This document shows, one piece after another, positions 1-64,000 of a stretch of DNA of 64,000 bases. Both the position numbers and the translations under genes were made by a program. This DNA comes from Nocardioides iriomotensis (lineage in GTDB: Bacteria; Actinomycetota; Actinomycetes; Propionibacteriales; Nocardioidaceae): the NCBI RefSeq assembly GCF_004168035.1, contig NZ_SDPU01000027.1, positions 1 through 64,000 of the forward strand, written 5' to 3'. The first letter of the stretch is position 1, and every line of letters begins with the position of its first letter. The notes below the pieces were generated by a model that ran no database searches, was not told the DNA's origin, and saw only the letters and a program-made list of their open reading frames with translations.

Positions 1-516
1 GGTGCGCATGTGGGTGACCGCGTTGGAGACGTCACCGGTGCCCGCCTCGCCCTTGGACCGGATCATCGCCGCACCCTCGGTGACCCGACGCAGCGCCTCA
101 CCGAGGTTGGTCGCGCCGCACACGAACGGCACCGTGAACGCCCACTTGTCGATGTGGTGGGCGTAGTCGGCCGGGGTCAGCACCTCGGACTCGTCGATGT
201 AGTCCACGCCCAACGACTGCAGCACCTGCGCCTCGACGAAGTGCCCGATCCGGGCCTTGGCCATCACCGGGATCGACACCGCCTCGATGATCCCGTCGAT
301 CATGTCCGGGTCGCTCATCCGGGACACGCCACCCTGGGCCCGGATGTCCGCCGGAACCCGCTCGAGCGCCATCACGGCGACCGCGCCGGCGTCCTCGGCG
401 ATCTTCGCCTGGTCCGGGGTGACCACGTCCATGATCACGCCGCCCTTGAGCATCTCGGCCATGCCGCGCTTGACGCCGGTGGTGCCCGTCCGGGCCTGGG
501 TGCTGCTGTCGTTCAC
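1..516 (-). CDS. pdxS: PLP synthase subunit PdxS, 3' end beyond the window
   Basis: This is the N-terminal 172 residues of the synthase subunit that makes pyridoxal 5'-phosphate from ribose 5-phosphate, glyceraldehyde 3-phosphate and ammonia supplied by the PdxT glutaminase. The gene runs off the left edge; the family is normally about 290-300 residues. The family active-site residues are visible: Asp30 in GGVIMDV, Lys88 in [10 protein letters not shown] and Lys155 in [11 protein letters not shown]. The start is GTG at 514-516, with AGAAGG about 11 nt upstream. It lies downstream of the PIM-lipid genes on the same strand; pdxS is near pimA in mycobacteria too. pdxT is expected just past the edge (inference). 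Confidence 0.95.
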
Positions 517-622
517 TTCTCGTCCGACCTTCTGGTTCTGGGATGTGCGGCCAGCCTACGACCCAGGAACCGGGACGCCCACGCCGGTCTCGGTCCGGTG
601 AACGCCGGGCGCAGGCGGCTGC

Positions 623-1159
623 TCAGTCGGCGAACGCCGGCGGCGGTACGTCGTCCAGGTCGACCGTGCGCAGCTCGGACGCACGGCCGGCCAGCCGCAG
701 CCACCGGACCCGGCGCCGGCTGCGCAGCGCCCGCGCCGTGACCACGACGTCGTTGTGGAAGCGCCGGGCCAGCTCGACCTTGCGGCAGCACGCCGCAATC
801 TCGTCGAGGAGCGGTGCGAGGTCCGGGCGGGCGCGCAGCTCGGCCACCTCGCCGGTGTCGGCGAGGACGGCGCGCAGCGTCTCCGACAGGTCGGACTCGG
901 CCGACTCCAGCTCCTCGGGCGCGGCCGCCCGCGCCTGGTGAGCGGCGTCGACCAGCAGCAGCGACCGGGCGGGGTCGAGGGTGTCGGACGTGGCGAGCTC
1001 CAGCGCGGCCCCGGACCGGCGCAGCAGCACCGCGTCGAGGGCCCCGCGCGCGACGTCGATCCGCCGGTGCATCTCGTCGAGGCGGTGCGCGGTCCACCAC
1101 AGCCACAGCCCCAGCACCACGAGCACCAGCGCGAGGGTCAGCCACCAGCCCCAGGGCAT
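623..1159 (-). CDS. LemA-like membrane protein
   Basis: This is a 178-residue protein with one membrane segment at about residues 3-22, followed by a long helical, probably cytoplasmic part. The segment RKVELARRFHNDVV followed by a basic stretch resembles the C-terminal helix of LemA-family proteins (RRFYNDAV pattern), so I call it LemA-like without assigning a function. Its ATG shares one base with the pimA stop (TGATG), so it is very likely translated with the PIM operon. In mycobacteria the equivalent slot next to pimA also holds an uncharacterised membrane protein. The C-terminal tail is charged and short. Confidence 0.75.
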   Translation of the reverse strand: MPWGWWLTLALVLVVLGLWLWWTAHRLDEMHRRIDVARGALDAVLLRRSGAALELATSDTLDPARSLLLVDAAHQARAAAPEELESAESDLSETLRAVLADTGEVAELRARPDLAPLLDEIAACCRKVELARRFHNDVVVTARALRSRRRVRWLRLAGRASELRTVDLDDVPPPAFAD

Positions 1160-2262
1160 CAGTCGGCTCCCGACACGGTCTCGTACACCTGGACGATCTT
1201 CGTCGCCACGGTGCTCCAGTCGTAGCGGCGCACGCCGACGGCGGCCGCCTCGTCGAGCGCTGTACGGCGGTCGGGGTGGTCGAGCAGGCCGGCCAGGTGT
1301 GCTGCGAGGTCGTCGACGTCCCCGGACCGGAAGAGCTCGCCGTACCGGCCGCCCTCGAGCACCCGGCTGAACGCGCCGATGTCGCTGGCGAGCACGGTGG
1401 CGCCGGCCGCCATCCCCTCGACCAGCACGATCCCGAACGACTCGCCGCCCGTGTTGGGCGCGACGTAGACGTCGGCGGTGCGGAGCGCGCTCGCCTTGTC
1501 CTCGTCGGAGGCCCGGCCGAGGAACGTCACCTGGTCGCGCACGCCCTCGGGCAGCGCGGCCCGGGCCCGGTCGATGTCTCCCCCGCCGACGACCAGGAGG
1601 CGCAGCCCGGGCCGCTGGGCGGCCACGCGCGCGAACGCCTCGCTCATCAGCGCGAAGCCCTTGCGTGGCTCGTCGATGCGACCGACGAACGCGACCGTCC
1701 CATCGGCGCCGCGCCACTCGGGGCGCGTCTGCGCGTGGGCGTAGTGGTCGACGTAGACACCGTTGGGGATCACCACCGGCTCGCCGCCGACGTGCGCCAC
1801 GAGGGTGCCGCGGGCGTGCTCGGACACGGCGATGCGTGCGGTGATCTTCTCCATCGACGGCCGCAGGATCGACGCGGACGCGGACATCGCGCGCGAGCGC
1901 ACGTTGGAGGTGTGAAAGGTGGCGACCACCGGGCACTCGGTCAGCCACAGGGCGAGCAGCGCGATGCTCGGGGTGGCCGGCTCGTGGATGTGCAGCACGT
2001 CGAAGCGGCCGTCCTTGAGCCACCGGCGCACCCGGGCCGCGACGACCGGCCCGAACGACAGCCGCGCCACGGACCCGTTGTAGGGCACCGGCACAGCACC
2101 CCCGGCGAGGGTGACGTAGGCCGGGACGTGGTCCTCCTCCCCCGGCGCGAGGACCGCGACGTCGTGACCGCGGGCGAGCAGCGCCTCGGCGAGGTCCTTC
2201 ACGTGGTTCTGCACGCCGCCCGGTGTGTCGAAGGAGTAGGGACAGACCAGGCCGACGCGCAT
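1159..2262 (-). CDS. pimA: phosphatidylinositol alpha-mannosyltransferase PimA
   Basis: This 367-residue GT4-family glycosyltransferase transfers the first mannose from GDP-mannose to phosphatidylinositol at the inner membrane face, the first step of PIM synthesis. The N-terminal Rossmann half begins MRVGLVCPYSFDTPGGVQNH, with the typical GG loop. The C-terminal nucleotide-sugar half has FVGRIDEPRKG and the E-x7-E type motif GGESFGIVLVEGMAAG. No signal peptide is present, as expected for a peripheral enzyme. The start overlaps the patA stop by one base and its stop overlaps the next gene, so the operon is tightly coupled. The order pgsA-patA-pimA matches the mycobacterial PIM cluster. Confidence 0.95.
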   Translation of the reverse strand: MRVGLVCPYSFDTPGGVQNHVKDLAEALLARGHDVAVLAPGEEDHVPAYVTLAGGAVPVPYNGSVARLSFGPVVAARVRRWLKDGRFDVLHIHEPATPSIALLALWLTECPVVATFHTSNVRSRAMSASASILRPSMEKITARIAVSEHARGTLVAHVGGEPVVIPNGVYVDHYAHAQTRPEWRGADGTVAFVGRIDEPRKGFALMSEAFARVAAQRPGLRLLVVGGGDIDRARAALPEGVRDQVTFLGRASDEDKASALRTADVYVAPNTGGESFGIVLVEGMAAGATVLASDIGAFSRVLEGGRYGELFRSGDVDDLAAHLAGLLDHPDRRTALDEAAAVGVRRYDWSTVATKIVQVYETVSGAD

Positions 2263-3197
2263 CAGGCGCCGTCCCGGGAGGGACGCGGCGGCCGCGGCGC
2301 GAGGTCGGCGACGAACACCTTCTGCATCATGTGCCAGTCGACCGGGTCGGCGGCGATGCCGGCGCTGAACGCGTCCGCGACGCCCTGCATCATCGCCACG
2401 ATCCCGTCGTCGCCCGGCGCGTGCGGCACCGGTGGGTGGAAGGTGAGCTCGAGGTCGCGGCCACGGTAGGCCAGGGTGACCGGCACGAGGTCGACGCCGG
2501 TGGCGCGCGCCAGCACCGCGGGACCGCGCGGCATCCGGGCGGGCTCCCCGAGCAGGTCCACGTCGACGCCGCCGCGCGAGAGGTCCCGGTCGGCCAGGAG
2601 GCAGACCAGCCGGCCCTCGCGGACGGCGTCGATGAGCCGGCGCAGCGGCGGCGGGCCGCCGGTCAGCGGCAGGATCTCCATGCCCAGCCCGGCGCGGAAC
2701 GCCACGAACTCGTCGTAGAGCCGGGTCGGCTCGAGCCGCTCGGCGACCGTCGTGACCGGCATGCCGGTGGCGCACGCCCAGGCACCGGCCCAGTCCCAGT
2801 TGCCCATGTGCGGCAGCGCGGCGACCACCCCGCGCCCCGCCGACACCGGACCGCGCAGCCGCTCCTCGCCCCGCACGCGGGTACGGGCGACGACGTCGTC
2901 GATGTCCCACGACGGCAGCCGGAACGACTCGCACCAGTAGCGCAGGTAGGACCGGACACCGGCCCGCACCGTCGCGTCGAGGTCGTCGGCGGGAACGGTG
3001 CGCGCGAGGTTGGCCCGCAGCCGCTGGACGCTGCGCCCGTCGCGGGCGTGGATGCCGTCGGCGATCCGGTCGAACGTCGCGCGCGCGGCGGGCTCGGGCA
3101 GCAGCCGGACGGCCCGCCAGCCGGTGAGGTACGCCGCCGTGACACCGTGCCCCGACGCCGCCGACACGGCCCGCCGCAGGCCGCCCTGGACGTCCAT
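2262..3197 (-). CDS. patA: PIM acyltransferase PatA (lysophospholipid acyltransferase family)
   Basis: This 311-residue protein belongs to the LPLAT family. In mycobacteria PatA acylates the 6-position of the PIM mannose at the cytoplasmic membrane. The acyltransferase block is visible as ALPHMGNWDWAG at about residues 130-141, in which His pairs with a downstream acid as in the HX4D/E motif. Further conserved blocks are LLADRDLSRGGV and a C-terminal DPVDWHMMQKVF. It lies between pgsA and pimA with a 3-nt gap on one side and a one-base overlap on the other. The mannoside substrate is inferred from gene order. Confidence 0.92.
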   Translation of the reverse strand: MDVQGGLRRAVSAASGHGVTAAYLTGWRAVRLLPEPAARATFDRIADGIHARDGRSVQRLRANLARTVPADDLDATVRAGVRSYLRYWCESFRLPSWDIDDVVARTRVRGEERLRGPVSAGRGVVAALPHMGNWDWAGAWACATGMPVTTVAERLEPTRLYDEFVAFRAGLGMEILPLTGGPPPLRRLIDAVREGRLVCLLADRDLSRGGVDVDLLGEPARMPRGPAVLARATGVDLVPVTLAYRGRDLELTFHPPVPHAPGDDGIVAMMQGVADAFSAGIAADPVDWHMMQKVFVADLAPRPPRPSRDGA

Positions 3198-3200
3198 CGG

Positions 3201-3812
3201 CTACGCCGTCGCCGCGAGGGCCTGGCGTCGTACCGCGAGGATCCGCTGGACCACCGTCACCGTGCTGGCCAGCGCGAGCACGCCGAGCGTGAAGGGGACG
3301 AACCAGGCCTGCCCGAAGATCTCCGAGAACCCCGTCATCACCAGGATCGCGACGAGACGGTCGGCGCGCTCGGCGATCCCGCCCTTGGCCTCCATGCCCA
3401 GCGACTCGGCGCGGGCCCGGGCGTAGGACGTGGTCGCGCCCATCACCAGGCAGTAGAGCGCGAGCCCCGCCCACAGGTCCGAGTGCCCCGGCCCCATGAA
3501 GTAGAGGACGAGCCCGCCGAACACCGCGGCGTCGCCCAGCCGGTCGAGCGTGGAGTCCAGGAACGCGCCCCAGGCGGACGACTTCCCGGAGAGCCGGGCC
3601 ATCTGCCCGTCGACCATGTCGCTGAACACGAACGCGGTGATCACGAGCACGCCGGCGAGCAGCTGTCCGCGCGGGAAGAAGAACAGCGCGCCGAAGGCGA
3701 CGCCGAGAGTGCCCACGACGGTCACGGCGTCGGGGCTGATGCCCAGGCGCAGGAACAGCCGCGCGACCGGGGAGATCACGCGGGCCCAGAAGTCACGGAA
3801 GCGGTTCAGCAT
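3201..3812 (-). CDS. pgsA: phosphatidylinositol phosphate synthase (CDP-alcohol phosphatidyltransferase)
   Basis: This 203-residue polytopic membrane enzyme transfers the phosphatidyl group from CDP-diacylglycerol to inositol 1-phosphate, supplying the lipid for PimA. The full family signature D-x2-D-G-x2-A-R-x8-G-x3-D-x3-D is present at about residues 64-90 (DMVDGQMAR, then GAFLDSTLD). Several hydrophobic segments follow and the C-terminus is basic. The start is ATG, 33 nt after the HIT gene stop. Inositol phosphate rather than glycerol phosphate as acceptor is inferred from the adjacent PIM genes; it is the PgsA1-type position. Confidence 0.93.
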   Translation of the reverse strand: MLNRFRDFWARVISPVARLFLRLGISPDAVTVVGTLGVAFGALFFFPRGQLLAGVLVITAFVFSDMVDGQMARLSGKSSAWGAFLDSTLDRLGDAAVFGGLVLYFMGPGHSDLWAGLALYCLVMGATTSYARARAESLGMEAKGGIAERADRLVAILVMTGFSEIFGQAWFVPFTLGVLALASTVTVVQRILAVRRQALAATA

Positions 3813-3844
3813 GGCGAGAGCAGGCTAACGGCAGCGGGCCCGGG

Positions 3845-4390
3845 TCAGGCCGGCCACGCCGACGCGAGCAGCGAGCGCGTCTCGGACATCAGCTGGGGCA
3901 GCGTGCGGGTGCGGCCGATGATCGGCATGAAGTTCTGGTCGCCGGCCCAGCGCGGCACCACGTGCTGGTGCAGGTGCGCGGCGATGCCCGCGCCGGCGAC
4001 CGAGCCCTGGTTCATCCCGATGTTGAACCCGTGCGCCCCGGACACCTCGCGGATCACCCGCATGGCGGTCTGGGTCAGCCGCGCGACCTCGTCGGTCTCC
4101 TCGTCGGTCAGCTCGGTGTAGTCGGCGACGTGCCGGAACGGGCACACCATCAGGTGACCCGGGCTGTACGGGTACAGGTTGAGCACGACGAACGCCGTCC
4201 CGCCGCGGTGGACGACCAGCCCCTCCTCGTCGGTGAGGGTCGGCATCCGGCAGAACGGGCACTCCCCCGCCGTGCTGTCGGCGGGCTTGTTCTGGCCGCG
4301 GATGTAGGCCATCCGGTGCGGGGTCCACAGCCGCTCGAGCTCGTCGGGGACCCCCGCACCGTCCTGGTGGTGCGTGTCGTCGTCGCCCAC
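3845..4390 (-). CDS. HIT-domain nucleotide phosphorylase/hydrolase
   Basis: This 181-residue histidine-triad protein carries HLHQHVVPRW near residue 142 and an upstream CPFC zinc knuckle near residue 44. The mycobacterial orthologue in the same neighbourhood (next to thrS and pgsA) acts on diadenosine tetraphosphate. That fits the location, because aminoacyl-tRNA synthetases such as ThrS make Ap4A as a by-product. The start is GTG at 4388-4390, three bases after the thrS stop, so the two are cotranscribed. The phosphorylase activity is inferred from that orthologue; the HIT fold is clear from the motif. Confidence 0.9.
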   Translation of the reverse strand: MGDDDTHHQDGAGVPDELERLWTPHRMAYIRGQNKPADSTAGECPFCRMPTLTDEEGLVVHRGGTAFVVLNLYPYSPGHLMVCPFRHVADYTELTDEETDEVARLTQTAMRVIREVSGAHGFNIGMNQGSVAGAGIAAHLHQHVVPRWAGDQNFMPIIGRTRTLPQLMSETRSLLASAWPA

Positions 4391-4393
4391 CGG

Positions 4394-6382
4394 TCAGACC
4401 TGCGTGCGCGCGGCGATCGCCTCGGTGACGCGGGCGATCGCGTCGTCGACGGAGACGCCGTTGTCCTGGTGGCCGTCCCGGTAGCGGAAGGACACCGCGC
4501 CGGCCGCCATGTCGTCGTCACCGGCGATCAGCATGAACGGCACCTTCTGCAGCTGCGCGTTGCGGATCTTCTTCTGCATGCGGTCGTCGGAGTCGTCGAC
4601 CTCGACGCGCACGCCCGCGGCGCGGAACCGCGCGGCCACCTCGGCGAGGTAGTCGTTGTGCCGCTCGGCGATCGGGATCGCCTGCACCTGCACGGGCGCC
4701 AGCCAGGGCGGGAAGGAGCCGGCGTAGTGCTCGACCAGCACGCCGAAGAACCGCTCGATCGACCCGAACTTGGCGGAGTGGATCATCACCGGCTGCTGCC
4801 GGCTGCCGTCGGCGGCCTGGTACTCGAGCCCGAAGCCCTTGGGCTGGTTGAAGTCGTACTGGATGGTCGACATCTGCCAGGTGCGGCCGATCGCGTCCCG
4901 GGCCTGGACGGAGATCTTCGGGCCGTAGAAGGCCGCGCCGCCCGGGTCGGGCACCAGCTCGAGGCCGGTCTCCTTGGCGACGTCCTCCAGCACCTGGGTG
5001 GCGACCGCCCAGTCCTCGTCGGAACCGACGAACTTGTCCTTCTTGGAGTCGTCGCGGGTGGACATCTCCAGGTAGTAGTCGTCGAGGCCGAAGTCGCGCA
5101 GCAGCCCGAGCACGAAGTCGAGCAGGTGCTTGATCTCGCCGGGTGCCTGCTCGGGGGTGACGTAGGAGTGCGAGTCGTCCTGGGTCAGGCCGCGCACCCG
5201 GGTGAGGCCGTGCACGACGCCGGACTTCTCGTAGCGGTAGACCGACCCGAACTCGAACAGCCGCAGCGGCAGCTCGCGGTAGGACCGCCCGCGCGACCTG
5301 AAGATCAGGTTGTGCATCGGGCAGTTCATCGCCTTCAGGTAGTAGTTGGCGCCCTCGAACTCGATCGGGGGGAACATCGTGTCGGCGTAGTACGGCAGGT
5401 GCCCGGAGGTGTGGAACAGCCCCTCCTTCGAGATGTGCGGGGTGCCGACGTAGTCGAAGCCCTCCTCGATGTGCCGGCGGCGGACGTAGTCCTCCATCTC
5501 GCGCTTGATCACGCCGCCCTTGGGGTGGAAGACCACGAGGCCGGAGCCGATCTCGTCGGGGAACGAGAACAGGTCGAGGTCGCGGCCGAGCTTGCGGTGG
5601 TCGCGGCGCTCGGCCTCCTCGATCCGGTGCAGGTGCTCCTCGAGCGCCTCCTTGGACTCCCAGGCGGTGCCGTAGATGCGCTGGAGCTGCTTGTTGTTCT
5701 CGTCGCCGCGCCAGTAGGCCGCCGCCGAGCGCATCAGCTTGAACGCCGGGATCCGCTTCGTCGTGGGCAGGTGCGGGCCGCGGCACAGGTCGCCCCAGGC
5801 GACGTCGCCGTTGCGGCGCACGTTGTCGTAGATGGTGAGCTCGCCGGCGCCGACCTCGACGCTCGCGCCCTCGGCCGCGCCCTCGGCGTTGCCGGAGCCC
5901 TTCAGCCCGATCAGCTCGATCTTGTAGGGCTCGTCCTTCAGCTCGGCGACCGCGTCGGCGTCGCTGATCGGCCGGCGGGAGAACTTCTGCCCCTCCTTGA
6001 CGATCTTGCGCATCCGCGACTCGATCTTCTCGAGGTCCTCCGGGACGAACGGGGTCTCGACGTCGAAGTCGTAGTAGAAGCCGTTCTCGACCGGCGGGCC
6101 GATGCCGAGCTTGGCGTCGGGGAACAGCTCCTGCACCGCCTGCGCCATCACGTGGGCGGTCGAGTGGCGCAGGATGTCGCGGCCGTCGGCCGAGTCGATC
6201 GCGACCGCCTCGACCTCGGCGCCGTCGGCCAGCTCGTGCGCCAGGTCGCGCAGCGCCCCGTCGACGCGGGCGGCGATGACGCTCGGGTCCTCGACGAACA
6301 GCTCCCAGGCCTTGGTGCCCGTCGTCAGGGTGCGCTCGTCTCGCTCGTCTGCGGCGATGACGGTGACCTTGATCTCGGACAC
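4394..6382 (-). CDS. thrS: threonyl-tRNA synthetase
   Basis: This 662-residue class II synthetase charges tRNA-Thr. The N-terminal TGS domain (about residues 1-65) is followed by the second additional editing domain with the [11 protein letters not shown] block, the catalytic core, and a C-terminal anticodon-binding domain. The zinc-binding cysteine lies in MNCPMHN. Motif 2 is seen as [11 protein letters not shown] and motif 3 as [13 protein letters not shown]. The usual motif-3 lead-in HRA reads HSA here. The start is GTG, with AGAGAGG about 6-12 nt upstream. It heads the minus-strand operon through pimA. I see no T-box leader. Confidence 0.97.
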
Positions 6383-6485
6383 GGTGGACCTCTCTGGTGA
6401 TCGGGAGTGGTGCTCGTCCTGCGGACTCGGTCAGGGTATCCAGCGCACGGCGCGGGGCGCTCGCGGGTTTCCGCCGCACGAAAAA

Positions 6486-6511
6486 AGGCCGCCTCGCGAG
6501 TGAGACGGCCT
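6486..6511 (-). terminator. rho-independent terminator after tRNA-Val(CAC)
   Basis: Read on the minus strand, an AGGCCG/CGGCCT stem with an inner CTC/GAG extension is followed directly by a run of six or more T. It lies 10 nt beyond the tRNA-Val 3' end and therefore ends the tRNA transcript before thrS. Confidence 0.85.
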
Positions 6512-6521
6512 CTCCGGTGTG

Positions 6522-6593
6522 TGGGCGATACTGGGTTCGAACCAGTGACCTCTTCGGTGTGAACGAAGCGCGCTACCACTGCGCCAATCGCCC
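6522..6593 (-). tRNA. tRNA-Val (CAC anticodon)
   Basis: A cloverleaf can be folded on the minus strand: acceptor GGGCGAT/ATCGCCC, anticodon stem CTTCG/CGAAG around the loop TTCACAC (anticodon CAC, reading GTG codons), and a T-arm containing GGTTCGAACC. The discriminator base is A. CCA is not encoded. It is nearly identical to the tRNA-Val(GAC) at 9702 apart from the anticodon arm. Confidence 0.96.
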
Positions 6594-6631
6594 GGTGCGC
6601 CGCAAAGGTTAGCGCATGATCCGGGGCGTCC

Positions 6632-7174
6632 TCACATCCCCGGGAGCTCGGGCACCCAGGCCGCTATGTCCTGGAGCACGTTCCAGCCGCCGACAGCGAA
6701 GTGCGGCCAGTCGAAGACCGCGACGTAGACCGCGACCAGCGCGACGACGGCGAGCACGGCGACGCCGGTGAGCAGCAGCCGCCGGCGGCGTACGGCGGGG
6801 TCGAGCGCGGCCGCGCGCTGCTGCGCCTTCTCGGCCTGGACGCGGGCCCAGTGCAGCCAGCGCTTGGCAAAGGCGAACTCGGTGGCGAGGATCGCCAGGC
6901 CGAGCGGGATCAGCACGAAGGCCGGGCCGGGGGTGACCAGCATCACCACGCCGACGACGGTCACGAGGGTGCCGACGACGCCGACGACGATCTTGGTGGA
7001 CAGGGACAGGACCGGGTGGGCATGGAAGATCCGGTGCACCCGCGCGCGGAATCCGTGCGGCGGCTCCGGCTCTGGACCGGACCGGCCGTGCGCCGGACGG
7101 TCATCCGACGTAAGGTCCGCGACGTCGTCGGGCATGGCACCTCGGGTCTCGTGGGCCTCCGCAGAGGGTGTCAT
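6632..7174 (-). CDS. PGPGW-type transmembrane protein (TIGR02611-like)
   Basis: This 180-residue membrane protein of unknown function has an acidic N-terminal tail and a hydrophobic core at about residues 65-110. That core contains VTPGPAFVLIPLGLAILATEF, which matches the PGPGW transmembrane pattern. A charged coiled stretch (RVQAEKAQQRAAAL) follows, then one more membrane helix near the C-terminus. I use the ATG at 7172-7174. An internal ATG at about 7136, preceded by GAGGTG, is an equally good start and would shorten the protein by 13 residues. It stands alone and is divergent from the SsgA-like gene. Confidence 0.75.
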   Translation of the reverse strand: MTPSAEAHETRGAMPDDVADLTSDDRPAHGRSGPEPEPPHGFRARVHRIFHAHPVLSLSTKIVVGVVGTLVTVVGVVMLVTPGPAFVLIPLGLAILATEFAFAKRWLHWARVQAEKAQQRAAALDPAVRRRRLLLTGVAVLAVVALVAVYVAVFDWPHFAVGGWNVLQDIAAWVPELPGM

Positions 7175-7208
7175 CCGGCAGGTGAGACGAGCGTAACGAG
7201 CCTCTGGT

Positions 7209-7266
7209 TGACCGTTCGGAGGGTCGATGTGGACCAAATGGGACACATCGACCAACCGAACGGTCA
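7209..7266. repeat. 58-bp inverted repeat upstream of the SsgA-like gene
   Basis: Two 23-bp arms (starting TGACCGTTCGG and ending CCGAACGGTCA) match except for one 2-bp mismatch and flank a 12-bp spacer. The centre reads GTGGACC-AA-ATGGGACAC. It lies in the 195-bp gap between the divergent PGPGW and SsgA-like genes, so it may be an operator or form a cruciform. The centre contains a GACAC pentamer, the core that WhiA recognises in Streptomyces; any link is inference. Confidence 0.7.
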
Positions 7267-7369
7267 TTGCTTGAAAAAAGTGCCGAGATTCGTTTGGAAC
7301 TCCGTCACGACGCCTACTACTTGGCGTCTCACTGCCGAAGTCCGGAGGGGATGACCTGGGAGGAACGAG

Positions 7370-7822
7370 ATGGAGTACTCGATGAACTACTCGATGAACG
7401 CCGCGCCGGCCACGGTGACGCAGCCGGTGCGCCTCGAGCTGATCGACGCGTCGGGTGCCGCGACGCCGCTGGAGGCCGAGCTGCGCTACGACGCCACCGA
7501 CCCGTTCGCGGTGACGACGGTGTTCATGACCGGCCACAGCGAGGTCCGCTGGACCTTCGGTCGGGACCTGCTGGCCGAGGGCCTCTACGAGCCCGCCGGT
7601 GACGGCGACGTGCACGTCTGGCCGTGCCTCGACAGCAACGGCCACGCCGTGGTGATCATCGAGCTCTGCTCCCCTGACGGCGAGGCGCTGGTCCAGGCCC
7701 GCACCGGGGACCTGCGCTCCTTCGTCGACCGCATGAACAAGGCGGTCAAGCCGGGCTCCGAGTCCGAGCTGATCGACATCGACGCCACCATCGCGTCGAT
7801 CTTCGCGGCCGAGGCCGCCTGA
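7370..7822 (+). CDS. SsgA-like (SALP) cell-division regulator
   Basis: This 150-residue protein has the SsgA/SsgB family pattern: ELRYDATDPFAV, then W-F-R-DLLAEGLYEPAGDGDV, then VWP, then LCSPDGEALVQA and a C-terminal block of hydrophobic and acidic residues. In Streptomyces these proteins guide septum placement, and SsgB recruits FtsZ. The match to the SsgB-like core is good, but the exact paralogue cannot be set without an alignment. The ATG is preceded by GGGAGGAACGAG. The 58-bp inverted repeat upstream is a plausible control site. The stop is followed by a short hairpin. Confidence 0.9.
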   Translation: MEYSMNYSMNAAPATVTQPVRLELIDASGAATPLEAELRYDATDPFAVTTVFMTGHSEVRWTFGRDLLAEGLYEPAGDGDVHVWPCLDSNGHAVVIIELCSPDGEALVQARTGDLRSFVDRMNKAVKPGSESELIDIDATIASIFAAEAA

Positions 7823-7839
7823 GCCGACCCGCTGTCCGC

Positions 7840-7858
7840 ACCGCCGTCGAACGGCGGT
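7840..7858 (+). terminator. hairpin after the SsgA-like gene
   Basis: A perfect 8-bp stem (ACCGCCGT/ACGGCGGT) with a 3-nt loop starts 17 nt after the stop codon. No T-run follows, which is common for actinobacterial terminators. Confidence 0.5.
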
Positions 7859-7966
7859 CCGTGCCCTAGGGTTGGCGGGGAGGACCAACCCCCGGAGCGC
7901 ACGGAACCGCCGGCGACCGGGCCGACCTGCCGGCCACGAGCCGGCACAGGTGAGGCGTGACGACAG

Positions 7967-8521
7967 GTGCTGTTCAGCCATGACACCGAGCACTCCCTCG
8001 CCTGCGCGGTCGAGCTGGTCAACTCCGCGCCCCGGGGCGCCAACGACGAGGGCCTGCCCGACCTGAACGCGCTGCGGGAGTTCGTCGTCCGCCACGACGT
8101 CAGCGAGGTGGGCCGGCTCAGCGGCGCCGACCTGCAGGCCGTCCAGGACCTGCGCGAGGCGATCCGTCCCGTCTTCTCGGCCCCCGACGACCGCACCGCT
8201 GCCGCCGTCGTCAACACCCTGGTCTCCCAGGCGGGTGTCACCCCGCGGCTGACCGACCACGACGGCTACGACTGGCACATCCACTACTTCACCCCGGGCG
8301 CCAGCCTCGCCGACCACCTCGCGATCGACTGCGGGATGGCCCTCGCCCACGTCGTGGCCAGCGGCGAGCACGAGCGGCTGCGCCGGTGCGAGGCGCCCGA
8401 CTGCGAGCAGGTCCTCGTCGACCTCTCCCGCAACCGCTCCAAGCGCTACTGCGACGCGCGCACCTGCGGCAACCGCCTGCACGTCGCGGCCTACCGCGAG
8501 CGCCAGCGCGCCGCGCAGTAG
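7967..8521 (+). CDS. CGNR zinc-finger protein (ABATE domain)
   Basis: This 184-residue protein has an N-terminal all-helical ABATE-like domain (start LFSHDTEHSLACAVELVN) and a C-terminal CGNR zinc finger at about residues 140-178. The four cysteines are visible as RRCEAPDC and KRYCDARTCGNR. CGNR proteins are thought to be DNA-binding regulators, often in stress or virulence contexts; the target is unknown here. The GTG start at 7967 is weakly supported by ACAGG. The upstream 144-bp gap holds an imperfect GGGTTGG/CCAACCC dyad and a TAGGGT -10-like box. The gene is monocistronic and convergent with the aminotransferase-like gene. Confidence 0.88.
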   Translation: MLFSHDTEHSLACAVELVNSAPRGANDEGLPDLNALREFVVRHDVSEVGRLSGADLQAVQDLREAIRPVFSAPDDRTAAAVVNTLVSQAGVTPRLTDHDGYDWHIHYFTPGASLADHLAIDCGMALAHVVASGEHERLRRCEAPDCEQVLVDLSRNRSKRYCDARTCGNRLHVAAYRERQRAAQ

Positions 8522-8529
8522 CGGCGGAC

Positions 8530-9354
8530 CTAGGGGTCGACGTCGGCGGCCTCGCGGTCGGCCCAGACCTTCACGCACTCCGCCGTCACGGGGCCAGGGG
8601 CCGGCAGGTCACGGTCGTCCAGCCGGTGCACCGGCTGGACGTCGCGCGTCGTGGACACCAGGAACACCTCGTCGGCGCGGGTCAGCACGTCGAGCGGCTC
8701 GTCGACCTCCACGGCGTCGTACCACTCGAGCAGGAGGGCACGGCTGATCCCGGCCAGGCAGCCCGACCCCAGCGTGGGCGTGCGCAGCTCGCCGTCGACG
8801 ACGTAGAAGACGTTGGAGCCGGTGCCCTCGCAGAGGTTGCCGACCGTGTTGCCGAAGATCGCCTCGGTCGCCCCCTGCTCGCGGGCGCGGGCGAGCGCGA
8901 CGACGTTCTCGGCGTACGACGTGGTCTTCAGCCCGGCCAGCGCGCCCCTCTCGTTGCGCGGCCACGGCACCGTCACCGCGTGCGTCGAGGCGGCCGCGGC
9001 AGCCATCGGGGCGGCGACCACGACGAGCGTCGGCGAGCTGTCATCGGCGCGGCCGGAGCCGAGCGACGCGACGCCACCGGTGTAGGTGATCCGCAGCCGC
9101 CCGAGCGGCAGCTCGACGCCGTCCAGGACGGCCGCCACCCCGCGCCGTACCTCGACGAGGTCGGGCGCGGGCAGGCCCAGACCCCGTGCACAGCCGGCCA
9201 TCCGCTCCAGGTGCCGGGTGAGCGCGAAGGGCCGGCCGTCGACGACCTTGACCGCCTCGAACACGCCGTCGCCGACGGTGAACCCGTGGTCCTGCACGGT
9301 GATCGCGGGGCTGGTCGGGTCGTCGAGAAGGCTGCCGTTGATCCATGCGCGCAT
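8530..9354 (-). CDS. class IV aminotransferase / aminodeoxychorismate lyase-like
   Basis: This 274-residue PLP enzyme of fold type IV contains the early block VQDHGFTVGDGVFEAVKV, the PLP-lysine block GLKTTSYAEN near residue 140, and the phosphate-binding region GNLCEGTGSNVF. The family covers 4-amino-4-deoxychorismate lyase (PabC, folate synthesis), branched-chain aminotransferase and D-amino acid transaminase; size and motifs fit PabC best, but this is not decisive. The ATG at 9352-9354 lies 7 nt after TAGGGT (9362-9367, minus strand), indicating a leaderless mRNA. No partner gene of the folate pathway is adjacent. Confidence 0.8.
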   Translation of the reverse strand: MRAWINGSLLDDPTSPAITVQDHGFTVGDGVFEAVKVVDGRPFALTRHLERMAGCARGLGLPAPDLVEVRRGVAAVLDGVELPLGRLRITYTGGVASLGSGRADDSSPTLVVVAAPMAAAAASTHAVTVPWPRNERGALAGLKTTSYAENVVALARAREQGATEAIFGNTVGNLCEGTGSNVFYVVDGELRTPTLGSGCLAGISRALLLEWYDAVEVDEPLDVLTRADEVFLVSTTRDVQPVHRLDDRDLPAPGPVTAECVKVWADREAADVDP

Positions 9355-9415
9355 GCGTCAGACCCTAGGCGGGAGGTCGTGGCGGGGCGTCGCTCCCGCA
9401 CCACGAACCCCGAAT

Positions 9416-9443
9416 TTGTCATTCGCACGATGTCGGCTAAAGT
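9416..9443 (+). promoter_or_regulatory. promoter of the Gly-Cys-Val tRNA cluster
   Basis: TTGTCA (9416-9421) and TAAAGT (9438-9443) are separated by 16 bp. They lie about 44 bp before the first tRNA and have a housekeeping-sigma shape. Confidence 0.7.
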
Positions 9444-9486
9444 TCTCGACGCACGCCGGGGCGGGAGACCGCACCGGATCGCGCAA

Positions 9487-9559
9487 GCGGACGTAGCTCA
9501 GTTGGTAGAGCGCAACCTTGCCAAGGTTGAGGTCGCGAGTTCGAGCCTCGTCGTCCGCT
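9487..9559 (+). tRNA. tRNA-Gly (GCC anticodon)
   Basis: The acceptor GCGGACG pairs with CGTCCGC. The anticodon stem CAACC/GGTTG encloses TTGCCAA (anticodon GCC), and the T-arm contains GAGTTCGAGC. The discriminator is T and CCA is not encoded. It is first of a three-tRNA transcript. Confidence 0.97.
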
Positions 9560-9587
9560 CGGAGAAGGGTACGCAGATCCCCTCCTT

Positions 9588-9658
9588 GGTGGAGTGGCCG
9601 AGAGGCGAGGCAACGGACTGCAAATCCGTCTACACGGGTTCAAATCCCGTCTCCACCT
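9588..9658 (+). tRNA. tRNA-Cys (GCA anticodon)
   Basis: The acceptor GGTGGAG pairs with CTCCACC. The anticodon stem ACGGA/TCCGT encloses CTGCAAA (anticodon GCA), and the T-arm contains GGTTCAAATCC. The length is 71 nt and CCA is not encoded. Confidence 0.97.
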
Positions 9659-9701
9659 CGATTGCTCAACCACCACCCGGTGTGGGAACTTGGGCCGTCA
9701 C

Positions 9702-9776
9702 GGGCGATTGGCGCAGTGGTAGCGCGCTTCCTTGACACGGAAGAGGTCACTGGTTCAAACCCAGTATCGCCCACCA
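9702..9776 (+). tRNA. tRNA-Val (GAC anticodon), CCA encoded
   Basis: The acceptor GGGCGAT pairs with ATCGCCC. The anticodon stem CTTCC/GGAAG encloses TTGACAC (anticodon GAC). Discriminator A is followed by an encoded CCA at 9774-9776, unlike the tRNA-Val(CAC) at 6522. Confidence 0.97.
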
Positions 9777-9793
9777 GATCAGAGACACGACGA

Positions 9794-9825
9794 AGCCCCT
9801 CAGCCGCTCAGGCCGAGGGGCTTTT
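9794..9825 (+). terminator. rho-independent terminator of the tRNA cluster
   Basis: The AGCCCCTC/GAGGGGCT stem is followed by TTTTCT and lies about 18 nt after tRNA-Val. Confidence 0.88.
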
Positions 9826-9852
9826 CTCGTCCGGCCGTACCCGCACACGGAC

Positions 9853-10722
9853 TCAGCCGGGAGACACCGCTCCGGGGGCGGCTCTGCCTGGCGCCGGCCC
9901 GAGCGCCGCCGTCAGGAGCGCCTCGACGTCGTCGAGGTCCAGCGCCCACTCGTCGTGCCTGCCCGGCCCGGCCAGCCGCTCCAGCCGCTCGCTCGCCGCG
10001 CGGACCGCATCTCTGAGCCGCAGCGCCTGCCCGGCCTCGTCCTCGCCGGGTGCCGAGGACGCGAGCACCGTCAGCCGGTCCTCCGCGGAGGCGACCCGCG
10101 GCATCGCGACGCGCCACCCGCCGGCAACCTCGTCGATCGACCCGGACGAGCGCAGCTGCGGGACCAGCTCGTGAGCGAACCAGGTCACCTCCGCCTTGGC
10201 GGTCTCCAGACCGGTCAGCCAGCTCCGCCGCTCGCGCCCTCTGACGAGGAAGAACATGCCGAGCGCGGCGGCCGCCACCACGAGCGCGAAGGCGACCCAT
10301 GCTGCCGGCGACGGCGAGTCCGTCTCCTCCGCGGCTGCCTCGGCCTCGCCGGCAGGGGACGGCGCCGACGAGGGCGAAGGAGCCGCCGACGTCGCCGCGG
10401 GGACGGGGACAGCGATCACCGTCGAGGTACGTGGGGTGGGTTGCTGCGGCTCCTGCTCAGGGGTCCGGGTCGGCCGCGCCGTGGGTGACGGCCGCTCCGT
10501 GTCGGGCGACAGCGACAGAGACCGCGACGGTCTCGGCGGGGCCTCCGTCTGTTCCGGGACGTCGGGGGAACGGCTGAGGCTCGGCAGCTGCCGCGTGGGC
10601 GACGGCGACGCCGTCACCGAGGGGCGGTTCGCGGGCTCCTGGTCGACGTCAGAGCCGCAGGACGACAGGGGCAGAACCGCAAGCACGCACAGGACGGCGA
10701 AGCGAGTCGCGCGTCGGACCAT
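9853..10722 (-). CDS. proline/serine-rich lipoprotein with one membrane helix
   Basis: This 289-residue protein of unknown function opens with a signal peptide ending in the lipobox LPLSSC (Cys at about residue 22). A long low-complexity Pro/Ser/Thr/Glu region (about 25-135) resembling a cell-wall spanning linker follows. A membrane helix at about 140-160 ends in RGRERRSW, and the C-terminal domain is soluble and helical. Lipobox plus internal helix is unusual, so the first hydrophobic stretch could instead be a cleaved signal peptide. The ATG has a strong GGAGGAGTCC site. It faces the tRNA cluster terminator. Confidence 0.7.
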   Translation of the reverse strand: MVRRATRFAVLCVLAVLPLSSCGSDVDQEPANRPSVTASPSPTRQLPSLSRSPDVPEQTEAPPRPSRSLSLSPDTERPSPTARPTRTPEQEPQQPTPRTSTVIAVPVPAATSAAPSPSSAPSPAGEAEAAAEETDSPSPAAWVAFALVVAAAALGMFFLVRGRERRSWLTGLETAKAEVTWFAHELVPQLRSSGSIDEVAGGWRVAMPRVASAEDRLTVLASSAPGEDEAGQALRLRDAVRAASERLERLAGPGRHDEWALDLDDVEALLTAALGPAPGRAAPGAVSPG

Positions 10723-10839
10723 GGACTCCTCCAGTCACCGGGCTACCTCGGGACCGCGATGCCCCCCGTTTCCACGTCGGACCGCGGGGAGGGCTCACCC
10801 TGGACCGGGTGGCTTGCACCGTCCCGGCCGTGGCTGTCG

Positions 10840-11373
10840 CTATGCGCCGCTGGCCTCCTTGGCGTCGCGCTCGAGCGCCTCGGCGTCCGCCTTGAGCTGT
10901 TTCTTCTGGAGCTTCTCCGAGCGGCGCATCGCCTCCTCGATCCTCGCCTCCATGTCCATGGCGCCGACGACCACGAGGCCCGCCTCCCCCCTGTCGAGGG
11001 ACTCACCGAGGACCTTCAGGTCGTCCCGGCTCATCCCGGCGGCGGCATGGCCCGCCACGGCGCCCAGGATCGCCCCGCCTGCCGAGGTGGCCGCAAGCAG
11101 GCCGCCCCCGATCGCCGCGAACGGGAAGAGAGCGACGACGAGGCCGGTGGCCAGACCCGCACCGCCTCCGAGCACTCCCCCCACCCGGGTCGGTGTCTCG
11201 TGCTTGCGGGTGATCTTCACCTTGCCGTCCTCGCGACGGTGGATGACGGCCGCGTCGTAGGCGTCCATCAGTCCCTCCTTGGCGTGGAGCTCCTTCACCA
11301 CGTCGTAGTCCGCCTCGGCGGCCGCGACGTCGGAGTAGACGCCCGCGAGAACGATGAACGTGTCGAATGCCAT
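10840..11373 (-). CDS. DUF1269-type membrane protein
   Basis: This 177-residue protein starts MAFDTFIVLAGVYSD. It has an N-terminal ferredoxin-like half (about 1-70, with AEADYDVVKELHAKEGLMDAYDA) and a glycine-rich hydrophobic hairpin at about 75-120. The C-terminal half, DDLKVLGESLDRGEAGLVVVG, is followed by a Lys/Glu-rich tail. This matches the DUF1269/YqfA-like membrane proteins of unknown role that are often stress-associated. The ATG at 11371-11373 has GGAGGACATCCG in front of it; longer in-frame starts lack such a site. It is monocistronic. Confidence 0.8.
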   Translation of the reverse strand: MAFDTFIVLAGVYSDVAAAEADYDVVKELHAKEGLMDAYDAAVIHRREDGKVKITRKHETPTRVGGVLGGGAGLATGLVVALFPFAAIGGGLLAATSAGGAILGAVAGHAAAGMSRDDLKVLGESLDRGEAGLVVVGAMDMEARIEEAMRRSEKLQKKQLKADAEALERDAKEASGA

Positions 11374-11579
11374 CGGATGTCCTCCTGGTCGATCGGGCAC
11401 CGCGGACGCGTCGGGGTCGTTGCCCCAGGTCGCCGATGCTGGGGCTCCAACGTCATGACCGGGTGCGGCGCGTGCCTCATCCGTGACGGGTGATCTGATC
11501 CCGCCCAGCCGGCGAAACGCCCGTTTCGTGAGGTCGCACCGCGCATCACGCGTCGCGGACGACCCGGGGCCCCGCAAGG

Positions 11580-11712
11580 AAAAGGCCCCCGACCACTCGA
11601 GAGCGCCGGGGGCCGAAACCTCTGCGGCAGATTGGGGCTACCGCTGGTGGCCGTCGGGGGGCTGACGGCCAGTGGTGGGTTTCGTGAAGGACCGTGGGGG
11701 GCCGTGGTCCTT
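11580..11712 (-). ncRNA. 6C small RNA (B11 / scr5239 type)
   Basis: Read on the minus strand, two hairpins carry C-rich loops. The first, at 11687-11712, has stem AAGGACC/GGTCCTT and six C in its loop. The second, at 11649-11670, has stem GGCCGTC/GACGGCC and loop AGCCCCCC. A strong terminator ends the unit at 11584-11614. Two adjacent stem-loops each with six or more C is the defining shape of the actinobacterial 6C sRNA family (B11 in mycobacteria, scr5239 in Streptomyces). No protein frame with codon bias occupies the segment. The 5' end is estimated from the first hairpin. Confidence 0.75.
11584..11614 (-). terminator. terminator of the 6C-type RNA
   Basis: On the minus strand an 8-bp stem GGCCCCCG/CGGGGGCC is followed directly by TTTTCC. 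Confidence 0.85.
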
Positions 11713-11863
11713 CGGCGGAAGGATCGGCACCCGGATCCCCGAACTTGAGGGCTGTCGGCCGGAACTTCGCGCCGCGAGCCGAGACCCGACCGGCACTCCG
11801 CTAGGTTCGTGGCAGCGGCCCCGTCCCTGGCTCCGTCCCCCGTGGGCTACGGGCGGGGTCGCC

Positions 11864-12151
11864 TCACGCCTCGACCAGCAGGCCGGAGGGGACCCACTCC
11901 TCCACCACGGCCCACCCGCTCGAGCGCAGCGACGCGACGTACACGACCCGGCCCTCCCAGCCGCCGTGGCCCTGCCGCCACTCGACGAGCAGACCGGGAC
12001 GCCGGACGCCGGACAGGTCGACGGCGTCGAGCACCCAGCAGTGCCGGGCCGGGCACGTGCCGGCCGCGCGGGGGGCGTCGGCGGGTGCCGACGCGGCGAC
12101 GCGGTCCTCGAGCGGCATCCGCAGACCCCGCCGCATCCCGCCACCGACCAT
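11864..12151 (-). CDS. small hypothetical protein
   Basis: This is a 95-residue soluble protein with no family I recognise. It contains Trp/Tyr-rich beta-strand-like segments (GLLVEWRQGHGGWEGRVVYVA, SGWAVVEEWVP), which suggest a small beta-barrel. Codon third positions are strongly G/C and the frame is open with sensible composition. The ATG at 12149-12151 is preceded by TGGGGCC, a weak site. It sits between the 6C-type RNA and a structured 400-bp gap whose hairpins would lie in its 5' leader if it is transcribed from further upstream. Confidence 0.6.
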   Translation of the reverse strand: MVGGGMRRGLRMPLEDRVAASAPADAPRAAGTCPARHCWVLDAVDLSGVRRPGLLVEWRQGHGGWEGRVVYVASLRSSGWAVVEEWVPSGLLVEA

Positions 12152-12210
12152 GGCCCCAGCATCGCACGAAATCGAACAGGTGTTCGACGCTTCCGTCGGT
12201 CCAGGACATG

Positions 12211-12250
12211 CCGATGCCCCGCTCCACAGGTCGCAGGAGCGGGGCATCGG
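12211..12250. repeat. 15-bp perfect stem-loop
   Basis: The arm CCGATGCCCCGCTCC pairs perfectly with GGAGCGGGGCATCGG across a 10-nt loop. There is no T-run on either side, so it may be a bidirectional terminator or a structured leader element. Confidence 0.75.
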
Positions 12251-12272
12251 GTGGGAATGCGGTGAATCCCCC

Positions 12273-12299
12273 GACCGGCCGTTGGGAGGTCGGCCGGTC
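12273..12299. repeat. 9-bp GC stem-loop
   Basis: GACCGGCCG pairs with CGGCCGGTC across a 9-nt loop, 22 nt beyond the larger hairpin. Confidence 0.65.
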
Positions 12300-12515
12300 C
12301 ATACCTTTGTACGGCACCCGGAGGCGCCGTTCCACCAAGGGAGGGCAAAGACTTGATGAGAGTGTCCGACTTCACGCCACGACCCGACCCGCCGTGGTAT
12401 CGCAACCGGTCCAGACGGACGGTTAGCGGCACGGGTCCTGGGTAAGCACCTCCTAGCTCTCGGGTCAATCCCCCGAAACCCGGAGCGAATGGGGAGGGAG
12501 CACAACTCACCCCAG

Positions 12516-12547
12516 CCGCGCCCCGTGCCCGAGAGCGCGGGGCGCGG
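12516..12547 (-). terminator. GC-rich terminator hairpin after the secreted-protein gene
   Basis: A perfect 10-bp stem CCGCGCCCCG/CGGGGCGCGG starts 10 nt after the stop of the minus-strand gene at 12558. No T-run follows. Confidence 0.55.
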
Positions 12548-12557
12548 TCCGGTGGGA

Positions 12558-13103
12558 TCAGCCGCGCGACACTGCCCACCAGGAGCGCTTCTCCCCCAGC
12601 CAGTCGTAGGCCCGCAGCGAGCCCTGCTCGGCCGCGGCCTTCACGGACACCCGGATCTCGTCGACCTCGTCGACGCAGTCCGGTGCCAGGCGGATCCTGG
12701 CGACGTCGCGGTCGTAGTCGAGTCGCATCCGGTAGTCGCACTTCACGAACGTCACGTCGCCGGACGGCGCGAAGCTGTCGGCGGTCGCGAGCGAGTAGTC
12801 GGTGCCGTCCATCAGGCCGCCGCCGAAGCGCAGCTCGGGACCCGGGTCGGTCCGGTCGGTGTCGAGGAAGACCGAGAGACCGGCTGAGTACTTCGGCAGC
12901 GGCACGAGGTTGCGGTGCTGGGTGCGGATCTTCAGCCACTTCTGGCCGTAGACGACGGTGACCTTCTCCAGGTCCACGCCCTGGTGTACGTCGCCCTTGG
13001 CGTCGGGGATCGAGCGGGAGGCCGCACCGGCGGGAGCGGCGAGCAGGGCGGGGACGGCGAGGGCTGCGACGGCGGCGAGCAGCGGGCGGGACGAGCGGGT
13101 CAT
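12558..13103 (-). CDS. secreted protein, member of a three-copy paralogous family
   Basis: This 181-residue exported protein has a signal peptide (MTRSSRPLLAAVAALAVPA, cleavage probably after AGAAS), a DAKGDV motif, and alternating beta-strand-like blocks. The final motif is a hydrophobic strand, a Cys, then a second strand (IRLAPDC ... EIRVSVKAA). The same plan recurs in the genes at 35238 and 59624, so I treat the three as one family of probable extracellular beta-sandwich proteins; the function is unknown. The ATG at 13101-13103 has AGGAGAACACCCC upstream. A GC hairpin follows the stop. Confidence 0.75.
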   Translation of the reverse strand: MTRSSRPLLAAVAALAVPALLAAPAGAASRSIPDAKGDVHQGVDLEKVTVVYGQKWLKIRTQHRNLVPLPKYSAGLSVFLDTDRTDPGPELRFGGGLMDGTDYSLATADSFAPSGDVTFVKCDYRMRLDYDRDVARIRLAPDCVDEVDEIRVSVKAAAEQGSLRAYDWLGEKRSWWAVSRG

Positions 13104-13343
13104 GGGGTGTTCTCCTGGCGATGGCGGGTGGTTGCGGTGGTTCATCGTGCTTGACGCCGCCGGCCGCGTCCTGGTTGCTCCGGCGGGGCAGAAACCTGTC
13201 CGGACCACCGGCCGGACCGCGTTTTGCCGCGCGCCGCGGGGGCTACTGATGGGACGCAGGGAACCCGTAGCCCAAATGATCCCGGCCTGCCCGGGTGCGG
13301 GAGTTCGGCTCTGCCACAGCGAGAACGACAGGGGAAGACCGGG

Positions 13344-14315
13344 CTAGCCGCCGAGGAGGCGGCGCTCCTGGGCAGCACTGACACCCGTGCCCTCCGGCAT
13401 CGTGACCGTCCGCGTCCACGCGAGCGTGTCCCGGATGGTGTCCCCGAGCGGACGTGGCGTGAGGCCGGTGGAGAAGGCCCGTGCCGGGTCCACCGCCATC
13501 AGCCAGACGTCCGGGTCGTCCCCCGCCCACAGCGGGAAGGCGCCCGGCTCGATCCCGGCCGCCTCGACCTCGGCCGGGGTCACCCACTGCAGCCGGGTCC
13601 CGTCCTGGCCCACGGCATCGACGGTCGCCTCGAGCTGCTCGCGCCAGGTGAACACCGGTGCCGGGCTGGCGGCGTGGAACGGCCCGGACCGGCCGTCCTC
13701 CAGCAGCCGCACCATCCACGCGCCCAGGTCGCGCACGTCGATGACCTGGGCGGGCGCGTCAGCCGGGCCGGGAGCCGGGACGGTGCCGCCTCGCGCGATG
13801 CGCTGCACCCACCACGGGAACCGCCACGTGTAGTCGTCGGGCCCGACCACGAACGTCGGCCGCACCACCAGGGTGTCGGGGCCGTGCCGGTCGACGGCGG
13901 CGCGCTCGCACAGCACCTTGAGCCCGCCGTAGGTCTCGTTGGTGACCTCCTCGACGTCGGGGTCGTGGAGCTCAGCGAGGGCGGCGTCCTCGTCGATGCC
14001 CGGGCCGTCGGGTGCGGCGTACACCGACACCGAGGACACCAGCAGGTGGTGGCCGCCGCGGCCGTCGAGGGCGTCGGCGAGGGTGTGCACCTGGCGCGGC
14101 AGGTACGCGCAGGTGTCGACCGTCGCGTCCCACTCCCCCTCGGCCAGGGTGGACAGGTCGGTGTCGCGGTCGCCCATCCGGTGGTCGAGGTCGGGGAAGA
14201 GGTCGGCGCCGGTGCGCCCGCGGTGGAAGACCGTCACGTCGTGCCCGCGCTCGACGGCCTGCTCGACGAAGTGCCGGCCGACGAACCGGGTGCCACCGAT
14301 GACGAGGATGCGCAT
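13344..14315 (-). CDS. NAD-dependent epimerase/reductase (extended SDR)
   Basis: This 323-residue protein has the N-terminal nucleotide-binding motif GGTRFVGRH at about residues 7-15, the SSVSVY block, and a Y-x3-K-like NETYGGLKVLCE. It fits the extended short-chain dehydrogenase/reductase group related to isoflavone-reductase and epimerase proteins; the substrate is unknown. ATG at 14313-14315 lies 7 nt after TAGGGT (14323-14328, minus strand), a leaderless arrangement. The upstream codons in the same frame (MRR) are therefore probably not translated. It is a single gene with a 240-bp gap downstream that holds nothing I recognise. Confidence 0.85.
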   Translation of the reverse strand: MRILVIGGTRFVGRHFVEQAVERGHDVTVFHRGRTGADLFPDLDHRMGDRDTDLSTLAEGEWDATVDTCAYLPRQVHTLADALDGRGGHHLLVSSVSVYAAPDGPGIDEDAALAELHDPDVEEVTNETYGGLKVLCERAAVDRHGPDTLVVRPTFVVGPDDYTWRFPWWVQRIARGGTVPAPGPADAPAQVIDVRDLGAWMVRLLEDGRSGPFHAASPAPVFTWREQLEATVDAVGQDGTRLQWVTPAEVEAAGIEPGAFPLWAGDDPDVWLMAVDPARAFSTGLTPRPLGDTIRDTLAWTRTVTMPEGTGVSAAQERRLLGG

Positions 14316-14371
14316 GCGTCGCACCCTAGTGCGGTGCCTTCGCGTGTGACCGACGAGATGCGCGCGGAGCC

Positions 14372-14400
14372 TGGGTTCCCCCGATCCGCTGGGGTAGGTT
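14372..14400 (+). promoter_or_regulatory. possible promoter of a short untranslated transcript
   Basis: TGGGTT (14372-14377) and TAGGTT (14395-14400) are spaced by 17 bp. The only structure downstream before the next gene's own promoter is the hairpin at 14452-14488. Confidence 0.35.
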
Positions 14401-14451
14401 TCCTGCGCTGCCACGGAGGGACGCGACCCCCGAGCGGATCTCCCGGCGGCC

Positions 14452-14488
14452 GACGGCCCCGCCAGACACCCTGACCGGCGGGGCCGTC
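14452..14488. terminator. 12-bp hairpin between divergent genes
   Basis: GACGGCCCCGCC pairs perfectly with GGCGGGGCCGTC across a 13-nt loop. It lies between two divergently transcribed genes, where a terminator would serve neither, so it may end a small RNA starting near 14405. Confidence 0.5.
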
Positions 14489-14613
14489 CTCATGCCCGGG
14501 GCCCGGTGTGCGGGACGCGGTGGGACTATCCCGGGACTACGCCGGACAGTACGTTCGGGTGGTCTTTGCCGGAAGCGCTCGGCTCCACGCTCCCCCGCTC
14601 CTAGGTTGAGCGG

Positions 14614-15258
14614 GTGCGGCCGAACCTGATCGTCTACTCGGCATCCGCCCTCGTCGTGGGCGTGATGTGCCTGGTCTTCGGCTCCGCGCTCAACCCCTCG
14701 GAGGCCGGGGCCGGCGTGACCGCGGCCGTCCGCGTCGCCAGCGACCACAGCGGCCGGTGGCTCGGCATGGCGGTGCTCTGGTTCTGCGCCTCCGTCGCGC
14801 TGACCGCCGGCCTGCCGGCGATCCTGTCGCTGTTCCAGGCCCGCGCGCACCGGCTGGGCATCGTCGGCGTCGGCGTGCTGTCCATCGGGGCGATCGGCAC
14901 GAGCGGCTTCGCGATGCTGCTGGTGTTCGTCGCGGCCCTCGTCAACAACGACGCCATCCGCGTCACCAACATGGACGACGTCCTCTCCGACAGGGGTCTG
15001 GGCGTCTTCCTCTGGAGCTGGGCCACGGGGTTCTACCTGGGCTCGATCCTCGTGGCCATCGGTTTGATCGTCGCCCGCACCACGCACCTGTGGGTGCCGA
15101 TCGCGCTGCTCGCCTACGTCCTGTTCCGTCCGCTCGACGGGGTCGTCGGCGAGATCGGCCCGATCATCCGGCAGCTCGCCCTCGTGCTGGCCTTCACGGG
15201 CATGGCGGTGGCCGCGGTCAGCCAGACGCAGCGGACACCCGAGACGTTCGTCGTCTAG
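14614..15258 (+). CDS. polytopic membrane protein of unknown function
   Basis: This 214-residue protein has about six hydrophobic segments, among them residues 5-24, 48-68, 82-106, 126-146 and two more near the C-terminus. It resembles DUF4386-type small membrane proteins in size and layout, but I do not recognise a diagnostic motif. The GTG start at 14614 lies 6 nt after TAGGTT (14602-14607), a leaderless arrangement. Its 3' end overlaps the convergent HxlR gene by 41 bp, so the two transcripts are antisense to each other there. Confidence 0.7.
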   Translation: MRPNLIVYSASALVVGVMCLVFGSALNPSEAGAGVTAAVRVASDHSGRWLGMAVLWFCASVALTAGLPAILSLFQARAHRLGIVGVGVLSIGAIGTSGFAMLLVFVAALVNNDAIRVTNMDDVLSDRGLGVFLWSWATGFYLGSILVAIGLIVARTTHLWVPIALLAYVLFRPLDGVVGEIGPIIRQLALVLAFTGMAVAAVSQTQRTPETFVV

Positions 15259-15718
15259 CCGACTCCGTCGGGAGCAGCCGCACGTCGCGGCGCGCCACCG
15301 GGTGGTCCTCCTCGCAGGCCAGCGCGACCGTCACCGCGCCGCCGCAGCCGACGTGCTCGAGCCGGGCCGGCGGCGCCTCGTCGCCGGTCAGGTGCCGGTC
15401 GCCCCAGGCCATCAGCGCCACGAGCACCGGCTGCAGGTCCTTGCCCGCCCCCGTCAGGTGGTACGACGCACGCCCCCGCTCCCCCTCGACCCGGTACGCC
15501 CGGCGCTCGACGAGCCCGGCGTCGACGAGGCCGGCGAGGCGCTTGGTCAGCACGTCGCGGCTCACCCCGACGTGCCCGCGCAGGTCGTCGAACCGGTGCA
15601 CGCCGTTGAACAGGTCGCGCAGCAGGAGCAGCGACCACCGGTCACCGACCAGCTCGAGGGTCCGGGCGATCGAGCAGGTCGCCGAGTCGTAGTCGGTCCA
15701 CTGCACACGTGCGGTCAT
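15218..15718 (-). CDS. HxlR-family transcriptional regulator
   Basis: This 166-residue winged-helix protein has the HxlR pattern: an N-terminal Cys at residue 15 (DSATCSIARTLELVGDRWSLLLLRDLF), the recognition region RFDDLRGHVGVSRDVLTKRL, and the wing YRVEGERGRASYHLTGAG. HxlR proteins sense electrophiles or oxidants through the N-terminal cysteine. A C-terminal extension of about 50 residues contains a further Cys pair. It is divergent from the thioesterase gene, whose promoter it probably controls. Its ATG is 6 nt after TAGGGT (15725-15730, minus strand). Confidence 0.9.
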   Translation of the reverse strand: MTARVQWTDYDSATCSIARTLELVGDRWSLLLLRDLFNGVHRFDDLRGHVGVSRDVLTKRLAGLVDAGLVERRAYRVEGERGRASYHLTGAGKDLQPVLVALMAWGDRHLTGDEAPPARLEHVGCGGAVTVALACEEDHPVARRDVRLLPTESARRRTSRVSAASG

Positions 15719-15730
15719 GACCCCACCCTA

Positions 15731-15765
15731 CCCGCTAGGTCTGTATTTCGGACCCAGGGTAGAGT
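15731..15765 (+). promoter_or_regulatory. HxlR/thioesterase divergent promoter region
   Basis: The + strand -10 box TAGAGT (15760-15765) precedes the thioesterase ATG by 7 nt. Just upstream lies the imperfect dyad GGTC-N8-GGACC (around 15738-15754), a candidate HxlR operator. Confidence 0.5.
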
Positions 15766-15772
15766 GCGACGC

Positions 15773-16276
15773 ATGACGACCACCGAGCAGCCCGCGCGCA
15801 CCCGCACCACGTCCTGGGAGGACCCGATGGCGGCGGTCCGGGCTGCCCGGGGCCGCACCGGCCTGGAGCTGATGGAGGCGCTCGTGCGCGGCGAGTTCCC
15901 GCCTCCCCCGATCGCCGAGACGCTCGGCTTCACGCTGCGCGACGTGGCCAAGGGTGACGTGACGTTCGTGCTCGAGCCGGGTGAGCACCTGTACAACCCG
16001 ATCGGGTCGGTGCACGGCGGCGCCTACGCGACGCTGCTCGACTCCGCGTGCGGCTGCGCGGTGCACACGATGCTTCCCGAGGGCGTCGGCTACACCAGCC
16101 TCGACCTAACGGTGAAGTTCCTCGGCGCCATCCGGGCCGACACCGGTCCGGTGCTGTGCCGAGGCACGGTCACGCACCTCGGCCGCCGGACGGTGCTGGC
16201 CGAGGCGACGCTCACGGCCGAGGACGGCCGGCTGCTGGCGACGGCGACGAGCAGCTGCCTGATCCTGGCGCCGTAG
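15773..16276 (+). CDS. PaaI-type hotdog thioesterase
   Basis: This 167-residue protein has a hotdog fold with the PaaI signature GSVHGGAYATLLDSACGCAV at about residues 82-101, where the HGG loop and the acidic residue sit. SLDLTVKFLGAI and GTVTHLGRRTVLAEA follow. Such enzymes hydrolyse acyl- or aryl-CoA thioesters. The ATG at 15773 is 7 nt after a -10 box, so the mRNA is probably leaderless. It is divergent from the HxlR regulator, which suggests induction by a reactive aromatic or electrophilic compound (inference). Confidence 0.9.
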   Translation: MTTTEQPARTRTTSWEDPMAAVRAARGRTGLELMEALVRGEFPPPPIAETLGFTLRDVAKGDVTFVLEPGEHLYNPIGSVHGGAYATLLDSACGCAVHTMLPEGVGYTSLDLTVKFLGAIRADTGPVLCRGTVTHLGRRTVLAEATLTAEDGRLLATATSSCLILAP

Positions 16277-16293
16277 CGCCGGCCCGGGCGGCA

Positions 16294-17400
16294 TCACTCC
16301 TCGTCGTCGGAGGAGGCCTCGCCGTGCGTGCCGGGCCGCGGCGCCCACGGCAGCTCCTGCGAGGGCCGCACCACGATGAGCTTGTCGCCGCGCACCAGCT
16401 GGGTGACGGCGGGGTCGAAGTAGCGGTGCACCGTGCCGTCGCGCACGACCGCGATCACCTGGTCGGGCAGGCTCTGCGGCGGCTTGCCGACCTCGGGCAC
16501 GAGCAGCTCGCGCTCGGCGACCTCGAGCCCCTCGCCGTACGTCAGCAGGTCCTCCATCACCGACCCGAGCGTCGGGCTCAGCGTCGACAGGCCGAGCAGC
16601 CGGCCGACCGCGTCGGAGGAGGTGACGACGGAGTCGGCGCCGCTCTGCCGCACCAGCTCGATGTTGTCCGACTCGCGGACCGCGGCGACGACGTACGCGT
16701 CGGGGTTGAGCTGCCGCACGTTGAGCGTCGACAGCACCGTCGAGTCGTCGCGGTCGGTGGTGATGATCACCTGGCTGGCGCGCGCGACACCGGCCCGGCG
16801 CAGCACCTCGCGACGGGTCGCGTCGCCGGTGACGACCGCGAGGCCGTCGGCGTGCGCCTCGCCCAGCGCGGTGGTCGACGGGTCGACGATCACGATGGCC
16901 TCCTTGTCGAGGCCGTTGTTGATCAGCGTGTCGACCGCGCTGCGGCCCTTGGTGCCGTAGCCGATGACGACGACGTGCTCGTCCATGTGCTTCCTCCAGC
17001 GGGCCACCCGCAGCAGCTCGCGGCCCTGGGTGGCGAGGACCTCGATGGTGGTACCGATCAGCAGCACCAGGAACGCGATGCGCAGCGGCGTGATCAGGAA
17101 CGCGTTGACCAGCCTCGCCGTGTCGGAGACCGGCGCGATGTCGCCGTACCCGGTCGTGCTCAGCGTCACCGTCGTGTAGTAGATCGAGTCGACCAGGCTG
17201 ACCTCGCCGGTCGGGTCGTTGTTGTCGTGGTAGCCGTCCCGGTCGAAGTAGACGAGCGCGACGGTGAACGTCAGCAGCGCCACCGCGAGCAGCAGCCGAC
17301 GGGTGAGCTCCCAGACCGGGGAACGGACGATCGCCGGGAGCCGAACGCGGCCCCGGGCGTCGTCGTTCAGCTCGTCGACCACGGCAGGAATGTACGGCAC
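16294..17400 (-). CDS. two-TM potassium channel with RCK (TrkA-N/TrkA-C) domain
   Basis: This 368-residue channel subunit has two membrane helices (about 35-55 and 102-122) around a pore loop with the K+ selectivity filter TLSTTGYGDIAP. A cytoplasmic TrkA-N Rossmann domain follows (VVVIGYGTKGRSAVDTL at about 144-160), then a TrkA-C-like end (about 285-355). It is a KefB/MthK-type channel gated by a nucleotide or ion at the RCK domain. The start is ATG; the gene stands alone, 12 nt before the next minus-strand gene ends. Confidence 0.93.
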   Translation of the reverse strand: MPYIPAVVDELNDDARGRVRLPAIVRSPVWELTRRLLLAVALLTFTVALVYFDRDGYHDNNDPTGEVSLVDSIYYTTVTLSTTGYGDIAPVSDTARLVNAFLITPLRIAFLVLLIGTTIEVLATQGRELLRVARWRKHMDEHVVVIGYGTKGRSAVDTLINNGLDKEAIVIVDPSTTALGEAHADGLAVVTGDATRREVLRRAGVARASQVIITTDRDDSTVLSTLNVRQLNPDAYVVAAVRESDNIELVRQSGADSVVTSSDAVGRLLGLSTLSPTLGSVMEDLLTYGEGLEVAERELLVPEVGKPPQSLPDQVIAVVRDGTVHRYFDPAVTQLVRGDKLIVVRPSQELPWAPRPGTHGEASSDDEE

Positions 17401-17412
17401 CGGGGGCCGCTG

Positions 17413-17775
17413 TCAGCGCACCACGTCGCCGTAGATGACGGTCGCCGGAGCCTCGCCGTCCGGACCGCTCGCGTCGGCTCCCCCGGCGGCCACCGACACG
17501 AACCGGAATTCGTCGCCCTTCTGCGGGGTGTCCCCCGTGCCCTGGGTGCGCCGCCAGGTCCCGCAGAGCCGGCCGTCGACGACCGCGCCCTCCTGGCCGT
17601 CGATGCCCGAGCCGCGCAGGCAGAGCCGGCTGGTCGCGGGGTCGTAGCTGGCCACCTCCGCCGTCGTGCGCGTCGCGGTGTCCGGGGCGAGCACGGCTCC
17701 GAGGAGGTAGCCGCCCAGCACGCAGATCGCGCCGCCCGCGAGTGCCACGGGCGTGGGGAGGTTGACGTTTCCCAT
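17413..17775 (-). CDS. small exported or membrane-anchored hypothetical protein
   Basis: This 120-residue protein has a single N-terminal hydrophobic segment (about 8-30) followed by a soluble outer domain. That domain has two cysteines (SRLCLRGSG and DGRLCGTW) that could form a disulfide, and short beta-strand-like stretches. I do not recognise the family. The ATG at 17773-17775 lies 7 nt after TAGTTT (17783-17788, minus strand), which argues for a leaderless transcript and for this start over longer in-frame ones. Confidence 0.65.
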   Translation of the reverse strand: MGNVNLPTPVALAGGAICVLGGYLLGAVLAPDTATRTTAEVASYDPATSRLCLRGSGIDGQEGAVVDGRLCGTWRRTQGTGDTPQKGDEFRFVSVAAGGADASGPDGEAPATVIYGDVVR

Positions 17776-17798
17776 ACGGGACAAACTACGCGGTCGTC

Positions 17799-18350
17799 CT
17801 ACCCCCGACGGCGCAGCCCCACGGAGTCGAACCGCCAGAACACGTCGGGGTAGACCAGGGCCCCGGTCGGACGCGGGTCGAGGGCGTCGTACGCCGGCAG
17901 CAGCACCCCCTGGAAGGCCGGCTCGGGGATCCGCTCCGACGGCGAGGTGAAGCCCCACTGGGCGGCCGGATGCCAGCCGATCCGCCGGTAGTACGCCGGG
18001 TCACCCTCGAGGAACACGACGGGCTCGTCCCGGGTCCGCATCACGTCGAGCGTCTCGCCGACGAGCGCCCGCCCGATCCCCTGGCGCTGCCGGTCCGGGC
18101 GCACCGAGAGCGGGCTCAGCACCAGCACGTCGACGACCCGGTCCGGCGCGTCGACCCAGGCGCGGGTGTAGCTCACGTGGCCGACGACCTCACCGGCCTC
18201 CTCGGCCACGTACGACAGCCCGAGCCAGGCGACGGAGGTGCGCAGGCCGCGCAGCAGCCGCGGCACCTTCTCACCGCCGAACGCTGCCCGGGCCACCTCC
18301 TCGACGGCGCCGACCTCGTCCTCGTGCTCCGGGCGGACGGTGAGGCTCAA
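17799..18350 (-). CDS. GNAT-family N-acetyltransferase
   Basis: This 183-residue acetyl-CoA-dependent acyltransferase has motif A as SVRPDRQRQGIGRALVGETL at about residues 83-102, containing the Q/R-x-x-G-x-G/A pyrophosphate loop. It is followed by FLEGDPAYYRRIGWHPA, typical of the YhbS-like GNAT group. The only in-frame start near the rsgA stop is TTG at 18348-18350, overlapping it as TTGA, so translation is coupled to rsgA. The substrate is unknown. Confidence 0.85.
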   Translation of the reverse strand: MSLTVRPEHEDEVGAVEEVARAAFGGEKVPRLLRGLRTSVAWLGLSYVAEEAGEVVGHVSYTRAWVDAPDRVVDVLVLSPLSVRPDRQRQGIGRALVGETLDVMRTRDEPVVFLEGDPAYYRRIGWHPAAQWGFTSPSERIPEPAFQGVLLPAYDALDPRPTGALVYPDVFWRFDSVGLRRRG

Positions 18351-19363
18351 CCGCGGTCCTTCCGTTTGCGCTGGCGCCGGACGTGCCGGCGTGCGGCCAT
18401 CGCGGCCGTCTCCTTGGTCAGCTGCACGTAGCTCTCCCACCGGCGCTGCGGCAACGTGCCGTCGGCGAGCGCGGCGAGCACCTGGCAGCCCGGCTCGCTG
18501 CGGTGCGCGCAGTCGTCGAACCGGCACCGGGCGGCCAGCGCGTCGATGTCGGCGAACGTGTGGGCGATGCCCTCCTCGGCCTCGAACATCCCGAGGCTGC
18601 GGAGGCCGGGCGTGTCGATCACGGCGCCCCCGCCGGGCAGCAGGACGAGCTCGCGTCGTACCGACGTGTGCCGGCCGCGCCCGTCGTCGCGGATCTCGCG
18701 GGTGGGCAGCACCTCCGCCCCGACGAGCGCGTTGGTCAGCGAGGACTTGCCGTGCCCCGACGTGCCGACCAGGGCGAGCGTGGCGTGGCCGTCGACGAGC
18801 TCGCGGACCCGGTCGAGGCCGAGCCCGGTGCGGGAGCTGACCTGGATGACCTCGACGTCCGGCGCCAGCCGTCGTACGTCGTCCGCCACCTCGTCGCCGT
18901 CGGCGACTAGGTCGGCCTTGGTGAGCAGCAGCACGGGACGAGCGCCGCTCTGCCAGGCCATCGCCAGAAGCCGCTCGATGCGGCTCTCGGCCGGGAGCGG
19001 GTGCAGCGCGACGACGACCCCGACGAGGTCGACGTTGGCGCAGACGACCTGCCCCTCGGCGGCCTTGCCGGCGGTCGACCGCACGACCGCGGTCCGGCGC
19101 GGCAGGACGTGCTCGACGGTCACCCGGTGGTCGGGCCAGGTCCGCACCACGCACCAGTCGCCGGCGCACGGCGCCTCGGTCGGGTCGTGGGCGACCCGTT
19201 GCAGGACCGGCGCACCCCAGGAAGCGCGCACCGGTCCCTGCTCGGTGAGCACGCTCGCGACGCCCCGGTCGACCCGCACGACGCGGCCGACGGCGGCGTC
19301 CGCGGCGTCCCACGGGGCGAAGGACGCAGCCGTGGCCGCGTCGTAACCGATCATCTCGAGCAC
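18347..19363 (-). CDS. rsgA: ribosome small-subunit GTPase RsgA
   Basis: This 338-residue circularly permuted GTPase helps mature the 30S subunit. An N-terminal OB-fold (about 25-90) is followed by the permuted motifs: G4 LTKAD (148-151), then G1 GTSGHGKSS (199-207), then G3 DTPG (250-253). A C-terminal zinc site has Cys280, Cys285, His287 and Cys293 in C-x4-C-x-H-x5-C spacing. The start is GTG at 19361-19363, 6 nt after TAGATT (leaderless); an ATG three codons in is the alternative. It is cotranscribed with the GNAT gene. Confidence 0.95.
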   Translation of the reverse strand: MLEMIGYDAATAASFAPWDAADAAVGRVVRVDRGVASVLTEQGPVRASWGAPVLQRVAHDPTEAPCAGDWCVVRTWPDHRVTVEHVLPRRTAVVRSTAGKAAEGQVVCANVDLVGVVVALHPLPAESRIERLLAMAWQSGARPVLLLTKADLVADGDEVADDVRRLAPDVEVIQVSSRTGLGLDRVRELVDGHATLALVGTSGHGKSSLTNALVGAEVLPTREIRDDGRGRHTSVRRELVLLPGGGAVIDTPGLRSLGMFEAEEGIAHTFADIDALAARCRFDDCAHRSEPGCQVLAALADGTLPQRRWESYVQLTKETAAMAARRHVRRQRKRKDRG

Positions 19364-19416
19364 GGCTGGAATCTACGTTCCTGTCGCCGCGACCGGCACC
19401 CCAATTTCGGGGAGTG

Positions 19417-20508
19417 TCAGTGGCGGCCGGGACCGGGAGTGCCGGGGCGGCCCGAGGGCGGCTCGAGCTCGTCGGCTGCCTCGGAGACCTGCTGCAGGAC
19501 GACGGTCTCCTCGCCGGAGTCGGGGAACTTCTCCTGCTCCTCCTCCAGCCGGCGCAGCCGCGGCAGCATGGCGGTCAGCCGCAGCCGGCGGGCGACCTCC
19601 ATCCGGGCCTGCGCGGTCTCGCTCTCGGGCCACACCCGGTCGAAGGCGGCGTTGAGCGCGGCGCCGATCAGCACCGCGATCGAGAGCAGGTACAGCCACA
19701 GCATCACGACGATCGGGGAGGCCAGCGGGCCGTAGATCGAGGTGGACTCCCCCGCCGTCACCGTCAGCACCCAGCGCAGCACGTAGGACCCGAGGATCCA
19801 CATCAGCATCGTGAGCGCGGCGCCGGGGATGTTGTAGCGCCAGGACGTCCGGACCGGCACGGACACGTGGTAGAGCGTGGCCAGGAAGCAGATGCACAGC
19901 ACGATGACGGTCGGCCAGTAGAAGCCGACCACGAAGTCGAACCGCTCCGGCAGCAGCCGCTTGATCAGGCGCGGCCCGGCGACGACCAGCGGGATGGTCA
20001 CGGCGCCGGTGACCAGGCCCATGACGTACAGGCCGAACGAGAGCACCCGGGTCCGTACGATGCCACGGTGGCCGCCGAGCCCGTACATGATCGTGATGGT
20101 GTCGACGAAGACGTTCAGCGCCCGGGAGCCGGACCACAGCGCGAGGATGAAGCCGATGGAGATGACGTCGAAGCGGCCCGGCCCGAAGACGTCGTTGAGG
20201 GTCGGCCGGATGACCGCGTCGACGGTGGTCTCGGTCAGCGCCCGCGACGCCAGCTCGAGGATCGAGTCGCGCACCTGCTGGACCTGCGGGCGGCTGAAGC
20301 TGTCGAAGACGTAGCCGATCGAGCCGGCCAGACCGAAGACCAGGGGTGGCAGCGACAGCAGCGCGAAGAACGCAGCCTCGGCGGCGAGGCCGGTGACGCG
20401 GTTGCGGAAGCAGGTGCCGACGGTCGACACCACCAGACGCCACGCGGCGTCCCGGACGGTCAACAAGCGGCTCGCCCAGACACCGGGGCTCACCACCTCG
20501 CCTGCCAT
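19417..20508 (-). CDS. YihY/BrkB-family inner membrane protein
   Basis: This 363-residue protein has about six membrane helices. It shows the YihY/BrkB pattern: AAEAAFFALLSLPPLVFGLAG early, ALWSGSRALNVFVDTITIMYG in the middle, and a late SIYGPLASPIVVMLWLYL loop. A charged cytoplasmic tail of about 70 residues follows, rich in Arg and Glu. The role of the family is unsettled (once misnamed ribonuclease BN). The ATG lies 17 bp from the divergent aidB-like ATG, and both starts have overlapping -10 boxes. Confidence 0.9.
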   Translation of the reverse strand: MAGEVVSPGVWASRLLTVRDAAWRLVVSTVGTCFRNRVTGLAAEAAFFALLSLPPLVFGLAGSIGYVFDSFSRPQVQQVRDSILELASRALTETTVDAVIRPTLNDVFGPGRFDVISIGFILALWSGSRALNVFVDTITIMYGLGGHRGIVRTRVLSFGLYVMGLVTGAVTIPLVVAGPRLIKRLLPERFDFVVGFYWPTVIVLCICFLATLYHVSVPVRTSWRYNIPGAALTMLMWILGSYVLRWVLTVTAGESTSIYGPLASPIVVMLWLYLLSIAVLIGAALNAAFDRVWPESETAQARMEVARRLRLTAMLPRLRRLEEEQEKFPDSGEETVVLQQVSEAADELEPPSGRPGTPGPGRH

Positions 20509-20525
20509 GGCAATACCGTAACGAC
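20509..20525. promoter_or_regulatory. overlapping divergent leaderless promoters
   Basis: Only 17 bp separate the two start codons. On the + strand TACCGT (20514-20519) lies 6 nt before ATG 20526; on the minus strand TACGGT (20520-20515) lies 6 nt before ATG 20508. The two -10 boxes share five base pairs, so the promoters should exclude each other. Confidence 0.7.
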
Positions 20526-22160
20526 ATGGCCGCCGACATCCGGGACGTCACGAACCAACCGCCGCTGCTTGTCGACCACAACACCGTCACCTCCGACCTC
20601 GCCCTGGTCGACGCGGTGACGCGGCACGCGTCACCCGACGTGGTGGCCGACCTGGCGGCGCTCGGCGCCCAGGCGAGCAGCGCGGAGGCCCGCGAGCACG
20701 GCCTCCTGGCCAACCAGAACGAGCCCGTGCTCACGCCGTACGACCGCTACGGGCACCGTGTCGACGAGGTCCGCTTCCACCCGTCGTGGCACTGGCTGAT
20801 GAAGCGCGGCGTCGGGCACGGCCTGGCGGCGACGCCCTGGACCTCCGACTCCCCGCACCCGCACGTGCGGCGGGCGGCCGGGTTCTTCGCGTGGTCGCCG
20901 ACCGAGCCGGGCCACGGCTGCCCCATCTCCATGACGTACGCCGCCGTGCCGGCGCTGCGCGTCGACGACGCGATCGCCAAGGAGTGGACGCCGCGGCTGG
21001 CGTCCACGAGCTACGACTTCGGCCTGCGCCCCGCGGCCGACAAGCGCGGAGCACTCGCCGGCATGGGGATGACCGAGAAGCAGGGCGGCTCGGACGTGCG
21101 GGCCAACGTGACGACCGCGACCCCCACGTCGGTCGACGGCGAGTACACCCTCGCGGGGCACAAGTGGTTCACGTCCGCGCCGATGAACGACGTGTTCCTC
21201 GTGCTCGCGCAGGCGCCCGGGGGGCTGACCTGCTTCCTGGTGCCGCGCGTCCTCGCCGACGGCAGCCGCAACCAGCTCGACGTCGTACGGCTCAAGGACA
21301 AGCTCGGCAACCGCTCCAACGCCTCGTCGGAGCTGGAGTTCCGCACCACGTGGGCGCAGCGGCTGGGTGACGAGGGCCGCGGCGTCCGCACGATCATCGA
21401 GATGGTCGCCGCGACCCGCCTCGACTGCGTGCTCGGCTCGGCGTCGCTGATGCGGCGGGCGCTGGCCGAGGCATCCTGGCACGTCGCCCACCGTTCGGCG
21501 TTCGGCGGGCTGCTCGCCGACAAGCCGCTGATGCAGAACGTCGTCGCGGACCTCGCCGTCGAGTCCGAGGCGGCCACCGCGCTCGCGATCCGCCTGGCGG
21601 CCGCGGTCGACCGGGCCGACGACCCGCACGAGGCGGCGCTGCGCCGGATCGCGCTGCCGCTCGCGAAGTTCTGGGTCTGCAAGCGCACGCCGGCGATGGT
21701 GGCGGAGGCGCTGGAGTGCCTCGGCGGCAACGGCTACGTCGAGGAGTCGGCGATGCCGCTGCTGTTCCGCGAGTCGCCGCTGAACTCCATCTGGGAGGGC
21801 TCGGGCAACGTCAACGCCCTCGACGTGCTCCGCGCCCTCTCCCGCGAGCCCGAGGTGCTCGAGGCGTGGATCACCGAGGTCGGTCTCGCCCAGGGCGAGG
21901 ACCCGCGGCTCGACCGAGCGGTGCACGCCGTCCTCGAGCAGCTCGCGGACAGCACGACCCTGGAGGTCGGCGCGCGGCGGCTGGCCGGCCAGATGGCGGC
22001 CTGCCTGCAGGGCGCGCTGCTCGTGCGGTTCGCCCCGGCCGAGGTGGCCGACGCGTTCTGCGCCAGCCGGCTGGGCTCGGGGTACGGCGGCACGTTCGGC
22101 ACGCTCCCCGTGGGCACCGACCTGGCCGCGATCGTGCGCCGCGCGACGCCTCTCGGGTGA
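20526..22160 (+). CDS. AidB-like acyl-CoA dehydrogenase
   Basis: This 544-residue flavoprotein has the length and layout of AidB rather than of classical 380-residue acyl-CoA dehydrogenases. It has a long N-terminal extension, the TEKQGGSDVRANVT flavin block at about 180-193, HKWFTSAPMNDVFLVLAQ, and the C-terminal GGNGYVEESAMP loop near 400. A Cys/Arg-rich end follows that in AidB contributes to DNA contact. AidB belongs to the alkylation response in E. coli and has weak isovaleryl-CoA dehydrogenase activity; the true role here is unknown. Leaderless ATG start. The 3' end meets glyA through an inverted repeat. Confidence 0.88.
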   Translation: MAADIRDVTNQPPLLVDHNTVTSDLALVDAVTRHASPDVVADLAALGAQASSAEAREHGLLANQNEPVLTPYDRYGHRVDEVRFHPSWHWLMKRGVGHGLAATPWTSDSPHPHVRRAAGFFAWSPTEPGHGCPISMTYAAVPALRVDDAIAKEWTPRLASTSYDFGLRPAADKRGALAGMGMTEKQGGSDVRANVTTATPTSVDGEYTLAGHKWFTSAPMNDVFLVLAQAPGGLTCFLVPRVLADGSRNQLDVVRLKDKLGNRSNASSELEFRTTWAQRLGDEGRGVRTIIEMVAATRLDCVLGSASLMRRALAEASWHVAHRSAFGGLLADKPLMQNVVADLAVESEAATALAIRLAAAVDRADDPHEAALRRIALPLAKFWVCKRTPAMVAEALECLGGNGYVEESAMPLLFRESPLNSIWEGSGNVNALDVLRALSREPEVLEAWITEVGLAQGEDPRLDRAVHAVLEQLADSTTLEVGARRLAGQMAACLQGALLVRFAPAEVADAFCASRLGSGYGGTFGTLPVGTDLAAIVRRATPLG

Positions 22161-22172
22161 TCGAGCCCACCG

Positions 22173-22220
22173 GGTGATCGAGTTTGTCGAGATCACTCAG
22201 TGGTCTCGACGAGCTCGACC
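22173..22220. repeat. REP-like inverted pair between convergent genes
   Basis: GATCGAGTTTGTCGAGATCAC and the reverse-oriented GTGGTCTCGACGAGCTCGACC are two copies of one repeat, head to head with TCA between them. Every difference is a transition, so the RNA hairpin stays paired through G-U wobbles. It lies between aidB and glyA and could terminate both. Confidence 0.65.
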
Positions 22221-22230
22221 AGCCGAAGGG

Positions 22231-23712
22231 TCAGCTGAGCTCGAGCCCCGGGTAGAGCGGGTGCTTGTCGAGCAGCTCCGCGCTCGCCGCCTTGGTGCGG
22301 TCGGCGACACCGTCGCCGAGGACGTAGGACGCCTTCGACGGACCGCCGGCCTTGGTCGTTCCCGGCTTGGTGTTGGCCAGCACGTCGACGATCAGCTCGG
22401 CGACCTTGTCGAACTCGTCGTGGCCGAAGCCGCGCGTGGTCAGTGCCGGCGTGCCGAGTCGGACGCCGGAGGTGTACCAGGCGCCGTTGGGGTCGGCCGG
22501 CACCGAGTTCCGGTTGGTGACGACGCCGGCGTCGAGCAGGGCCGACTCGGCCTGGCGGCCGGTGAGCCCGAACGACGACACGTCGAGCAGCACGATGTGG
22601 TTGTCGGTGCCGCTGGTGACGAGGTTGGCGCCGCGGGTGAGGAAGCCCTCGGCCAGCGACTTGGCGTTGCCCGCGATCTGCTGGGCGTAGTCCTGGAACG
22701 CCGGCTGACGGGCCTCGGCGAGCGCGACCGCCTTCGCCGCCATCACGTGGGACAGCGGGCCGCCGAGCACCATCGGGCAGCCACGGTCCACCGAGGAGGC
22801 GAACTCCTCCTGGGCCAGCACCAGGCCGCCGCGCGGGCCGCGCAGCGACTTGTGCGTCGTGGTCGTCGTGACGTGCGCGAACGGCACCGGGTCCTCGTCG
22901 CCGGTGAACACCTTGCCGGCCACGAGCCCGGCGAAGTGCGCCATGTCGACCATGAGGGTCGCACCGACCTCGTCGGCGATCTCCCGCATCTTGGCGAAGT
23001 TCACCCGACGCGGGTACGCCGAGTAGCCGGCGACCAGCACGAGCGGCCGGAACTCCTTGGCCTTCGCGCGCACCGCGTCGTAGTCGAGCAGCCCCGTTGC
23101 CGGGTCGGTGCCGTACTGCTGCTGGTGGAACATCTTGCCGCTGATGTTCGGCCGGAAACCGTGGGTCAGGTGGCCGCCCGCGTCGAGGCTCATGCCGAGC
23201 AGGCGCTGGTTGCCGAGCTCGTGGCGCAGCGTCTCCCAGTCGCCCTCGGACAGCTCGTTGACGTTCTTGACCGCGTGCTTCTCGAGCGCGGGGGTCTCGA
23301 CGCGGTGGGCCAGGATCGACCAGAACGCGACCAGGTTGGCGTCGATGCCGGAGTGCGGCTGGGCGTAGGCGTACGGCGCACCGAAGAGCTCGCGCGCGTG
23401 CTCGGCCGCGAGTGCCTCGACGGTGTCGACGTTCTGGCAGCCGGCGTAGAAGCGGTGGCCGACCGTGCCCTCGGCGTACTTGTCGGAGAACCAGCTGCCC
23501 ATGGTCAGCAGCACCGCCGGCGAGGCGTAGTTCTCGGACGCGATCAGCTTCAGCGAGGCCCGCTGGTCGCGGAGCTCGGCGCGTGTGGCCTCTGCCACAC
23601 GGGGCTCGACGGCCGCGATCACCTGGAGGGCGGCGTCGTACGCGGCGCTCGCGGTCGCGTTGGCGGTGTTTCCGCCCTGAACGGGGGTGTTCTCGGTGCT
23701 CGGCGCGCTCAT
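22231..23712 (-). CDS. glyA: serine hydroxymethyltransferase (long form)
   Basis: This 493-residue PLP enzyme interconverts serine and glycine with tetrahydrofolate, feeding one-carbon metabolism. The PLP-lysine block is [15 protein letters not shown] near residue 285, the early SENYASPAV block is near 75, and the glycine-rich FAGLVAGKV is present. It is longer than the usual 420-430 residues, with an N-terminal extension and internal insertions, as in a subgroup of actinobacterial GlyA proteins. ATG at 23710-23712 lies 7 nt after TAGGGT (leaderless), which excludes a longer frame upstream. Confidence 0.95.
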
Positions 23713-23783
23713 GGGGTCCACCCTAGTGACCGGCCCCGTCGGCGACTCCCCGCCGTTCCGGCGTACCAAATAGTGGATATGCG

Positions 23784-23798
23784 TCTCATTGCATGAGA
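23784..23798. promoter_or_regulatory. short dyad upstream of the sulfur leader
   Basis: TCTCAT-TGC-ATGAGA is a perfect 6-bp dyad with a 3-nt centre, 45 bp before the leader peptide start. It may be an operator for the sulfur operon. Confidence 0.4.
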
Positions 23799-23842
23799 TT
23801 CGGGTTTGTGGCGAGGCCGTCCGGCCCCTGAGACTTCAGTCC

Positions 23843-23938
23843 ATGATCACTGCTGCAACGACGACGCACCTCGTGGCTCGGCGCCACGTGGACCTCGGTC
23901 GTACGCGCAGCATGATGTGTATGCACTGGCACCGCTGA
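23843..23938 (+). CDS. cysteine-responsive leader peptide (putative)
   Basis: This 31-residue ORF starts MITAATTTHLVA, contains RRHVDLGR and ends SMMCMHWHR. The RRHVDL core followed by a late Cys is the pattern of the short actinobacterial leader peptides found upstream of sulfur-assimilation genes. Ribosome pausing at the Cys codon (residue 26) when charged tRNA-Cys is scarce would change folding of the downstream leader. It ends 122 bp before the sulfite reductase ATG. No strong Shine-Dalgarno site is visible. The assignment rests on motif and position; the mechanism is inference. Confidence 0.7.
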   Translation: MITAATTTHLVARRHVDLGRTRSMMCMHWHR

Positions 23939-23953
23939 ACCGCCCTCTGACCT

Positions 23954-24057
23954 TCTTCCCTCGTCAGCCGGGCGCGCGGTTCGCCGGCGTGCACCTCGAC
24001 AACGGTGTCGGGACGGATCCCTGCGACTCGTGCGTCTTCCCTCGTCAGGAAACGTGA
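23954..24057 (+). promoter_or_regulatory. leader region between uORF and sulfite reductase
   Basis: A 14-bp direct repeat, TCTTCCCTCGTCAG, occurs at 23954-23967 and 24035-24048. The second copy runs into AGGAA, the probable ribosome-binding site, and can form TTCC-N7-GGAA, which would hide it. The first copy could compete for a pairing partner. Confidence 0.45.
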
Positions 24058-24060
24058 GAC

Positions 24061-25800
24061 ATGACCTCCCCCGCCCAGCCCCTGCCCTCGACCGGCCCCG
24101 GTCGTCCCGGTCGCTCCGGTCGCCCGCGTCCCAAGCGCGGTGAGGGCCAGTGGGCGCTCGGCTACACCGAGCCGCTGAACAAGAACGAGCAGACCAAGAA
24201 GGACGACAACCCGCTCAACGTGCGGGCCCGGATCCTCACCATCTACTCCAAGCGCGGGTTCGCCTCGATCGACCCCGCCGACCTGCGCGGACGCTTCCGC
24301 TGGTGGGGCCTGTACACCCAGCGCGCCCCGGGTCTCGACGGCGGCAAGACCGCGTCGCTGGAGGAGCACGAGCTGGACGACGAGTTCTTCATGCTGCGCG
24401 TGCGCACCGACGGCGCCCTGCTCGGGGCGGACCAGCTGCGCGTGCTCGGCGGCATCTCCACCGACTTCGCCCGCGACACCGCGGACATCACCGACCGGCA
24501 GAACATCCAGTACCACTGGATCAACATCGAGGACGTCCCGACGATCTGGGAGCGCCTGGAGGCCGTCGGGTTGCAGACCCAGGAGGCCTGCGGCGACTCC
24601 CCGCGCGCCTTCCTCGGCTCCCCCGTCGCCGGCGTCGCCGCCGACGAGGTCATCGACGGGACCTGGGCGCTCGAGGAGATCAAGCGCCGCTACATCGGCG
24701 ACCCGGCCTACTCGAACCTGCCGCGCAAGTTCAAGACCGCGCTGACCGGACACCCCAGCCACGACGTGGCCCCCGAGGTCAACGACGTCGCGTTCGTCGG
24801 CACCGTGCACCCCGAGCACGGCCCCGGCTTCGACCTGTGGGTCGGCGGCGGCCTCTCCACCAACCCGATGCTGGCCCAGAAGCTCGGCGTCTGGATCCCG
24901 CTCGACGAGGTGCCCGACGCGTGGGAGGCCGTGATCTCGGTGTTCCGCGACTACGGCTACCGCCGGCTGCGCTCGCGCGCCCGGCTCAAGTTCCTCGTCG
25001 CCGACTGGGGCGTGGAGAAGTTCCGCGAGGTCCTCGAGAAGGAGTTCCTCGGACGCACGCTGGTCGACTGCCCGTCGCCCCCGGTCCCGCAGCTCAGCGG
25101 CGACCACGTCGGCGTGCACGCCCAGAAGGACGGCCGCTTCTACGTCGGAGCCACGCCGACCGTCGGGCGCATCGACGGCCGGGTGCTGACCCGGCTCGGC
25201 GACCTCGTCGAGGCGCACGGCGCCGCGGGCGTGCGGCTCACGGCGTACCAGAAGCTGGTGATCCTCGGGGTCGAGGGAGACCGGGTCGAGGCGCTGCTCG
25301 CCGACCTCGAGACCCTCGGGCTCTCCGCCCGCCCGTCCAACTGGCGTCGCTCCACGATGGCCTGTACCGGCATCGAGTTCTGCAAGCTCGCGATCGTCGA
25401 CACCAAGAACCGCGCGACGGAGCTGGTCGCCGAGCTCGAGCAGCGCTTCCCCGACCTCGATACCCCGATCACGGTCAACGTGAACGGCTGCCCCAACGCC
25501 TGCGCCCGCACCCAGGTCGCCGACATCGGCCTCAAGGGCCAGCTCGTGCTGGACGACGACGGCCGGCAGGTGGAGGGCTTCCAGGTGCACCTCGGCGGTG
25601 GCCTCGGCCTGGACCCGAAGTTCGGGCGGAAGCTTCGTGCCCACAAGGTCACCAGTGCGGGACTCGGCGACTACGTGTCCAGCGTCGTGTCCGTCTACCT
25701 CGCCGAGCGCGAGGAGGGCGAGACGTTCGCGTCCTGGGTGACGCGGGCCGACGAGGAGTCGCTGCGCGGCGAACGGGCGTTGGAGGTGGTCACGTCATGA
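24061..25800 (+). CDS. sir: ferredoxin-dependent sulfite (or nitrite) reductase
   Basis: This 579-residue sirohaem/4Fe-4S reductase of the NirA/SirA type reduces sulfite to sulfide in six electron steps. Two ferrite-like halves each carry the NIR_SIR fold. The four cluster ligands appear as TMACTGIEFC and NVNGCPNAC (about residues 435-482). The N-terminus is a Pro/Arg/Gly-rich tail. Sulfite rather than nitrite is favoured because the operon continues with cysH and a sirohaem-type chelatase and begins with a sulfur-type leader. The ATG overlaps nothing upstream; the stop overlaps the next start as ATGA. Confidence 0.93.
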   Translation: MTSPAQPLPSTGPGRPGRSGRPRPKRGEGQWALGYTEPLNKNEQTKKDDNPLNVRARILTIYSKRGFASIDPADLRGRFRWWGLYTQRAPGLDGGKTASLEEHELDDEFFMLRVRTDGALLGADQLRVLGGISTDFARDTADITDRQNIQYHWINIEDVPTIWERLEAVGLQTQEACGDSPRAFLGSPVAGVAADEVIDGTWALEEIKRRYIGDPAYSNLPRKFKTALTGHPSHDVAPEVNDVAFVGTVHPEHGPGFDLWVGGGLSTNPMLAQKLGVWIPLDEVPDAWEAVISVFRDYGYRRLRSRARLKFLVADWGVEKFREVLEKEFLGRTLVDCPSPPVPQLSGDHVGVHAQKDGRFYVGATPTVGRIDGRVLTRLGDLVEAHGAAGVRLTAYQKLVILGVEGDRVEALLADLETLGLSARPSNWRRSTMACTGIEFCKLAIVDTKNRATELVAELEQRFPDLDTPITVNVNGCPNACARTQVADIGLKGQLVLDDDGRQVEGFQVHLGGGLGLDPKFGRKLRAHKVTSAGLGDYVSSVVSVYLAEREEGETFASWVTRADEESLRGERALEVVTS

Positions 25801-25958
25801 CCGGCCGCGTCTCGCCGTTCCACTGCCCCTACTGCGGCGACGAGAACCTCCGCCCGGGCGAGGCGGGTCACGGCGCCTGGGAGTGCCACTCCTGCCTGCG
25901 CGCCTTCACCCTGTCGTTCACCGGCCACCTGGCCCGGCCCGAGGGCGTGACCCGATGA
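25797..25958 (+). CDS. zinc-ribbon mini-protein of the sulfite-reductase operon
   Basis: This 53-residue protein has two CxxC knuckles (FHCPYCGDENL and WECHSCLRAF), so it most likely binds one zinc ion. It starts by ATGA overlap with the sulfite reductase and ends by ATGA overlap with cysH, so translation of the three genes is coupled. Its size and cysteine pattern suggest an accessory or rubredoxin-like partner. The function is unknown; I recall small proteins in this slot in other actinobacterial sulfur operons but cannot name a family. Confidence 0.85.
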   Translation: MTGRVSPFHCPYCGDENLRPGEAGHGAWECHSCLRAFTLSFTGHLARPEGVTR

Positions 25959-26701
25959 CCGCCGCCACCACGACGGCCGCGCGCGCGTTCCGCGGCACCG
26001 ACACCGAGGGCCGCTCCGAGGCCGAGCTGAAGGAGCTGGTGCGCCATGCCGGCGCCGAGCTCGAGCTCGCCCCTGCCGAGGTGATCATCGAGTGGGCCGT
26101 CGCGACCTTCGGCCCGCGGTTCTGCATCACCTCGTCGATGGGCGACGCCGTGCTCGCACACCTCGCGAGCCAGGTGGCGCCGGGCGTCGACGTGGTCTTC
26201 CTCGACACCGGCTACCACTTCGCCGAGACGATCGGCACCCGCGACGCCGTCGCAGCGACGCTGCCGGTCAACCTGATCAGCATCACGCCGAAGCAGAGCG
26301 TGGCCGAGCAGGACGCGGCGTACGGCAAGGACCTCTACGCCCGCGACCCCGACCTGTGCTGCGCGCTGCGCAAGGTGCAGCCGCTCAACGACGCCCTGCA
26401 GAAGTACGACGCGTGGGCGACCGGGCTGCGCCGGGCGGAGACGCACAACCGCGTGATCGCGCCGGTCATCGGCTGGGACGACAAGAAGGGCAAGGTCAAA
26501 GTCTCGCCCCTCGCCCGGTGGACCGACGAGCAGGTCGACCGCTACATCGCCGACAACGGCGTGCTGGTGAACCCGCTGCAGTACGACGGCTACCCGTCGA
26601 TCGGCTGCTGGCCCTGCACGCGACGGGTCGCCCCCGGTGAGGACCCGCGGAGCGGGCGCTGGGCCGGCCAGAACAAGACCGAGTGCGGGATCCACCAGTG
26701 A
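25955..26701 (+). CDS. cysH: adenylylsulfate (APS) reductase CysH
   Basis: This 248-residue enzyme reduces APS to sulfite using thioredoxin. The PP-loop region is ITSSMGDAVLAHL at about residues 50-62. The 4Fe-4S cysteines that separate APS from PAPS reductases are present as DLCCALRK and GCWPCTR, and the catalytic Cys sits in the C-terminal ECGIH. It therefore uses APS. It overlaps the zinc-ribbon gene by four bases and feeds the sulfite reductase encoded just upstream. The nearest downstream gene is the chelatase, after a 97-bp gap. Confidence 0.95.
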   Translation: MTAATTTAARAFRGTDTEGRSEAELKELVRHAGAELELAPAEVIIEWAVATFGPRFCITSSMGDAVLAHLASQVAPGVDVVFLDTGYHFAETIGTRDAVAATLPVNLISITPKQSVAEQDAAYGKDLYARDPDLCCALRKVQPLNDALQKYDAWATGLRRAETHNRVIAPVIGWDDKKGKVKVSPLARWTDEQVDRYIADNGVLVNPLQYDGYPSIGCWPCTRRVAPGEDPRSGRWAGQNKTECGIHQ

Positions 26702-26798
26702 CCCGCGCTGATCTCGGGACGTTGCACCCCCGTACGACAACGACGTCGGACGCCACCGCACAGGTACTCCTGTCCGAACCACGAAAGGGAGCCCGCTC

Positions 26799-27542
26799 AT
26801 GACTGCTCCTGCCCTGGTGGCCCTCGCCCACGGCAGCCGAGACCCCCGCTCGGCCGCCACGATCAAGGCGCTCGTCGACGAGGTCCGCGCGATGCGCCCG
26901 GACCTGCGCATCGAGCCGGCCTTCCTCGAGCTCTCCAAGCCGTCCTTCCACACGACGGTCGACAAGCTCGTGCGCGCCGGGTACGACGAGATCGTCGTCG
27001 TACCGCTGCTCCTCACGGAGGCCTACCACGCGAAGGTCGACGTGCCCGAGGCGATCGCGAACGCGACGGCCCGCCACGAGGGGCTGCGGGTCCGGGCGAC
27101 CAAGGTGCTGGGGCTCGAGTCGGTGTTCCTGGAGGTGCTCGACCGCCGGCTCCGTGCGGCGCTGAAGTCCGCACGGGTGCGCGAGCTCGACGCACTCGTG
27201 CTCGCGGCCGCCGGCTCGTCGGACTCGCTGGCCAACCAGGCCGTGGCCCGACTGGCGCGGCTGTGGGGCACCAAGCACCGGCTCCCGGTCGTCGCGGCCT
27301 ACGCGTCGGCCGCTCCCCCGGCGACCGGTGAGGCGGTACGGCAGTTCCGGGCCGAGGGCCGCCGGCACATCGCCGTGGGCTCGCTGTTCCTCGCGCCGGG
27401 CACGCTGCCCGACCGTGCGGCCGAGCTGGCCGTCGAGGCCGGCGCCGTCGCCGTGTCGGAGCCGCTGGGCGCCGACCCCGAGGTTGCCCGGACGATCCTG
27501 GCGCGCTACGCGGTCGGGGCAGTGGAGCTCGTCCCGGTCTGA
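26799..27542 (+). CDS. sirohydrochlorin chelatase (CbiX/SirB family)
   Basis: This 247-residue protein has two tandem CbiX-like halves. The first carries LVALAHGSRDPRS with the metal-binding His near residue 11 and VVVPLLLTEAYHAKVDVP with another near 78. The second carries VLAAAGSSD, in which the canonical His-Gly is replaced. Such proteins insert Fe2+ (or Co2+) into sirohydrochlorin; beside a sirohaem reductase, iron is the likely metal. The ATG has AAAGGGAG upstream and a separate 97-bp gap, so it may have its own promoter. Confidence 0.88.
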   Translation: MTAPALVALAHGSRDPRSAATIKALVDEVRAMRPDLRIEPAFLELSKPSFHTTVDKLVRAGYDEIVVVPLLLTEAYHAKVDVPEAIANATARHEGLRVRATKVLGLESVFLEVLDRRLRAALKSARVRELDALVLAAAGSSDSLANQAVARLARLWGTKHRLPVVAAYASAAPPATGEAVRQFRAEGRRHIAVGSLFLAPGTLPDRAAELAVEAGAVAVSEPLGADPEVARTILARYAVGAVELVPV

Positions 27543-27621
27543 CGACCGGCCACCGAGTCACCGAAGTCGCCCGAGTCGGCGCGTCCTGCCCCTGCACCGG
27601 GGCGGGACGCGCCGGGCCGGG

Positions 27622-28911
27622 TCAGTCCTCCTGCAGGTAGTGGTCGGAGCCGTACTCCGCGATCCGCTGCCCCATCCTCGCCGCCGTGGTGTCGGCGAAC
27701 CGGAAGTGGATGCCGAGGTACACGCGAGCGTCGATGACGTCCTGGCAGACGTCGTCGACCTCGTCGTACTTCCTGACCACACCGGGTGCGGCCGTGGAGG
27801 TGAGCTCAAGGTCGAGGTCGTCCTCACCGAAGAGCTGGCCGAGCGACCCCGCGAAGGCGCCCATGACGCCGTTGTACCCGCTGACGTAGTCGGGGTACGG
27901 CGGTGACGGGATCACGGAGTTCCACGCCGGGTCCGCCGTCGTCGCGCCGTTGCCGTCGGTGTCGGCCTCCCGGATCGCGGTGATCGGGCGCCACATCCCG
28001 TAGTGGTGCTTGGTCCAGAAGATCGCGATGGCCGCGTCGGCCAGGCTCATGTGGACCGCGGCGTACATCCGCGCCGTGTCGACCAGGTCCAGGCGGCGGT
28101 CGAGGGCCTGGTCCTTGAGGGCTGCCGTGAACTGCACGATCGGGCTCCCGGAGAAGAACGTGCCGGTTGCGGACTGGGCTGCCGTGCGCGTCGTCGAGGT
28201 CGCCGATCCGACGGACTTGACCTCCTTGAAGTGGCGCGCGTACTTCTTGGACGTCAGAGCCGGCGGCTTGCCCGGGTCGAACTGGTCGCCGCTCTTCAGC
28301 ATCAGCAGCTTCACGTAGCCCAGCCACGGGTGCGACATCGGCGCGTTGGCCGGCGGCGTCGGTCGCCAGACGCCCGGCGCTGGGGGTGTCGTGAACGAGA
28401 TCGGTGCGTTGCGGCCGTCGTGCGCCCGCCGAGCAATGATGTCGACCGCGGCGAGCTCACCCCACGCGATGCCGCGGGACTTCTTCGGCCCGTCGGGGAT
28501 GCGGGCGAGCGAGGCATGGTAGGCCGCGTCGAGGGTGGTCTGCTGCTCGGGCGAGTACTGCACCAGGACGCGGTGCGCTGCGGACACGGCAGCAGCCCTG
28601 GCGGACGTCCTGGCCGGAGCCTCGCCGTCGAACCGGTAGCCCTCGCAGCGCCCGCGGACACCGTTCACGGCGTTGAAGACCGCGGCATGCATGAAGGCGA
28701 GGTACAGGTACCCCTCGACCGGCAGCTTGCGCGGGGGCGTGGTGAGACTGTCCGCGATCAAGGTGTCGACACCGATCTGGTGCCACTCCCAGATGACGCT
28801 CGAGCTGCCCGCCGCGGCCGACCGTTTGTGCGCGTCGGCGGTGTGGAGCGGGGCGACAGCGACCAACGGCGCGACGAGGACGGCGGCCACGGCCGCGTGG
28901 ACATGCCTCAT
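27622..28911 (-). CDS. vanadium-haloperoxidase-like secreted PAP2 protein
   Basis: This 429-residue exported protein has a signal peptide (about 1-26) and belongs to the vanadium haloperoxidase/acid phosphatase fold. The vanadate/phosphate pocket is recognisable: Lys301 and Arg308 in KHHYGMWRPITAIR, and Arg396 and His402 in ARVYLGIHF. In the middle motif SGH, the histidine is replaced: DYVSGYNG places Tyr346 where the acid-base His is expected. The halide-oxidising activity is therefore doubtful. The ATG overlaps the LuxR stop (ATGA), which couples the two. Confidence 0.88.
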   Translation of the reverse strand: MRHVHAAVAAVLVAPLVAVAPLHTADAHKRSAAAGSSSVIWEWHQIGVDTLIADSLTTPPRKLPVEGYLYLAFMHAAVFNAVNGVRGRCEGYRFDGEAPARTSARAAAVSAAHRVLVQYSPEQQTTLDAAYHASLARIPDGPKKSRGIAWGELAAVDIIARRAHDGRNAPISFTTPPAPGVWRPTPPANAPMSHPWLGYVKLLMLKSGDQFDPGKPPALTSKKYARHFKEVKSVGSATSTTRTAAQSATGTFFSGSPIVQFTAALKDQALDRRLDLVDTARMYAAVHMSLADAAIAIFWTKHHYGMWRPITAIREADTDGNGATTADPAWNSVIPSPPYPDYVSGYNGVMGAFAGSLGQLFGEDDLDLELTSTAAPGVVRKYDEVDDVCQDVIDARVYLGIHFRFADTTAARMGQRIAEYGSDHYLQED

Positions 28912-29594
28912 GGTGGCTCCAGGTGTGCACGAGTCAGTGGGACACCTCGACCTTCGTGGGACGGCGATGCGCCGCGCATCAGCGGATCCGCGAAACCTCG
29001 GGCCGGTGCCGCCGCCCGCACCAGGGCCGACGCCGCGGTGCGGTTGGTCACGCCCAGCTTGCGGTAGACGTGCTCGAGGTGCTTGCGGACGGTCGCCTCG
29101 GAGACGCCCAGGCGGACCGCGGCCTCCTGGTTGGTGGCACCGACGGCGACGAGCCGCAGCACCTGGAGCTCGGCCACCGACAGGGCGGCCAGGGTCTCGT
29201 GCGGCCCGGTGTGACAGGCACCCACCGGCGGCTGCAGCTGGCGGGCCAGCACGGGGTGCAGCATGTGCAGCAGCTCGACGTGCCGGCGCTCGAACCGGCG
29301 ACCGACACGCTCGAGACGCAGTCGCACCGACCGGCCCGCGGCGAGCGGGAAGCCGACGAACAGCCGGTCGCGGCGCCCGCGCGGACAGGTGCCGGACGGG
29401 TGCTCGACGCGGAGCTCGACGAGCCCGTCGGCGCCGAGGAGGACCACGTCGAGCCGGTCGCACGGGATCAGCCGGTGGAGCGCCGCCAGCACCTCCCGCG
29501 AGCGGGACCGGTAGTCGGGGTGGTCCGCGGGGTCGAGCGCCAGGACGCGACGTACCGCCGCGACCTCGCACGCGCTCAGGTCGAGGTGTGACAT
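28908..29594 (-). CDS. LuxR-family transcriptional regulator
   Basis: This 228-residue protein has an N-terminal GAF-like or undefined sensory half and a C-terminal LuxR helix-turn-helix at about residues 140-205 (LSVAELQVLRLVAVGATNQEAA, then VSEATVRKHLEHVYRKLGV). There is no receiver domain with phospho-Asp. The ATG at 29592-29594 has AGGGGGTGG in front; longer in-frame starts are possible. It is translationally coupled to the haloperoxidase-like gene, its likely target. A 28-bp dyad lies upstream. Confidence 0.88.
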   Translation of the reverse strand: MSHLDLSACEVAAVRRVLALDPADHPDYRSRSREVLAALHRLIPCDRLDVVLLGADGLVELRVEHPSGTCPRGRRDRLFVGFPLAAGRSVRLRLERVGRRFERRHVELLHMLHPVLARQLQPPVGACHTGPHETLAALSVAELQVLRLVAVGATNQEAAVRLGVSEATVRKHLEHVYRKLGVTNRTAASALVRAAAPARGFADPLMRGASPSHEGRGVPLTRAHLEPP

Positions 29595-29677
29595 CGCGAC
29601 CACCCCCTGGCTCACCCGACGGTAGCGGCGGCCGGGTGGGCGGCGCATGACGCGCGAGGTACAGAGAGGGCGACCGC

Positions 29678-29705
29678 CCGGGCTAGGTCGTTCGGCCTAG
29701 CCCGG
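29678..29705. promoter_or_regulatory. 28-bp dyad between luxR-type gene and lpdA
   Basis: CCGGGCTAGG and CCTAGCCCGG form a perfect 10-bp dyad around TCGTTCGG. It sits in the divergent 174-bp promoter region, about 84 bp before the LuxR start, so it is a candidate operator. Confidence 0.5.
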
Positions 29706-29756
29706 CGGGTGGTGTCCCGAGGTCCGACCGGCACCTTTGAGCCCCGAGGCACCGCA

Positions 29757-29762
29757 TAGGCT
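29757..29762 (+). promoter_or_regulatory. leaderless -10 box of lpdA
   Basis: TAGGCT lies 6 nt before the lpdA ATG. Confidence 0.65.
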
Positions 29763-29768
29763 GCTCCC

Positions 29769-31169
29769 ATGAGCCAACACTTCGACGTCGTCGTCCTCGG
29801 TGCCGGCCCCGGTGGGTACGTCGCCGCCATCCGCGCCAGCCAGCTCGGCAAGAGCGTGGCCGTCATCGAGGAGAAGTACTGGGGCGGTGTCTGCCTCAAC
29901 GTCGGCTGCATCCCGTCGAAGGCCCTGCTGCGCAACGCCGAGCTGGCGCACATCCTGACCCACGAGAAGGACAAGTTCGGCATCACCGGCGACGCGTCGA
30001 TGGAGTTCAAGCCGACGCACGCGCGCAGCCGTCAGGTGTCGGACTCCATCGTCAAGGGCGTCCACTTCCTGATGAAGAAGAACAAGATCCAGGAGATCCA
30101 CGGCTGGGGCACCTTCACCGGCCCGAAGTCGATCGACGTGAAGGACGCCGACGGCAACACCACCCAGATCACCGGCGACAGCATCATCATCGCCACCGGC
30201 GCCACGACCCGGCTCGTCCCCGGCACCTCGCTGTCCGACCGCGTGGTGACCTACGAGGAGCAGATCCTCACCGACGACCTCCCGGAGTCGATCGTGATCG
30301 CCGGCTCCGGCGCGATCGGCGTGGAGTTCGCCTACGTGATGAAGAACTTCGGCGTCGACGTGACGATTGTGGAGTTCCTCGACCGGATGGTCCCCACCGA
30401 GGATCCGGAGATCTCCAAGGAGCTGCTCAAGCACTACAAGAAGCTCGGCGTCAACGTCCTGCTCAACACCAAGGTCGAGAGCATCGACGACAGCGGCGAC
30501 AAGGTGAAGGTGACCGTCTCCCCCGCCCAGGGCGGCGACCAGCAGGTCCTCGAGACCGACAAGGTGCTCCAGGCGATCGGCTTCGCGCCCCGGCTCGACG
30601 GCTACGGCATCGAGGCGACCGGGGTGCAGGTCTCCGACCGCGGCGCCATCGTCGTCGACGAGCGGGGTCGCACCAACGTCGACGGCGTCTACGCCATCGG
30701 CGACGTCACCGGCAAGCTGATGCTGGCCCACACGGCCGAGGCGATGGGCGTCGTCGCCGCCGAGACGATCGCCGACGCGGAGACGATGGAGATCGCCTTC
30801 GACATGATCCCGCGCGCGACGTACTGCCAGCCGCAGATCGCCTCCTTCGGCTACAGCGAGGAGCAGGCCAAGGAGAAGGGGTACGACGTCAAGGTCGCGA
30901 AGTTCCCGTTCATGGCCAACGGCAAGGCCAAGGGCCTCGGCGACGAGGTCGGCTTCGTCAAGGTCGTCGCCGACGCGAAGTACAACGAGATCCTCGGCGC
31001 CCACCTGATCGGCCCCGACGTGACCGAGCTGCTGCCGGCGCTGACCCTGGCCCAGCGCTGGGACCTCACCGCCGACGAGGTGGCGCGCAACGTGTTCGCG
31101 CACCCGACGCTCTCCGAGGCGGTCAAGGAGGCCGTCGAGGGCATCGCCGGCCACATGATCAACCTCTGA
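29769..31169 (+). CDS. lpdA: dihydrolipoyl dehydrogenase
   Basis: This 466-residue E3 flavoprotein reoxidises dihydrolipoamide in the 2-oxoacid dehydrogenase complexes. The FAD-binding [10 protein letters not shown] is at about residues 11-20 and the redox disulfide [13 protein letters not shown] is near 40-52. The NAD-binding [13 protein letters not shown] is near 175, and the C-terminal interface carries the catalytic HPTLSE His. The start is ATG, leaderless. The gene stands alone and ends in a long inverted repeat shared with the convergent neighbour. Confidence 0.97.
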
Positions 31170-31188
31170 CCTGGGGCGACCCCGAACG

Positions 31189-31247
31189 GCGAGAGGCCAC
31201 TTTCCCACCAACACGCCGGGCGTGTCGGTCGGAAAGTGGCCTCTCGC
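31189..31247. repeat. 17-bp-arm inverted repeat between convergent genes
   Basis: The arms GCGAGAGGCCACTTTCC and GGAAAGTGGCCTCTCGC are perfect complements around a 25-nt loop that holds a smaller ACACGC/GCGTGT hairpin. It lies between lpdA and the 31258 gene and could end both transcripts. A related hairpin occurs at 48601-48642. Confidence 0.75.
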
Positions 31248-31257
31248 GCGTCGTACG

Positions 31258-31632
31258 TCAGAGGCGGTCGTGCACGACCCGCCTGGTCTGCGTCTGCTGG
31301 CGGTGCATGACGAGCGAGGCGACGATCGCGATCGCGCCACCGACCATCAGGATCAACCCGAGCGCCCAGTCCCAGATGTAGGGGACGTCGACGTCGAGCG
31401 CGAACGCGAGCACCGCGCCGACCGCGAACATCAGCAGGCCCGCGCCGGTGTCGGTCATGCCGCCGGAGGACCTGGCGGCGTGCAGGGCGAGGCCGACCGC
31501 GAGCAGCACCACGCCCGCGGCCATCAGGATCGAGCCGAGGGCGTCGTCGTTGACGTACGGCACGTCGACGTCGACGGCGTAGTTGAGGATCGCGCCCACG
31601 GCGAGGAGGAGAGCACCGGCACCGAGGCCCAT
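31258..31632 (-). CDS. tandem-duplicated four-helix membrane protein (DUF6458-like)
   Basis: This 124-residue protein is an internal duplication. Residues about 1-50 and 63-112 both read G-AGLL-AVGA-L--A-DVDVPY----ALG-ILM--G, each with two membrane helices around the conserved DVDVPY turn. The unit resembles the small actinobacterial DUF6458 proteins; the function is unknown. The ATG has GGAAGGACCTGAC in front. The C-terminus is Gln/Arg-rich. It stands alone on the minus strand. Confidence 0.8.
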   Translation of the reverse strand: MGLGAGALLLAVGAILNYAVDVDVPYVNDDALGSILMAAGVVLLAVGLALHAARSSGGMTDTGAGLLMFAVGAVLAFALDVDVPYIWDWALGLILMVGGAIAIVASLVMHRQQTQTRRVVHDRL

Positions 31633-31735
31633 GTCAGGTCCTTCCGGTTGGTTCCAGGACCGGCGCGACGATACCGAAGGTGTACCTGCGGTCCGAATCG
31701 GGCGTCAGCCGTCGGCGTGCTTCCCGTCGTCGGGG

Positions 31736-31793
31736 ACCGATATCGGTAGCTCAGGAGTGAGCCATAGGTCACTCTTCGACTACCGATATCGGT
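31736..31793. repeat. 58-bp triple-palindrome element, copy 1
   Basis: ACCGATATCGGT occurs at 31736-31747 and 31782-31793, with the near-palindrome GTGAGCCATAGGTCAC at 31757-31772 between them. The spacers are exactly 9 bp on each side. The right half encodes the last residues and the stop codon of the globin gene. Copy 2 is at 63303-63360 with identical spacing. Confidence 0.85.
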
Positions 31794-32230
31794 TGGAGCC
31801 CGTCCCACGACCAGCGCGGGACGGCCAGCCCGTCGGGCACGTCGTCGGCGGTGCGGTGGAAGCGGTTCATGGAGTGGTGCGTGGACCAGGCGAAGTAGTC
31901 GTGCAGCACGTCGCGCACCTCGCCGCCGAGCCCGACGTCGTCGAGCGCCTGGTCGAAGCAGGCGACGGCCCGGCGGTCCATCTCCTCGTGCGGGCCGTTG
32001 CCGCTGTGCAGGCGGACGACCTCGGTCTCGGAGGAGATCTCGGTCGAGAATCGGGCGGGCCCGCCGAGCGCCTCGGCCCAGTACGCCGCCAGCCGGGCGC
32101 TGTGGTCGGGGTGGAAGCCGTGGCTGAACGCGTGCGCGACGACCTCGTCGGCCAGGACGCGCTCGTGCCACGCGTGCGCGAGCCGGAGCAGGCCCTGGTC
32201 TCCCCCGGCGGCGTCGTACACGCTCTGCAT
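31769..32230 (-). CDS. truncated-haemoglobin-like globin
   Basis: This 153-residue protein has a group II truncated globin look: AGGDQGLLRLAHAWHERVLAD at the N-terminus, HAFSHGFHPDHSARLAAYWAEALGGPARF in the middle, and a C-terminal HSMNRF. The likely haem-ligand His lies in the central HPDHSARLAAYW block. Truncated globins bind O2 or NO. The last five or six codons and the stop lie inside the triple-palindrome element. It follows the DUF3037 gene by 20 bp and is probably the last gene of the PPK2-led operon. Confidence 0.82.
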   Translation of the reverse strand: MQSVYDAAGGDQGLLRLAHAWHERVLADEVVAHAFSHGFHPDHSARLAAYWAEALGGPARFSTEISSETEVVRLHSGNGPHEEMDRRAVACFDQALDDVGLGGEVRDVLHDYFAWSTHHSMNRFHRTADDVPDGLAVPRWSWDGLQPISVVEE

Positions 32231-32250
32231 GGGGTCAGACTCGCACAGGG

Positions 32251-32637
32251 TCAGCGCACCAGACGGTCGAGCAGGTGGTCGAGCTGGCGGGCCGGGTCGT
32301 CGGTGGTGCCGCCGTGCACCGGGCCGGGCTGCACGACCGTCGACCGGGGAGCCTTGACGAACCCGAACCGTGTGCCCATCGGGGCGCGACCGGCCTCGCC
32401 GGCGCTCTCGTCGCCCCGGCAGACCGCCTCGATCGCCCGCAGCGCGGAAGCGACCGCCTCTGCGTCGACCTCGGGGGCCAGCGCGGCGAGGCGCTCGCGG
32501 TTGACGTGGCAGCGCGCCTCCAGGAAGTCGGCGGCCTGGCAGTAGAGCACGACGCCGACGTTGACGAACTCCTCGCGGTCGACGCGCGGCACGCACCGGA
32601 GCACGACGTACTGGAAGCCCATGCGCTGGGGGCTCAT
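32251..32637 (-). CDS. DUF3037 protein
   Basis: This 128-residue protein carries the DUF3037 pattern: QYVVLRCVPRVDREEFVNVGVVLYC at residues 9-33 and, near the end, TRFGFVKAPRSTVVQPGPVHGG. The function is unknown, but the family is usually encoded next to a HipA-like kinase, as here. The ATG overlaps the kinase stop (ATGA), so the two are made together. A paired toxin/regulator or kinase/substrate relation is possible but unproven. Confidence 0.88.
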   Translation of the reverse strand: MSPQRMGFQYVVLRCVPRVDREEFVNVGVVLYCQAADFLEARCHVNRERLAALAPEVDAEAVASALRAIEAVCRGDESAGEAGRAPMGTRFGFVKAPRSTVVQPGPVHGGTTDDPARQLDHLLDRLVR

Positions 32638-33404
32638 GCGGCCTCCACGACGGGCAGCCAGGCGCGGTCGCCCTCGACCCGCGCGAGCAGGAACTCGACG
32701 TAGGCCGCGCGCAGGGCGTCCGGGGTCTCCGCGCCCGGGACCGGCTCGAGCCACACGTCGGGCACGAGCCCGGCCACCTCCACCAGCAGGTCGCGGGTGA
32801 CGCGTGGGGCGAGGTCGGCGTCGACCGCCGGCACGCCACGGCGGTACGTCGCCAGCACGTGGTCGGACGCGTCGTACGGCTGCGCCGCGAAGCGGGCCGG
32901 CGAGCCGACGCCCCCGGACCAGCCGTGGTGGAAGTACAGGCAGGCGCCGTGGTCGATCGCCCACACGTCGCGGTGCCACACGAGCAGGTTGGGGTTGCGC
33001 CAGGAGCGGTCGACGTTGGCGCACAGCGCGTCGAGCCAGAGGATCCGGGCGGCGACCTCCGGGTCGGGCGTGCAGGCGGAGTCGTAGCCGAAGGAGCCGG
33101 GCAGGAAGTCGACGCCGAGGTTGGGCCCGATGCTGGCGGTCAGCAGGTCCTGGACCTCCTCGTCGGCCTCGTACTTCCCGATCGCCGCGTCGAGGTCGAC
33201 CACGACGAGCTCCGGCGTGGCGATGTCCAGGCGGCGGGCGAGCTCCCCGACCAGCACCTCGGCGACCAGCACCTTGGCGCCCTGCCCGGCGCCGCGGAAC
33301 TTGCAGACGTAGGTTCCCAGGTCGTCGGCCTCGACGATGCCGGGCAGCGAGCCGCCCTCGCGCAGCGGCGCGACGTACCGCGTGGCGGAGACGGTGCGGA
33401 TCAC
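32634..33404 (-). CDS. HipA-like kinase
   Basis: This 256-residue protein has a compact HipA-type kinase core: ATP-binding Lys35 in TYVCKFRG, and a catalytic loop with Asp132 and Asn139 in NVDRSWRNPNLL. Asp151 of a DHG triad sits where DFG-like metal binding is expected. It lacks the N-terminal HipA subdomain and is little more than half the size of E. coli HipA (440 residues). The GTG start overlaps the upstream metallopeptidase stop (GTGA), and its stop overlaps the DUF3037 gene. No HipB-like antitoxin is adjacent. Confidence 0.88.
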   Translation of the reverse strand: MIRTVSATRYVAPLREGGSLPGIVEADDLGTYVCKFRGAGQGAKVLVAEVLVGELARRLDIATPELVVVDLDAAIGKYEADEEVQDLLTASIGPNLGVDFLPGSFGYDSACTPDPEVAARILWLDALCANVDRSWRNPNLLVWHRDVWAIDHGACLYFHHGWSGGVGSPARFAAQPYDASDHVLATYRRGVPAVDADLAPRVTRDLLVEVAGLVPDVWLEPVPGAETPDALRAAYVEFLLARVEGDRAWLPVVEAA

Positions 33405-34366
33405 GGTTCGCTCCTCGAGGACGCGGTGACGAGGTGGTGGACGTACGCCAGCTTGTCGACCACCGGCGCACTCAGCACGAAAGGATAGAGATCGCCCTGG
33501 CCCATCGACCGGTTCATCTGGTTGAGCGCCCGGGTGAGCGGCAGCCAGGTGTCGAGGACGACCTCGGCGAACGGCCGCTCGGCGACCCGGGGGTCGCCGG
33601 TGAGCCCGTGCGCGTGGGCGGTCTCGAGGCCGTCGCGGACGTGCAGCACGTGGGCGAACGTCTCGGCGAAGTCCTCGAACGGGTGCATCGTCGCGTACGC
33701 CGACACGTAGCGCTCCGGCCAGTCCACCGGCGGACCGTCGGCGTAGTGCCGGTCCACCGCCTCCTGGTAGTCGGCCGTCTCGTCGCCGAACAGGTCGCGG
33801 GCGGCGGCGCGGGTCGCGTCGTCGGCGACGAGCAGCATCTCGTAGTAGTGGCCGATCTCGTGACGCAGGTGGCCGAGCATCGTGCGGTACGCCTCGCCCA
33901 TCTCGAGCCGCACGCGTTCGCGGTGCACGTCGTCGCTCTCGGCCAGGTCGATCGTCACGACGCCGTCGGCGTGCCCGGTGACGACGTGCTCCTCGACGCT
34001 CGAGAGCAGGTCGAACGCGAGGCCCCGGCCCTGCGCGTCCCGGGGCGCGACCGGCAGGCCCAGCGCATCGAGCTCGGCGACGAGGCGGCGCTTGGCCTGC
34101 TCGGCGACGTAGTACTGCGGGAGCCCGACGACGTCGTGGTCGGCGGGCCTGGTCCGGGTCAGGGCGCAGCAGTCACAGAGGCCGGGGGTCGCGACGATCC
34201 AGTTGCAGCCGTTGAGCGTGCGCTGCGAGCAGCGGGTGTCGTCGTCGGGCACGACCGTGATCCGCTGCTCGGCGCGCGACCAGCCCAGCGGGGAGTCGCA
34301 CGACAGGCAGATGGTGTTGTCGAAGTACACCTGCTCGCCGCAGGTGTCACAGGAGAAGGCACGCAC
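33401..34366 (-). CDS. zinc-ribbon metallopeptidase (putative)
   Basis: This 321-residue protein has an N-terminal zinc ribbon (Cys6, Cys9, Cys20, Cys23) and a further Cys cluster (CDCC) near residue 64. The zincin active site HLRHEIGHYYEML has His169, Glu170 and His173, and a downstream ETFAH probably gives the third ligand. It matches the putative zinc-binding metallopeptidase family (formerly DUF2248); no substrate is known. The GTG start lies 3 nt after the PPK2 stop. It is predicted cytoplasmic, with no signal peptide. Confidence 0.85.
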   Translation of the reverse strand: MRAFSCDTCGEQVYFDNTICLSCDSPLGWSRAEQRITVVPDDDTRCSQRTLNGCNWIVATPGLCDCCALTRTRPADHDVVGLPQYYVAEQAKRRLVAELDALGLPVAPRDAQGRGLAFDLLSSVEEHVVTGHADGVVTIDLAESDDVHRERVRLEMGEAYRTMLGHLRHEIGHYYEMLLVADDATRAAARDLFGDETADYQEAVDRHYADGPPVDWPERYVSAYATMHPFEDFAETFAHVLHVRDGLETAHAHGLTGDPRVAERPFAEVVLDTWLPLTRALNQMNRSMGQGDLYPFVLSAPVVDKLAYVHHLVTASSRSEP

Positions 34367-34369
34367 CCG

Positions 34370-35221
34370 TCAGACGTCCTGCTCCAGCAGGCGCTTGCGC
34401 TCGGTGGCGACGTCGAAGTCGGCGGCCGGCCAGCCGAGGTCGAACGACGCCAGGGTTTCGTGCAGCAGGGCGGCGACCGCCCAGTTCCTGTACCACTTGC
34501 GGTCGGCGGGGACGACGTGCCAGGGCGCGGCCTCGGTGTTGCAGCGCTCGAGGGCGATCTCGTAGGCCTGCTCGTAGTCCGGCCAGAGTGCGCGCTCGTC
34601 GATGTCGCCGGGGTTGTACTTCCAGTGCTTCTCGGGGTTCTCGAGCCGTTCGAGCAGCCGCGCCTTCTGCTCCTCCGCGGACACGTGGAGCATGCACTTC
34701 ACGACGGTGGTGCCGGTGTCGCCGAGCAGCTTCTCGATCGTGTTGATCGCGTCGTACCGACGCTCGATCTCGGCGTCGTCGGCGAGCCCGCGCACCCGGG
34801 CGATGAGCACGTCCTCGTAGTGCGAGCGGTCGAAGATGCCGATCATCCCGACCTCCGGCAGCTCGCGCTCGATGCGCCACAGGAAGTCGTGGCCGCGCTC
34901 CTCGTCCGTGGGAGCCTTGAACGCCTTGATGTGCACGCCCTGCGGGTCGAACAGCCCGACGGCGTGCCGCATGACACCGCCCTTGCCGGAGGTGTCCATG
35001 CCCTGCAGAACCAACAGGATCCGGCGGTTGCCACCGGACCGGCCGTCGGCGAAGAGGCGCTCCTGGAGGTCGGCGAGCGGGTCCGCCAGCGCCGCGAGGG
35101 CCGCCTTGCCGTCGTCCTTGTCGCCGTCGAAGCCGGGCGTGCCCTTGGCGTCGTAGCTCGAGAGGTCGACGGGGCCCGGCGGCACCCGCAGCGCGTCGGC
35201 GATCGTCATGCCGGCGATCAT
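34370..35221 (-). CDS. polyphosphate kinase 2 (PPK2-family phosphotransferase)
   Basis: This 283-residue protein transfers phosphate between polyphosphate and nucleotides. Walker A is GMDTSGKGG at 74-82, the lid module includes FKAPTDEERGHDF, and Walker B is FDRSHYED at 130-137. It is a single-domain enzyme of the PPK2 class that phosphorylates AMP or NDP; the subclass is not decided here. It is the first gene of the tight minus-strand operon with the metallopeptidase, HipA-like kinase and DUF3037 genes. An ATG four codons in is the alternative start. Confidence 0.93.
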   Translation of the reverse strand: MIAGMTIADALRVPPGPVDLSSYDAKGTPGFDGDKDDGKAALAALADPLADLQERLFADGRSGGNRRILLVLQGMDTSGKGGVMRHAVGLFDPQGVHIKAFKAPTDEERGHDFLWRIERELPEVGMIGIFDRSHYEDVLIARVRGLADDAEIERRYDAINTIEKLLGDTGTTVVKCMLHVSAEEQKARLLERLENPEKHWKYNPGDIDERALWPDYEQAYEIALERCNTEAAPWHVVPADRKWYRNWAVAALLHETLASFDLGWPAADFDVATERKRLLEQDV

Positions 35222-35237
35222 GCCACCCGCGAGATGG

Positions 35238-35840
35238 TCAGACGCGACGGATCTTGCCGGACTTGCCCGACAGGCTGGGGCCGGTGCTGCCGGCGATGTC
35301 GCGGTACGACGCGCGGTTGCCGTCGCCCTTCTCCCAGTAGTTGCCTCCGCCGGAGACGACCTTGATCCAGCGGGGCGCCGAGAGGCAGCGTCGGGGGACG
35401 CTGACCTTCACGACGTTCTTGGAGAAGCTGACCTTCTCGTGGATGCCGCCGCAGCGGCGGCCGGCGAGGTAGCCGGTGCTGCCGCGGCTGTCGCCGTCCT
35501 TGGCGAAGACGATGCGGTAGTGCCTGCCCTCGTTGGTCTTGACCTTGGTCTGGGTGACGACGCCCTCGGCCTTGCTCGACAGGTCGAGGAAGGTGGTCTT
35601 GACGACGACGCGACGGGCGGAGTGCTTGACCTTGACCGCCACGATGTCGGCGTTGACGGCCGAGCCCGCCGGCGAGAAGCCGGTGACCTTGCCGTGGCTG
35701 ATCTCCTCCTGCCAGCTGTCCCCAGTGCCGTCGCCGATGGTGAGCGACCCGGCGTGGGCGGTGGCGGGTGCGAGCAGCGCTGCGGCGACGGTGGTCGTCG
35801 CGACGAGCGCGCGCGTGGGCAGGCTGAAGCGCTTGGACAT
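35238..35840 (-). CDS. secreted protein, three-copy paralogous family
   Basis: This 200-residue exported protein has a signal peptide (about 1-30, cleavage near AHAGS) and a GDGTGDSW acidic turn. A pair of strands (DIVAVKVKHSARRVVVKTTFLDL) follows, and the same closing motif as its paralogues: VVKVSVPRRCLSAPRWIKVV. A Cys-x-x paired with an earlier Cys (GRRCGG) may give a disulfide. The function is unknown. It precedes nothing on its strand closer than PPK2, which starts 17 bp further on, so readthrough into that operon is possible. Confidence 0.78.
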   Translation of the reverse strand: MSKRFSLPTRALVATTTVAAALLAPATAHAGSLTIGDGTGDSWQEEISHGKVTGFSPAGSAVNADIVAVKVKHSARRVVVKTTFLDLSSKAEGVVTQTKVKTNEGRHYRIVFAKDGDSRGSTGYLAGRRCGGIHEKVSFSKNVVKVSVPRRCLSAPRWIKVVSGGGNYWEKGDGNRASYRDIAGSTGPSLSGKSGKIRRV

Positions 35841-35894
35841 GGTGGTCCCCCGGTTCCCGAGATGAACGCCCCGATGGCGTCCGGTGCCCGAAGA

Positions 35895-36914
35895 CTAGAG
35901 GTCGGTGCCCTCGCGAGCCAGGGCCACGAGCCGCGAGACGGCACGGAAGTACTTCTTGCGGTAGCCGCCCTCGAGCAGCGGCGGCGCGAACAGCTCGTCG
36001 AACGAGACGCCGCTCGCGACGACCGGCAGGTCCCGGTCGTACATCCGGTCGGCGAGCACGACCAGTCGGAGCGCGACGCTCTGGTCGTCGACCGTCCGGA
36101 CGTCGTCGAGGCAGACCACCGCGACGCCGTCGAGGAGCGCGCCGTACTTCGACGGATGGACCTGCGCGAGGTGGCGGTGGAGGTCGACGAAGTGGTCGTG
36201 GCTCGCGCCGGGCTGCTTCGCCGCCGCGGCGACGTCGCCGTCGCTGCGCGGACCGGGTGCCTCGGGCAGCCCGCGGTGCCGGTAGTCCTCGCCGTCGATG
36301 CGCACCGACCGGAAGTGCGCCGACAGGCCCTGGATCTCGCGCAGGAAGTCGGCGGTGGCGAACCGTCCCTCGCCGAGCTTGCCGGGCAACGTGTTGGAGG
36401 TCGCCATCAGCCGCACGCCGGCGTCGCGCAGGTGCCGCAGCAGGGTGGAGACCAGGACGGTGTCGCCGGGGTCGTCGAGCTCGAACTCGTCGACGCAGAC
36501 CAGCCGGTACGCCGACAGGGCCTCGACCGCTGCATGGAAGCCGAGCGCGCCGACGAGGTGGGTCAGCTCGACGAAGGTGGCGAAGAGCTTCGGCCCCGGC
36601 GCGGCGTGCCAGGTGGACGCCAGCAGGTGGGTCTTGCCGACGCCGTACCCGCCGTCGAGGTAGACGCCGCCGTCGCCGTCGGGCTCCGCGCCCTGCCGGG
36701 ACCACCAGCGCCGTGGTCTCGACGGGGTCGACCACCCGGACAGCCAGTCCCGCAGCACCTCCACGGCCTCCGCCTGCGACGGCTGGTCGGGGTCGGGCTC
36801 GTAGGAGTCGAACGACACGTCCGCGAACCGCGGCGGCGGGACGAGCTCGGCGAGCAGCCGGTCCTTGGGGACCGACGGGTCGCGCTCGGTCAGTCGGATC
36901 GGCCCGTCGCTCAC
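35895..36914 (-). CDS. zapE: cell-division ATPase ZapE (AFG1 family)
   Basis: This 339-residue AAA+-type ATPase has Walker A GGYGVGKTHLL near residue 95, Walker B LVCVDEFELDD near 145, and the sensor region MATSNTLPGKLGEGRF near 180. ZapE stabilises late division rings in proteobacteria; AFG1 relatives act in mitochondria. The role in actinobacteria is not established. The start is GTG at 36912-36914, 6 nt after TACGAT (leaderless). It is divergent from the ligase gene, whose promoter lies in the same 75-bp gap together with a REP-like repeat. Confidence 0.9.
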   Translation of the reverse strand: MSDGPIRLTERDPSVPKDRLLAELVPPPRFADVSFDSYEPDPDQPSQAEAVEVLRDWLSGWSTPSRPRRWWSRQGAEPDGDGGVYLDGGYGVGKTHLLASTWHAAPGPKLFATFVELTHLVGALGFHAAVEALSAYRLVCVDEFELDDPGDTVLVSTLLRHLRDAGVRLMATSNTLPGKLGEGRFATADFLREIQGLSAHFRSVRIDGEDYRHRGLPEAPGPRSDGDVAAAAKQPGASHDHFVDLHRHLAQVHPSKYGALLDGVAVVCLDDVRTVDDQSVALRLVVLADRMYDRDLPVVASGVSFDELFAPPLLEGGYRKKYFRAVSRLVALAREGTDL

Positions 36915-36943
36915 CGGTGCATCGTAGACAGCGCCCCGGCAGG

Positions 36944-36962
36944 GGTCTCGACAGGCTCGACC
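36944..36962. repeat. REP-like repeat, single copy
   Basis: GGTCTCGACAGGCTCGACC is a third copy of the repeat found as an inverted pair at 22173-22220. It lies in the divergent zapE-ligase gap. Confidence 0.55.
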
Positions 36963-36977
36963 GGCCGGGACGCCGAC

Positions 36978-36983
36978 TAGGGT
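36978..36983 (+). promoter_or_regulatory. leaderless -10 box of the ligase gene
   Basis: TAGGGT lies 6 nt before GTG 36990, which supports that start and a leaderless mRNA. Confidence 0.65.
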
Positions 36984-36989
36984 GCTGAC

Positions 36990-38093
36990 GTGCGCCTGCC
37001 CGTGATGCCCCCGGTCCAGCCGATGCTCGCCAAGTCCGTGAAGGGCATCCCCGACCCGGACAAGCACGGCGGGCTCTCGTTCGAGCCCAAGTGGGACGGG
37101 TTCCGGTGCCTGGTCTTCCGCGACGGTGACGAGGTGGTGCTGGCCAGCCGCAACACCAAGCCGCTGACCCGCTACTTCCCCGAGGTGGTCGAGGCCCTGA
37201 AGGCGAACCTCCCTGAGCGGATCGTGCTCGACGGCGAGATCTTCGTCGCGATCGGCGACCGTCTGGAGTTCGAGAAGCTGCAGGAGCGCATCCACCCCGC
37301 CGACTCGCGGGTCCGGATGCTGGCCGAGGCGACACCCGCCGACTACGTCGCCTTCGACCTGCTGGCGGTCGGTGACGAGTCGTACCTCGACCGGCCGTTC
37401 GCGGAGCGGCGGGCTCGGCTCGAGACCGAGCTCGCCGACGTCCGGTCGCCGATCCACCTCACCCGGACGACGACCGACCCGGCCGAGGCCGAGGAGTGGT
37501 TCGACGCCTTCGAGGGGGCGGGCCTCGACGGCGTCGTCGCCAAGCCGCTCGGGGCGACGTACCAGCCGAACGCCCGCACCATGCTCAAGATCAAGCACGA
37601 GCGCACCGCCGACGTCGTGCTCGCCGGCTTCCGCCACCACAAGACCTCCACCCCCGAACGGCCGCTGCTCGGCTCGATGCTGCTCGGGCTGTACGACGAC
37701 GAGGGGAACCTGCAGCACATCGGCGTCTCCGCCTCGTTCACCGAGAAGCGCCGCGCCGAGCTGTTCGAGGAGCTCCAGCCGCTGGTCGTCGAGGACCTCG
37801 CCGACCATCCCTGGGGCCGGTGGCAGGAGTGGGCGATCGCCAACCCCGACCGGGTGCCGGGCACGCAGAGCCGCTGGAGCCAGGGCAAGGACCTGTCCTT
37901 CGTGGCGCTGCGACCCGAGCGCGTGCTCGAGGTGGGCTACGACCACATGGAGGGCTCGCGCTTCCGGCACACTGCGCAGTTCAAGCGCTGGCGTCCCGAC
38001 CGCGACCCGGAGTCGTGCGGCTACGCCCAGCTCGACGAACCCGTCTCCTACGACCTCGACGACGTCCTCGGAAACCCGGACCGGAAGGCCTAG
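36990..38093 (+). CDS. ligC: ATP-dependent DNA ligase (LigC type)
   Basis: This 367-residue ligase seals nicks using ATP. Motif I is EPKWDGFR with the adenylated Lys at about residue 34; motif III is near VAFDLLAV, motif IV is GLDGVVAKPLG, and the C-terminal OB-fold ends in RFRHTAQFKRWRPD (motif V/VI region). Without a nuclease or polymerase domain it is like mycobacterial LigC. Two gene blocks downstream is a LigD-type polymerase, and the two probably work in non-homologous end-joining or base-excision repair. Its stop codon TAG is part of the next gene's -10 box. Confidence 0.93.
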   Translation: MRLPVMPPVQPMLAKSVKGIPDPDKHGGLSFEPKWDGFRCLVFRDGDEVVLASRNTKPLTRYFPEVVEALKANLPERIVLDGEIFVAIGDRLEFEKLQERIHPADSRVRMLAEATPADYVAFDLLAVGDESYLDRPFAERRARLETELADVRSPIHLTRTTTDPAEAEEWFDAFEGAGLDGVVAKPLGATYQPNARTMLKIKHERTADVVLAGFRHHKTSTPERPLLGSMLLGLYDDEGNLQHIGVSASFTEKRRAELFEELQPLVVEDLADHPWGRWQEWAIANPDRVPGTQSRWSQGKDLSFVALRPERVLEVGYDHMEGSRFRHTAQFKRWRPDRDPESCGYAQLDEPVSYDLDDVLGNPDRKA

Positions 38094-38102
38094 GCTCGTC
38101 TC

Positions 38103-38648
38103 ATGGGTGAGACCTACGACGTGGTGCTCCTGGTGGAGCAGCCCCTCTCCTTCCAGGACGCTCGACAGGTGCGGAGTCTGCACAACGACGACGACTTCGA
38201 CGACCCGGTGCGGTACCACGTGCTGCTCCCGGTCGAGGACGCCGCGGCCCGTGTCGAGTCGGCCCTCGGGTCGATCGCGGCCAGCGAGGTGCTGGCGACC
38301 CCGGCGATGGTCATGGACAGCGAGAACCTCGAGGCGATGCAGCGCGAGCTGCTCGACCAGGCGCGCGACGACGTGGGCGACTGCGTCGACCGGCTGGGCG
38401 CCGACGGCTGCAACGTCATCGGCGAGGTCGTCACCGCGGACCCGATCGACGCGCTCGCGACCAAGGTCAAGGAGGTCGACGCGGCCGAGGTGATCATCCT
38501 GACCCGGCCCCACGTGGTGTCGGAGTTCTTCCACCTCGACTGGTCGTCGCGTGCGCGTCGCAAGCTCGGGGTCCCGGTCCTGCACCTGCTCGAGCACGAG
38601 AACTTCGACGAGCAGGCCGGCGGCGGCGAGGGCGTCAGCGGCTTCTGA
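38103..38648 (+). CDS. universal-stress-like hypothetical protein
   Basis: This 181-residue protein has an alternating strand/helix layout, starts YDVVLLVEQPLSF and ends LGVPVLHLLEHENFDEQAGG. The middle block VDAAEVIILTRPHV followed by RRKLGVPVLHL resembles a USP-type Rossmann fold, but the ATP-binding G-x-x-G-x9-G-S/T motif is not clear. I cannot assign a function. The ATG is 6 nt after TAGGCT (38091-38096), whose TAG is the ligase stop codon. Confidence 0.65.
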   Translation: MGETYDVVLLVEQPLSFQDARQVRSLHNDDDFDDPVRYHVLLPVEDAAARVESALGSIAASEVLATPAMVMDSENLEAMQRELLDQARDDVGDCVDRLGADGCNVIGEVVTADPIDALATKVKEVDAAEVIILTRPHVVSEFFHLDWSSRARRKLGVPVLHLLEHENFDEQAGGGEGVSGF

Positions 38649-38669
38649 CCGCCCAGGCCCGGCCCGGGG

Positions 38670-39188
38670 CTACTCCCCCGTCGGACCGCCCGCGAGCTCG
38701 ACGGCCACGTCGAGGTGACCCGCGTGCCGGGCGTACTCCTGGAGCACGTGGAAGCAGATCCAGCCCAGCGTCGCCGGCTCCTGGTCGCCGAACCGCGGAC
38801 CGGGCGGCGCCTGCCGGTCGAGCGGCGTTCCCTCCAGCACGGCGGTCGTCCGCGCGCCCACCTCGCGCAGCATTGCGGCGAGGTCGTCGTACGTCACGTC
38901 CTCCGGGACTTGCCACCGGTCGTCGACCGCGTCACCCCAGGGGTCCGGGACGTCCTCGCCGAGGAAGCCCCACACGAACCAGCGCCGCTCCATGTGCGCG
39001 AGGTGGGTGAGCATCTCCAGCGGCGTCCACCCCGACGGCAACCGCGTCGTGCGGCGCTCGGCCTCGTCGAGGACCGCGACCTTGTGCAGCACGGTGGCGC
39101 GGTACCAGTCGAGGTAGAGCGCGAACAACGTCGCCGCGTCGCCGGTGTGCGCGCGGGGCTCGGGGAAGGGCGGGTGCGGCTCGGTCAC
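38670..39188 (-). CDS. DinB/DUF664-family protein
   Basis: This 172-residue four-helix protein has the DinB fold, with metal-ligand histidines in LTHLAHMERRW (about residue 66) and EYARHAGHLDV (about residue 155). DUF664 members in actinobacteria are often mycothiol-dependent transferases, so the thiol substrate may be mycothiol (inference). The GTG start overlaps the stop of the LigD-polymerase gene (GTGA), which gives translational coupling. Confidence 0.85.
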   Translation of the reverse strand: MTEPHPPFPEPRAHTGDAATLFALYLDWYRATVLHKVAVLDEAERRTTRLPSGWTPLEMLTHLAHMERRWFVWGFLGEDVPDPWGDAVDDRWQVPEDVTYDDLAAMLREVGARTTAVLEGTPLDRQAPPGPRFGDQEPATLGWICFHVLQEYARHAGHLDVAVELAGGPTGE

Positions 39189-40279
39189 GTGCCCTCGATC
39201 CGGTTGCCGTGCTCGTCCCAGTGCGCGGCGACCTTCTTGCTCGGCTGCACGCGCGGCGGCTCGCCCGGCATCTTCGGGTAGTCCGGCGGGTAGTTGAGCT
39301 CGCCGAGCCCGGCGGCCACCTGCTCCTCCCACAGGTCGAGCAGCGGCTGCAGCGAGCACTGCACGTCGTCGATCGCGGCCATCGCGTCGCCCTGGTCGCG
39401 CAGCCGGTCGGGCACGGTGAACAGGTTGAACCGCGCCGGGTCGCCGACCTCCGGCAGCTCGTCCCAGTGCACCGGGGTGGACACGGGCGCGCCGGGCTTC
39501 GGCCGCAGGGAGTACGCCGACGCGATGGTCCGGTCGCGGGAGTTCTGGTTGTAGTCGACGAAGATCCGCTCGCCGCGCTCCTCCTTCCACCACGCGGTGG
39601 TGACCTCCGGGGTGCGCCGCTCGAGCTCGCGGCCGAACGCGATCGCCGCGTGCCGGACGTCGACGAAGTCCCAGCGCGGCTCGATCCGCACGTAGACGTG
39701 CACGCCCCGGTTGCCGCTGGTCTTCGGGAAGCCGACCAGGCCCAGGTCGTCGATCAGCTCCCGGGCGACCAGAGCGACGCGCGCCGCGTCGGTGAAGTCC
39801 GTGCCGGGCTGCGGGTCGAGGTCGATGCGCAGCTCGTCGGGGTGCTCGTTGTCGTCCCGGCGGCACGGCCAGGGGTGGAACGTGATCGCACCCATCTGCG
39901 CCGCCCACGCCGGCACGGCCACCTCGGTCGGGCACATCTCCTCGGCGGTGCGGCCGGAGGGGAACGTCACCGTCGCGCTCTCGACGTACTCGGGCGCGCC
40001 CTTCATCATCCGCTTCTGGTAGAACGCGTCGGCGTCCCGGTCGGCGTACCCGGTGGCGAGCTTCATGCCCTCGCGCACGCCCTTGGGCCAGCGCTCCAGG
40101 GCGGTCGGCCGGTCGCGGAGCGCGCGCATGATGCCGTCCTCGACGGCGGCGTAGTACTCCACCACCTGGAGCTTGCTGACCTCGGCGGTGTGCTCGGTGG
40201 CCTCGTAGATGACCCGGTCGGGGCTGGAGACGCGCACCGGGCGCCCTCCGGCGTCGACCTCGGCCGCGGGTGTCGCCAT
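39185..40279 (-). CDS. LigD-type polymerase (non-homologous end-joining)
   Basis: This 364-residue primase-polymerase (PolDom) extends broken ends with ribonucleotides or deoxynucleotides. The catalytic acid pair is RIDLDPQPG near residue 150, and SGNRGVHVYV follows near 187. It is a stand-alone polymerase without the ligase and phosphoesterase domains of full LigD. The ATG at 40277-40279 is 6 nt after TTGGAT, an imperfect leaderless -10 box. A Ku gene is not in the window. It is coupled to the DinB gene downstream and close to a LigC-type ligase. Confidence 0.93.
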   Translation of the reverse strand: MATPAAEVDAGGRPVRVSSPDRVIYEATEHTAEVSKLQVVEYYAAVEDGIMRALRDRPTALERWPKGVREGMKLATGYADRDADAFYQKRMMKGAPEYVESATVTFPSGRTAEEMCPTEVAVPAWAAQMGAITFHPWPCRRDDNEHPDELRIDLDPQPGTDFTDAARVALVARELIDDLGLVGFPKTSGNRGVHVYVRIEPRWDFVDVRHAAIAFGRELERRTPEVTTAWWKEERGERIFVDYNQNSRDRTIASAYSLRPKPGAPVSTPVHWDELPEVGDPARFNLFTVPDRLRDQGDAMAAIDDVQCSLQPLLDLWEEQVAAGLGELNYPPDYPKMPGEPPRVQPSKKVAAHWDEHGNRIEGT

Positions 40280-40333
40280 GGCGCCATCCAAGCACCCACC
40301 TCGGAGGGTTGCCCCGGTTCGTAGGCTGGAGGC

Positions 40334-40744
40334 ATGGCTTACCAGGTCAGCAAGACCGACGACGAGTGGCGCGAGGAGCTCTCCCCCGACGAGTTCGCCG
40401 TCCTGCGCCGGGCCGGCACCGAGCGGCCCTTCACCGGGAAGTACACCGACGAGAAGACCGTTGGCGTCTACAGGTGCCGCGCGTGCCAGAGCGAGCTGTT
40501 CCGCTCCGAGACGAAGTTCGACTCGCACTGCGGCTGGCCGTCGTTCTACGCGCCGCTGGCCGAGGACCGCGTCGAGTACATCGAGGACAGCTCGATGGGA
40601 ATGAAGCGCGTCGAGGTGCGCTGCGGGAACTGCGGGTCGCACCTGGGGCACGTGTTCGAGGGCGAGGGCTACGGCACCCCGACCGACCAGCGCTACTGCA
40701 TCAACTCGATCAGCCTCACCCTCGAGCCGTCCGATCCGCGATGA
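40334..40744 (+). CDS. msrB: methionine-R-sulfoxide reductase MsrB
   Basis: This 136-residue enzyme repairs methionine-R-sulfoxide. The two structural zinc CxxC pairs are CRACQ and CGNC. The catalytic Cys lies in RYCINS near residue 121, and the resolving region GWPSFY is in its usual place. The ATG is 6 nt after TAGGCT and is also preceded by GGAGG, so either leaderless or SD-led initiation is possible. It runs 7 nt into the malQ gene, so the two are probably one transcript. Confidence 0.96.
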   Translation: MAYQVSKTDDEWREELSPDEFAVLRRAGTERPFTGKYTDEKTVGVYRCRACQSELFRSETKFDSHCGWPSFYAPLAEDRVEYIEDSSMGMKRVEVRCGNCGSHLGHVFEGEGYGTPTDQRYCINSISLTLEPSDPR

Positions 40745-40751
40745 TCGGGGC

Positions 40752-42887
40752 GTGACAGCACCCAGCCCCGACCTCGTCGAGCTCGCGCACGCCTACGGCG
40801 TCGCCACGGACTACTACGACTGGAAGGGCCGTCACGTCCGGGTCGACGACGGCACCGTCCGCGACGTGCTCGGGGCCATGGGCGTCGACGCCGCCGACCC
40901 GAAGGCCGCGCTGCACCGCCGCTGGGAGGAGCCGTGGCGCCGGATGCTGCCGGCCTGCGTCGTGTCCACCCAGGGCGACGGCCGCTGGTTCTGGGTGCAC
41001 GTGCCCGACGGCGCGCCCGTGCAGGTGTGGATCGACCTCGAGCAGGGCGGTCGCCGCCACGACGTCGCGCAGCAGGCGCACTGGGTGCCGTCACGCGAGG
41101 TCGACGGCGCGTACGTCGGCGAGGCGACGTTCGCGGTGCCGACCGACCTGCCGCTCGGCTACCACACGCTGCGGGCCCGCTCCGGCGACGTCGAGTCCGC
41201 CGCTCCCCTGATCGTCACGCCCGGCTGGCTCGGCCTGCCCGACCGGCTCGCGCGGCGGCACTCCTGGGGGTTCGCCGCGCAGCTCTACAGCGTCCGGTCC
41301 CGCGAGTCGTGGGGCGTCGGCGACCTCGCCGACCTCGCCGACCTCGGCGTCTGGTCCGCGGGGCTCGGCGCCGACTACCTGCTGGTCAACCCGCTGCACG
41401 CCGCGGAGCCGGCGGCGCCGATGGAGCCGTCGCCGTACCTCCCGAGCTCGCGGCGGTTCTTCAACCCGCTCTACCTGCGGGTCGAGCGCGTCCCGGAGTA
41501 CGCCGACCTCGACACGGCCCGGCGGCGGCGGGTGGACACGCTCGCGGCGGAGGTGCACGCGGCGCTCGACGACGCCGACGTGATCGACCGCGACACCGCG
41601 TGGACCGCCAAGCGCGAGGCGCTGCGCATCGTGCACGCCGTCCCGCGCACGGCCGGTCGCGAGCTCGACCTGGCCGCGTTCCGGCGCCGCGAGGGCGAGG
41701 CGCTGCGGCACTTCGCCACCTGGAGCGTGATCGGGCAGGAGCACGGGCTCGACTACCGCGACTGGCCCGCCTCGCTCCAGGACGTGCACTCCCCGGAGGT
41801 CGCGGCGTTCGCCGAGGCGCACGAGGACGAGGTCCGGTTCGTCGAGTGGCTGCAGTGGGTGCTCGACGAGCAGCTCCAGTCGGCCCAGGCGAAGGCCGTG
41901 TCGGCCGGCATGGCGCTGGGCACCATGCACGACCTCGCGGTCGGCGTGCACTGCGGCGGCGCGGACGCGTGGCGGCTGCGCTCGACGTACGCCCGCGGCA
42001 TCACCGTCGGCGCTCCCCCGGACCCGTTCAACCAGCAGGGCCAGGAGTGGGGCCAGCCGCCGTGGCAGCCGCCCGCGCTGGAGGCGCTCGGCTACGCGCC
42101 GTTCCGGGACATGATCCGCGCCGTGCTGCGGCACGCCGGTGGCGTACGGGTCGACCACATCATCGGCCTGTTCCGGCTGTGGTGGGTGCCCGAGGGCCGC
42201 ACCCCCGACCAGGGCACCTACGTCCGCTACGACCACGAGGCGATGATCGGCGTGCTCGCGCTCGAGGCGGCCCGCGCCGGCGCCGTGGTCGTGGGCGAGG
42301 ACCTCGGCGTCGTCGAGCCGTCCGCGCGCGACTACCTCAGGGCGCGCGGCATCCTCGGCACCTCGATCCTGTGGTTCGAGGGCGACGACGACGGCGGCCC
42401 CCTCCCGGCCGAGCGCTGGCGCGAGCTGTGCCTGGCCTCGGTGACGACCCACGACCTGCCGCCGACGGCCGGCTTCCTCGCCGGCGACCACGTGCGGCTG
42501 CGCGACCGGCTGGGCCTGCTCACCCGGCCGCTGGCCGAGGAGGTGGCCGCCGACGACGCCGAGCGCGAGGCCTGGCTCGGCGAGGTGCGCTCGCGCGGGC
42601 TGCTCCCCGAGGGCGCGGACGTCGAGGAGACCGTGCTGGCGCTGCACCGCTACCTGCGGCTCACCCCGTCGCGGCTGCGCTGCGTCGCGCTGACCGACGC
42701 CGTCGGCGACCGCCGGACGCAGAACCAGCCGGGCACCATCGACGAGTACCCCAACTGGCGGGTGCCGCTGTCGGGCCCCGACGAGAAGCCGCTGCTGCTC
42801 GAGGACGTGCTGTCCTCGTCACGGGCGGCCGCGCTCGCCGATGCGGTCGCGGACGAGGACGTGGCTCAGCCCAGCGCGCCGTCGTAG
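40752..42887 (+). CDS. malQ: 4-alpha-glucanotransferase (amylomaltase)
   Basis: This 711-residue GH77 enzyme moves alpha-1,4-glucan chains in maltodextrin and glycogen metabolism. The nucleophile Asp lies in VRVDHIIGLFRLWW and the general acid in VVGEDLGVV, and the C-terminal NQPGTIDEYPNW is typical. An N-terminal extension of about 150 residues, common in actinobacterial MalQ, precedes the barrel. The GTG start at 40752 is 8 nt after msrB. The 3' end overlaps the convergent phosphatase gene by 22 bp. Confidence 0.95.
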   Translation: MTAPSPDLVELAHAYGVATDYYDWKGRHVRVDDGTVRDVLGAMGVDAADPKAALHRRWEEPWRRMLPACVVSTQGDGRWFWVHVPDGAPVQVWIDLEQGGRRHDVAQQAHWVPSREVDGAYVGEATFAVPTDLPLGYHTLRARSGDVESAAPLIVTPGWLGLPDRLARRHSWGFAAQLYSVRSRESWGVGDLADLADLGVWSAGLGADYLLVNPLHAAEPAAPMEPSPYLPSSRRFFNPLYLRVERVPEYADLDTARRRRVDTLAAEVHAALDDADVIDRDTAWTAKREALRIVHAVPRTAGRELDLAAFRRREGEALRHFATWSVIGQEHGLDYRDWPASLQDVHSPEVAAFAEAHEDEVRFVEWLQWVLDEQLQSAQAKAVSAGMALGTMHDLAVGVHCGGADAWRLRSTYARGITVGAPPDPFNQQGQEWGQPPWQPPALEALGYAPFRDMIRAVLRHAGGVRVDHIIGLFRLWWVPEGRTPDQGTYVRYDHEAMIGVLALEAARAGAVVVGEDLGVVEPSARDYLRARGILGTSILWFEGDDDGGPLPAERWRELCLASVTTHDLPPTAGFLAGDHVRLRDRLGLLTRPLAEEVAADDAEREAWLGEVRSRGLLPEGADVEETVLALHRYLRLTPSRLRCVALTDAVGDRRTQNQPGTIDEYPNWRVPLSGPDEKPLLLEDVLSSSRAAALADAVADEDVAQPSAPS

Positions 42888-43423
42888 TCGGGCAGGTCGA
42901 ACGCCCGCTCGTAGTTGCGCCGGCCGGCGAAGTCGGTGTCGAGGTTGCCGACGTTGGCGACCAGCGTGAAGCCCAGGTCGACCCACTGCTGCCGGCAGCG
43001 CACCTTGCCGTGCACGAGACCCTCGCCGGCCCGGCGCAGGCAGACCCCGCCGACGGTGTAGCCGGCGTTCTCCAGCATCCGCCGGGCGTACGCCGCGCGG
43101 CCGGCGCCGGCCTTGCGGCCGCTGCTGAACACGAGCGTGACGCCCTGGGCGCGGGCGTGCTCGGTGAACCGCAGCACCCGCTTCACGGGCGCGCCGCGGT
43201 CGTAGTAGGTCGCCAGCGACGTGTTGTCGATGTCGAGGTTGATCGCGAGCCGGGCGCCGTCACCGGCCTGCGCGACCCGGTCGTCGACGTACGCCCACGA
43301 CCCCTGCATCACGGTGTCGACGTCGGCCAGCCAGGTGGCCTTCGACGGCGGCTCCGCCGCGTGGGCGGGCGCAGCCGGGACCAGCAGGACCGCGGCGAGC
43401 AGCCCGAGCAGCGCGCGGCGCAT
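42866..43423 (-). CDS. secreted class-B-like acid phosphatase (HAD superfamily)
   Basis: This 185-residue exported phosphatase has a signal peptide (about 1-22, cleavage near AHAAE). The HAD motif I reads INLDIDNTSLATYY (Asp-x-Asp-x-Thr), typical of the acid phosphatase/lipoprotein group; motif II is VFSSGRK, and a late motif IV-like DFAGRR follows. The substrate is unknown. Its ATG overlaps the hemQ stop by one base, so it is the last gene of the hemG/hemQ operon, although a haem role is not evident. Confidence 0.88.
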   Translation of the reverse strand: MRRALLGLLAAVLLVPAAPAHAAEPPSKATWLADVDTVMQGSWAYVDDRVAQAGDGARLAINLDIDNTSLATYYDRGAPVKRVLRFTEHARAQGVTLVFSSGRKAGAGRAAYARRMLENAGYTVGGVCLRRAGEGLVHGKVRCRQQWVDLGFTLVANVGNLDTDFAGRRNYERAFDLPDYDGALG

Positions 43424-44148
43424 CAGGGCAGCTCCATGACGAGCTCGGTAGGCGTGCGGCGGCGTCCGGTGTAGAACGGCACCTCCTCGCGCACGTGGCG
43501 GCGCGTCTCGGACCCGCGCAGGTGGCGCATCAGGTCGACGATGCGGTGCAGCTCGTCGGCCTCGAAGGCCAGCAGCCACTCGTAGTCCCCGAGCGCGAAC
43601 GACGCCACGGTGTTGGCCCGGACGTCGGGGTAGTCACGCGCCATCTGGCCGTGCTCGGCGAGCAGCCGCCGCCGCTCGGAGTCCTCGAGGAGGTACCACT
43701 CGTAGGACCGCACGAACGGGTAGACGCAGACGTAGGACCGTGGCTCCTCGTCGGCCAGGAACGCCGGGATGTGGCTCTTGTTGAACTCCGCCGGACGGTG
43801 CAGCGCCATCTGCGACCACACCGGGTCGAACCGCGCGCCGAACGCCGTGCGACGGAAGCGGTGGTAGGCGTCCTGCAGCTGGTCGGAGGACTCCGCGTGC
43901 CACCAGACCATCAGGTCGGCGTCGGCGCGCAGGCCGGCGACGTCGTACAGGCCACGGATCCGGACGTCCTCGGCCGCCAGCGTCTCGACCAGCTTCTCGA
44001 GCTCGTTGGCCTCGGCCGCGCGGTCGGCGTCGCCGAGGACGTCGCGCAGCTTGAAGACCGACCACATGGTGTAGCGGATCGTGGCGTTGAGGTCCTTCGC
44101 CACCTTGCCCTGCTGCGGTCGCTTCGCGGTCTCGGTCATGGTGCTCAT
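43423..44148 (-). CDS. hemQ: coproheme decarboxylase HemQ
   Basis: This 241-residue chlorite-dismutase-fold enzyme decarboxylates coproheme to haem b, the last step of the actinobacterial coproporphyrin-dependent pathway. The catalytic Tyr lies in [13 protein letters not shown] near residue 147, followed by the haem-ligand region [13 protein letters not shown]. The N-terminal extension is short and basic. The ATG overlaps the hemG stop (ATGA), so the two enzymes are made together. HemH is not in this window. Confidence 0.93.
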
Positions 44149-45590
44149 TCTCCCTCGGGGGTGAGTGCGTCGAGGACCTGGGTCGCGGCGAGCTCGGCCG
44201 ACGCGATGCAGGCGGGGATGCCGAGCCCGTCGTAGGCCGCGCCGCAGACGGCGAGCCCCGGGACCGCGGCGACGGCGGCGCGGACGGCCCGCACGCGGTC
44301 GAGGTGGCCGACGGCGTACTGCGGCAGCCCGCCGCCCCAGCGCTGGACGTGGGCGTCGACCGGCCGGGCGGTGAGCCCGACGGCGTCGCGCAGGTCGGCG
44401 AGGGCGGCGGCGACGAGCTCGGCGTCGTCGACCTGGAGCGCCTGCTCCTCGCGGTGCCGGCCGATCGAGGTGCGCAGGGCGAGCAGGCCGCCGGTGTCGG
44501 TGCCGGCGTCCGCGCCGGCGTCGCGGACCCAGTCCCACTTGGCGAAGGAATAGGTCGCCGCCTTGATCGTGCGGCCGTCGACCGGTGGCACGAGGAAGCC
44601 GGAGCCCTGCGTGGACGGCAGGTCGGCCGCGCGGACAACGAGCGTGATGACGGCCATCGAGGCGTACTCGATCCGGCCCAGCTCGAGCGCGGCGTCGGGG
44701 ACGACGTCGGACAGCAGCCGCGCGGTGGGCCGGGCCGGGGTCGCCAGCACGACCGCGTCGGCGTGCACGACCTCGGGGTCGCGGGTGGAACCGACGACGA
44801 GGTTCCAGCCGCCGTCGCCGGCGCGGGCGAGGTCACGGACGGTCGCGTCGGTCCGGACGGTCGCGCCGCTCGCCGTCGCCACGGCCTCGGGCAGCCGGCC
44901 GACGCCGCCGCGGATCCCCGCGAACACGGGAACGTCGGACGTGGGGCCCGCGGAGGCGGCGGCCGCCGCCCTCATCAGCGAGCGGTCGCGGTCGAGGAGC
45001 GCCACGACCTGCGGCACCGCGGCCCGCGCGGAGAGCTCGCGGGCGTGCCCGGCGTAGACGCCGCCGAGCAGCGGCTCGACCAGCCGGTCGACGACCTCGC
45101 GGCCGAACCGTTCCTCGACGAGCGCGCCGACGCTGACGTCCTGGTCGGGCTCGAGCCGGGTCGCCGGCAGCACACCGTCGAGCGCCACCCGGGCGAGTCC
45201 GGCCTTCGACAGCACGCCGCTCTCGGCCAGCGCCTTGGTGTCGAGGGGGACGCCCATCATCGTGCGCGGCATCGGCTGCAGCCGGCCGCGGGACCAGAGG
45301 TTGGCCTGGGTCGTCGCCGGGTGCACGAGGTCCGGCGCGAGCCCGGCCTCGCGGGCCAGCGCGACGGCTTCCGGCCGGCGGTTGAGCATCGCCTCGGCGC
45401 CGACGTCCACGCTGATCCCGCCGACCTCCGCGACAGTCAGCTTGCCGCCGATCCGAGGGGCCGCCTCCAGCACCGTGACGGCGACGTCGGGACGCGCCCG
45501 CCGTACCGCCATGGCGGCGGCGAGCCCCGCGATGCCGCCGCCCACGACGGCGACGTGCGGCGGCCGGGGTGCGGGACGTGCGGGGCTCAC
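44145..45590 (-). CDS. cgoX: coproporphyrinogen III oxidase / protoporphyrinogen oxidase HemG-type (CgoX)
   Basis: This FAD enzyme of about 481 residues oxidises coproporphyrinogen III to coproporphyrin III. The N-terminal dinucleotide fold is [14 protein letters not shown] followed by [13 protein letters not shown], and the C-terminus carries [15 protein letters not shown], typical of HemY. Given hemQ next to it, the coproporphyrin route is the likely one. I use GTG at 45588-45590 because no SD site favours the in-frame TTG 18 bases upstream. The divergent lipoprotein gene starts 79 bp away. Confidence 0.92.
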
Positions 45591-45669
45591 AACGTCACAG
45601 ATTGGCAAAGGTTCGGGGCCGGACCAAGCGGAACCGGAACCCCCGCCGCATGGGGTGCGTCACAGCGCC

Positions 45670-46638
45670 ATGACGACACCGACCCGGGCTCTCGCGGCGA
45701 CCGTGCTCGCGGCCCTCGCCCTCACCCTCACGGCCTGCGGCAGCGGCTCGGACAGCGAGTCGGTGGGCGCCTCCGCCGACGCCCCGCGCGCCGCCTCGGG
45801 AGGCGCCGCCGTACCGGAGCAGGCTCCCGGCCTGCAGGGCGACGGCGCGGCCGGCCGCGACGCGGGTGCCACCGACTCCGGCGGCACGGGTGTCACCGGC
45901 GTCAACCGGACCGTCGTTGCGGTGCGGTCGGTCATCCGGACCGGCAACGTCGCGGTGACCAACAAGGACGTGGTCGCGGCTCGGACCGACCTGGCGGACG
46001 TGGTCGCCCGGTTCGGCGGCGCGATCGACAGCGAGCAGACGCAGAGCAACAGCAAGGGGCGGATCGTGAGCTCGACCGTCACCGTGCGGGTGCCGGTCGA
46101 CCGGTTCGACGAGGCGATGACGGCGCTGGGCGGGCTCGGCAAGGTGCGGCGCGCGGACTCCTCGTCGAAGGACGTCACCTCCGAGGTCATCGACGTCGAC
46201 GAGCGCGTGCAGACGCTGGCCCAGAGCCTCGACAGGCTGCAGAAGTTCCAGGACCAGGCGACCTCGATCGACGACCTGATCCGCTACGAGAACGAGATCA
46301 CCCGGCGCGAGGCGGAGCTGCAGTCCATGCGCAGCCAGCAGGCGTACCTGCGCGACCAGACCGCGATGTCCACGATCACCGTGTCGATCTCGCTCCCGCC
46401 GAAGCAGCCGGTGCCGCCGAAGGAGGACTCGCTCGACGACGCCGGGTTCCTCATCGGGCTGAAGAGCGGCTGGACCGCGCTGCGCAGCGCGGTGGTCGTC
46501 GTGCTCACCATCGTCGGGGCGCTGCTGCCGTTCGCCGTGGTGCTCCTGCTCGTCGGCGTCCCGACCTGGCTCCTGGTCCGCCGGATGGTGGTGCGCGGCA
46601 AGCCCGCTCCCCCGGCCGCGACGACACCGACCGAGTGA
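45670..46638 (+). CDS. DUF4349 lipoprotein
   Basis: This 322-residue protein has a lipobox LTLTAC (Cys at about residue 23), a Gly/Ala/Asp-rich linker, and a DUF4349 domain (about 75-250). Its VPVDRFDEAMTALGGLGKV block and a coiled-coil (DERVQTLAQSLDRLQKFQ, about 175-220) are visible. A C-terminal membrane helix (about 268-292) is followed by RRMVVRGK, so the protein may span the envelope. The ATG at 45670 is in frame with a GTG five codons before. The role is unknown. Confidence 0.85.
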   Translation: MTTPTRALAATVLAALALTLTACGSGSDSESVGASADAPRAASGGAAVPEQAPGLQGDGAAGRDAGATDSGGTGVTGVNRTVVAVRSVIRTGNVAVTNKDVVAARTDLADVVARFGGAIDSEQTQSNSKGRIVSSTVTVRVPVDRFDEAMTALGGLGKVRRADSSSKDVTSEVIDVDERVQTLAQSLDRLQKFQDQATSIDDLIRYENEITRREAELQSMRSQQAYLRDQTAMSTITVSISLPPKQPVPPKEDSLDDAGFLIGLKSGWTALRSAVVVVLTIVGALLPFAVVLLLVGVPTWLLVRRMVVRGKPAPPAATTPTE

Positions 46639-46643
46639 CAGCC

Positions 46644-46673
46644 TTGACTGATATAAGCCCGCGCTAATACTAT
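46644..46673 (+). promoter_or_regulatory. promoter of the SRPBCC-ArsR operon
   Basis: TTGACT (46644-46649) and TACTAT (46668-46673) are 18 bp apart, and the -10 box ends 6 nt before ATG 46680, so the mRNA is leaderless. The AT-rich spacer with AAGC/GCGCT symmetry could bind the ArsR-like protein of the operon. Confidence 0.7.
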
Positions 46674-46679
46674 GCTGCC

Positions 46680-47339
46680 ATGACACTCGACAACCCTCTC
46701 GACCAGCTCGGCGCCGTCGACCGAGCCCTCAGCACCCGCGAGCACCTGGGGCGCACCGCCCGGGTGCTCACGGCCGAGCAGCACTACCCCACCGACGCGG
46801 ACGACCTCTGGGAGGCACTCACCACGCCCGAGCGGCTGCAGCGGTGGTTCCTGCCGCTGGAGGGCGACCTGCGCGTCGGCGGCAGCTACCAGCTCGTCGG
46901 CAACGCCGGCGGGACGATCGAGCGCTGCGACGCACCGCGGTCGTTCGCGATCACCTGGGAGTACGGCGGTGGGGTGAGCTGGGTCGAGGTCGACCTCACC
47001 CCGACCGACGGCGGGACCGACCTGGTGCTGACGCACATCGCGCACGTTGACGGGTTCGCCGAGACGTACGGGCCAGGCGCCGTCGGCGTCGGCTGGGACA
47101 TGACGCTCATGGGGCTGCACGCCCACGTGGTCTCCGGCGAGGCCAACGACCCTTCGGCGTTCGAGGCCTGGGGCACCAGTGACGAGGGCAAGGCCTACGT
47201 CACGCGCAGCAGTGAGCTGTGGGGACAGGCCGACGCGGCGGACGGCACTGATCCGGCCGTCGCCCAGGCCCGGGCTGAGCGCACGGCGGCGTTCTACCGC
47301 GGCGAGGAAGTGCCGCAGGTCCAGCCCCAGGACGGCTGA
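46680..47339 (+). CDS. SRPBCC/AHSA1-domain protein
   Basis: This 219-residue protein has a START-like cavity fold of the AHSA1 (Aha1) group. Residues about 30-155 carry the usual PERLQRWFLPLEGDLRVGGSYQ and WVEVDLTPTDGGTDLVLTHIAH blocks. A C-terminal helical extension of about 50 residues follows. SRPBCC proteins bind hydrophobic ligands. The pair of SRPBCC plus ArsR-like regulator is common in actinobacteria; the ligand is unknown. The ArsR gene starts 2 nt after its stop. Confidence 0.88.
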   Translation: MTLDNPLDQLGAVDRALSTREHLGRTARVLTAEQHYPTDADDLWEALTTPERLQRWFLPLEGDLRVGGSYQLVGNAGGTIERCDAPRSFAITWEYGGGVSWVEVDLTPTDGGTDLVLTHIAHVDGFAETYGPGAVGVGWDMTLMGLHAHVVSGEANDPSAFEAWGTSDEGKAYVTRSSELWGQADAADGTDPAVAQARAERTAAFYRGEEVPQVQPQDG

Positions 47340-47341
47340 GC

Positions 47342-47668
47342 GTGCACGCGTTCGACGTGCTCGGCGATCCGGTGCGCCGACGCATCCTCGAGCTCCTGGC
47401 CGACGGCGAGCGCTCCTCCGGCGCGGTCGTGGAGACGATCGCCGACGAGTTCGGGATCACCCAGCCGGCGGTGTCGCAGCACCTCCGGGTGCTGCGCGAG
47501 AACGGCTTCGCCCACGTCCGCCCCGAGGGGGCGAGGCGGCTCTACTCCGTCGACCCGGCCGGGATGCGCCAGGTCGACCAGTGGCTCGAGCGGTTCCGCG
47601 GCTTCTGGGAGCAGCGGCTCGACGCGCTGGGCACCGAGATCGCGCGCGGCAAGCGCGAGCGGGCATGA
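47342..47668 (+). CDS. ArsR-family regulator
   Basis: This 108-residue winged helix-turn-helix protein starts with LGDPVRRRILELLADGERS. The recognition helix is QPAVSQHLRVLRENGFA and the wing ends RRLYSVDPAG. There is no metal-binding Cys pair in helix 3, so it is a metal-independent member that may sense a ligand with its SRPBCC partner. The GTG start at 47342 follows the SRPBCC stop, and its stop overlaps the phosphotransferase start. Confidence 0.92.
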   Translation: MHAFDVLGDPVRRRILELLADGERSSGAVVETIADEFGITQPAVSQHLRVLRENGFAHVRPEGARRLYSVDPAGMRQVDQWLERFRGFWEQRLDALGTEIARGKRERA

Positions 47669-48540
47669 CCGACCTCCCGGACCTGCTGCGCCGGCACTGG
47701 GGACTTGCGGCCGTCCACCTCGAGCCCCTCGACGGCGGGATGAACTCCGAGACCTGGCTCGTCGACCACGAGGGAAACCGGTACGTCGCCAAGCGCGTGG
47801 CGCCGGCGGCGGTCGCCGACCTCGTGGCGGGCGCCGAGACCGCAGCCACGCTCGCCCGCCACGGCCTCGTCACCGGGGCGCCCGTCCCGACCACCGACGG
47901 GAGCCTCGTGCTCGACGACCACGGCCTGGCTCTGCTACTGCACGTGCCGGGTCGCGAGCTCACGGGCGCGACGGACGAGGAGCAGCGCCGGATCGCGCGA
48001 ACCCTGGCGACGGCGCACCTCGCCGGTGCCCCGGCCCCCGGACCGAGCTCGGCCACCTTCCAGGCGGAGTGGCTGACACCCGCCCGGGCCGGCGTCGCCG
48101 AGCACCCGTGGCTCGTCGCGGCGATCGACGCGGTGCGTGCGGAGACGGACGACCTCACGCTCACCTGGTCGACGCTGCACACCGACCCAGCGCCGGAGGC
48201 GTTCGTGCACGACGACGCCACCGGCGTGACCGGCCTGATCGACTGGGCGGGCGCGAAGCGCGGGCCGGTCCTCTACGACGTCGCCTCGGCGGTGATGTAC
48301 CTCGGCGGACCGGAGTCGGCGGCCGTCTTCCTGACGACGTACCAGCAGGACGGGCCGCTCGCCCCGCGCGAGATGGAGCTGCTCGACGCGTTCCGGCGCT
48401 TGCGGTGGGCGGTCCAGGGCGCGTACTTCGCGTGGCGACTCGCGACGGACGACCACACCGGCGGCGTCGAGCGGTCCGACAACGAGCGCGGACTCGACCA
48501 CGCCCGCACCGCGCTCGACTCCCTGCCCGGGTCGCCCTAG
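47665..48540 (+). CDS. aminoglycoside-phosphotransferase-family protein
   Basis: This 291-residue protein has an APH/choline-kinase fold. The N-lobe carries YVAKRVAP and a glutamate (AGAETAATL), and the catalytic loop is HTDPAPEAFVHDD, near residue 172. There the usual HGDxxxxN is HTD...FV, so the catalytic Asp is kept. The metal-binding Asp lies in GLIDWAGA. The substrate cannot be read from sequence, so an antibiotic target should not be assumed. The ATG overlaps the ArsR stop (ATGA), so it is the third gene of this operon. Confidence 0.85.
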   Translation: MTDLPDLLRRHWGLAAVHLEPLDGGMNSETWLVDHEGNRYVAKRVAPAAVADLVAGAETAATLARHGLVTGAPVPTTDGSLVLDDHGLALLLHVPGRELTGATDEEQRRIARTLATAHLAGAPAPGPSSATFQAEWLTPARAGVAEHPWLVAAIDAVRAETDDLTLTWSTLHTDPAPEAFVHDDATGVTGLIDWAGAKRGPVLYDVASAVMYLGGPESAAVFLTTYQQDGPLAPREMELLDAFRRLRWAVQGAYFAWRLATDDHTGGVERSDNERGLDHARTALDSLPGSP

Positions 48541-48600
48541 CGGACTGCGGCTCGTGCGACCCGCCGAGCGGGACGCAGGTCGGACGACTTCCCGGCCTGT

Positions 48601-48642
48601 CCCTGCACTTCCCGGGTGTTGCGTCGGCCAGGAAGTGCAGGG
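48601..48642. repeat. 12-bp-arm inverted repeat between convergent genes
   Basis: CCCTGCACTTCC and GGAAGTGCAGGG are perfect complements with an 18-nt loop. Its shape and CACTTCC/GGAAGTG core resemble the repeat at 31189-31247. It lies between the phosphotransferase and hemE genes. Confidence 0.7.
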
Positions 48643-48677
48643 GTACCACCTTCAGGTGGGACTCCGACGCGCGCCGC

Positions 48678-49736
48678 CTACCGCGCCGACGCCTCGTGCA
48701 CGTGGTCGGTGAGCCGGGCGAGCTGGTCGGGGTCGGTCGAGGGCAGCACGCCGTGGCCGAGGTTGAAGATGTGGCCGGGGGCGGCACGACCGGCGGCAAG
48801 CACCTCGTCGGCACGCGCGAGCATCACCTCGGTCGGGGCGAACACCAGCGACGGGTCGAGGTTGCCCTGGACGGCCCGGCCACCGACGCGGGCGATGCCG
48901 TCGGCGAGCGGGACGCGCCAGTCGACGCCGACGACGTCCGCGCCGGCCTCGCCCATCAGGCCGAGCAGCTCGCCGGTGCCCACACCGAAGTGGATGCGCG
49001 GCACCCCGAGCCCGCCCGCCGCGGCCAGCACCTGCGACGAGTACGGCATCACGTAGCGGCGGTAGTCGTCGGGCGACGTCGCCCCGGCCCACGAGTCGAA
49101 CAGCTGGACCGCCGAGGCGCCGGCCGCGACCTGGACCCCGAGGTACGCCGCGGAGATCGAGGCGATCTTGCGCATCAGCGCGTCCCACACGTCGGGCGCG
49201 CCGAACATCATCGCCTTGGTCTTCGCGTGCTCCTTGGACGGCCCGCCCTCGACGAGGTACGACGCCACGGTGAACGGCGCGCCGGCGAACCCGATCAGCG
49301 GCGTGCCGCCGAGCTCGCGGACGAGCGTCTGCACCGACTCGGTGATGAAGGGGACGTGGGAGGCGTCGAGGTCGGGGATCGCCTCGACGTCGGCGAGCGT
49401 CTCGACCGGCTTGGCGACCACCGGGCCGACCCCGGGGACGATGTCGAGGTCGACACCCACCGCCTTGAGCGGCAGCACGATGTCGGAGAAGAAGATCGCC
49501 GCGTCGACGCCGTACCGGCGCACCGGCTGGAGGGTGATCTCCACGACCAGCTCGGGGCGCATGCAGGAGTCGAGCATGGCCACGCCCTCGCGCACCTTGC
49601 GGTACTCCGGCAGCGAGCGTCCCGCCTGCCGCATGAACCACACGGGCGTGTGCGGCACGGACTCGCCGCGCGCGGCGCGCAGGAACGCCGAGTCCTGGAG
49701 GTCCGTCGGGTGGCCGGTCGAGGCTGGGCTGGTCAC
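48678..49736 (-). CDS. hemE: uroporphyrinogen decarboxylase
   Basis: This 352-residue enzyme converts uroporphyrinogen III to coproporphyrinogen III. The signatures are [16 protein letters not shown] near residue 31 (arginines that bind the substrate carboxylates) and [18 protein letters not shown] near residue 146. The start is GTG with a GGGAGG site in front. It stands 3 kb from the cgoX-hemQ pair, although all three belong to one pathway. Immediately divergent is the DUF3000 gene, a neighbourhood conserved in actinobacteria. Confidence 0.96.
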
Positions 49737-49806
49737 CCCCCGATCCTCCCAGGTGGGCCTGCGTGTCGGGCCGCCGGTCCCGGGGTGCCCGGCCTACGCT
49801 GGCTGC

Positions 49807-50424
49807 ATGGCAGCACGTCAGGAGCGTGGTGTGGACCCTACGGTTTTCCCCGAGGCCTTCCGCACCGCCGTCGCGCAGATGCGCGCCGCCCGGCTGCGGC
49901 CCGAGATCTTCTGCGAGGAGATGCCGGCGCCGCAGCGGATCGCGCCCTTCGCCTCCGCCCTGTCGGCGGACGTGACGGTCGACGGCGAGGACGTCGGCAC
50001 CGGCCGACTCGTGCTGCTGCACGACCCCGCCGGCAACGACGCCTGGGACGGCACCTTCCGGTGCGTGGCCTACGCCCGCGCCGAGATCGACCCCGAGATG
50101 GCCAACGACCCGCTGCTCGGTGAGGTCGGCTGGTCCTGGCTCAGCGAGGCGCTCGCGGCGCACCACGCCGCGTACACCGCCCCGTCCGGCACGGTCACGA
50201 AGGTCTCGTCCGAGTCGTTCGGCTCGATGTCCGACGAGGACGCCAGCGCCCAGCTCGAGATCCGCGCCTCCTGGACGCCCGCCGAGGGACCCGACGGCTC
50301 CTTCGACCTGGCTCCGCACGTGGAGGCGTGGGCCGAGCTGCTCTGCACGGCCTCCGGCCTGCCGCCCGTTCCCGAGGGTGTGACGTCGATGCCGAGCCGT
50401 CGGGGACAGCGCGGCCGCGCCTGA
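49807..50424 (+). CDS. DUF3000 protein
   Basis: This 205-residue protein matches the actinobacteria-specific DUF3000 family; the typical blocks FRTAVAQMRAARLRPEIFCEEMPAP and WDGTFRCVAYARAEID are seen. There is no signal peptide, and the C-terminus is Arg-rich. The function is unknown. The ATG is 6 nt after TACGCT (49795-49800), so the transcript is leaderless. Its stop overlaps the RNase D start by one base (TGATG), so the two are coupled. Confidence 0.88.
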   Translation: MAARQERGVDPTVFPEAFRTAVAQMRAARLRPEIFCEEMPAPQRIAPFASALSADVTVDGEDVGTGRLVLLHDPAGNDAWDGTFRCVAYARAEIDPEMANDPLLGEVGWSWLSEALAAHHAAYTAPSGTVTKVSSESFGSMSDEDASAQLEIRASWTPAEGPDGSFDLAPHVEAWAELLCTASGLPPVPEGVTSMPSRRGQRGRA

Positions 50425-51728
50425 TGGTCGACGAGCCCAGCACTCCCCCGGACGACGAGCCGGCGGAGGATGCTCCACCCGCGCCGCTGCTCGAGCTGCG
50501 CGACGGGCTCACCCCGGTCGTCGACACCCCGGAGGGCCTGGCCGCCGTCGTGGAGGCGTTCGGCAACGCGACCGGGCCGGTGGCGATCGACGCCGAGCGC
50601 GCCTCCGGCTACCGCTACTCCGCCCGCGCCTACCTGGTCCAGCTGCGCCGCGAGGGCGCCGGCACCGCGCTGGTCGACCCGATCCCGTTCGGCGACCTGA
50701 GCGGACTGCAGGAGGCGCTCGGCGACGCCGAGTGGATCCTGCACGCGGCGACCCAGGACCTGCCCTGCCTCACCGAGCTGGGGCTGCGCCCGGCCACCCT
50801 GTTCGACACCGAGCTCGCCGGGCGGCTTCTCGGCTACCCGCGCGTCGGGCTGGCCACCCTGGTCGAGACCATCGTCGGCCGCCGGATGCGCAAGGAGCAC
50901 TCCGCGGTCGACTGGTCGAGCCGCCCGCTGCCCGACCCGTGGCTGGAGTACGCCGCCCTCGACGTCGAGGTGCTGCTCGAGCTCCGCGAGGCCCTCGGCG
51001 CCGAGCTCGAGGAGACCGGCAAGGCCGGCTGGGCGCGCGAGGAGTTCGAGCACCTGGTCCGCGCCGCCCCGGCCGGACCGCGCCAGGACCCCTGGCGCCG
51101 TACCTCCGGGCTGCACCGCGCCCGCGGCCGCCGCGCCCTCGCCGCGGTCCGCGAGCTCTGGCAGACGCGCGACGCGATCGCCTCGCAGCGCGACGTGACA
51201 CCGGGGCGGATCATCCCCGATGCGGCGATCGTCGAGGCCGCCAACGCGCTGCCGCGCGACCGGGCCACCCTGCTCGGGCTCAAGGGGTTCCGGGGCCGCG
51301 GCGCCGAGCGCTACGCGCACCAGTGGGTGGGCGCGCTGCGCACCGCCCGCAACCTCGAGGACGGCGACCTCCCGCCGCTCGCCGCGCGCTACGACGGCCC
51401 ACCGCCGCCGCGCGCCTGGGCCGACCGCGACCCGATCGCCGCCGCGCGGCTCACCCGGGCCCGCGCCGACCTCAAGGACCTCGCCGACACGCACAACCTG
51501 CCGGTCGAGAACCTCCTCACCCCCGACTTCGTCCGCCGACTGCTGTGGGAGCCGCCCGACCCCGAGGCGACCGGGGTCCCGCTGGCCGAGGCGGTCGCGG
51601 AGCAGCTGCGCGTGTTCGGCGCCCGGTCGTGGCAGGTCGCGCTCACCCAGGACCTGCTCGCCACCGCGATCGTCGAGGCGAAGCCGCCGGACCCGAAGGA
51701 CCCCGGTCCCGACGCCGAGACCGAGTGA
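50424..51728 (+). CDS. rnd: ribonuclease D-like 3'-5' exoribonuclease
   Basis: This 434-residue DEDD-type nuclease matures tRNA and other small RNA 3' ends. ExoI is VAIDAERASGYRY, ExoII is HAATQDLPCL and ExoIII is LEYAALDVEVLLELREAL, giving the DEDDy set. A C-terminal HRDC domain (about residues 230-310) follows, then an extension. The reading frame starts with an acidic Pro-rich tail. It is cotranscribed with DUF3000 and the FAH-family gene. Confidence 0.92.
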   Translation: MVDEPSTPPDDEPAEDAPPAPLLELRDGLTPVVDTPEGLAAVVEAFGNATGPVAIDAERASGYRYSARAYLVQLRREGAGTALVDPIPFGDLSGLQEALGDAEWILHAATQDLPCLTELGLRPATLFDTELAGRLLGYPRVGLATLVETIVGRRMRKEHSAVDWSSRPLPDPWLEYAALDVEVLLELREALGAELEETGKAGWAREEFEHLVRAAPAGPRQDPWRRTSGLHRARGRRALAAVRELWQTRDAIASQRDVTPGRIIPDAAIVEAANALPRDRATLLGLKGFRGRGAERYAHQWVGALRTARNLEDGDLPPLAARYDGPPPPRAWADRDPIAAARLTRARADLKDLADTHNLPVENLLTPDFVRRLLWEPPDPEATGVPLAEAVAEQLRVFGARSWQVALTQDLLATAIVEAKPPDPKDPGPDAETE

Positions 51729-51745
51729 CCCTCCAGGAGCTCCCC

Positions 51746-52465
51746 GTGACCCCGTCACCTCAGACACCTCAGGCACCTCGGCACGCCGTCGCGCTCGACC
51801 CGACGCCGACCCTGCCGGTGGCCGGGTCGGACGAGGTGTTCCCCGTCGGGCGGATCTTCTGCATCGGCCGCAACTACGCCGAGCACGCCCTCGAGATGGG
51901 CCACGACCCCGACCGCGAGCCGCCGTTCTTCTTCGCCAAGCCGGCCAACGCGCTCGTGCAGGACGGCAGCGAGCTCGACTTCCCGGTCGCCACCGAGGAC
52001 CTGCACCACGAGATCGAGCTGGTCGTCGCGCTCGGCCGCGGCGGCCGGGACGTTCCCGAGGACCGGGCGCTGGACCTGGTGTTCGGGTACGCCGTCGGCC
52101 TGGACATGACCCGGCGCGACCTGCAGGCGGACGCCAAGAGAGCCGGCCGGCCCTGGGACATGGCCAAGGGCTTCGACGAGTCCGCGCCGACGAGCGCCGT
52201 GCGCACGGTCGACGACGTCGGGCATCCCGCGCAGGGCGAGATCAGGCTCGAGATCGACGGGGAGACCCGCCAGGTCGGCGACCTGGCGGAGCAGATCTGG
52301 GCCGTCCCCGAGGCGCTGGCCTACCTCAGCACGCTCGTCGAGCTGCGGCCCGGCGACCTGCTGATGACCGGCACCCCGGCCGGGGTCGGACCCGTGCGGC
52401 GCGGCGAGCGGCTGGTCGGCAGCATCGCGGGGCTCGGTGAGCTGACCGTGACCTACCGCTCCTGA
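51746..52465 (+). CDS. fumarylacetoacetate-hydrolase-family protein
   Basis: This 239-residue FAH-fold enzyme has metal-binding acid residues in IFCIGRNYAEHALEMG (near 40), LHHEIELVVALGRGG (near 90, Glu-x-Glu) and GYAVGLDMTRRDLQ (near 120). The LMTGTPAGVGPV end is typical of FahA/HpcE/YcgM proteins that act on dicarbonyl or acylpyruvate compounds. The substrate is unresolved. I use GTG at 51746 because a strong AGGAG lies 6 nt upstream. A GTG at 51725 overlapping the RNase D stop is possible. Confidence 0.85.
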   Translation: MTPSPQTPQAPRHAVALDPTPTLPVAGSDEVFPVGRIFCIGRNYAEHALEMGHDPDREPPFFFAKPANALVQDGSELDFPVATEDLHHEIELVVALGRGGRDVPEDRALDLVFGYAVGLDMTRRDLQADAKRAGRPWDMAKGFDESAPTSAVRTVDDVGHPAQGEIRLEIDGETRQVGDLAEQIWAVPEALAYLSTLVELRPGDLLMTGTPAGVGPVRRGERLVGSIAGLGELTVTYRS

Positions 52466-52490
52466 GCCTTCCGGCGCGTCGGTCGCGGGG

Positions 52491-53867
52491 TCAGGCGTCG
52501 GGATCGGTGACCGGCGCGAGCATCCGCTGCGAGTCGGCGTCGAGCCGCGGCAGCAGCGTGTCGAGGTCGATCAGCGGGTCGTACCAGAGCTTCTCGATCT
52601 CCGGGCGCATCTCCGTCTCCAGCGTCGGCCACGCCGTGACGAAGGGCGTGACCGTCGCGCGGCGTACCGCCTGGTCGAAGACCTGGACGCTGCTCGGCAC
52701 GGAGCCGGGCTGGGTGAAGGCGAGGGAGTTGAGCGTCGGGAGGTACGACGGGACGATCCCGCCCGACTCCGCGAGGATGTCCGCGCCCTTCTCCTGGCTC
52801 GCGAACGCGATGAAGTCGGCCGCCTGCTCGACGTGGGCGGAGTCGGCCGAGATGCAGAGCCCGCGGACGTCGGCCACCGTGACCGACCGGGCCAGCTGCG
52901 GCAGCGGGAAGACGTCGAAGTCGAGATCCTCGACCTTGCGAAGCCGTGGCACGAGCTCCTTGGAGCCGACCATCATGCCGATCTGCTCGTGGGTGAACCG
53001 GTGGAACGCGTCGCGTCGGTCGAGCTGCTGCTGCGTGGGGGTGATCCGCCGGTCCCGGACCACACCGAGGATCTCCTCGAGCGCCGCGCGGGTGCCGTTG
53101 TCGTCCAGGGTGAGGGTGGTCGCCTCGCGCGGGTCGTCGACCACGTCGTCGCCGGCGCTGCGCACCAGGGCCATGAGCGTGGAGAGCTCCGGGGGCACGT
53201 AGGCGCCCTTGACGCCGTCGCCCGACATCAGCCGGGCGGCCCGCCCGAACTGCTCCCACGTCCAGCCGGTCTCGGGCGTCAGCGGGTCGTCGCCCTCCTC
53301 GATCAGCCGCCGGAACGGCACCAGGCCCGGGTGGTAGAAGACCACCTGCGGCGACACGTCGTAGGGCATGCACTGCAGGGCCTGCTCCGCGCTGAACGCC
53401 TCCAGACCGAGCCGCTGGTAGCTGTCGCCGAACGTCAGGCCTCGCTCCTCCAGCAGATGGTCGACGGGCAGGACCTGGTCGGCGGTGGCCAGGCCGGGCA
53501 GGTGCTCGTTGTCGGAGACGAAGACGTCGGGGGCGTCGCCGGTGGCGATCTGCTGCTGCAGCTTGTCGGAGGCGCGCTCGGCGGTGCGGGACTTCTCGAC
53601 CTGCACCTGCACCTCGGGGTGCTGGTTGCTGAACGTGTCGGCGAGCTCCTCGAAGGCCCGGCGGACCGGTCCGTCGCCGTACACGGCGAGCCGGAGCGTC
53701 ACCGGGTCCGACGTGGTCGGGCTCTGCTGCTGGGAGGGCGTACCGGGGGTCGGCGAGCCCGGCGGGTCGGCCTCGGGCGTGTTACCCGTGGAGCAGCCGG
53801 CCACCAGCAGGCAGCCCGCCAGCGTCGCAACGGCGCCGTCCAGCGCGCGTCGTCGCCACCCGTTCAC
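52491..53867 (-). CDS. ABC-type extracellular solute-binding lipoprotein (family 1)
   Basis: This 458-residue protein has a signal peptide with lipobox LVAGC, a Ser/Thr/Pro linker (about 27-55), and a family 1 sugar-type binding fold (about 57-458). LRLAVYGDGPVRRAFEELADTFSNQHPEVQV is the opening and GDAPDVFVSDNEHLPGLA the hinge. The C-terminus is acidic. It resembles sugar or oligosaccharide binders, but no permease or ATPase gene is beside it. The GTG start is preceded by GAGAGGGG. It is divergent from the next lipoprotein gene. Confidence 0.9.
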   Translation of the reverse strand: MNGWRRRALDGAVATLAGCLLVAGCSTGNTPEADPPGSPTPGTPSQQQSPTTSDPVTLRLAVYGDGPVRRAFEELADTFSNQHPEVQVQVEKSRTAERASDKLQQQIATGDAPDVFVSDNEHLPGLATADQVLPVDHLLEERGLTFGDSYQRLGLEAFSAEQALQCMPYDVSPQVVFYHPGLVPFRRLIEEGDDPLTPETGWTWEQFGRAARLMSGDGVKGAYVPPELSTLMALVRSAGDDVVDDPREATTLTLDDNGTRAALEEILGVVRDRRITPTQQQLDRRDAFHRFTHEQIGMMVGSKELVPRLRKVEDLDFDVFPLPQLARSVTVADVRGLCISADSAHVEQAADFIAFASQEKGADILAESGGIVPSYLPTLNSLAFTQPGSVPSSVQVFDQAVRRATVTPFVTAWPTLETEMRPEIEKLWYDPLIDLDTLLPRLDADSQRMLAPVTDPDA

Positions 53868-54014
53868 GCCGCATACCCCTCTCCGGTCCCTCTCGTCGGC
53901 CTCTGGACACGCTATCGGGACACGCCAACCGAATTGGCCTGGTGCGACACGGCTCACGCGCCCGGCCCGTCTACGCTGCCAACGCACCCACCCGTCCCGG
54001 ACCGGAGGACCCCC

Positions 54015-54800
54015 ATGACTGCCCGCCCCCGCCTCGCCCGCTGGACCGTCCCGGTCCTCCTGACGACGGGAGCCCTGTTGCTCGCCGGCTGCGGCGAGCA
54101 GACCGCGGGCGGCGCCGGCGCCGGTACGTCGGTCGCCGAGGAGTCGCCCACGGCGAAGCCGACGCCGTCGGAGACGGACGAGTCCACGGAACCCGCAGAA
54201 CCGGCCGAGCCCACCGATGACGGCGGGTCCGAGCAGGCCGACCCGGCATCCGGTGGCCTCACCGGCGCGCTGCTGCCGGCCGCCGAGGTGCCCGGCTTCA
54301 ACGACGAGTTCACCTGGAAGGACGGCACGACGTCCGACCAGGAGCCTCCTGAGCTCGCGGGCACCTGCCACCAGTTCGAGGTCACGTCGATCGGCGCCGA
54401 GAAGGTGGCCTACCGCACGTACGACCCCGCGCAGGACGCGTCGTCGCAGGCCAGCGAGCTGGTCGCGGAGTTCCCCGACGAGACGACCGCGAGCCGCGCC
54501 GAGCAGGTGCTGCTGGCCTGGCGCAAGGACTGCGCGAAGAACCTGAAGAAGTTCGACAGCGTCGACGTCGGCGACCTCACCGACGTCGCGGTCGAGGGCG
54601 GCACCGGCTCCTGGTACATGGTCAGCTACGGCCCCGCCGAGGACGACCCGGAGAGCGGCTACTTCGACGCCCAGGGCGTGGTCCGGGTCGGCAACCGGGT
54701 CGCGGTCCTGCGGCTGGCGCTGATCGGCCAGGACTACAACTACGAGCACGGCCAGGAGCCGATGGTCGCGGCGGTGCAGGCGGCGGCCAAGCGTCTCTGA
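54015..54800 (+). CDS. lipoprotein with soluble sensor-like domain
   Basis: This 261-residue protein has a lipobox LLLAGC (Cys at about residue 26), a long Thr/Glu/Pro-rich linker (about 33-80), and a C-terminal domain of about 175 residues. That domain has a Cys pair (GTCHQFEVTS and KDCAKNLKK) and an alternating alpha/beta pattern (SSQASELVAEFPDETTASRAEQVLL). It resembles the extracellular sensor domains of PknH-type proteins, but I cannot confirm this. The ATG has GGAGG nearby. It starts 147 bp from the divergent binding protein and may share its control. Confidence 0.7.
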   Translation: MTARPRLARWTVPVLLTTGALLLAGCGEQTAGGAGAGTSVAEESPTAKPTPSETDESTEPAEPAEPTDDGGSEQADPASGGLTGALLPAAEVPGFNDEFTWKDGTTSDQEPPELAGTCHQFEVTSIGAEKVAYRTYDPAQDASSQASELVAEFPDETTASRAEQVLLAWRKDCAKNLKKFDSVDVGDLTDVAVEGGTGSWYMVSYGPAEDDPESGYFDAQGVVRVGNRVAVLRLALIGQDYNYEHGQEPMVAAVQAAAKRL

Positions 54801-54846
54801 CGCGCCTCCGCCCCGCGCGGGGTGCCGCGTCCTACGCTGGTGGGCG

Positions 54847-55476
54847 ATGTCCGAGCCGCCCCTCCACCGTCGCCCCGTGATGCCGGGCGCCCGGCACTTC
54901 GAGAAGATCACCGGCGACGTCGACCCCGCGACGCGCAGCGAGGCGGCCGACCGCTGCGCCAACCTCCTCGTCCGGGGGGCGCACGACAGCGACGACGAGC
55001 AGGTCGTCGCCCGGGTGGTCCGGCTCGCCGAGGACGAGGGGCTCGAGGCGCTCGCGGACCTGTGGTCCGGCTCCCCCGCCGACTCGCTCGCCGGCTGCCT
55101 GTGGCGGCTCTACCTGCTGCGCGCCTGGGTGCACGCCGACCCCGAGGGTGCGGCTCGCGAGTTCGACGCCGGCCGCCGCCGGACCCCGGTGCACGAGGTG
55201 GTCGCCGGGGTCGTGGAGCCTCCGGGCCCCGACGAGGTCCGGCACCTCACCGACCAGGTGCTGCGCGGCGTCGCCCGCGGCGACTTCGCCGACACGCTGT
55301 GGCGCGCCGCGGCGTTCGCCCGCGTGGTCTCGGCCGGCCGTGCGATGACCGACACCACCGGGGACCCCTCCGGCCGGTCGGCGTACCAGGCGGACCTGTC
55401 GGCGGCTCGCCTGCTCACGATGGCCGAGCAGCTCGAGCACGCGGCGCGGCTGGAGGCCGACGGCCACCTGGCCTGA
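54847..55476 (+). CDS. conserved actinobacterial hypothetical protein
   Basis: This 209-residue soluble, mainly helical protein contains an N-terminal RHFEKITGDVDPATRSEAADRC and repeated amphipathic helices. No motif I can name is present. The composition and third-codon bias are those of a true gene. The ATG lies 8 nt after TACGCT (54833-54838). It overlaps nothing on its strand; the following 190 bp up to psuG hold an ACAATTGT palindrome near 55528 and no gene that I see. Confidence 0.75.
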   Translation: MSEPPLHRRPVMPGARHFEKITGDVDPATRSEAADRCANLLVRGAHDSDDEQVVARVVRLAEDEGLEALADLWSGSPADSLAGCLWRLYLLRAWVHADPEGAAREFDAGRRRTPVHEVVAGVVEPPGPDEVRHLTDQVLRGVARGDFADTLWRAAAFARVVSAGRAMTDTTGDPSGRSAYQADLSAARLLTMAEQLEHAARLEADGHLA

Positions 55477-55667
55477 GCCACTGAACGGACTCACGGGTGT
55501 CGCCACGCCGCTCACCCGGGCGTCGTTACAATTGTCGACGTGTGCCGGGCCGCGGCAGCCCCGGGTCCCAACTGAAGCCGCTACGAGCGGCCACGCGCCG
55601 TGAGGCGCTCCCGGTCCGGCACACACTCATCCTCCGGCGACTCCCGCACGGCCGGTCCGCGACGTGC

Positions 55668-56570
55668 TCAGGCGCGGGCGATCCGGGCCGCCAGCGCGGC
55701 GTTCGAGAGCACCAGCGCGATGTTGGCAGTGAGGCTCGCTCCGTGCGTCTGCTCGTGGAACCAGCCGAGCAGGAACGGCGTGACGTCCTTGCCGGTGATG
55801 CCCTGCCGCTCGACCTCGGCGAGCCCGGACTCGAGCACGTCCTGGTGCTGTACGTGGTCCATCTCGTCGGCCTCGTCGATCGGGTTGGCGACGACGATGC
55901 CCTGCCGCAGGCCGAGCAGGTCCCGCTGGCCCATGACCGCGGCGACCTGCTCCGGGGTGTCCATCCGCCAGGGCACCGTGAGCCCGGTGTCGCGGATGTA
56001 GAAGCCGGGGAACGCGTCGGTGCCGTAGCCGATCACCGTCACCGACAGCGACTCCAGCCGCTCCAGCGTCGCCGGGACGTCCAGGATGGACTTCACGCCG
56101 GCGCACACGACGGTCACCGGCACCTGCCCGAGGGCGTCGAGGTCGGCGGACTCGTCCCAGGTGTCGCGCGCGCCGCGGTGCACGCCGCCGAGGCCGCCGG
56201 TGGCGAAGACCCGGATGCCGGCCATGTTGGCGAGGTACGACGTCGCCGCCACGGTCGTGGCGCCGGTGAGCCCGCGGCTCATCACCGGGCCCAGGTCGCG
56301 GATGCTCGCCTTCACCACGTCCTCGTCCTCGGCGACCCGGGTGAGCAGCTCGTCGTCGAGGCCGATGCGGACCGCGCCGTCGACGAGCGCGATCGTCGCG
56401 GGCACCGCGCCCTCCCGCCGTACCGCCGCCTCGATCTCGCGCGCGGTCGAGGCGGCCGACTCCGTCGGGAGGCCGTGGCTGATGATCGTGGACTCGAGTG
56501 CGACGACTCCGGTCCCGGATGCAATAGCGTCAGACACCTCGGCGGACACGTGGAGGGGCAGGGACGTCAC
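55668..56570 (-). CDS. psuG: pseudouridine-5'-phosphate glycosidase
   Basis: This 300-residue enzyme splits pseudouridine 5'-phosphate to uracil and ribose 5-phosphate (in the reverse direction it makes a C-C bond). Conserved blocks are VVALESTIISHGLP near residue 22, FATGGLGGVHRGA near 121, and VCAGVKSILDVPATLE near 154 with the catalytic Lys. The GTG start is close to the divergent kinase gene. With psuK it forms the pathway that recycles RNA-derived pseudouridine. Confidence 0.95.
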   Translation of the reverse strand: MTSLPLHVSAEVSDAIASGTGVVALESTIISHGLPTESAASTAREIEAAVRREGAVPATIALVDGAVRIGLDDELLTRVAEDEDVVKASIRDLGPVMSRGLTGATTVAATSYLANMAGIRVFATGGLGGVHRGARDTWDESADLDALGQVPVTVVCAGVKSILDVPATLERLESLSVTVIGYGTDAFPGFYIRDTGLTVPWRMDTPEQVAAVMGQRDLLGLRQGIVVANPIDEADEMDHVQHQDVLESGLAEVERQGITGKDVTPFLLGWFHEQTHGASLTANIALVLSNAALAARIARA

Positions 56571-56617
56571 GGGCGCATTCTGCCGGAGGGACCGGCCGAC
56601 GACGGACAGGTGGGTGG

Positions 56618-57469
56618 ATGAGGGTCAGCGTGGTGTGCGTCGGGGACGTGATGCTCGACGTGATCGTCAGCACCCCCGAAGGTCTGGTTCCCGACGACGA
56701 CACCCCGGCAGGCATCACGTTCGCTGCGGGTGGGCAGGCCGCCAACGTCGCGGCGTGGGTCAGCGCGCTGGGCGGCAGCGCCCGGGTGGTCGGCCCGATC
56801 TCCGCGCGCGGGCACGGACCGCTGGTGGTCTCGGCGATGCGGTCGCGCGGTGTCGAGATGTGCGGCCCGCGCGTCGACCGGGCCGGCGCCGTGGTCTCCC
56901 TCGTCGAGAACGGCCGCCGCTCGATGGCCTCCGACCCCGGCGACACCACCTGGCTCACCCGGCTGGACCCGGCCGACCTGCCCGACGAGCTCGACTGGCT
57001 GTTCGTCTCCGGCTACGCGCTGCTGCGCTGCCCGACGCCGTGGGTGCTCGCGACCTTCGTGGCCACGGCCCGCCAGCGCGGCGCCCGGGTCGCGATCGAC
57101 CTGGCGTCGGCGTCGATGATCGAGGCCTACGGTCCCGGGAAGTTCCGCGAGCTGTGCCACTCGCTCCAGCCCGCAGTGGTGCTCGGCAACGACGCCGAGT
57201 GGCAGGCGGTCTCGCGCGGCCCGGCCGGCTCCGGGTCGTTCGGGGTGGGTGGCCGCACCGTCCTGGTGCTCAAGCACGGCCCCCGCGGCGCGACCTTCGT
57301 GATCGACGGCGTGAGCGACGAGCGGGATCCCGTCGCGGGCCCGGTCGTCGACGCGACCGGCGCGGGCGACGCGGTCACGGCCGGCTACCTGGTCGGCGGG
57401 GTCGACGTGGCGATGAGCACCGCCGCCCGATGCGTCGGGATGCTCGGGGCGCAGCCGGAGGCGGGATGA
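56618..57469 (+). CDS. psuK: PfkB-family kinase, probable pseudouridine kinase
   Basis: This 283-residue ribokinase-fold enzyme has the N-terminal GGQAANVAAWVSALGG near residue 38 and the catalytic DATGAGDAVTAG near residue 247, with its Asp base. Pseudouridine as substrate is inferred from the divergent psuG only 47 bp away. The C-terminal half is somewhat short compared with other PfkB proteins. Its stop overlaps arfB (ATGA). Confidence 0.88.
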   Translation: MRVSVVCVGDVMLDVIVSTPEGLVPDDDTPAGITFAAGGQAANVAAWVSALGGSARVVGPISARGHGPLVVSAMRSRGVEMCGPRVDRAGAVVSLVENGRRSMASDPGDTTWLTRLDPADLPDELDWLFVSGYALLRCPTPWVLATFVATARQRGARVAIDLASASMIEAYGPGKFRELCHSLQPAVVLGNDAEWQAVSRGPAGSGSFGVGGRTVLVLKHGPRGATFVIDGVSDERDPVAGPVVDATGAGDAVTAGYLVGGVDVAMSTAARCVGMLGAQPEAG

Positions 57470-57879
57470 CCCTCAGCGTGCGCGGGGTCGTCGTCCCCGA
57501 CGACGAGCTGCGCTGGCGGTTCAGCCGCTCTTCCGGGCCGGGCGGGCAGTCAGTCAACACCACCGACAGCCGCGTCGAGCTGTCGTACGACGTCGCCGGC
57601 GGCAGCCTGCCCCGGCACCTCCGGGAGCGCGCGCTGGACCGGCTCGCCGAGCGGCTGGTCGACGGGGTGCTCACCGTCGCCGCGTCGGAGTACCGCTCGC
57701 AGCACCGCAACCGCGAGGCCGCCCGGGCCCGCCTCGCCGACCTGCTCACCGAGGCGACGGCGCCCCCGCCGCCGCCGCGTCGTGCGACGAAGCCGACCCG
57801 CGGCTCGCGCGAGCGCCGGTTGGCCGGCAAGAAGCGGCGCGGGGAGACCAAGGCGCTGCGCCGCCGGCCGGAGCTGTGA
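57466..57879 (+). CDS. arfB: ribosome-rescue peptidyl-tRNA hydrolase ArfB
   Basis: This 137-residue protein frees stalled ribosomes. The catalytic GGQ lies in SSGPGGQSVNT at residues 22-32. The basic C-terminal tail (Arg/Lys-rich, about 105-137) would enter the mRNA channel. The size and layout match ArfB (YaeJ). It is translated by overlap with psuK and ends before the CPBP gene. Confidence 0.94.
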   Translation: MTLSVRGVVVPDDELRWRFSRSSGPGGQSVNTTDSRVELSYDVAGGSLPRHLRERALDRLAERLVDGVLTVAASEYRSQHRNREAARARLADLLTEATAPPPPPRRATKPTRGSRERRLAGKKRRGETKALRRRPEL

Positions 57880-57946
57880 GGTCCTCCTCGTCGTTCCCCA
57901 GCGCGGTCCAAGTGCGGTACCAGCGGGTCCGCCGAGGCTCTCCGCC

Positions 57947-58858
57947 ATGACCCTCATCGAATCCCACGTGTCCGGCAGCGAGGCCGGCCGCACCGACCGC
58001 ACCACCGCGATCCGCGAGATCACGGTCTTCCTCACCACCGTCGCCGCGCTGACCACGGTCAGCACCGTGGTCGGCGTCCGCGAGGGTGTCGACGTCGACG
58101 CGATCGAGGACGCCACACCACTGGGGGCGGCCGCGATGTACTCGCAGGCCTTCTTCCCGTTCCTCGCCGCGGTGCTGACCCAGCTCGTCGTGCACCGCCG
58201 GCTGCGCGGGCCCGGCTGGGGCTTCCGCCGCACCGCGTGGCGCCGGCTCGCCGGTGCGTGGGCGCTCTCCGTCGCCTGCGTGATGACCCCCACGCTGGTG
58301 CTCTGGGCCACCGGGCTCGTCGAGTACGACGGGGACGGCGCGGCGACCGTCGTACCGCTGGGGCTGACGGTGTTCGTCCTGCCCTACGTGATCCTCGCGA
58401 TCGGCGAGGGCATCGGCTGGCGCGGCCTGCTCGTCACCCGGCTCGCCGCCGTCGCCGGACCGCGCACGGTCGTGCTCGTCGCCGGCCTCGCCTGGGCCGG
58501 CTTCCACGTGCCGCTGATGATCTGGCTGGGAGGGACGCCGGCCGGCGTGCCCGTGGCGTACACCGTCGCCGTGTTCACCGTCGGCATCACCGCGTTCGGC
58601 GCGATCCTCGGGTCGATGCACCTGCGCTGGGGCATCTGGCCCGGTGTGGTGGCGCACGCGACGCTCAACGCCGCGATGTACGCCGTCGTCGACCCGCTGT
58701 CTGTCGCCACGGACGCGTCGGGGTGGCTGCTGTCGGAGACCGGGGTGGCCCAGGTCGTCGTCGTGGTCGTGGCCGCCGTCCTGTGGCTGCGTCGTTGGCC
58801 GCTGCCGTCATCGAGCGCCGTCCGCGGCGAGGCCGGCCGGGACGTCAGCCGCGGCTGA
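57947..58858 (+). CDS. CPBP-family intramembrane metalloprotease (Abi/CAAX type)
   Basis: This 303-residue protein has about eight membrane helices. The active-site blocks are GEGIGWRGLL near residue 152 and WAGFHVPLM near residue 187. In the first, the usual EE-x3-R has Glu-Gly in place of Glu-Glu; the Arg and the FxxxH-like His are kept. A late HATLNAAMY gives the third histidine. The substrate is unknown. The ATG is not strongly preceded by an SD site. Confidence 0.85.
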   Translation: MTLIESHVSGSEAGRTDRTTAIREITVFLTTVAALTTVSTVVGVREGVDVDAIEDATPLGAAAMYSQAFFPFLAAVLTQLVVHRRLRGPGWGFRRTAWRRLAGAWALSVACVMTPTLVLWATGLVEYDGDGAATVVPLGLTVFVLPYVILAIGEGIGWRGLLVTRLAAVAGPRTVVLVAGLAWAGFHVPLMIWLGGTPAGVPVAYTVAVFTVGITAFGAILGSMHLRWGIWPGVVAHATLNAAMYAVVDPLSVATDASGWLLSETGVAQVVVVVVAAVLWLRRWPLPSSSAVRGEAGRDVSRG

Positions 58859-59004
58859 GTTCGGCAAGCACGTGAGCTCACGGGTTCCCGTTTCCGGCCG
58901 ATGAGAGCCATTCGAACCCTCAGGGACACAACCGCTGTGAAGATGTCACCCACCGGGGACCGAGGCGCTGTTGCCACGTCTACCGGGACGACCACGGAGG
59001 GAAG

Positions 59005-59529
59005 ATGCAGCGTGAAGACGGGCGCAGCCGTCTCTGCCCCACCAGGCTGGCGGTGCTGCTCATGGCCGGTGTCATGCTGGCTGCCTGTACCGATTCCCTT
59101 GAACCTCGGCAGCCCGACGGTCCCGGCGTGACGGGTCGGATGGTCCTTCTCGACGACACCGGCCGACCTCCGACGTCCGCCTCCGGCGGCGGGATCCTCG
59201 TGCTCCCGGAGGCAGCCTTGCCCGGCCTGTGGCGCAGGGTCGGCGAGCAAGAACTCGATGGGCGGGGAGCCTCCCCCTACGCCTCGTTCCACGTTGAGGT
59301 GGGCCTGGTCGCCGACCTTGACGGCGAGATCGCGCCGGTTGACGAGAACGGTCATTTCCGGCTCTCGAAGTCAGGGCGGTACCTCATCTGCCGCACCGGG
59401 GAGATAGACCGGCCCGGAGAGCACCCTGTTTCGGCCAGGGGATGCGACCTCGTCCAGCTACCCGAATCTGGAGCACTGGAGGCAACTTTCGGCGAAGGTG
59501 GGTTCCACGCCCGAATCCTCGGGCGGTGA
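59005..59529 (+). CDS. small lipoprotein of unknown function
   Basis: This 174-residue protein has a signal peptide with lipobox VMLAAC (Cys at residue 28), followed by a beta-rich domain of about 145 residues with one Cys pair (LICRTGE and RGCDLV). No family is recognised. By eye its base composition is slightly lower in GC and its codon bias weaker than its neighbours, so it may be a newer gene. The ATG has GGAGGGAAG in front. It stands alone; the 146 bp before it hold a CGTGAGCTCACG palindrome (near 58872) and no gene. Confidence 0.75.
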   Translation: MQREDGRSRLCPTRLAVLLMAGVMLAACTDSLEPRQPDGPGVTGRMVLLDDTGRPPTSASGGGILVLPEAALPGLWRRVGEQELDGRGASPYASFHVEVGLVADLDGEIAPVDENGHFRLSKSGRYLICRTGEIDRPGEHPVSARGCDLVQLPESGALEATFGEGGFHARILGR

Positions 59530-59623
59530 CGCACCGGGCGCGAGTCCGCGTCCCTTGCTCGTGGTGGCGCCTAGCCATCTCCTCGGGCGAAACAGGAACC
59601 GCTGCCCCGACCGTTTGCCGAGC

Positions 59624-60214
59624 TCAGCCGCGCTTGACCCAGGCGCTCCACGCGGCGGACTCGGCCGCCGTGTCGTGGCCGCTGTCGGAGTAGAAGACCG
59701 CGTCCTTCCGGTGCGTTGTGGTGGCCCGGGCGGTGTTGACGTTGACCCGCACCGCCCGGGGCGAGCTCAGACAGCTCCGGTCGAGCGTGACGGTGACCTT
59801 GTCCTTGCGGTAGTCGACGTCGTGGGCGGAGTCGCAGGTGACGCGGCTGTCCTTGGCGTTGAAGACCCGGTGCACGCCGTGCCGGTCGCGCTTGCTGGTC
59901 TCGACGAGCACGGTGCGGACGACCTTGCCCTGCTTGCCCTGGAGGCGGACGGCGTACTGGGCGTAGGCGTCCTTCTTGCGCAGCGACACGAAGCGCAGCT
60001 TCACCTTGACCCGGTTGCGGTCGTAGCTGACCACGGTCCTGGTCAGGTCCCCGTGCTGGGTCGTCGGCGACGGCTCGGCCGCGGTCACGCCGGCGGCGCG
60101 CCACACGTCGCCTCGGGCGTCGTCGAAGGTGCGGCTGCTCGCGCTCGCGGGCAGCGCCACGGCGGTCGAGACGGCGGCCGCGGCGAGCACGGTGAGCAGG
60201 GAGCGCGGAGTCAC
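59624..60214 (-). CDS. secreted protein, three-copy paralogous family
   Basis: This 196-residue exported protein has a signal peptide (about 1-26, ASASS) and the family turn DDARGDV. A central strand pair (VVSYDRNRVKVKLRFVSL) and the closing motif VTVTLDRSCLSSPRAVRVNV follow. The Cys partner is in VTCDSAH. It is the third member of the family with 12558 and 35238; the function is unknown. The start is GTG or ATG near 60214, and the gene ends 3 nt before the nuclease-like gene stop on the same strand. Confidence 0.78.
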   Translation of the reverse strand: MTPRSLLTVLAAAAVSTAVALPASASSRTFDDARGDVWRAAGVTAAEPSPTTQHGDLTRTVVSYDRNRVKVKLRFVSLRKKDAYAQYAVRLQGKQGKVVRTVLVETSKRDRHGVHRVFNAKDSRVTCDSAHDVDYRKDKVTVTLDRSCLSSPRAVRVNVNTARATTTHRKDAVFYSDSGHDTAAESAAWSAWVKRG

Positions 60215-60217
60215 AGC

Positions 60218-61183
60218 TCAGAACTCTAGTCGCGCGACCACGCCCGCGTGGTCGGACGGCCAGAGCCGTCCGGGCTCGGTCCGGTCTCCGGGCCGGTCGC
60301 CGACGACGTGGCACCCGCGCACCTCGAGGTCGCGCACGAAGACGTAGTCGATCCGCTCGTCCAGCCGGCTGTCCCGGTTGTCGAGGACCGCTCCCTGCCC
60401 ACAGGTGAAGCCGCCGTCCGCGGCTCCGCCCGCGGCGATCCAGGCGTCGACGTACGGCGCCGGCATGCCGACCGCCTCGGGGCGTGCGTTGAAGTCGCCG
60501 ACCAGCACGACGGGGCAGCCCGGGTCGCCCACGGTCGCGACGAGCTCGTCGCGCTGGGCGTCGCGCGGCCCCGCGGCGTACGCCTCGGTGTGGGTCACCA
60601 CGAACCGCACCGGGTGGCCGTCGACGGTGCCGTCCACCGCCCCCCAGCTGCGCCGGATCGGGAAGGTGACGCCGTCGATGCCGGTCGGCATGTCGAGCAC
60701 CGCGTCGAACGTGCCGGTGCACTCGCCGGTCACCGCGAACGCACCGCCGCGCCGCACCAGCACCACGTTGGCGCCGAGGATGCTCATCCAGTGGTCGCCG
60801 ACGGGCAGGCCGCCGGCGAAGTTCTCGTTGACCGCGTGCACGTCGTACGGCGCGCCCTCTGCCTGGAGCGCGTCGAGCAGCAACGGCAGGAACTCCACGA
60901 CCGGCTCGTCGGGCCCGATGCTCCCGTCCGGCAGCACCGGCGCGGTGGCCCACCGGGTCACCTCCTGCAGACCGAGCACGTCGACCCCCTCCCGCACGAC
61001 GATCCGGGCGACCGCCCGCGCACGCTGGGCGAAGTCGGTTGCGGCGAGCTGCTCGCGCACCAGCCCCGCGCGCTCGGCGAGCTGGTCGATGTCGGTGGCC
61101 CCGAAGAGCAGCGCGAGGTCGGCACCCAGGTAGACGTTGTACGTCGCCACGGTCAGGCCGCTCGGGGTGCTCACGCAGCGCAT
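60218..61183 (-). CDS. endonuclease/exonuclease/phosphatase-family protein
   Basis: This 321-residue EEP-fold hydrolase has LTVATYNVYLGAD at the start (metal-binding Asn), VDVLGLQEVTRW near residue 74 (Glu), and VVLVGDFNARPEA near residue 236 (Asp-x-Asn). The end PSDHAGVVARL supplies the catalytic His. No signal peptide is clear, so it may be cytoplasmic. The substrate could be nucleic acid, phosphoinositide or sphingomyelin. A GTG three codons after the ATG at 61183 is the alternative start. It lies upstream of the secreted paralogue and may be cotranscribed. Confidence 0.85.
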   Translation of the reverse strand: MRCVSTPSGLTVATYNVYLGADLALLFGATDIDQLAERAGLVREQLAATDFAQRARAVARIVVREGVDVLGLQEVTRWATAPVLPDGSIGPDEPVVEFLPLLLDALQAEGAPYDVHAVNENFAGGLPVGDHWMSILGANVVLVRRGGAFAVTGECTGTFDAVLDMPTGIDGVTFPIRRSWGAVDGTVDGHPVRFVVTHTEAYAAGPRDAQRDELVATVGDPGCPVVLVGDFNARPEAVGMPAPYVDAWIAAGGAADGGFTCGQGAVLDNRDSRLDERIDYVFVRDLEVRGCHVVGDRPGDRTEPGRLWPSDHAGVVARLEF

Positions 61184-61203
61184 CGTGCCAGTAACGTGCC
61201 CGC

Positions 61204-61584
61204 ATGACGACGTACTCCCCCGAGACCGACGGTGAGGCCGACCCTGGCGAGGTGGTGTGGGCCTGGGTGCCCTACGAGGACGACCCGAGCCAGGGCAAGG
61301 ACCGACCGGTGCTCGTGCTCGCACGCGAGGGCACGTCGCTGCTCTGCCTCTACATGACGAGCAAGGACCACGACCGGGACGCCGAGGACGAGGCCCGGTG
61401 GGGCCGCTCCTGGATGGACGTCGGCACCGGCGCGTGGGACTCGCAAGGGCGTCCGAGCGAGATCCGGCTCGACCGGGTGCTGACGCTCCAGGACACGGAG
61501 GTACGGCGCGAGGGTGCGGCGATGGAGCGGGAGATGTTCGACGCGGTCGTCGAGGCCGCGCGCGAGTACCTGCCGGCGGATTGA
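61204..61584 (+). CDS. PemK/MazF-like protein
   Basis: This 126-residue protein starts PGEVVWAWVPYEDDPSQGKDRPVLVL, the early PemK/MazF-like barrel pattern, and ends SEIRLDRVLTL. No antitoxin gene is visible next to it, so toxicity is not assured. The ATG is 6 nt after TAACGT (leaderless), 20 bp from the divergent EEP-protein start. It is followed 4 bp later by the serine-hydrolase-like gene and forms an operon with it. Confidence 0.82.
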   Translation: MTTYSPETDGEADPGEVVWAWVPYEDDPSQGKDRPVLVLAREGTSLLCLYMTSKDHDRDAEDEARWGRSWMDVGTGAWDSQGRPSEIRLDRVLTLQDTEVRREGAAMEREMFDAVVEAAREYLPAD

Positions 61585-61588
61585 GCCG

Positions 61589-62482
61589 GTGACCGCCGCC
61601 GACCCGGCAGTGCTGGAGGCACTGTGTGCGGAGGCCGGCTGCCGCGGGTTCGTGCACGCGGTCTCGCTGGACACGGGTCGCGAGGTCGGGCTCGATCCCG
61701 ACGGCCCCGTCGTCCCGGCCTCCACGATCAAGGTGCTGGTCGCCCTCGAAGCCGAGCGCGCCTTCCTCGACGGCCGGCTCGACCCGGCCGAGCGGGTGCG
61801 GGTCACCGACGCGAACCGGACGACCGGGCCGGTGGGCCTGTCGCTCCACCGCGGCGACGTCGAGATGTCTGTGGGTGACCTGGTGGTCCCGATGCTGACG
61901 TTCAGCGACAACGTGGCGACGGACCTGCTGATCGGCAGGCTCGGTCTCGAGGCGCTCGCCCGGGCCGGTGACCGGCTCGGCCTCACGGGCACGCGCATCG
62001 ACTGCGACCTGCGCGACCTGATCGACTCGATCGCGGTGGACGCCGGCTTCGCCGACTGGGCGGCGGTCGAGGCCACCGCCGAGGACGACGCCGTGGTGCT
62101 GGCGCGGGTGCGAGCGGCCCGGGCACTCCGCGCCGACGTCGCCCCGATGCGCACCACGGCACGCGACCTCACCACGGTGCTGCGCGCGGTCTGGGAGGAG
62201 GACGCCGGACTGCGCGTGCGGTTCCTGATGGCGCGGCAGGTCGGCAAGGACCGGATCGCCCGTGGCTTCGGCGACGACTCCCGGGTCGCCGCGAAGTCGG
62301 GCTCGCTGTTCCGCGTCTGGCGCAACGAGGTCGGCGTCGTCATCCGCCCGGACGGCCGGTCCGCCGCTGTCGCGGTCCTGCTGCACACGCCGGCGGGCGA
62401 CGTGGACGACCGGACGGTGAACGACGCCATCGCGAAAATCGCGAGCCACGCCGTCGATGCCGTCCTAGGGTCCTCGGCGTGA
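61589..62482 (+). CDS. class A beta-lactamase-like serine hydrolase
   Basis: This 297-residue protein keeps the penicillin-recognising motifs: Ser45-x-x-Lys48 in PASTIK, SDN in TFSDNVATDLL near 106, and KSG in AAKSGSLFRVW. The glutamate of the omega loop (E166 in TEM) is not obvious, and there is no signal peptide, which argues against an exported beta-lactamase. It may be an intracellular serine peptidase or esterase. The GTG start is 4 nt after the PemK-like gene, and its stop overlaps the methyltransferase start (GTGA). Confidence 0.82.
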   Translation: MTAADPAVLEALCAEAGCRGFVHAVSLDTGREVGLDPDGPVVPASTIKVLVALEAERAFLDGRLDPAERVRVTDANRTTGPVGLSLHRGDVEMSVGDLVVPMLTFSDNVATDLLIGRLGLEALARAGDRLGLTGTRIDCDLRDLIDSIAVDAGFADWAAVEATAEDDAVVLARVRAARALRADVAPMRTTARDLTTVLRAVWEEDAGLRVRFLMARQVGKDRIARGFGDDSRVAAKSGSLFRVWRNEVGVVIRPDGRSAAVAVLLHTPAGDVDDRTVNDAIAKIASHAVDAVLGSSA

Positions 62483-63300
62483 CCGACTACCGCGACCTCA
62501 ACCGTGCCCTCTGGGACGAGCGCGCAGACGCTCACGCCGCCTCGCCCGACTACGGTCTCGCCCGGTTCGCCGAGCCCGACCACCTCTCGCACGTCGTCCG
62601 GTTCGACCAGCCGCTGCTCGGCGACGTGCGCGGACTGCGCGGCGTGCACCTCCAGTGCCACATCGGCACGGACACGGTTTCGCTGGCCCGGCTCGGTGCC
62701 CGGATGACCGGCCTCGACTTCAGCGCACCCGCCCTCACCCGGGCACGGGCTCTCGCGACGACAGCCGGCGTCGAGGTCGACTTCGTCGAGTCCGACCTGT
62801 ACGGCGCGGTCGACGTGCTGCCGCACCACGCCTTCGACCTCGTCTACACCGGGATCGGCGCGCTCTGCTGGCTGCCGGACATCCGGCGCTGGGCCGAGGT
62901 CGTCGGCACCCTGCTCGCCCCGGGCGGCCGGCTGTTCATCCGTGAGGGGCACCCGATGCTGTGGTCGCTCGACGACGCCCGGTCCGACGCGCTCGTGGTC
63001 CGCTACCCCTACTTCGAGGTGCCCGAGCCGATGGTGTTCGACGACGACGGCACCTACGTGGAGACCGACGTGCAGTTCCAGAACACCGTCACCCACGAGT
63101 GGAACCACGGCCTCGGCGAGATCGTCACCGCGCTGCTCGACGCCGGTCTCGTGCTCACCGGGCTGGTCGAGCACGACAGCGTGCCGTGGGAGGCGCTCCC
63201 GGGACAGATGGAGGCGCTGCCCGACGGGGAGTACCGCCTCCGCGACCAGCCCGCGCGCCTGCCCGCGACGTACACGCTGCAGGCGGTCCGCCCCGCCTGA
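62479..63300 (+). CDS. SAM-dependent methyltransferase
   Basis: This 273-residue class I methyltransferase has VHLQCHIGTDTVSLARLG near residue 57. This is the motif I equivalent, with CHIGTD replacing the usual GxGxG, as in a known subgroup. FDLVYTGIGALCWLPDI (motif IV region) and RLFIREGHPML follow. The substrate is unknown. The GTG start overlaps the serine-hydrolase stop. The stop codon is directly followed by the triple-palindrome element, copy 2. Confidence 0.88.
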   Translation: MTDYRDLNRALWDERADAHAASPDYGLARFAEPDHLSHVVRFDQPLLGDVRGLRGVHLQCHIGTDTVSLARLGARMTGLDFSAPALTRARALATTAGVEVDFVESDLYGAVDVLPHHAFDLVYTGIGALCWLPDIRRWAEVVGTLLAPGGRLFIREGHPMLWSLDDARSDALVVRYPYFEVPEPMVFDDDGTYVETDVQFQNTVTHEWNHGLGEIVTALLDAGLVLTGLVEHDSVPWEALPGQMEALPDGEYRLRDQPARLPATYTLQAVRPA

Positions 63301-63302
63301 CT

Positions 63303-63360
63303 ACCGATATCGGTAGTCCAGGAGTGACCCATGGGTCACGGTGGGACTACCGATATCGGT
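63303..63360. repeat. 58-bp triple-palindrome element, copy 2
   Basis: ACCGATATCGGT at 63303-63314 and 63349-63360 flanks the perfect 16-bp palindrome GTGACCCATGGGTCAC (63324-63339). The spacers are exactly 9 bp. It begins 2 nt after the methyltransferase stop and lies before the convergent hrpA 3' end. Copy 1 is at 31736-31793. Confidence 0.88.
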
Positions 63361-63371
63361 CGTGACCGGGA

Positions 63372-64000
63372 TCAGGCCTGGTCGAGCGCCTTGCGGATCC
63401 GGGTGTCGGAGACCGGCACCGACGTGCCGAGCGGCTGCGCCCAGAGGCTGACCCGGTACTCCTCCAGCAGCCACCCGACCCGGCGCAGCTCCAGGCTCGG
63501 CAGCCGGCCCTCGGGCAGCGCACCGAGGCGGTGGAGGTACGCCTCCTGCAGCCCGACCACCTGGTCCATCAGCTGCCGGTCGCGGTTGACCTCGCCGGCC
63601 AGCCGCTCACGGCGCTGCGCGACCGCGGCGAGGTAACGCGGGTAGTGCCGCACCCAGGTCGTGCCCGCCTCGCCGACGAAGCCGCGGAAGACCAGCCGGC
63701 CGACCTGCGCCTTCATGTCGGCCAGCGCCGGGAGCATCGTCATGTCGACCGAGCCGGTGAGCGCCTTGTCCACGCCGCGCCACGACCCCAGCACCCGGAT
63801 CACGTCGTGCAGCACGCCCCGCGTGGTCTCGGGCAGGTCGGCGGCGACCCGCTGCTTCAGCACGTCGTACGACGCCTCGTCCCAGACCGCCCCGCCGTGC
63901 CGGGCGACCAGGTCGTCGACGGCGGCGGCGACGCAGTCGTCGAGCAGGTCCGCCACCGAGGGGTACGGCGACCCGGCGAGGCCGAGCTTCTCGGTGTTGC
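63372..64000 (-). CDS. hrpA: ATP-dependent RNA helicase HrpA, C-terminal part
   Basis: This is the last 209 residues of a protein that runs off the right edge. The sequence has the HrpA C-terminal (DUF3418) look: RVAADLPETTRGVLHDVIRVL, LVFRGFVGEAG, RYLAAVAQRRERL, and the end LEEYRVSLWAQPLGTSVPVSDTRI. The full protein would be about 1,250-1,300 residues with the DEAH helicase core on the missing side, so the helicase itself cannot be checked here. It is convergent with the methyltransferase gene, with copy 2 of the palindrome element between them. Confidence 0.88.
   Translation of the reverse strand, partial: NTEKLGLAGSPYPSVADLLDDCVAAAVDDLVARHGGAVWDEASYDVLKQRVAADLPETTRGVLHDVIRVLGSWRGVDKALTGSVDMTMLPALADMKAQVGRLVFRGFVGEAGTTWVRHYPRYLAAVAQRRERLAGEVNRDRQLMDQVVGLQEAYLHRLGALPEGRLPSLELRRVGWLLEEYRVSLWAQPLGTSVPVSDTRIRKALDQA

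Follow-up and report, generated by a model that had tools for sequence, protein, structure and literature searches.

A dispersed 58-bp palindromic element at gene ends in one genus: a candidate REP-like 3′-end hairpin

The stretch of 64,000 nucleotides analysed here (the window) carries two copies of a 58-bp element built of three palindromes. The element is dispersed over the source genome (G000), lies close to stop codons, pairs along its whole length, has been gained at one clear site and has evolved in concert, and from these features we infer that it would act on transcripts and would be multiplied by some copying process. Our preferred reading, to which we assign a probability of about 0.6, is that of a REP-like mobile palindrome, found so far in one genus, whose 3′-end hairpin would mark gene ends, so that it is a putative bidirectional transcript-end element.

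Layout, copy number and pairing of the element

The copies in the window, the adjoining genes, and the two fragments found elsewhere in G000 are the following.

63303..63360, no strand: element copy 2, with outer palindromes at 63303-63314 and 63349-63360 and the core at 63324-63339 (sequence, pattern search, BLAST, model search)
31736..31793, no strand: element copy 1, with outer palindromes at 31736-31747 and 31782-31793 and the core at 31757-31772 (sequence, pattern search, model search)
62479..63300, + strand: methyltransferase-domain gene, with its end 2 bp ahead of copy 2 (gene call; Pfam Methyltransf_12/25)
63372..63998, - strand: 3′ part of a convergent DUF3418 gene, which has its stop 11 bp beyond copy 2 and continues past the window (gene call; Pfam)
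31769..32230, - strand: globin-like gene, with its frame closed by a TGA in the core of copy 1 (gene call; Pfam)
31258..31632, - strand: small gene flanking copy 1 opposite the globin-like gene, with weak matches to DUF6458/DUF5708, both below the curated cut-off (gene call; Pfam)
31190..31246, no strand: member of a second, unrelated family of dispersed palindromes, a single long hairpin flanked by convergent genes (sequence, fold)
C29:401319 and C28:224437: fragments of the element in G000 (BLAST)

Re-reading of the sequence placed both copies exactly at these positions. The 12-9-16-9-12 layout described in the initial annotation was recovered, with outer palindromes identical between the copies and spacers of 9 bp, and the centre has indeed drifted, the core being a perfect 16-bp palindrome in copy 2 and an imperfect one in copy 1. 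The outer palindromes are of the form CCGAYRTCGG, the core is GTGACCCNNGGGTCAC, the centre-to-centre distance is 23 bp, and the ends read from the copies are ACCGAT...ATCGGT. When the columns of the G000 copies were symmetrised, the order was CTACCGAYRTCGGTAGYC, five looser positions, GTGACCC, a free centre, and then the mirror image; the GTGACC/GGTCAC of the core supplies a TGA in one frame per strand. An asymmetry was also observed, i.e., one arm ended in A and the other did not in 18 of the 27 complete G000 elements.

The source genome (4.71 Mb in 47 contigs, 100% complete) contained 37 exact sites of the outer 12-mer ACCGATATCGGT, and the same pattern reversed, which served as control, gave 0. 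Comparison of the lists placed 35 of these sites within complete elements and two in the fragments. Complete elements, searched for as paired outer 12-mers at a 46-bp register with up to 3 mismatches, numbered 27 (control, 0). This pattern imposes the spacing by design; a BLAST search with a single copy, which leaves the spacing free, returned 25 of the 27, the two fragments and one 14-base match, and the two elements that it missed (C2:60415 and C14:76072) were both recovered by the covariance model search. The core matches at C13:332952 and C21:208365 (L111, L112) are without outer palindromes and were excluded from the copy count. A chance or recent duplication, which the initial annotation would have accepted had the genome held only the two copies of the window, is ruled out by this genome-wide count.

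The two halves of the element are mutually complementary, so that the whole constitutes one 58-bp inverted repeat. In the 53 copies from which the covariance model was built (27 from G000, 24 from G004 and 2 from G003), 85.6% of the 1429 cells of this long hairpin were paired, versus 75.7% after shuffling and 25-41% when the arms were slid. Changes on both sides were observed in 14 of its 27 pairs, where the independent covariation events are fewer than the cell counts because the covariation largely reflects how G000 differs from G004. The three local hairpins were paired in 94.1% of 742 cells, and they are compatible with the long one because the outer palindromes can serve in either. Folded as RNA, both strands of each window copy gave z values of -6.0 to -7.5, and 0 of 200 shuffles equalled them. 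The inner spacer arms behaved differently in the two genomes that contributed most copies. In G000 their complementarity (51%) showed no excess over that of re-paired arms (57%), and therefore the inner stem is not maintained in this genome; many G004 copies have complementary spacers, and the re-pairing test was mixed, the observed Watson-Crick count being reached by 32 of 5000 re-pairings and the count including G-U pairs by 589 of 5000.

Other palindromes were noticed in the course of this work. The second family, CGAGAGGCCACTTTCC...GGAAAGTGGCCTCTCG at 31190-31246, is about 57 bp long, forms one long hairpin and recurs on at least 10 other G000 contigs. A third, CCCGATTCGTCCGCGATC...GATCGCGGACGAATCGGG, of about 58 bp, lies at L181:6197-6262 (C13 near 184500 of G000) and has BLAST matches at at least five other places of that genome. 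The convergent gaps 22160-22231 (TCGAG-rich) and 48540-48678 (CCTGCACTTCC/GGAAGTGCAGG) form hairpins and look like possible repeat families. The segment 31180-32250, with two small genes and two palindromes of different families, is a variable spot: G002 and G003 lack it at this position, together with the small gene 31258..31632 that belongs to it, and other DNA is found there in G004, G001, G006 and G005.

Position relative to genes

Both window copies abut gene 3′ ends, as first noted, with genes called by a codon-usage script written for this analysis and not taken from annotation. Copy 2 starts 2 bp after the methyltransferase TGA (63298-63300), with the convergent stop 11 bp beyond its other end, and the core of copy 1 contains the TGA of the globin frame. 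This position is general in the source genome, where a stop codon was found within 20 nt of 24 of the 27 copies (within 15 nt of 23, one with the stop inside the element) and a start codon within 20 nt of three; of the 7056 noncoding positions of the window, taken as background, 12% had a stop and 14% a start within this distance. Among 29 G000 loci (the two fragments included), 12 were convergent, 14 tandem and 0 divergent, and three overlapped a called gene and were unclassifiable. Likewise, the 31 clusters of G004 comprised 19 tandem, five convergent and 0 divergent contexts, with four at contig edges and three overlapping called genes that could not be classified. Divergent gaps account for 29% of the noncoding bases of the window. 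In addition, the tandem copies hug the upstream stop codon and not an arbitrary noncoding base. The eight G003/G005 loci examined were more varied (four tandem, two divergent, two overlapping called genes), and a further core match of G003, L113, lies in a divergent gap.

Neighbour proteins were analysed at 20 of the 29 loci, one per locus, and their Pfam domains are unrelated (cpn60, AIR carboxylase, DEAD helicase, RNA methyltransferase and aminotransferase among them; one protein is without a domain), which argues against a regulon. The dispersed operator proposed in the initial annotation does not fit copies that lie behind the stops of functionally unrelated genes and never in a divergent gap among the classifiable G000 and G004 loci, and we set this reading aside as unlikely on position. 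A nucleoid or partition role, also suggested there, is conceivable.

The proposal that the element is something other than a simple terminator stood in part. The GC-rich hairpin of an intrinsic terminator is present, but the T-run after the stem is absent: 0 terminator-like sites with a T-run signature were found in 63000-63700 and 31500-32100, so there is no U-tract at either window copy. On the other side, position and fold do fit a bidirectional 3′-end hairpin. The window has eight convergent gaps of at least 20 bp; their fold energies are -0.40 to -0.66 kcal/mol per nt, values obtained without a shuffled control, and so the niche seems to be occupied elsewhere by hairpins of different sequence. 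The search of the 64-kb window with Rfam at the gathering score returned four tRNAs only, and no family matching the element.

According to the preferred reading, transcription from either side would produce one long hairpin of 58 nt with the core loop CNNG, usually placed immediately after the upstream gene's stop codon. Such a 3′-end hairpin could stop or block read-through in both directions, end convergent transcripts and protect the mRNA end, and within operons, e.g., acpP-fabF, it would weaken read-through. A translational effect is also possible, because in E. coli, REPs at a distance of under 16 nt from a stop codon reportedly stall ribosomes and lower translation (PMC12306157).

Related genomes and the history of the sites

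The covariance model was used to search six other species of the genus (G001-G006), with matches up to E 0.1 counted per strand on both strands. It yielded 57 strand matches in G000, 106 in G004, 13 in G003 and 10 in G005, the 53 copies of the model matching by construction, and 0 in G002, G006 and G001. The elements of G004, G003 and G005 have different letters at nearly the same spacing. With 3 mismatches allowed, the sequence pattern was present in two of 341 family genomes (G000 itself and G004) and in one of 391 order genomes drawn (G000 itself, G004 being outside that draw), so that at the level of sequence the family was found in no other genus. Such counts depend on the letters, so that diverged relatives would escape them: G003 and G005 scored 0 with the family-level pattern and yet had model matches. 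In the literature searched, no such family is described for this bacterial group and no named element has this structure.

In G004 the outer palindromes are of the TCCG...CGGA or CCCG...CGGG type, and the spacers differ from those of G000. By eye, the CGGTAG/CTACCG found at most G000 outer palindromes is mostly replaced in G004 by other letters, e.g., GGATAG or GGGTCG. The 31 G004 clusters hold 40 cores, with both spacers of 9 bp in 24 and one 8-bp spacer in 16. The expectation that copies keep their spacers is thus borne out in G000, where the 9-bp spacers are kept, but not throughout G004, where 16 of 80 arms have the shorter spacer. In nine of the 31 clusters two cores alternate with outer palindromes at 45 bp. 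The outer palindromes are direct repeats as well, and recombination between them would account for both these arrays and the fragments. Taken together, the 27 G000 copies, the long inverted repeat and the model matches in relatives support the earlier view of a dispersed structural element with a conserved layout.

Some sites are shared between species. The gap between acpP (assigned via Pfam PP-binding) and a neighbour that we take, from its protein, to be fabF carries the element in G000, G003, G004 and G005, the copies of G003 and G005 being 56 nt long with a shortened core. At the 3′ end of the DUF3418 gene the element is present in G000 and G004, with a different convergent neighbour, and it is absent from the ~160 bp read there in G003, G005, G002, G001 and G006. 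With a third site (L042/L086), three sites common to G000 and G004 were found among the loci compared, and one (L089/L190) is common to G004 and G005; one G004 element stands behind a gene where G000 has 15 bp. The site C13:180296 is filled in G000 only, among seven species (G005 has ~300 bp of other DNA there), and it is a clean gain in the G000 lineage, which bears out the suggestion of a small mobile palindrome. Comparison by eye of filled and empty sites revealed no evident target-site duplication at C13:180296 and an ambiguous junction at C13:195110. The latter was not used as a clean gain, because G002 has an outer-palindrome-like CCGGCGTCGG there, which allows a loss via outer-palindrome recombination; G001 is not in the alignment at that place. 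G002 is the sister of G000 in two gene trees but has no model matches, which implies a loss, or separate gains elsewhere.

The element family shows concerted evolution, its letters following the genome and not the locus. Copies of G000 and G004 at the same locus were 67, 59 and 62% identical at the three shared loci, and their mean identity to the family of their own genome was 84-88% for the G000 copies and 73-80% for the G004 copies. Copies must therefore have been overwritten, replaced or co-selected together. As for the agent, 0 matches to PF01797 (Y1/RAYT transposase) were found in G000, with five of 14 control genomes positive, and no autonomous partner with the same, exact ends was found in G000, where all 37 exact outer 12-mers lie within elements or fragments.

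In the preferred reading, copies would spread to new gene ends and would be homogenised in each genome by some copying process. A tentative, clearly less probable alternative lays the weight on this copying: a genus-specific mobile palindrome would be carried to gene ends by an enzyme other than Y1/RAYT, and homogenisation would be rapid enough that, at one locus in related species, copies carry the version of their genome and do not reflect their ancestry; several unrelated families of ~58-bp palindromes in this genome would use the same machinery.

Also unlikely is a purely selfish palindrome of no benefit to the host, which would survive behind stops since insertion elsewhere is harmful. 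The patchy presence, with no model match in G002, G001 and G006, the gain at C13:180296, the 45-bp period of the double cores in G004, the two G000 fragments and the finding of only three G000/G004 shared sites among the loci compared are consistent with it; it accounts poorly for tandem copies that hug the upstream stop, for an acpP-fabF site filled in four species, and for the folding of the eight convergent gaps of the window, here again without a shuffled control.

The element could also be a DNA site, with one or two putative proteins bound to the outer palindromes and the core at their 23-bp centre spacing, in a nucleoid or other dispersed role, and co-evolving with the sites. The central bases of the outer palindromes are pyrimidine-purine in 51 of 54 cases in G000 and 79 of 79 in G004 (array-shared palindromes counted twice; the core centre differs), and this conservation exceeds the need of a loop. 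Such letter conservation, the 46-bp register of the 27 G000 copies (imposed by the pattern, but found in 25 also by BLAST), the species-wide co-change of the sites and the alternating G004 arrays would suit a protein site. Nevertheless, we consider it improbable: positions track stop codons and not promoters, 16 of 80 G004 arms depart from the spacing by 1 bp, the complementary spacers of many G004 copies are unnecessary for a protein site, and the sister species without a model match indicates that no indispensable architecture depends on the element.

An attC-like recombination site at gene-cassette ends is very improbable, since, although ~60-bp palindromes lie directly behind stops and the two genes and two palindromes of 31180-32250 are missing together from G002 and G003, the element has none of the AAC/GTT-type ends of attC (consensus RYYYAAC / GTTRRRY) but ACCGAT...ATCGGT, and its copies are single and scattered over many contigs, beside housekeeping genes such as acpP.

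Comparison with known systems

A REP-like family with a three-palindrome layout, clear 3′-end positions and species-wide concerted change, in whose source genome no RAYT was found, raises two questions: what marks gene ends in high-GC actinobacteria if the hairpins have no U-tracts, and by what route short palindromes multiply and become uniform in the absence of a known transposase. Intrinsic terminators that serve two convergent genes in both directions have a strong hairpin between two stops, and the element resembles them in this; it differs in being without a U-tract at either window copy and in having a sequence common to unrelated loci. MITEs are short, non-autonomous, have inverted ends and are gained at new sites, and the element shares these traits. 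Unlike a MITE, it shows no evident target duplication at the one clear gain site, C13:180296, and there is no longer element with exactly these ends in G000, since every one of the 37 exact 12-mers belongs to an element or a fragment.

REP-type elements are best known together with RAYT transposases, their hairpins have a foot of the GTAG/GGAG-type tetranucleotide, and REP/BIME arrays are composed of alternating units; gene conversion has reportedly been proposed for REP. A RAYT-driven REP in the strict sense is ruled out here, as G000 has no Y1_Tnp. The GC clusters (GC42) of yeast mitochondria are short palindromes that proliferate, are shuffled and are constrained in structure (PMC4478555); they resemble the element as mobile, proliferating short palindromes, and differ in belonging to an organelle, in their sequence, and in that no tie to stop codons is described in the text consulted (PMC4478555). 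A part of the REP/BIME elements lies 1-20 nt from a stop codon (PMC12306157). The element is like them in consisting of short dispersed extragenic palindromes, some of them near stops, with RNA hairpins and alternating arrays, and it has the trait of a repeated extragenic palindrome near gene 3′ ends (27 copies, 24 of them within 20 nt of a stop). It is unlike them in that three palindromes are joined in a 58-bp unit which is itself one inverted repeat, in the species-wide change of its letters, and, compared with REP/BIME with RAYT, in residing in a genome without a Y1/RAYT transposase.
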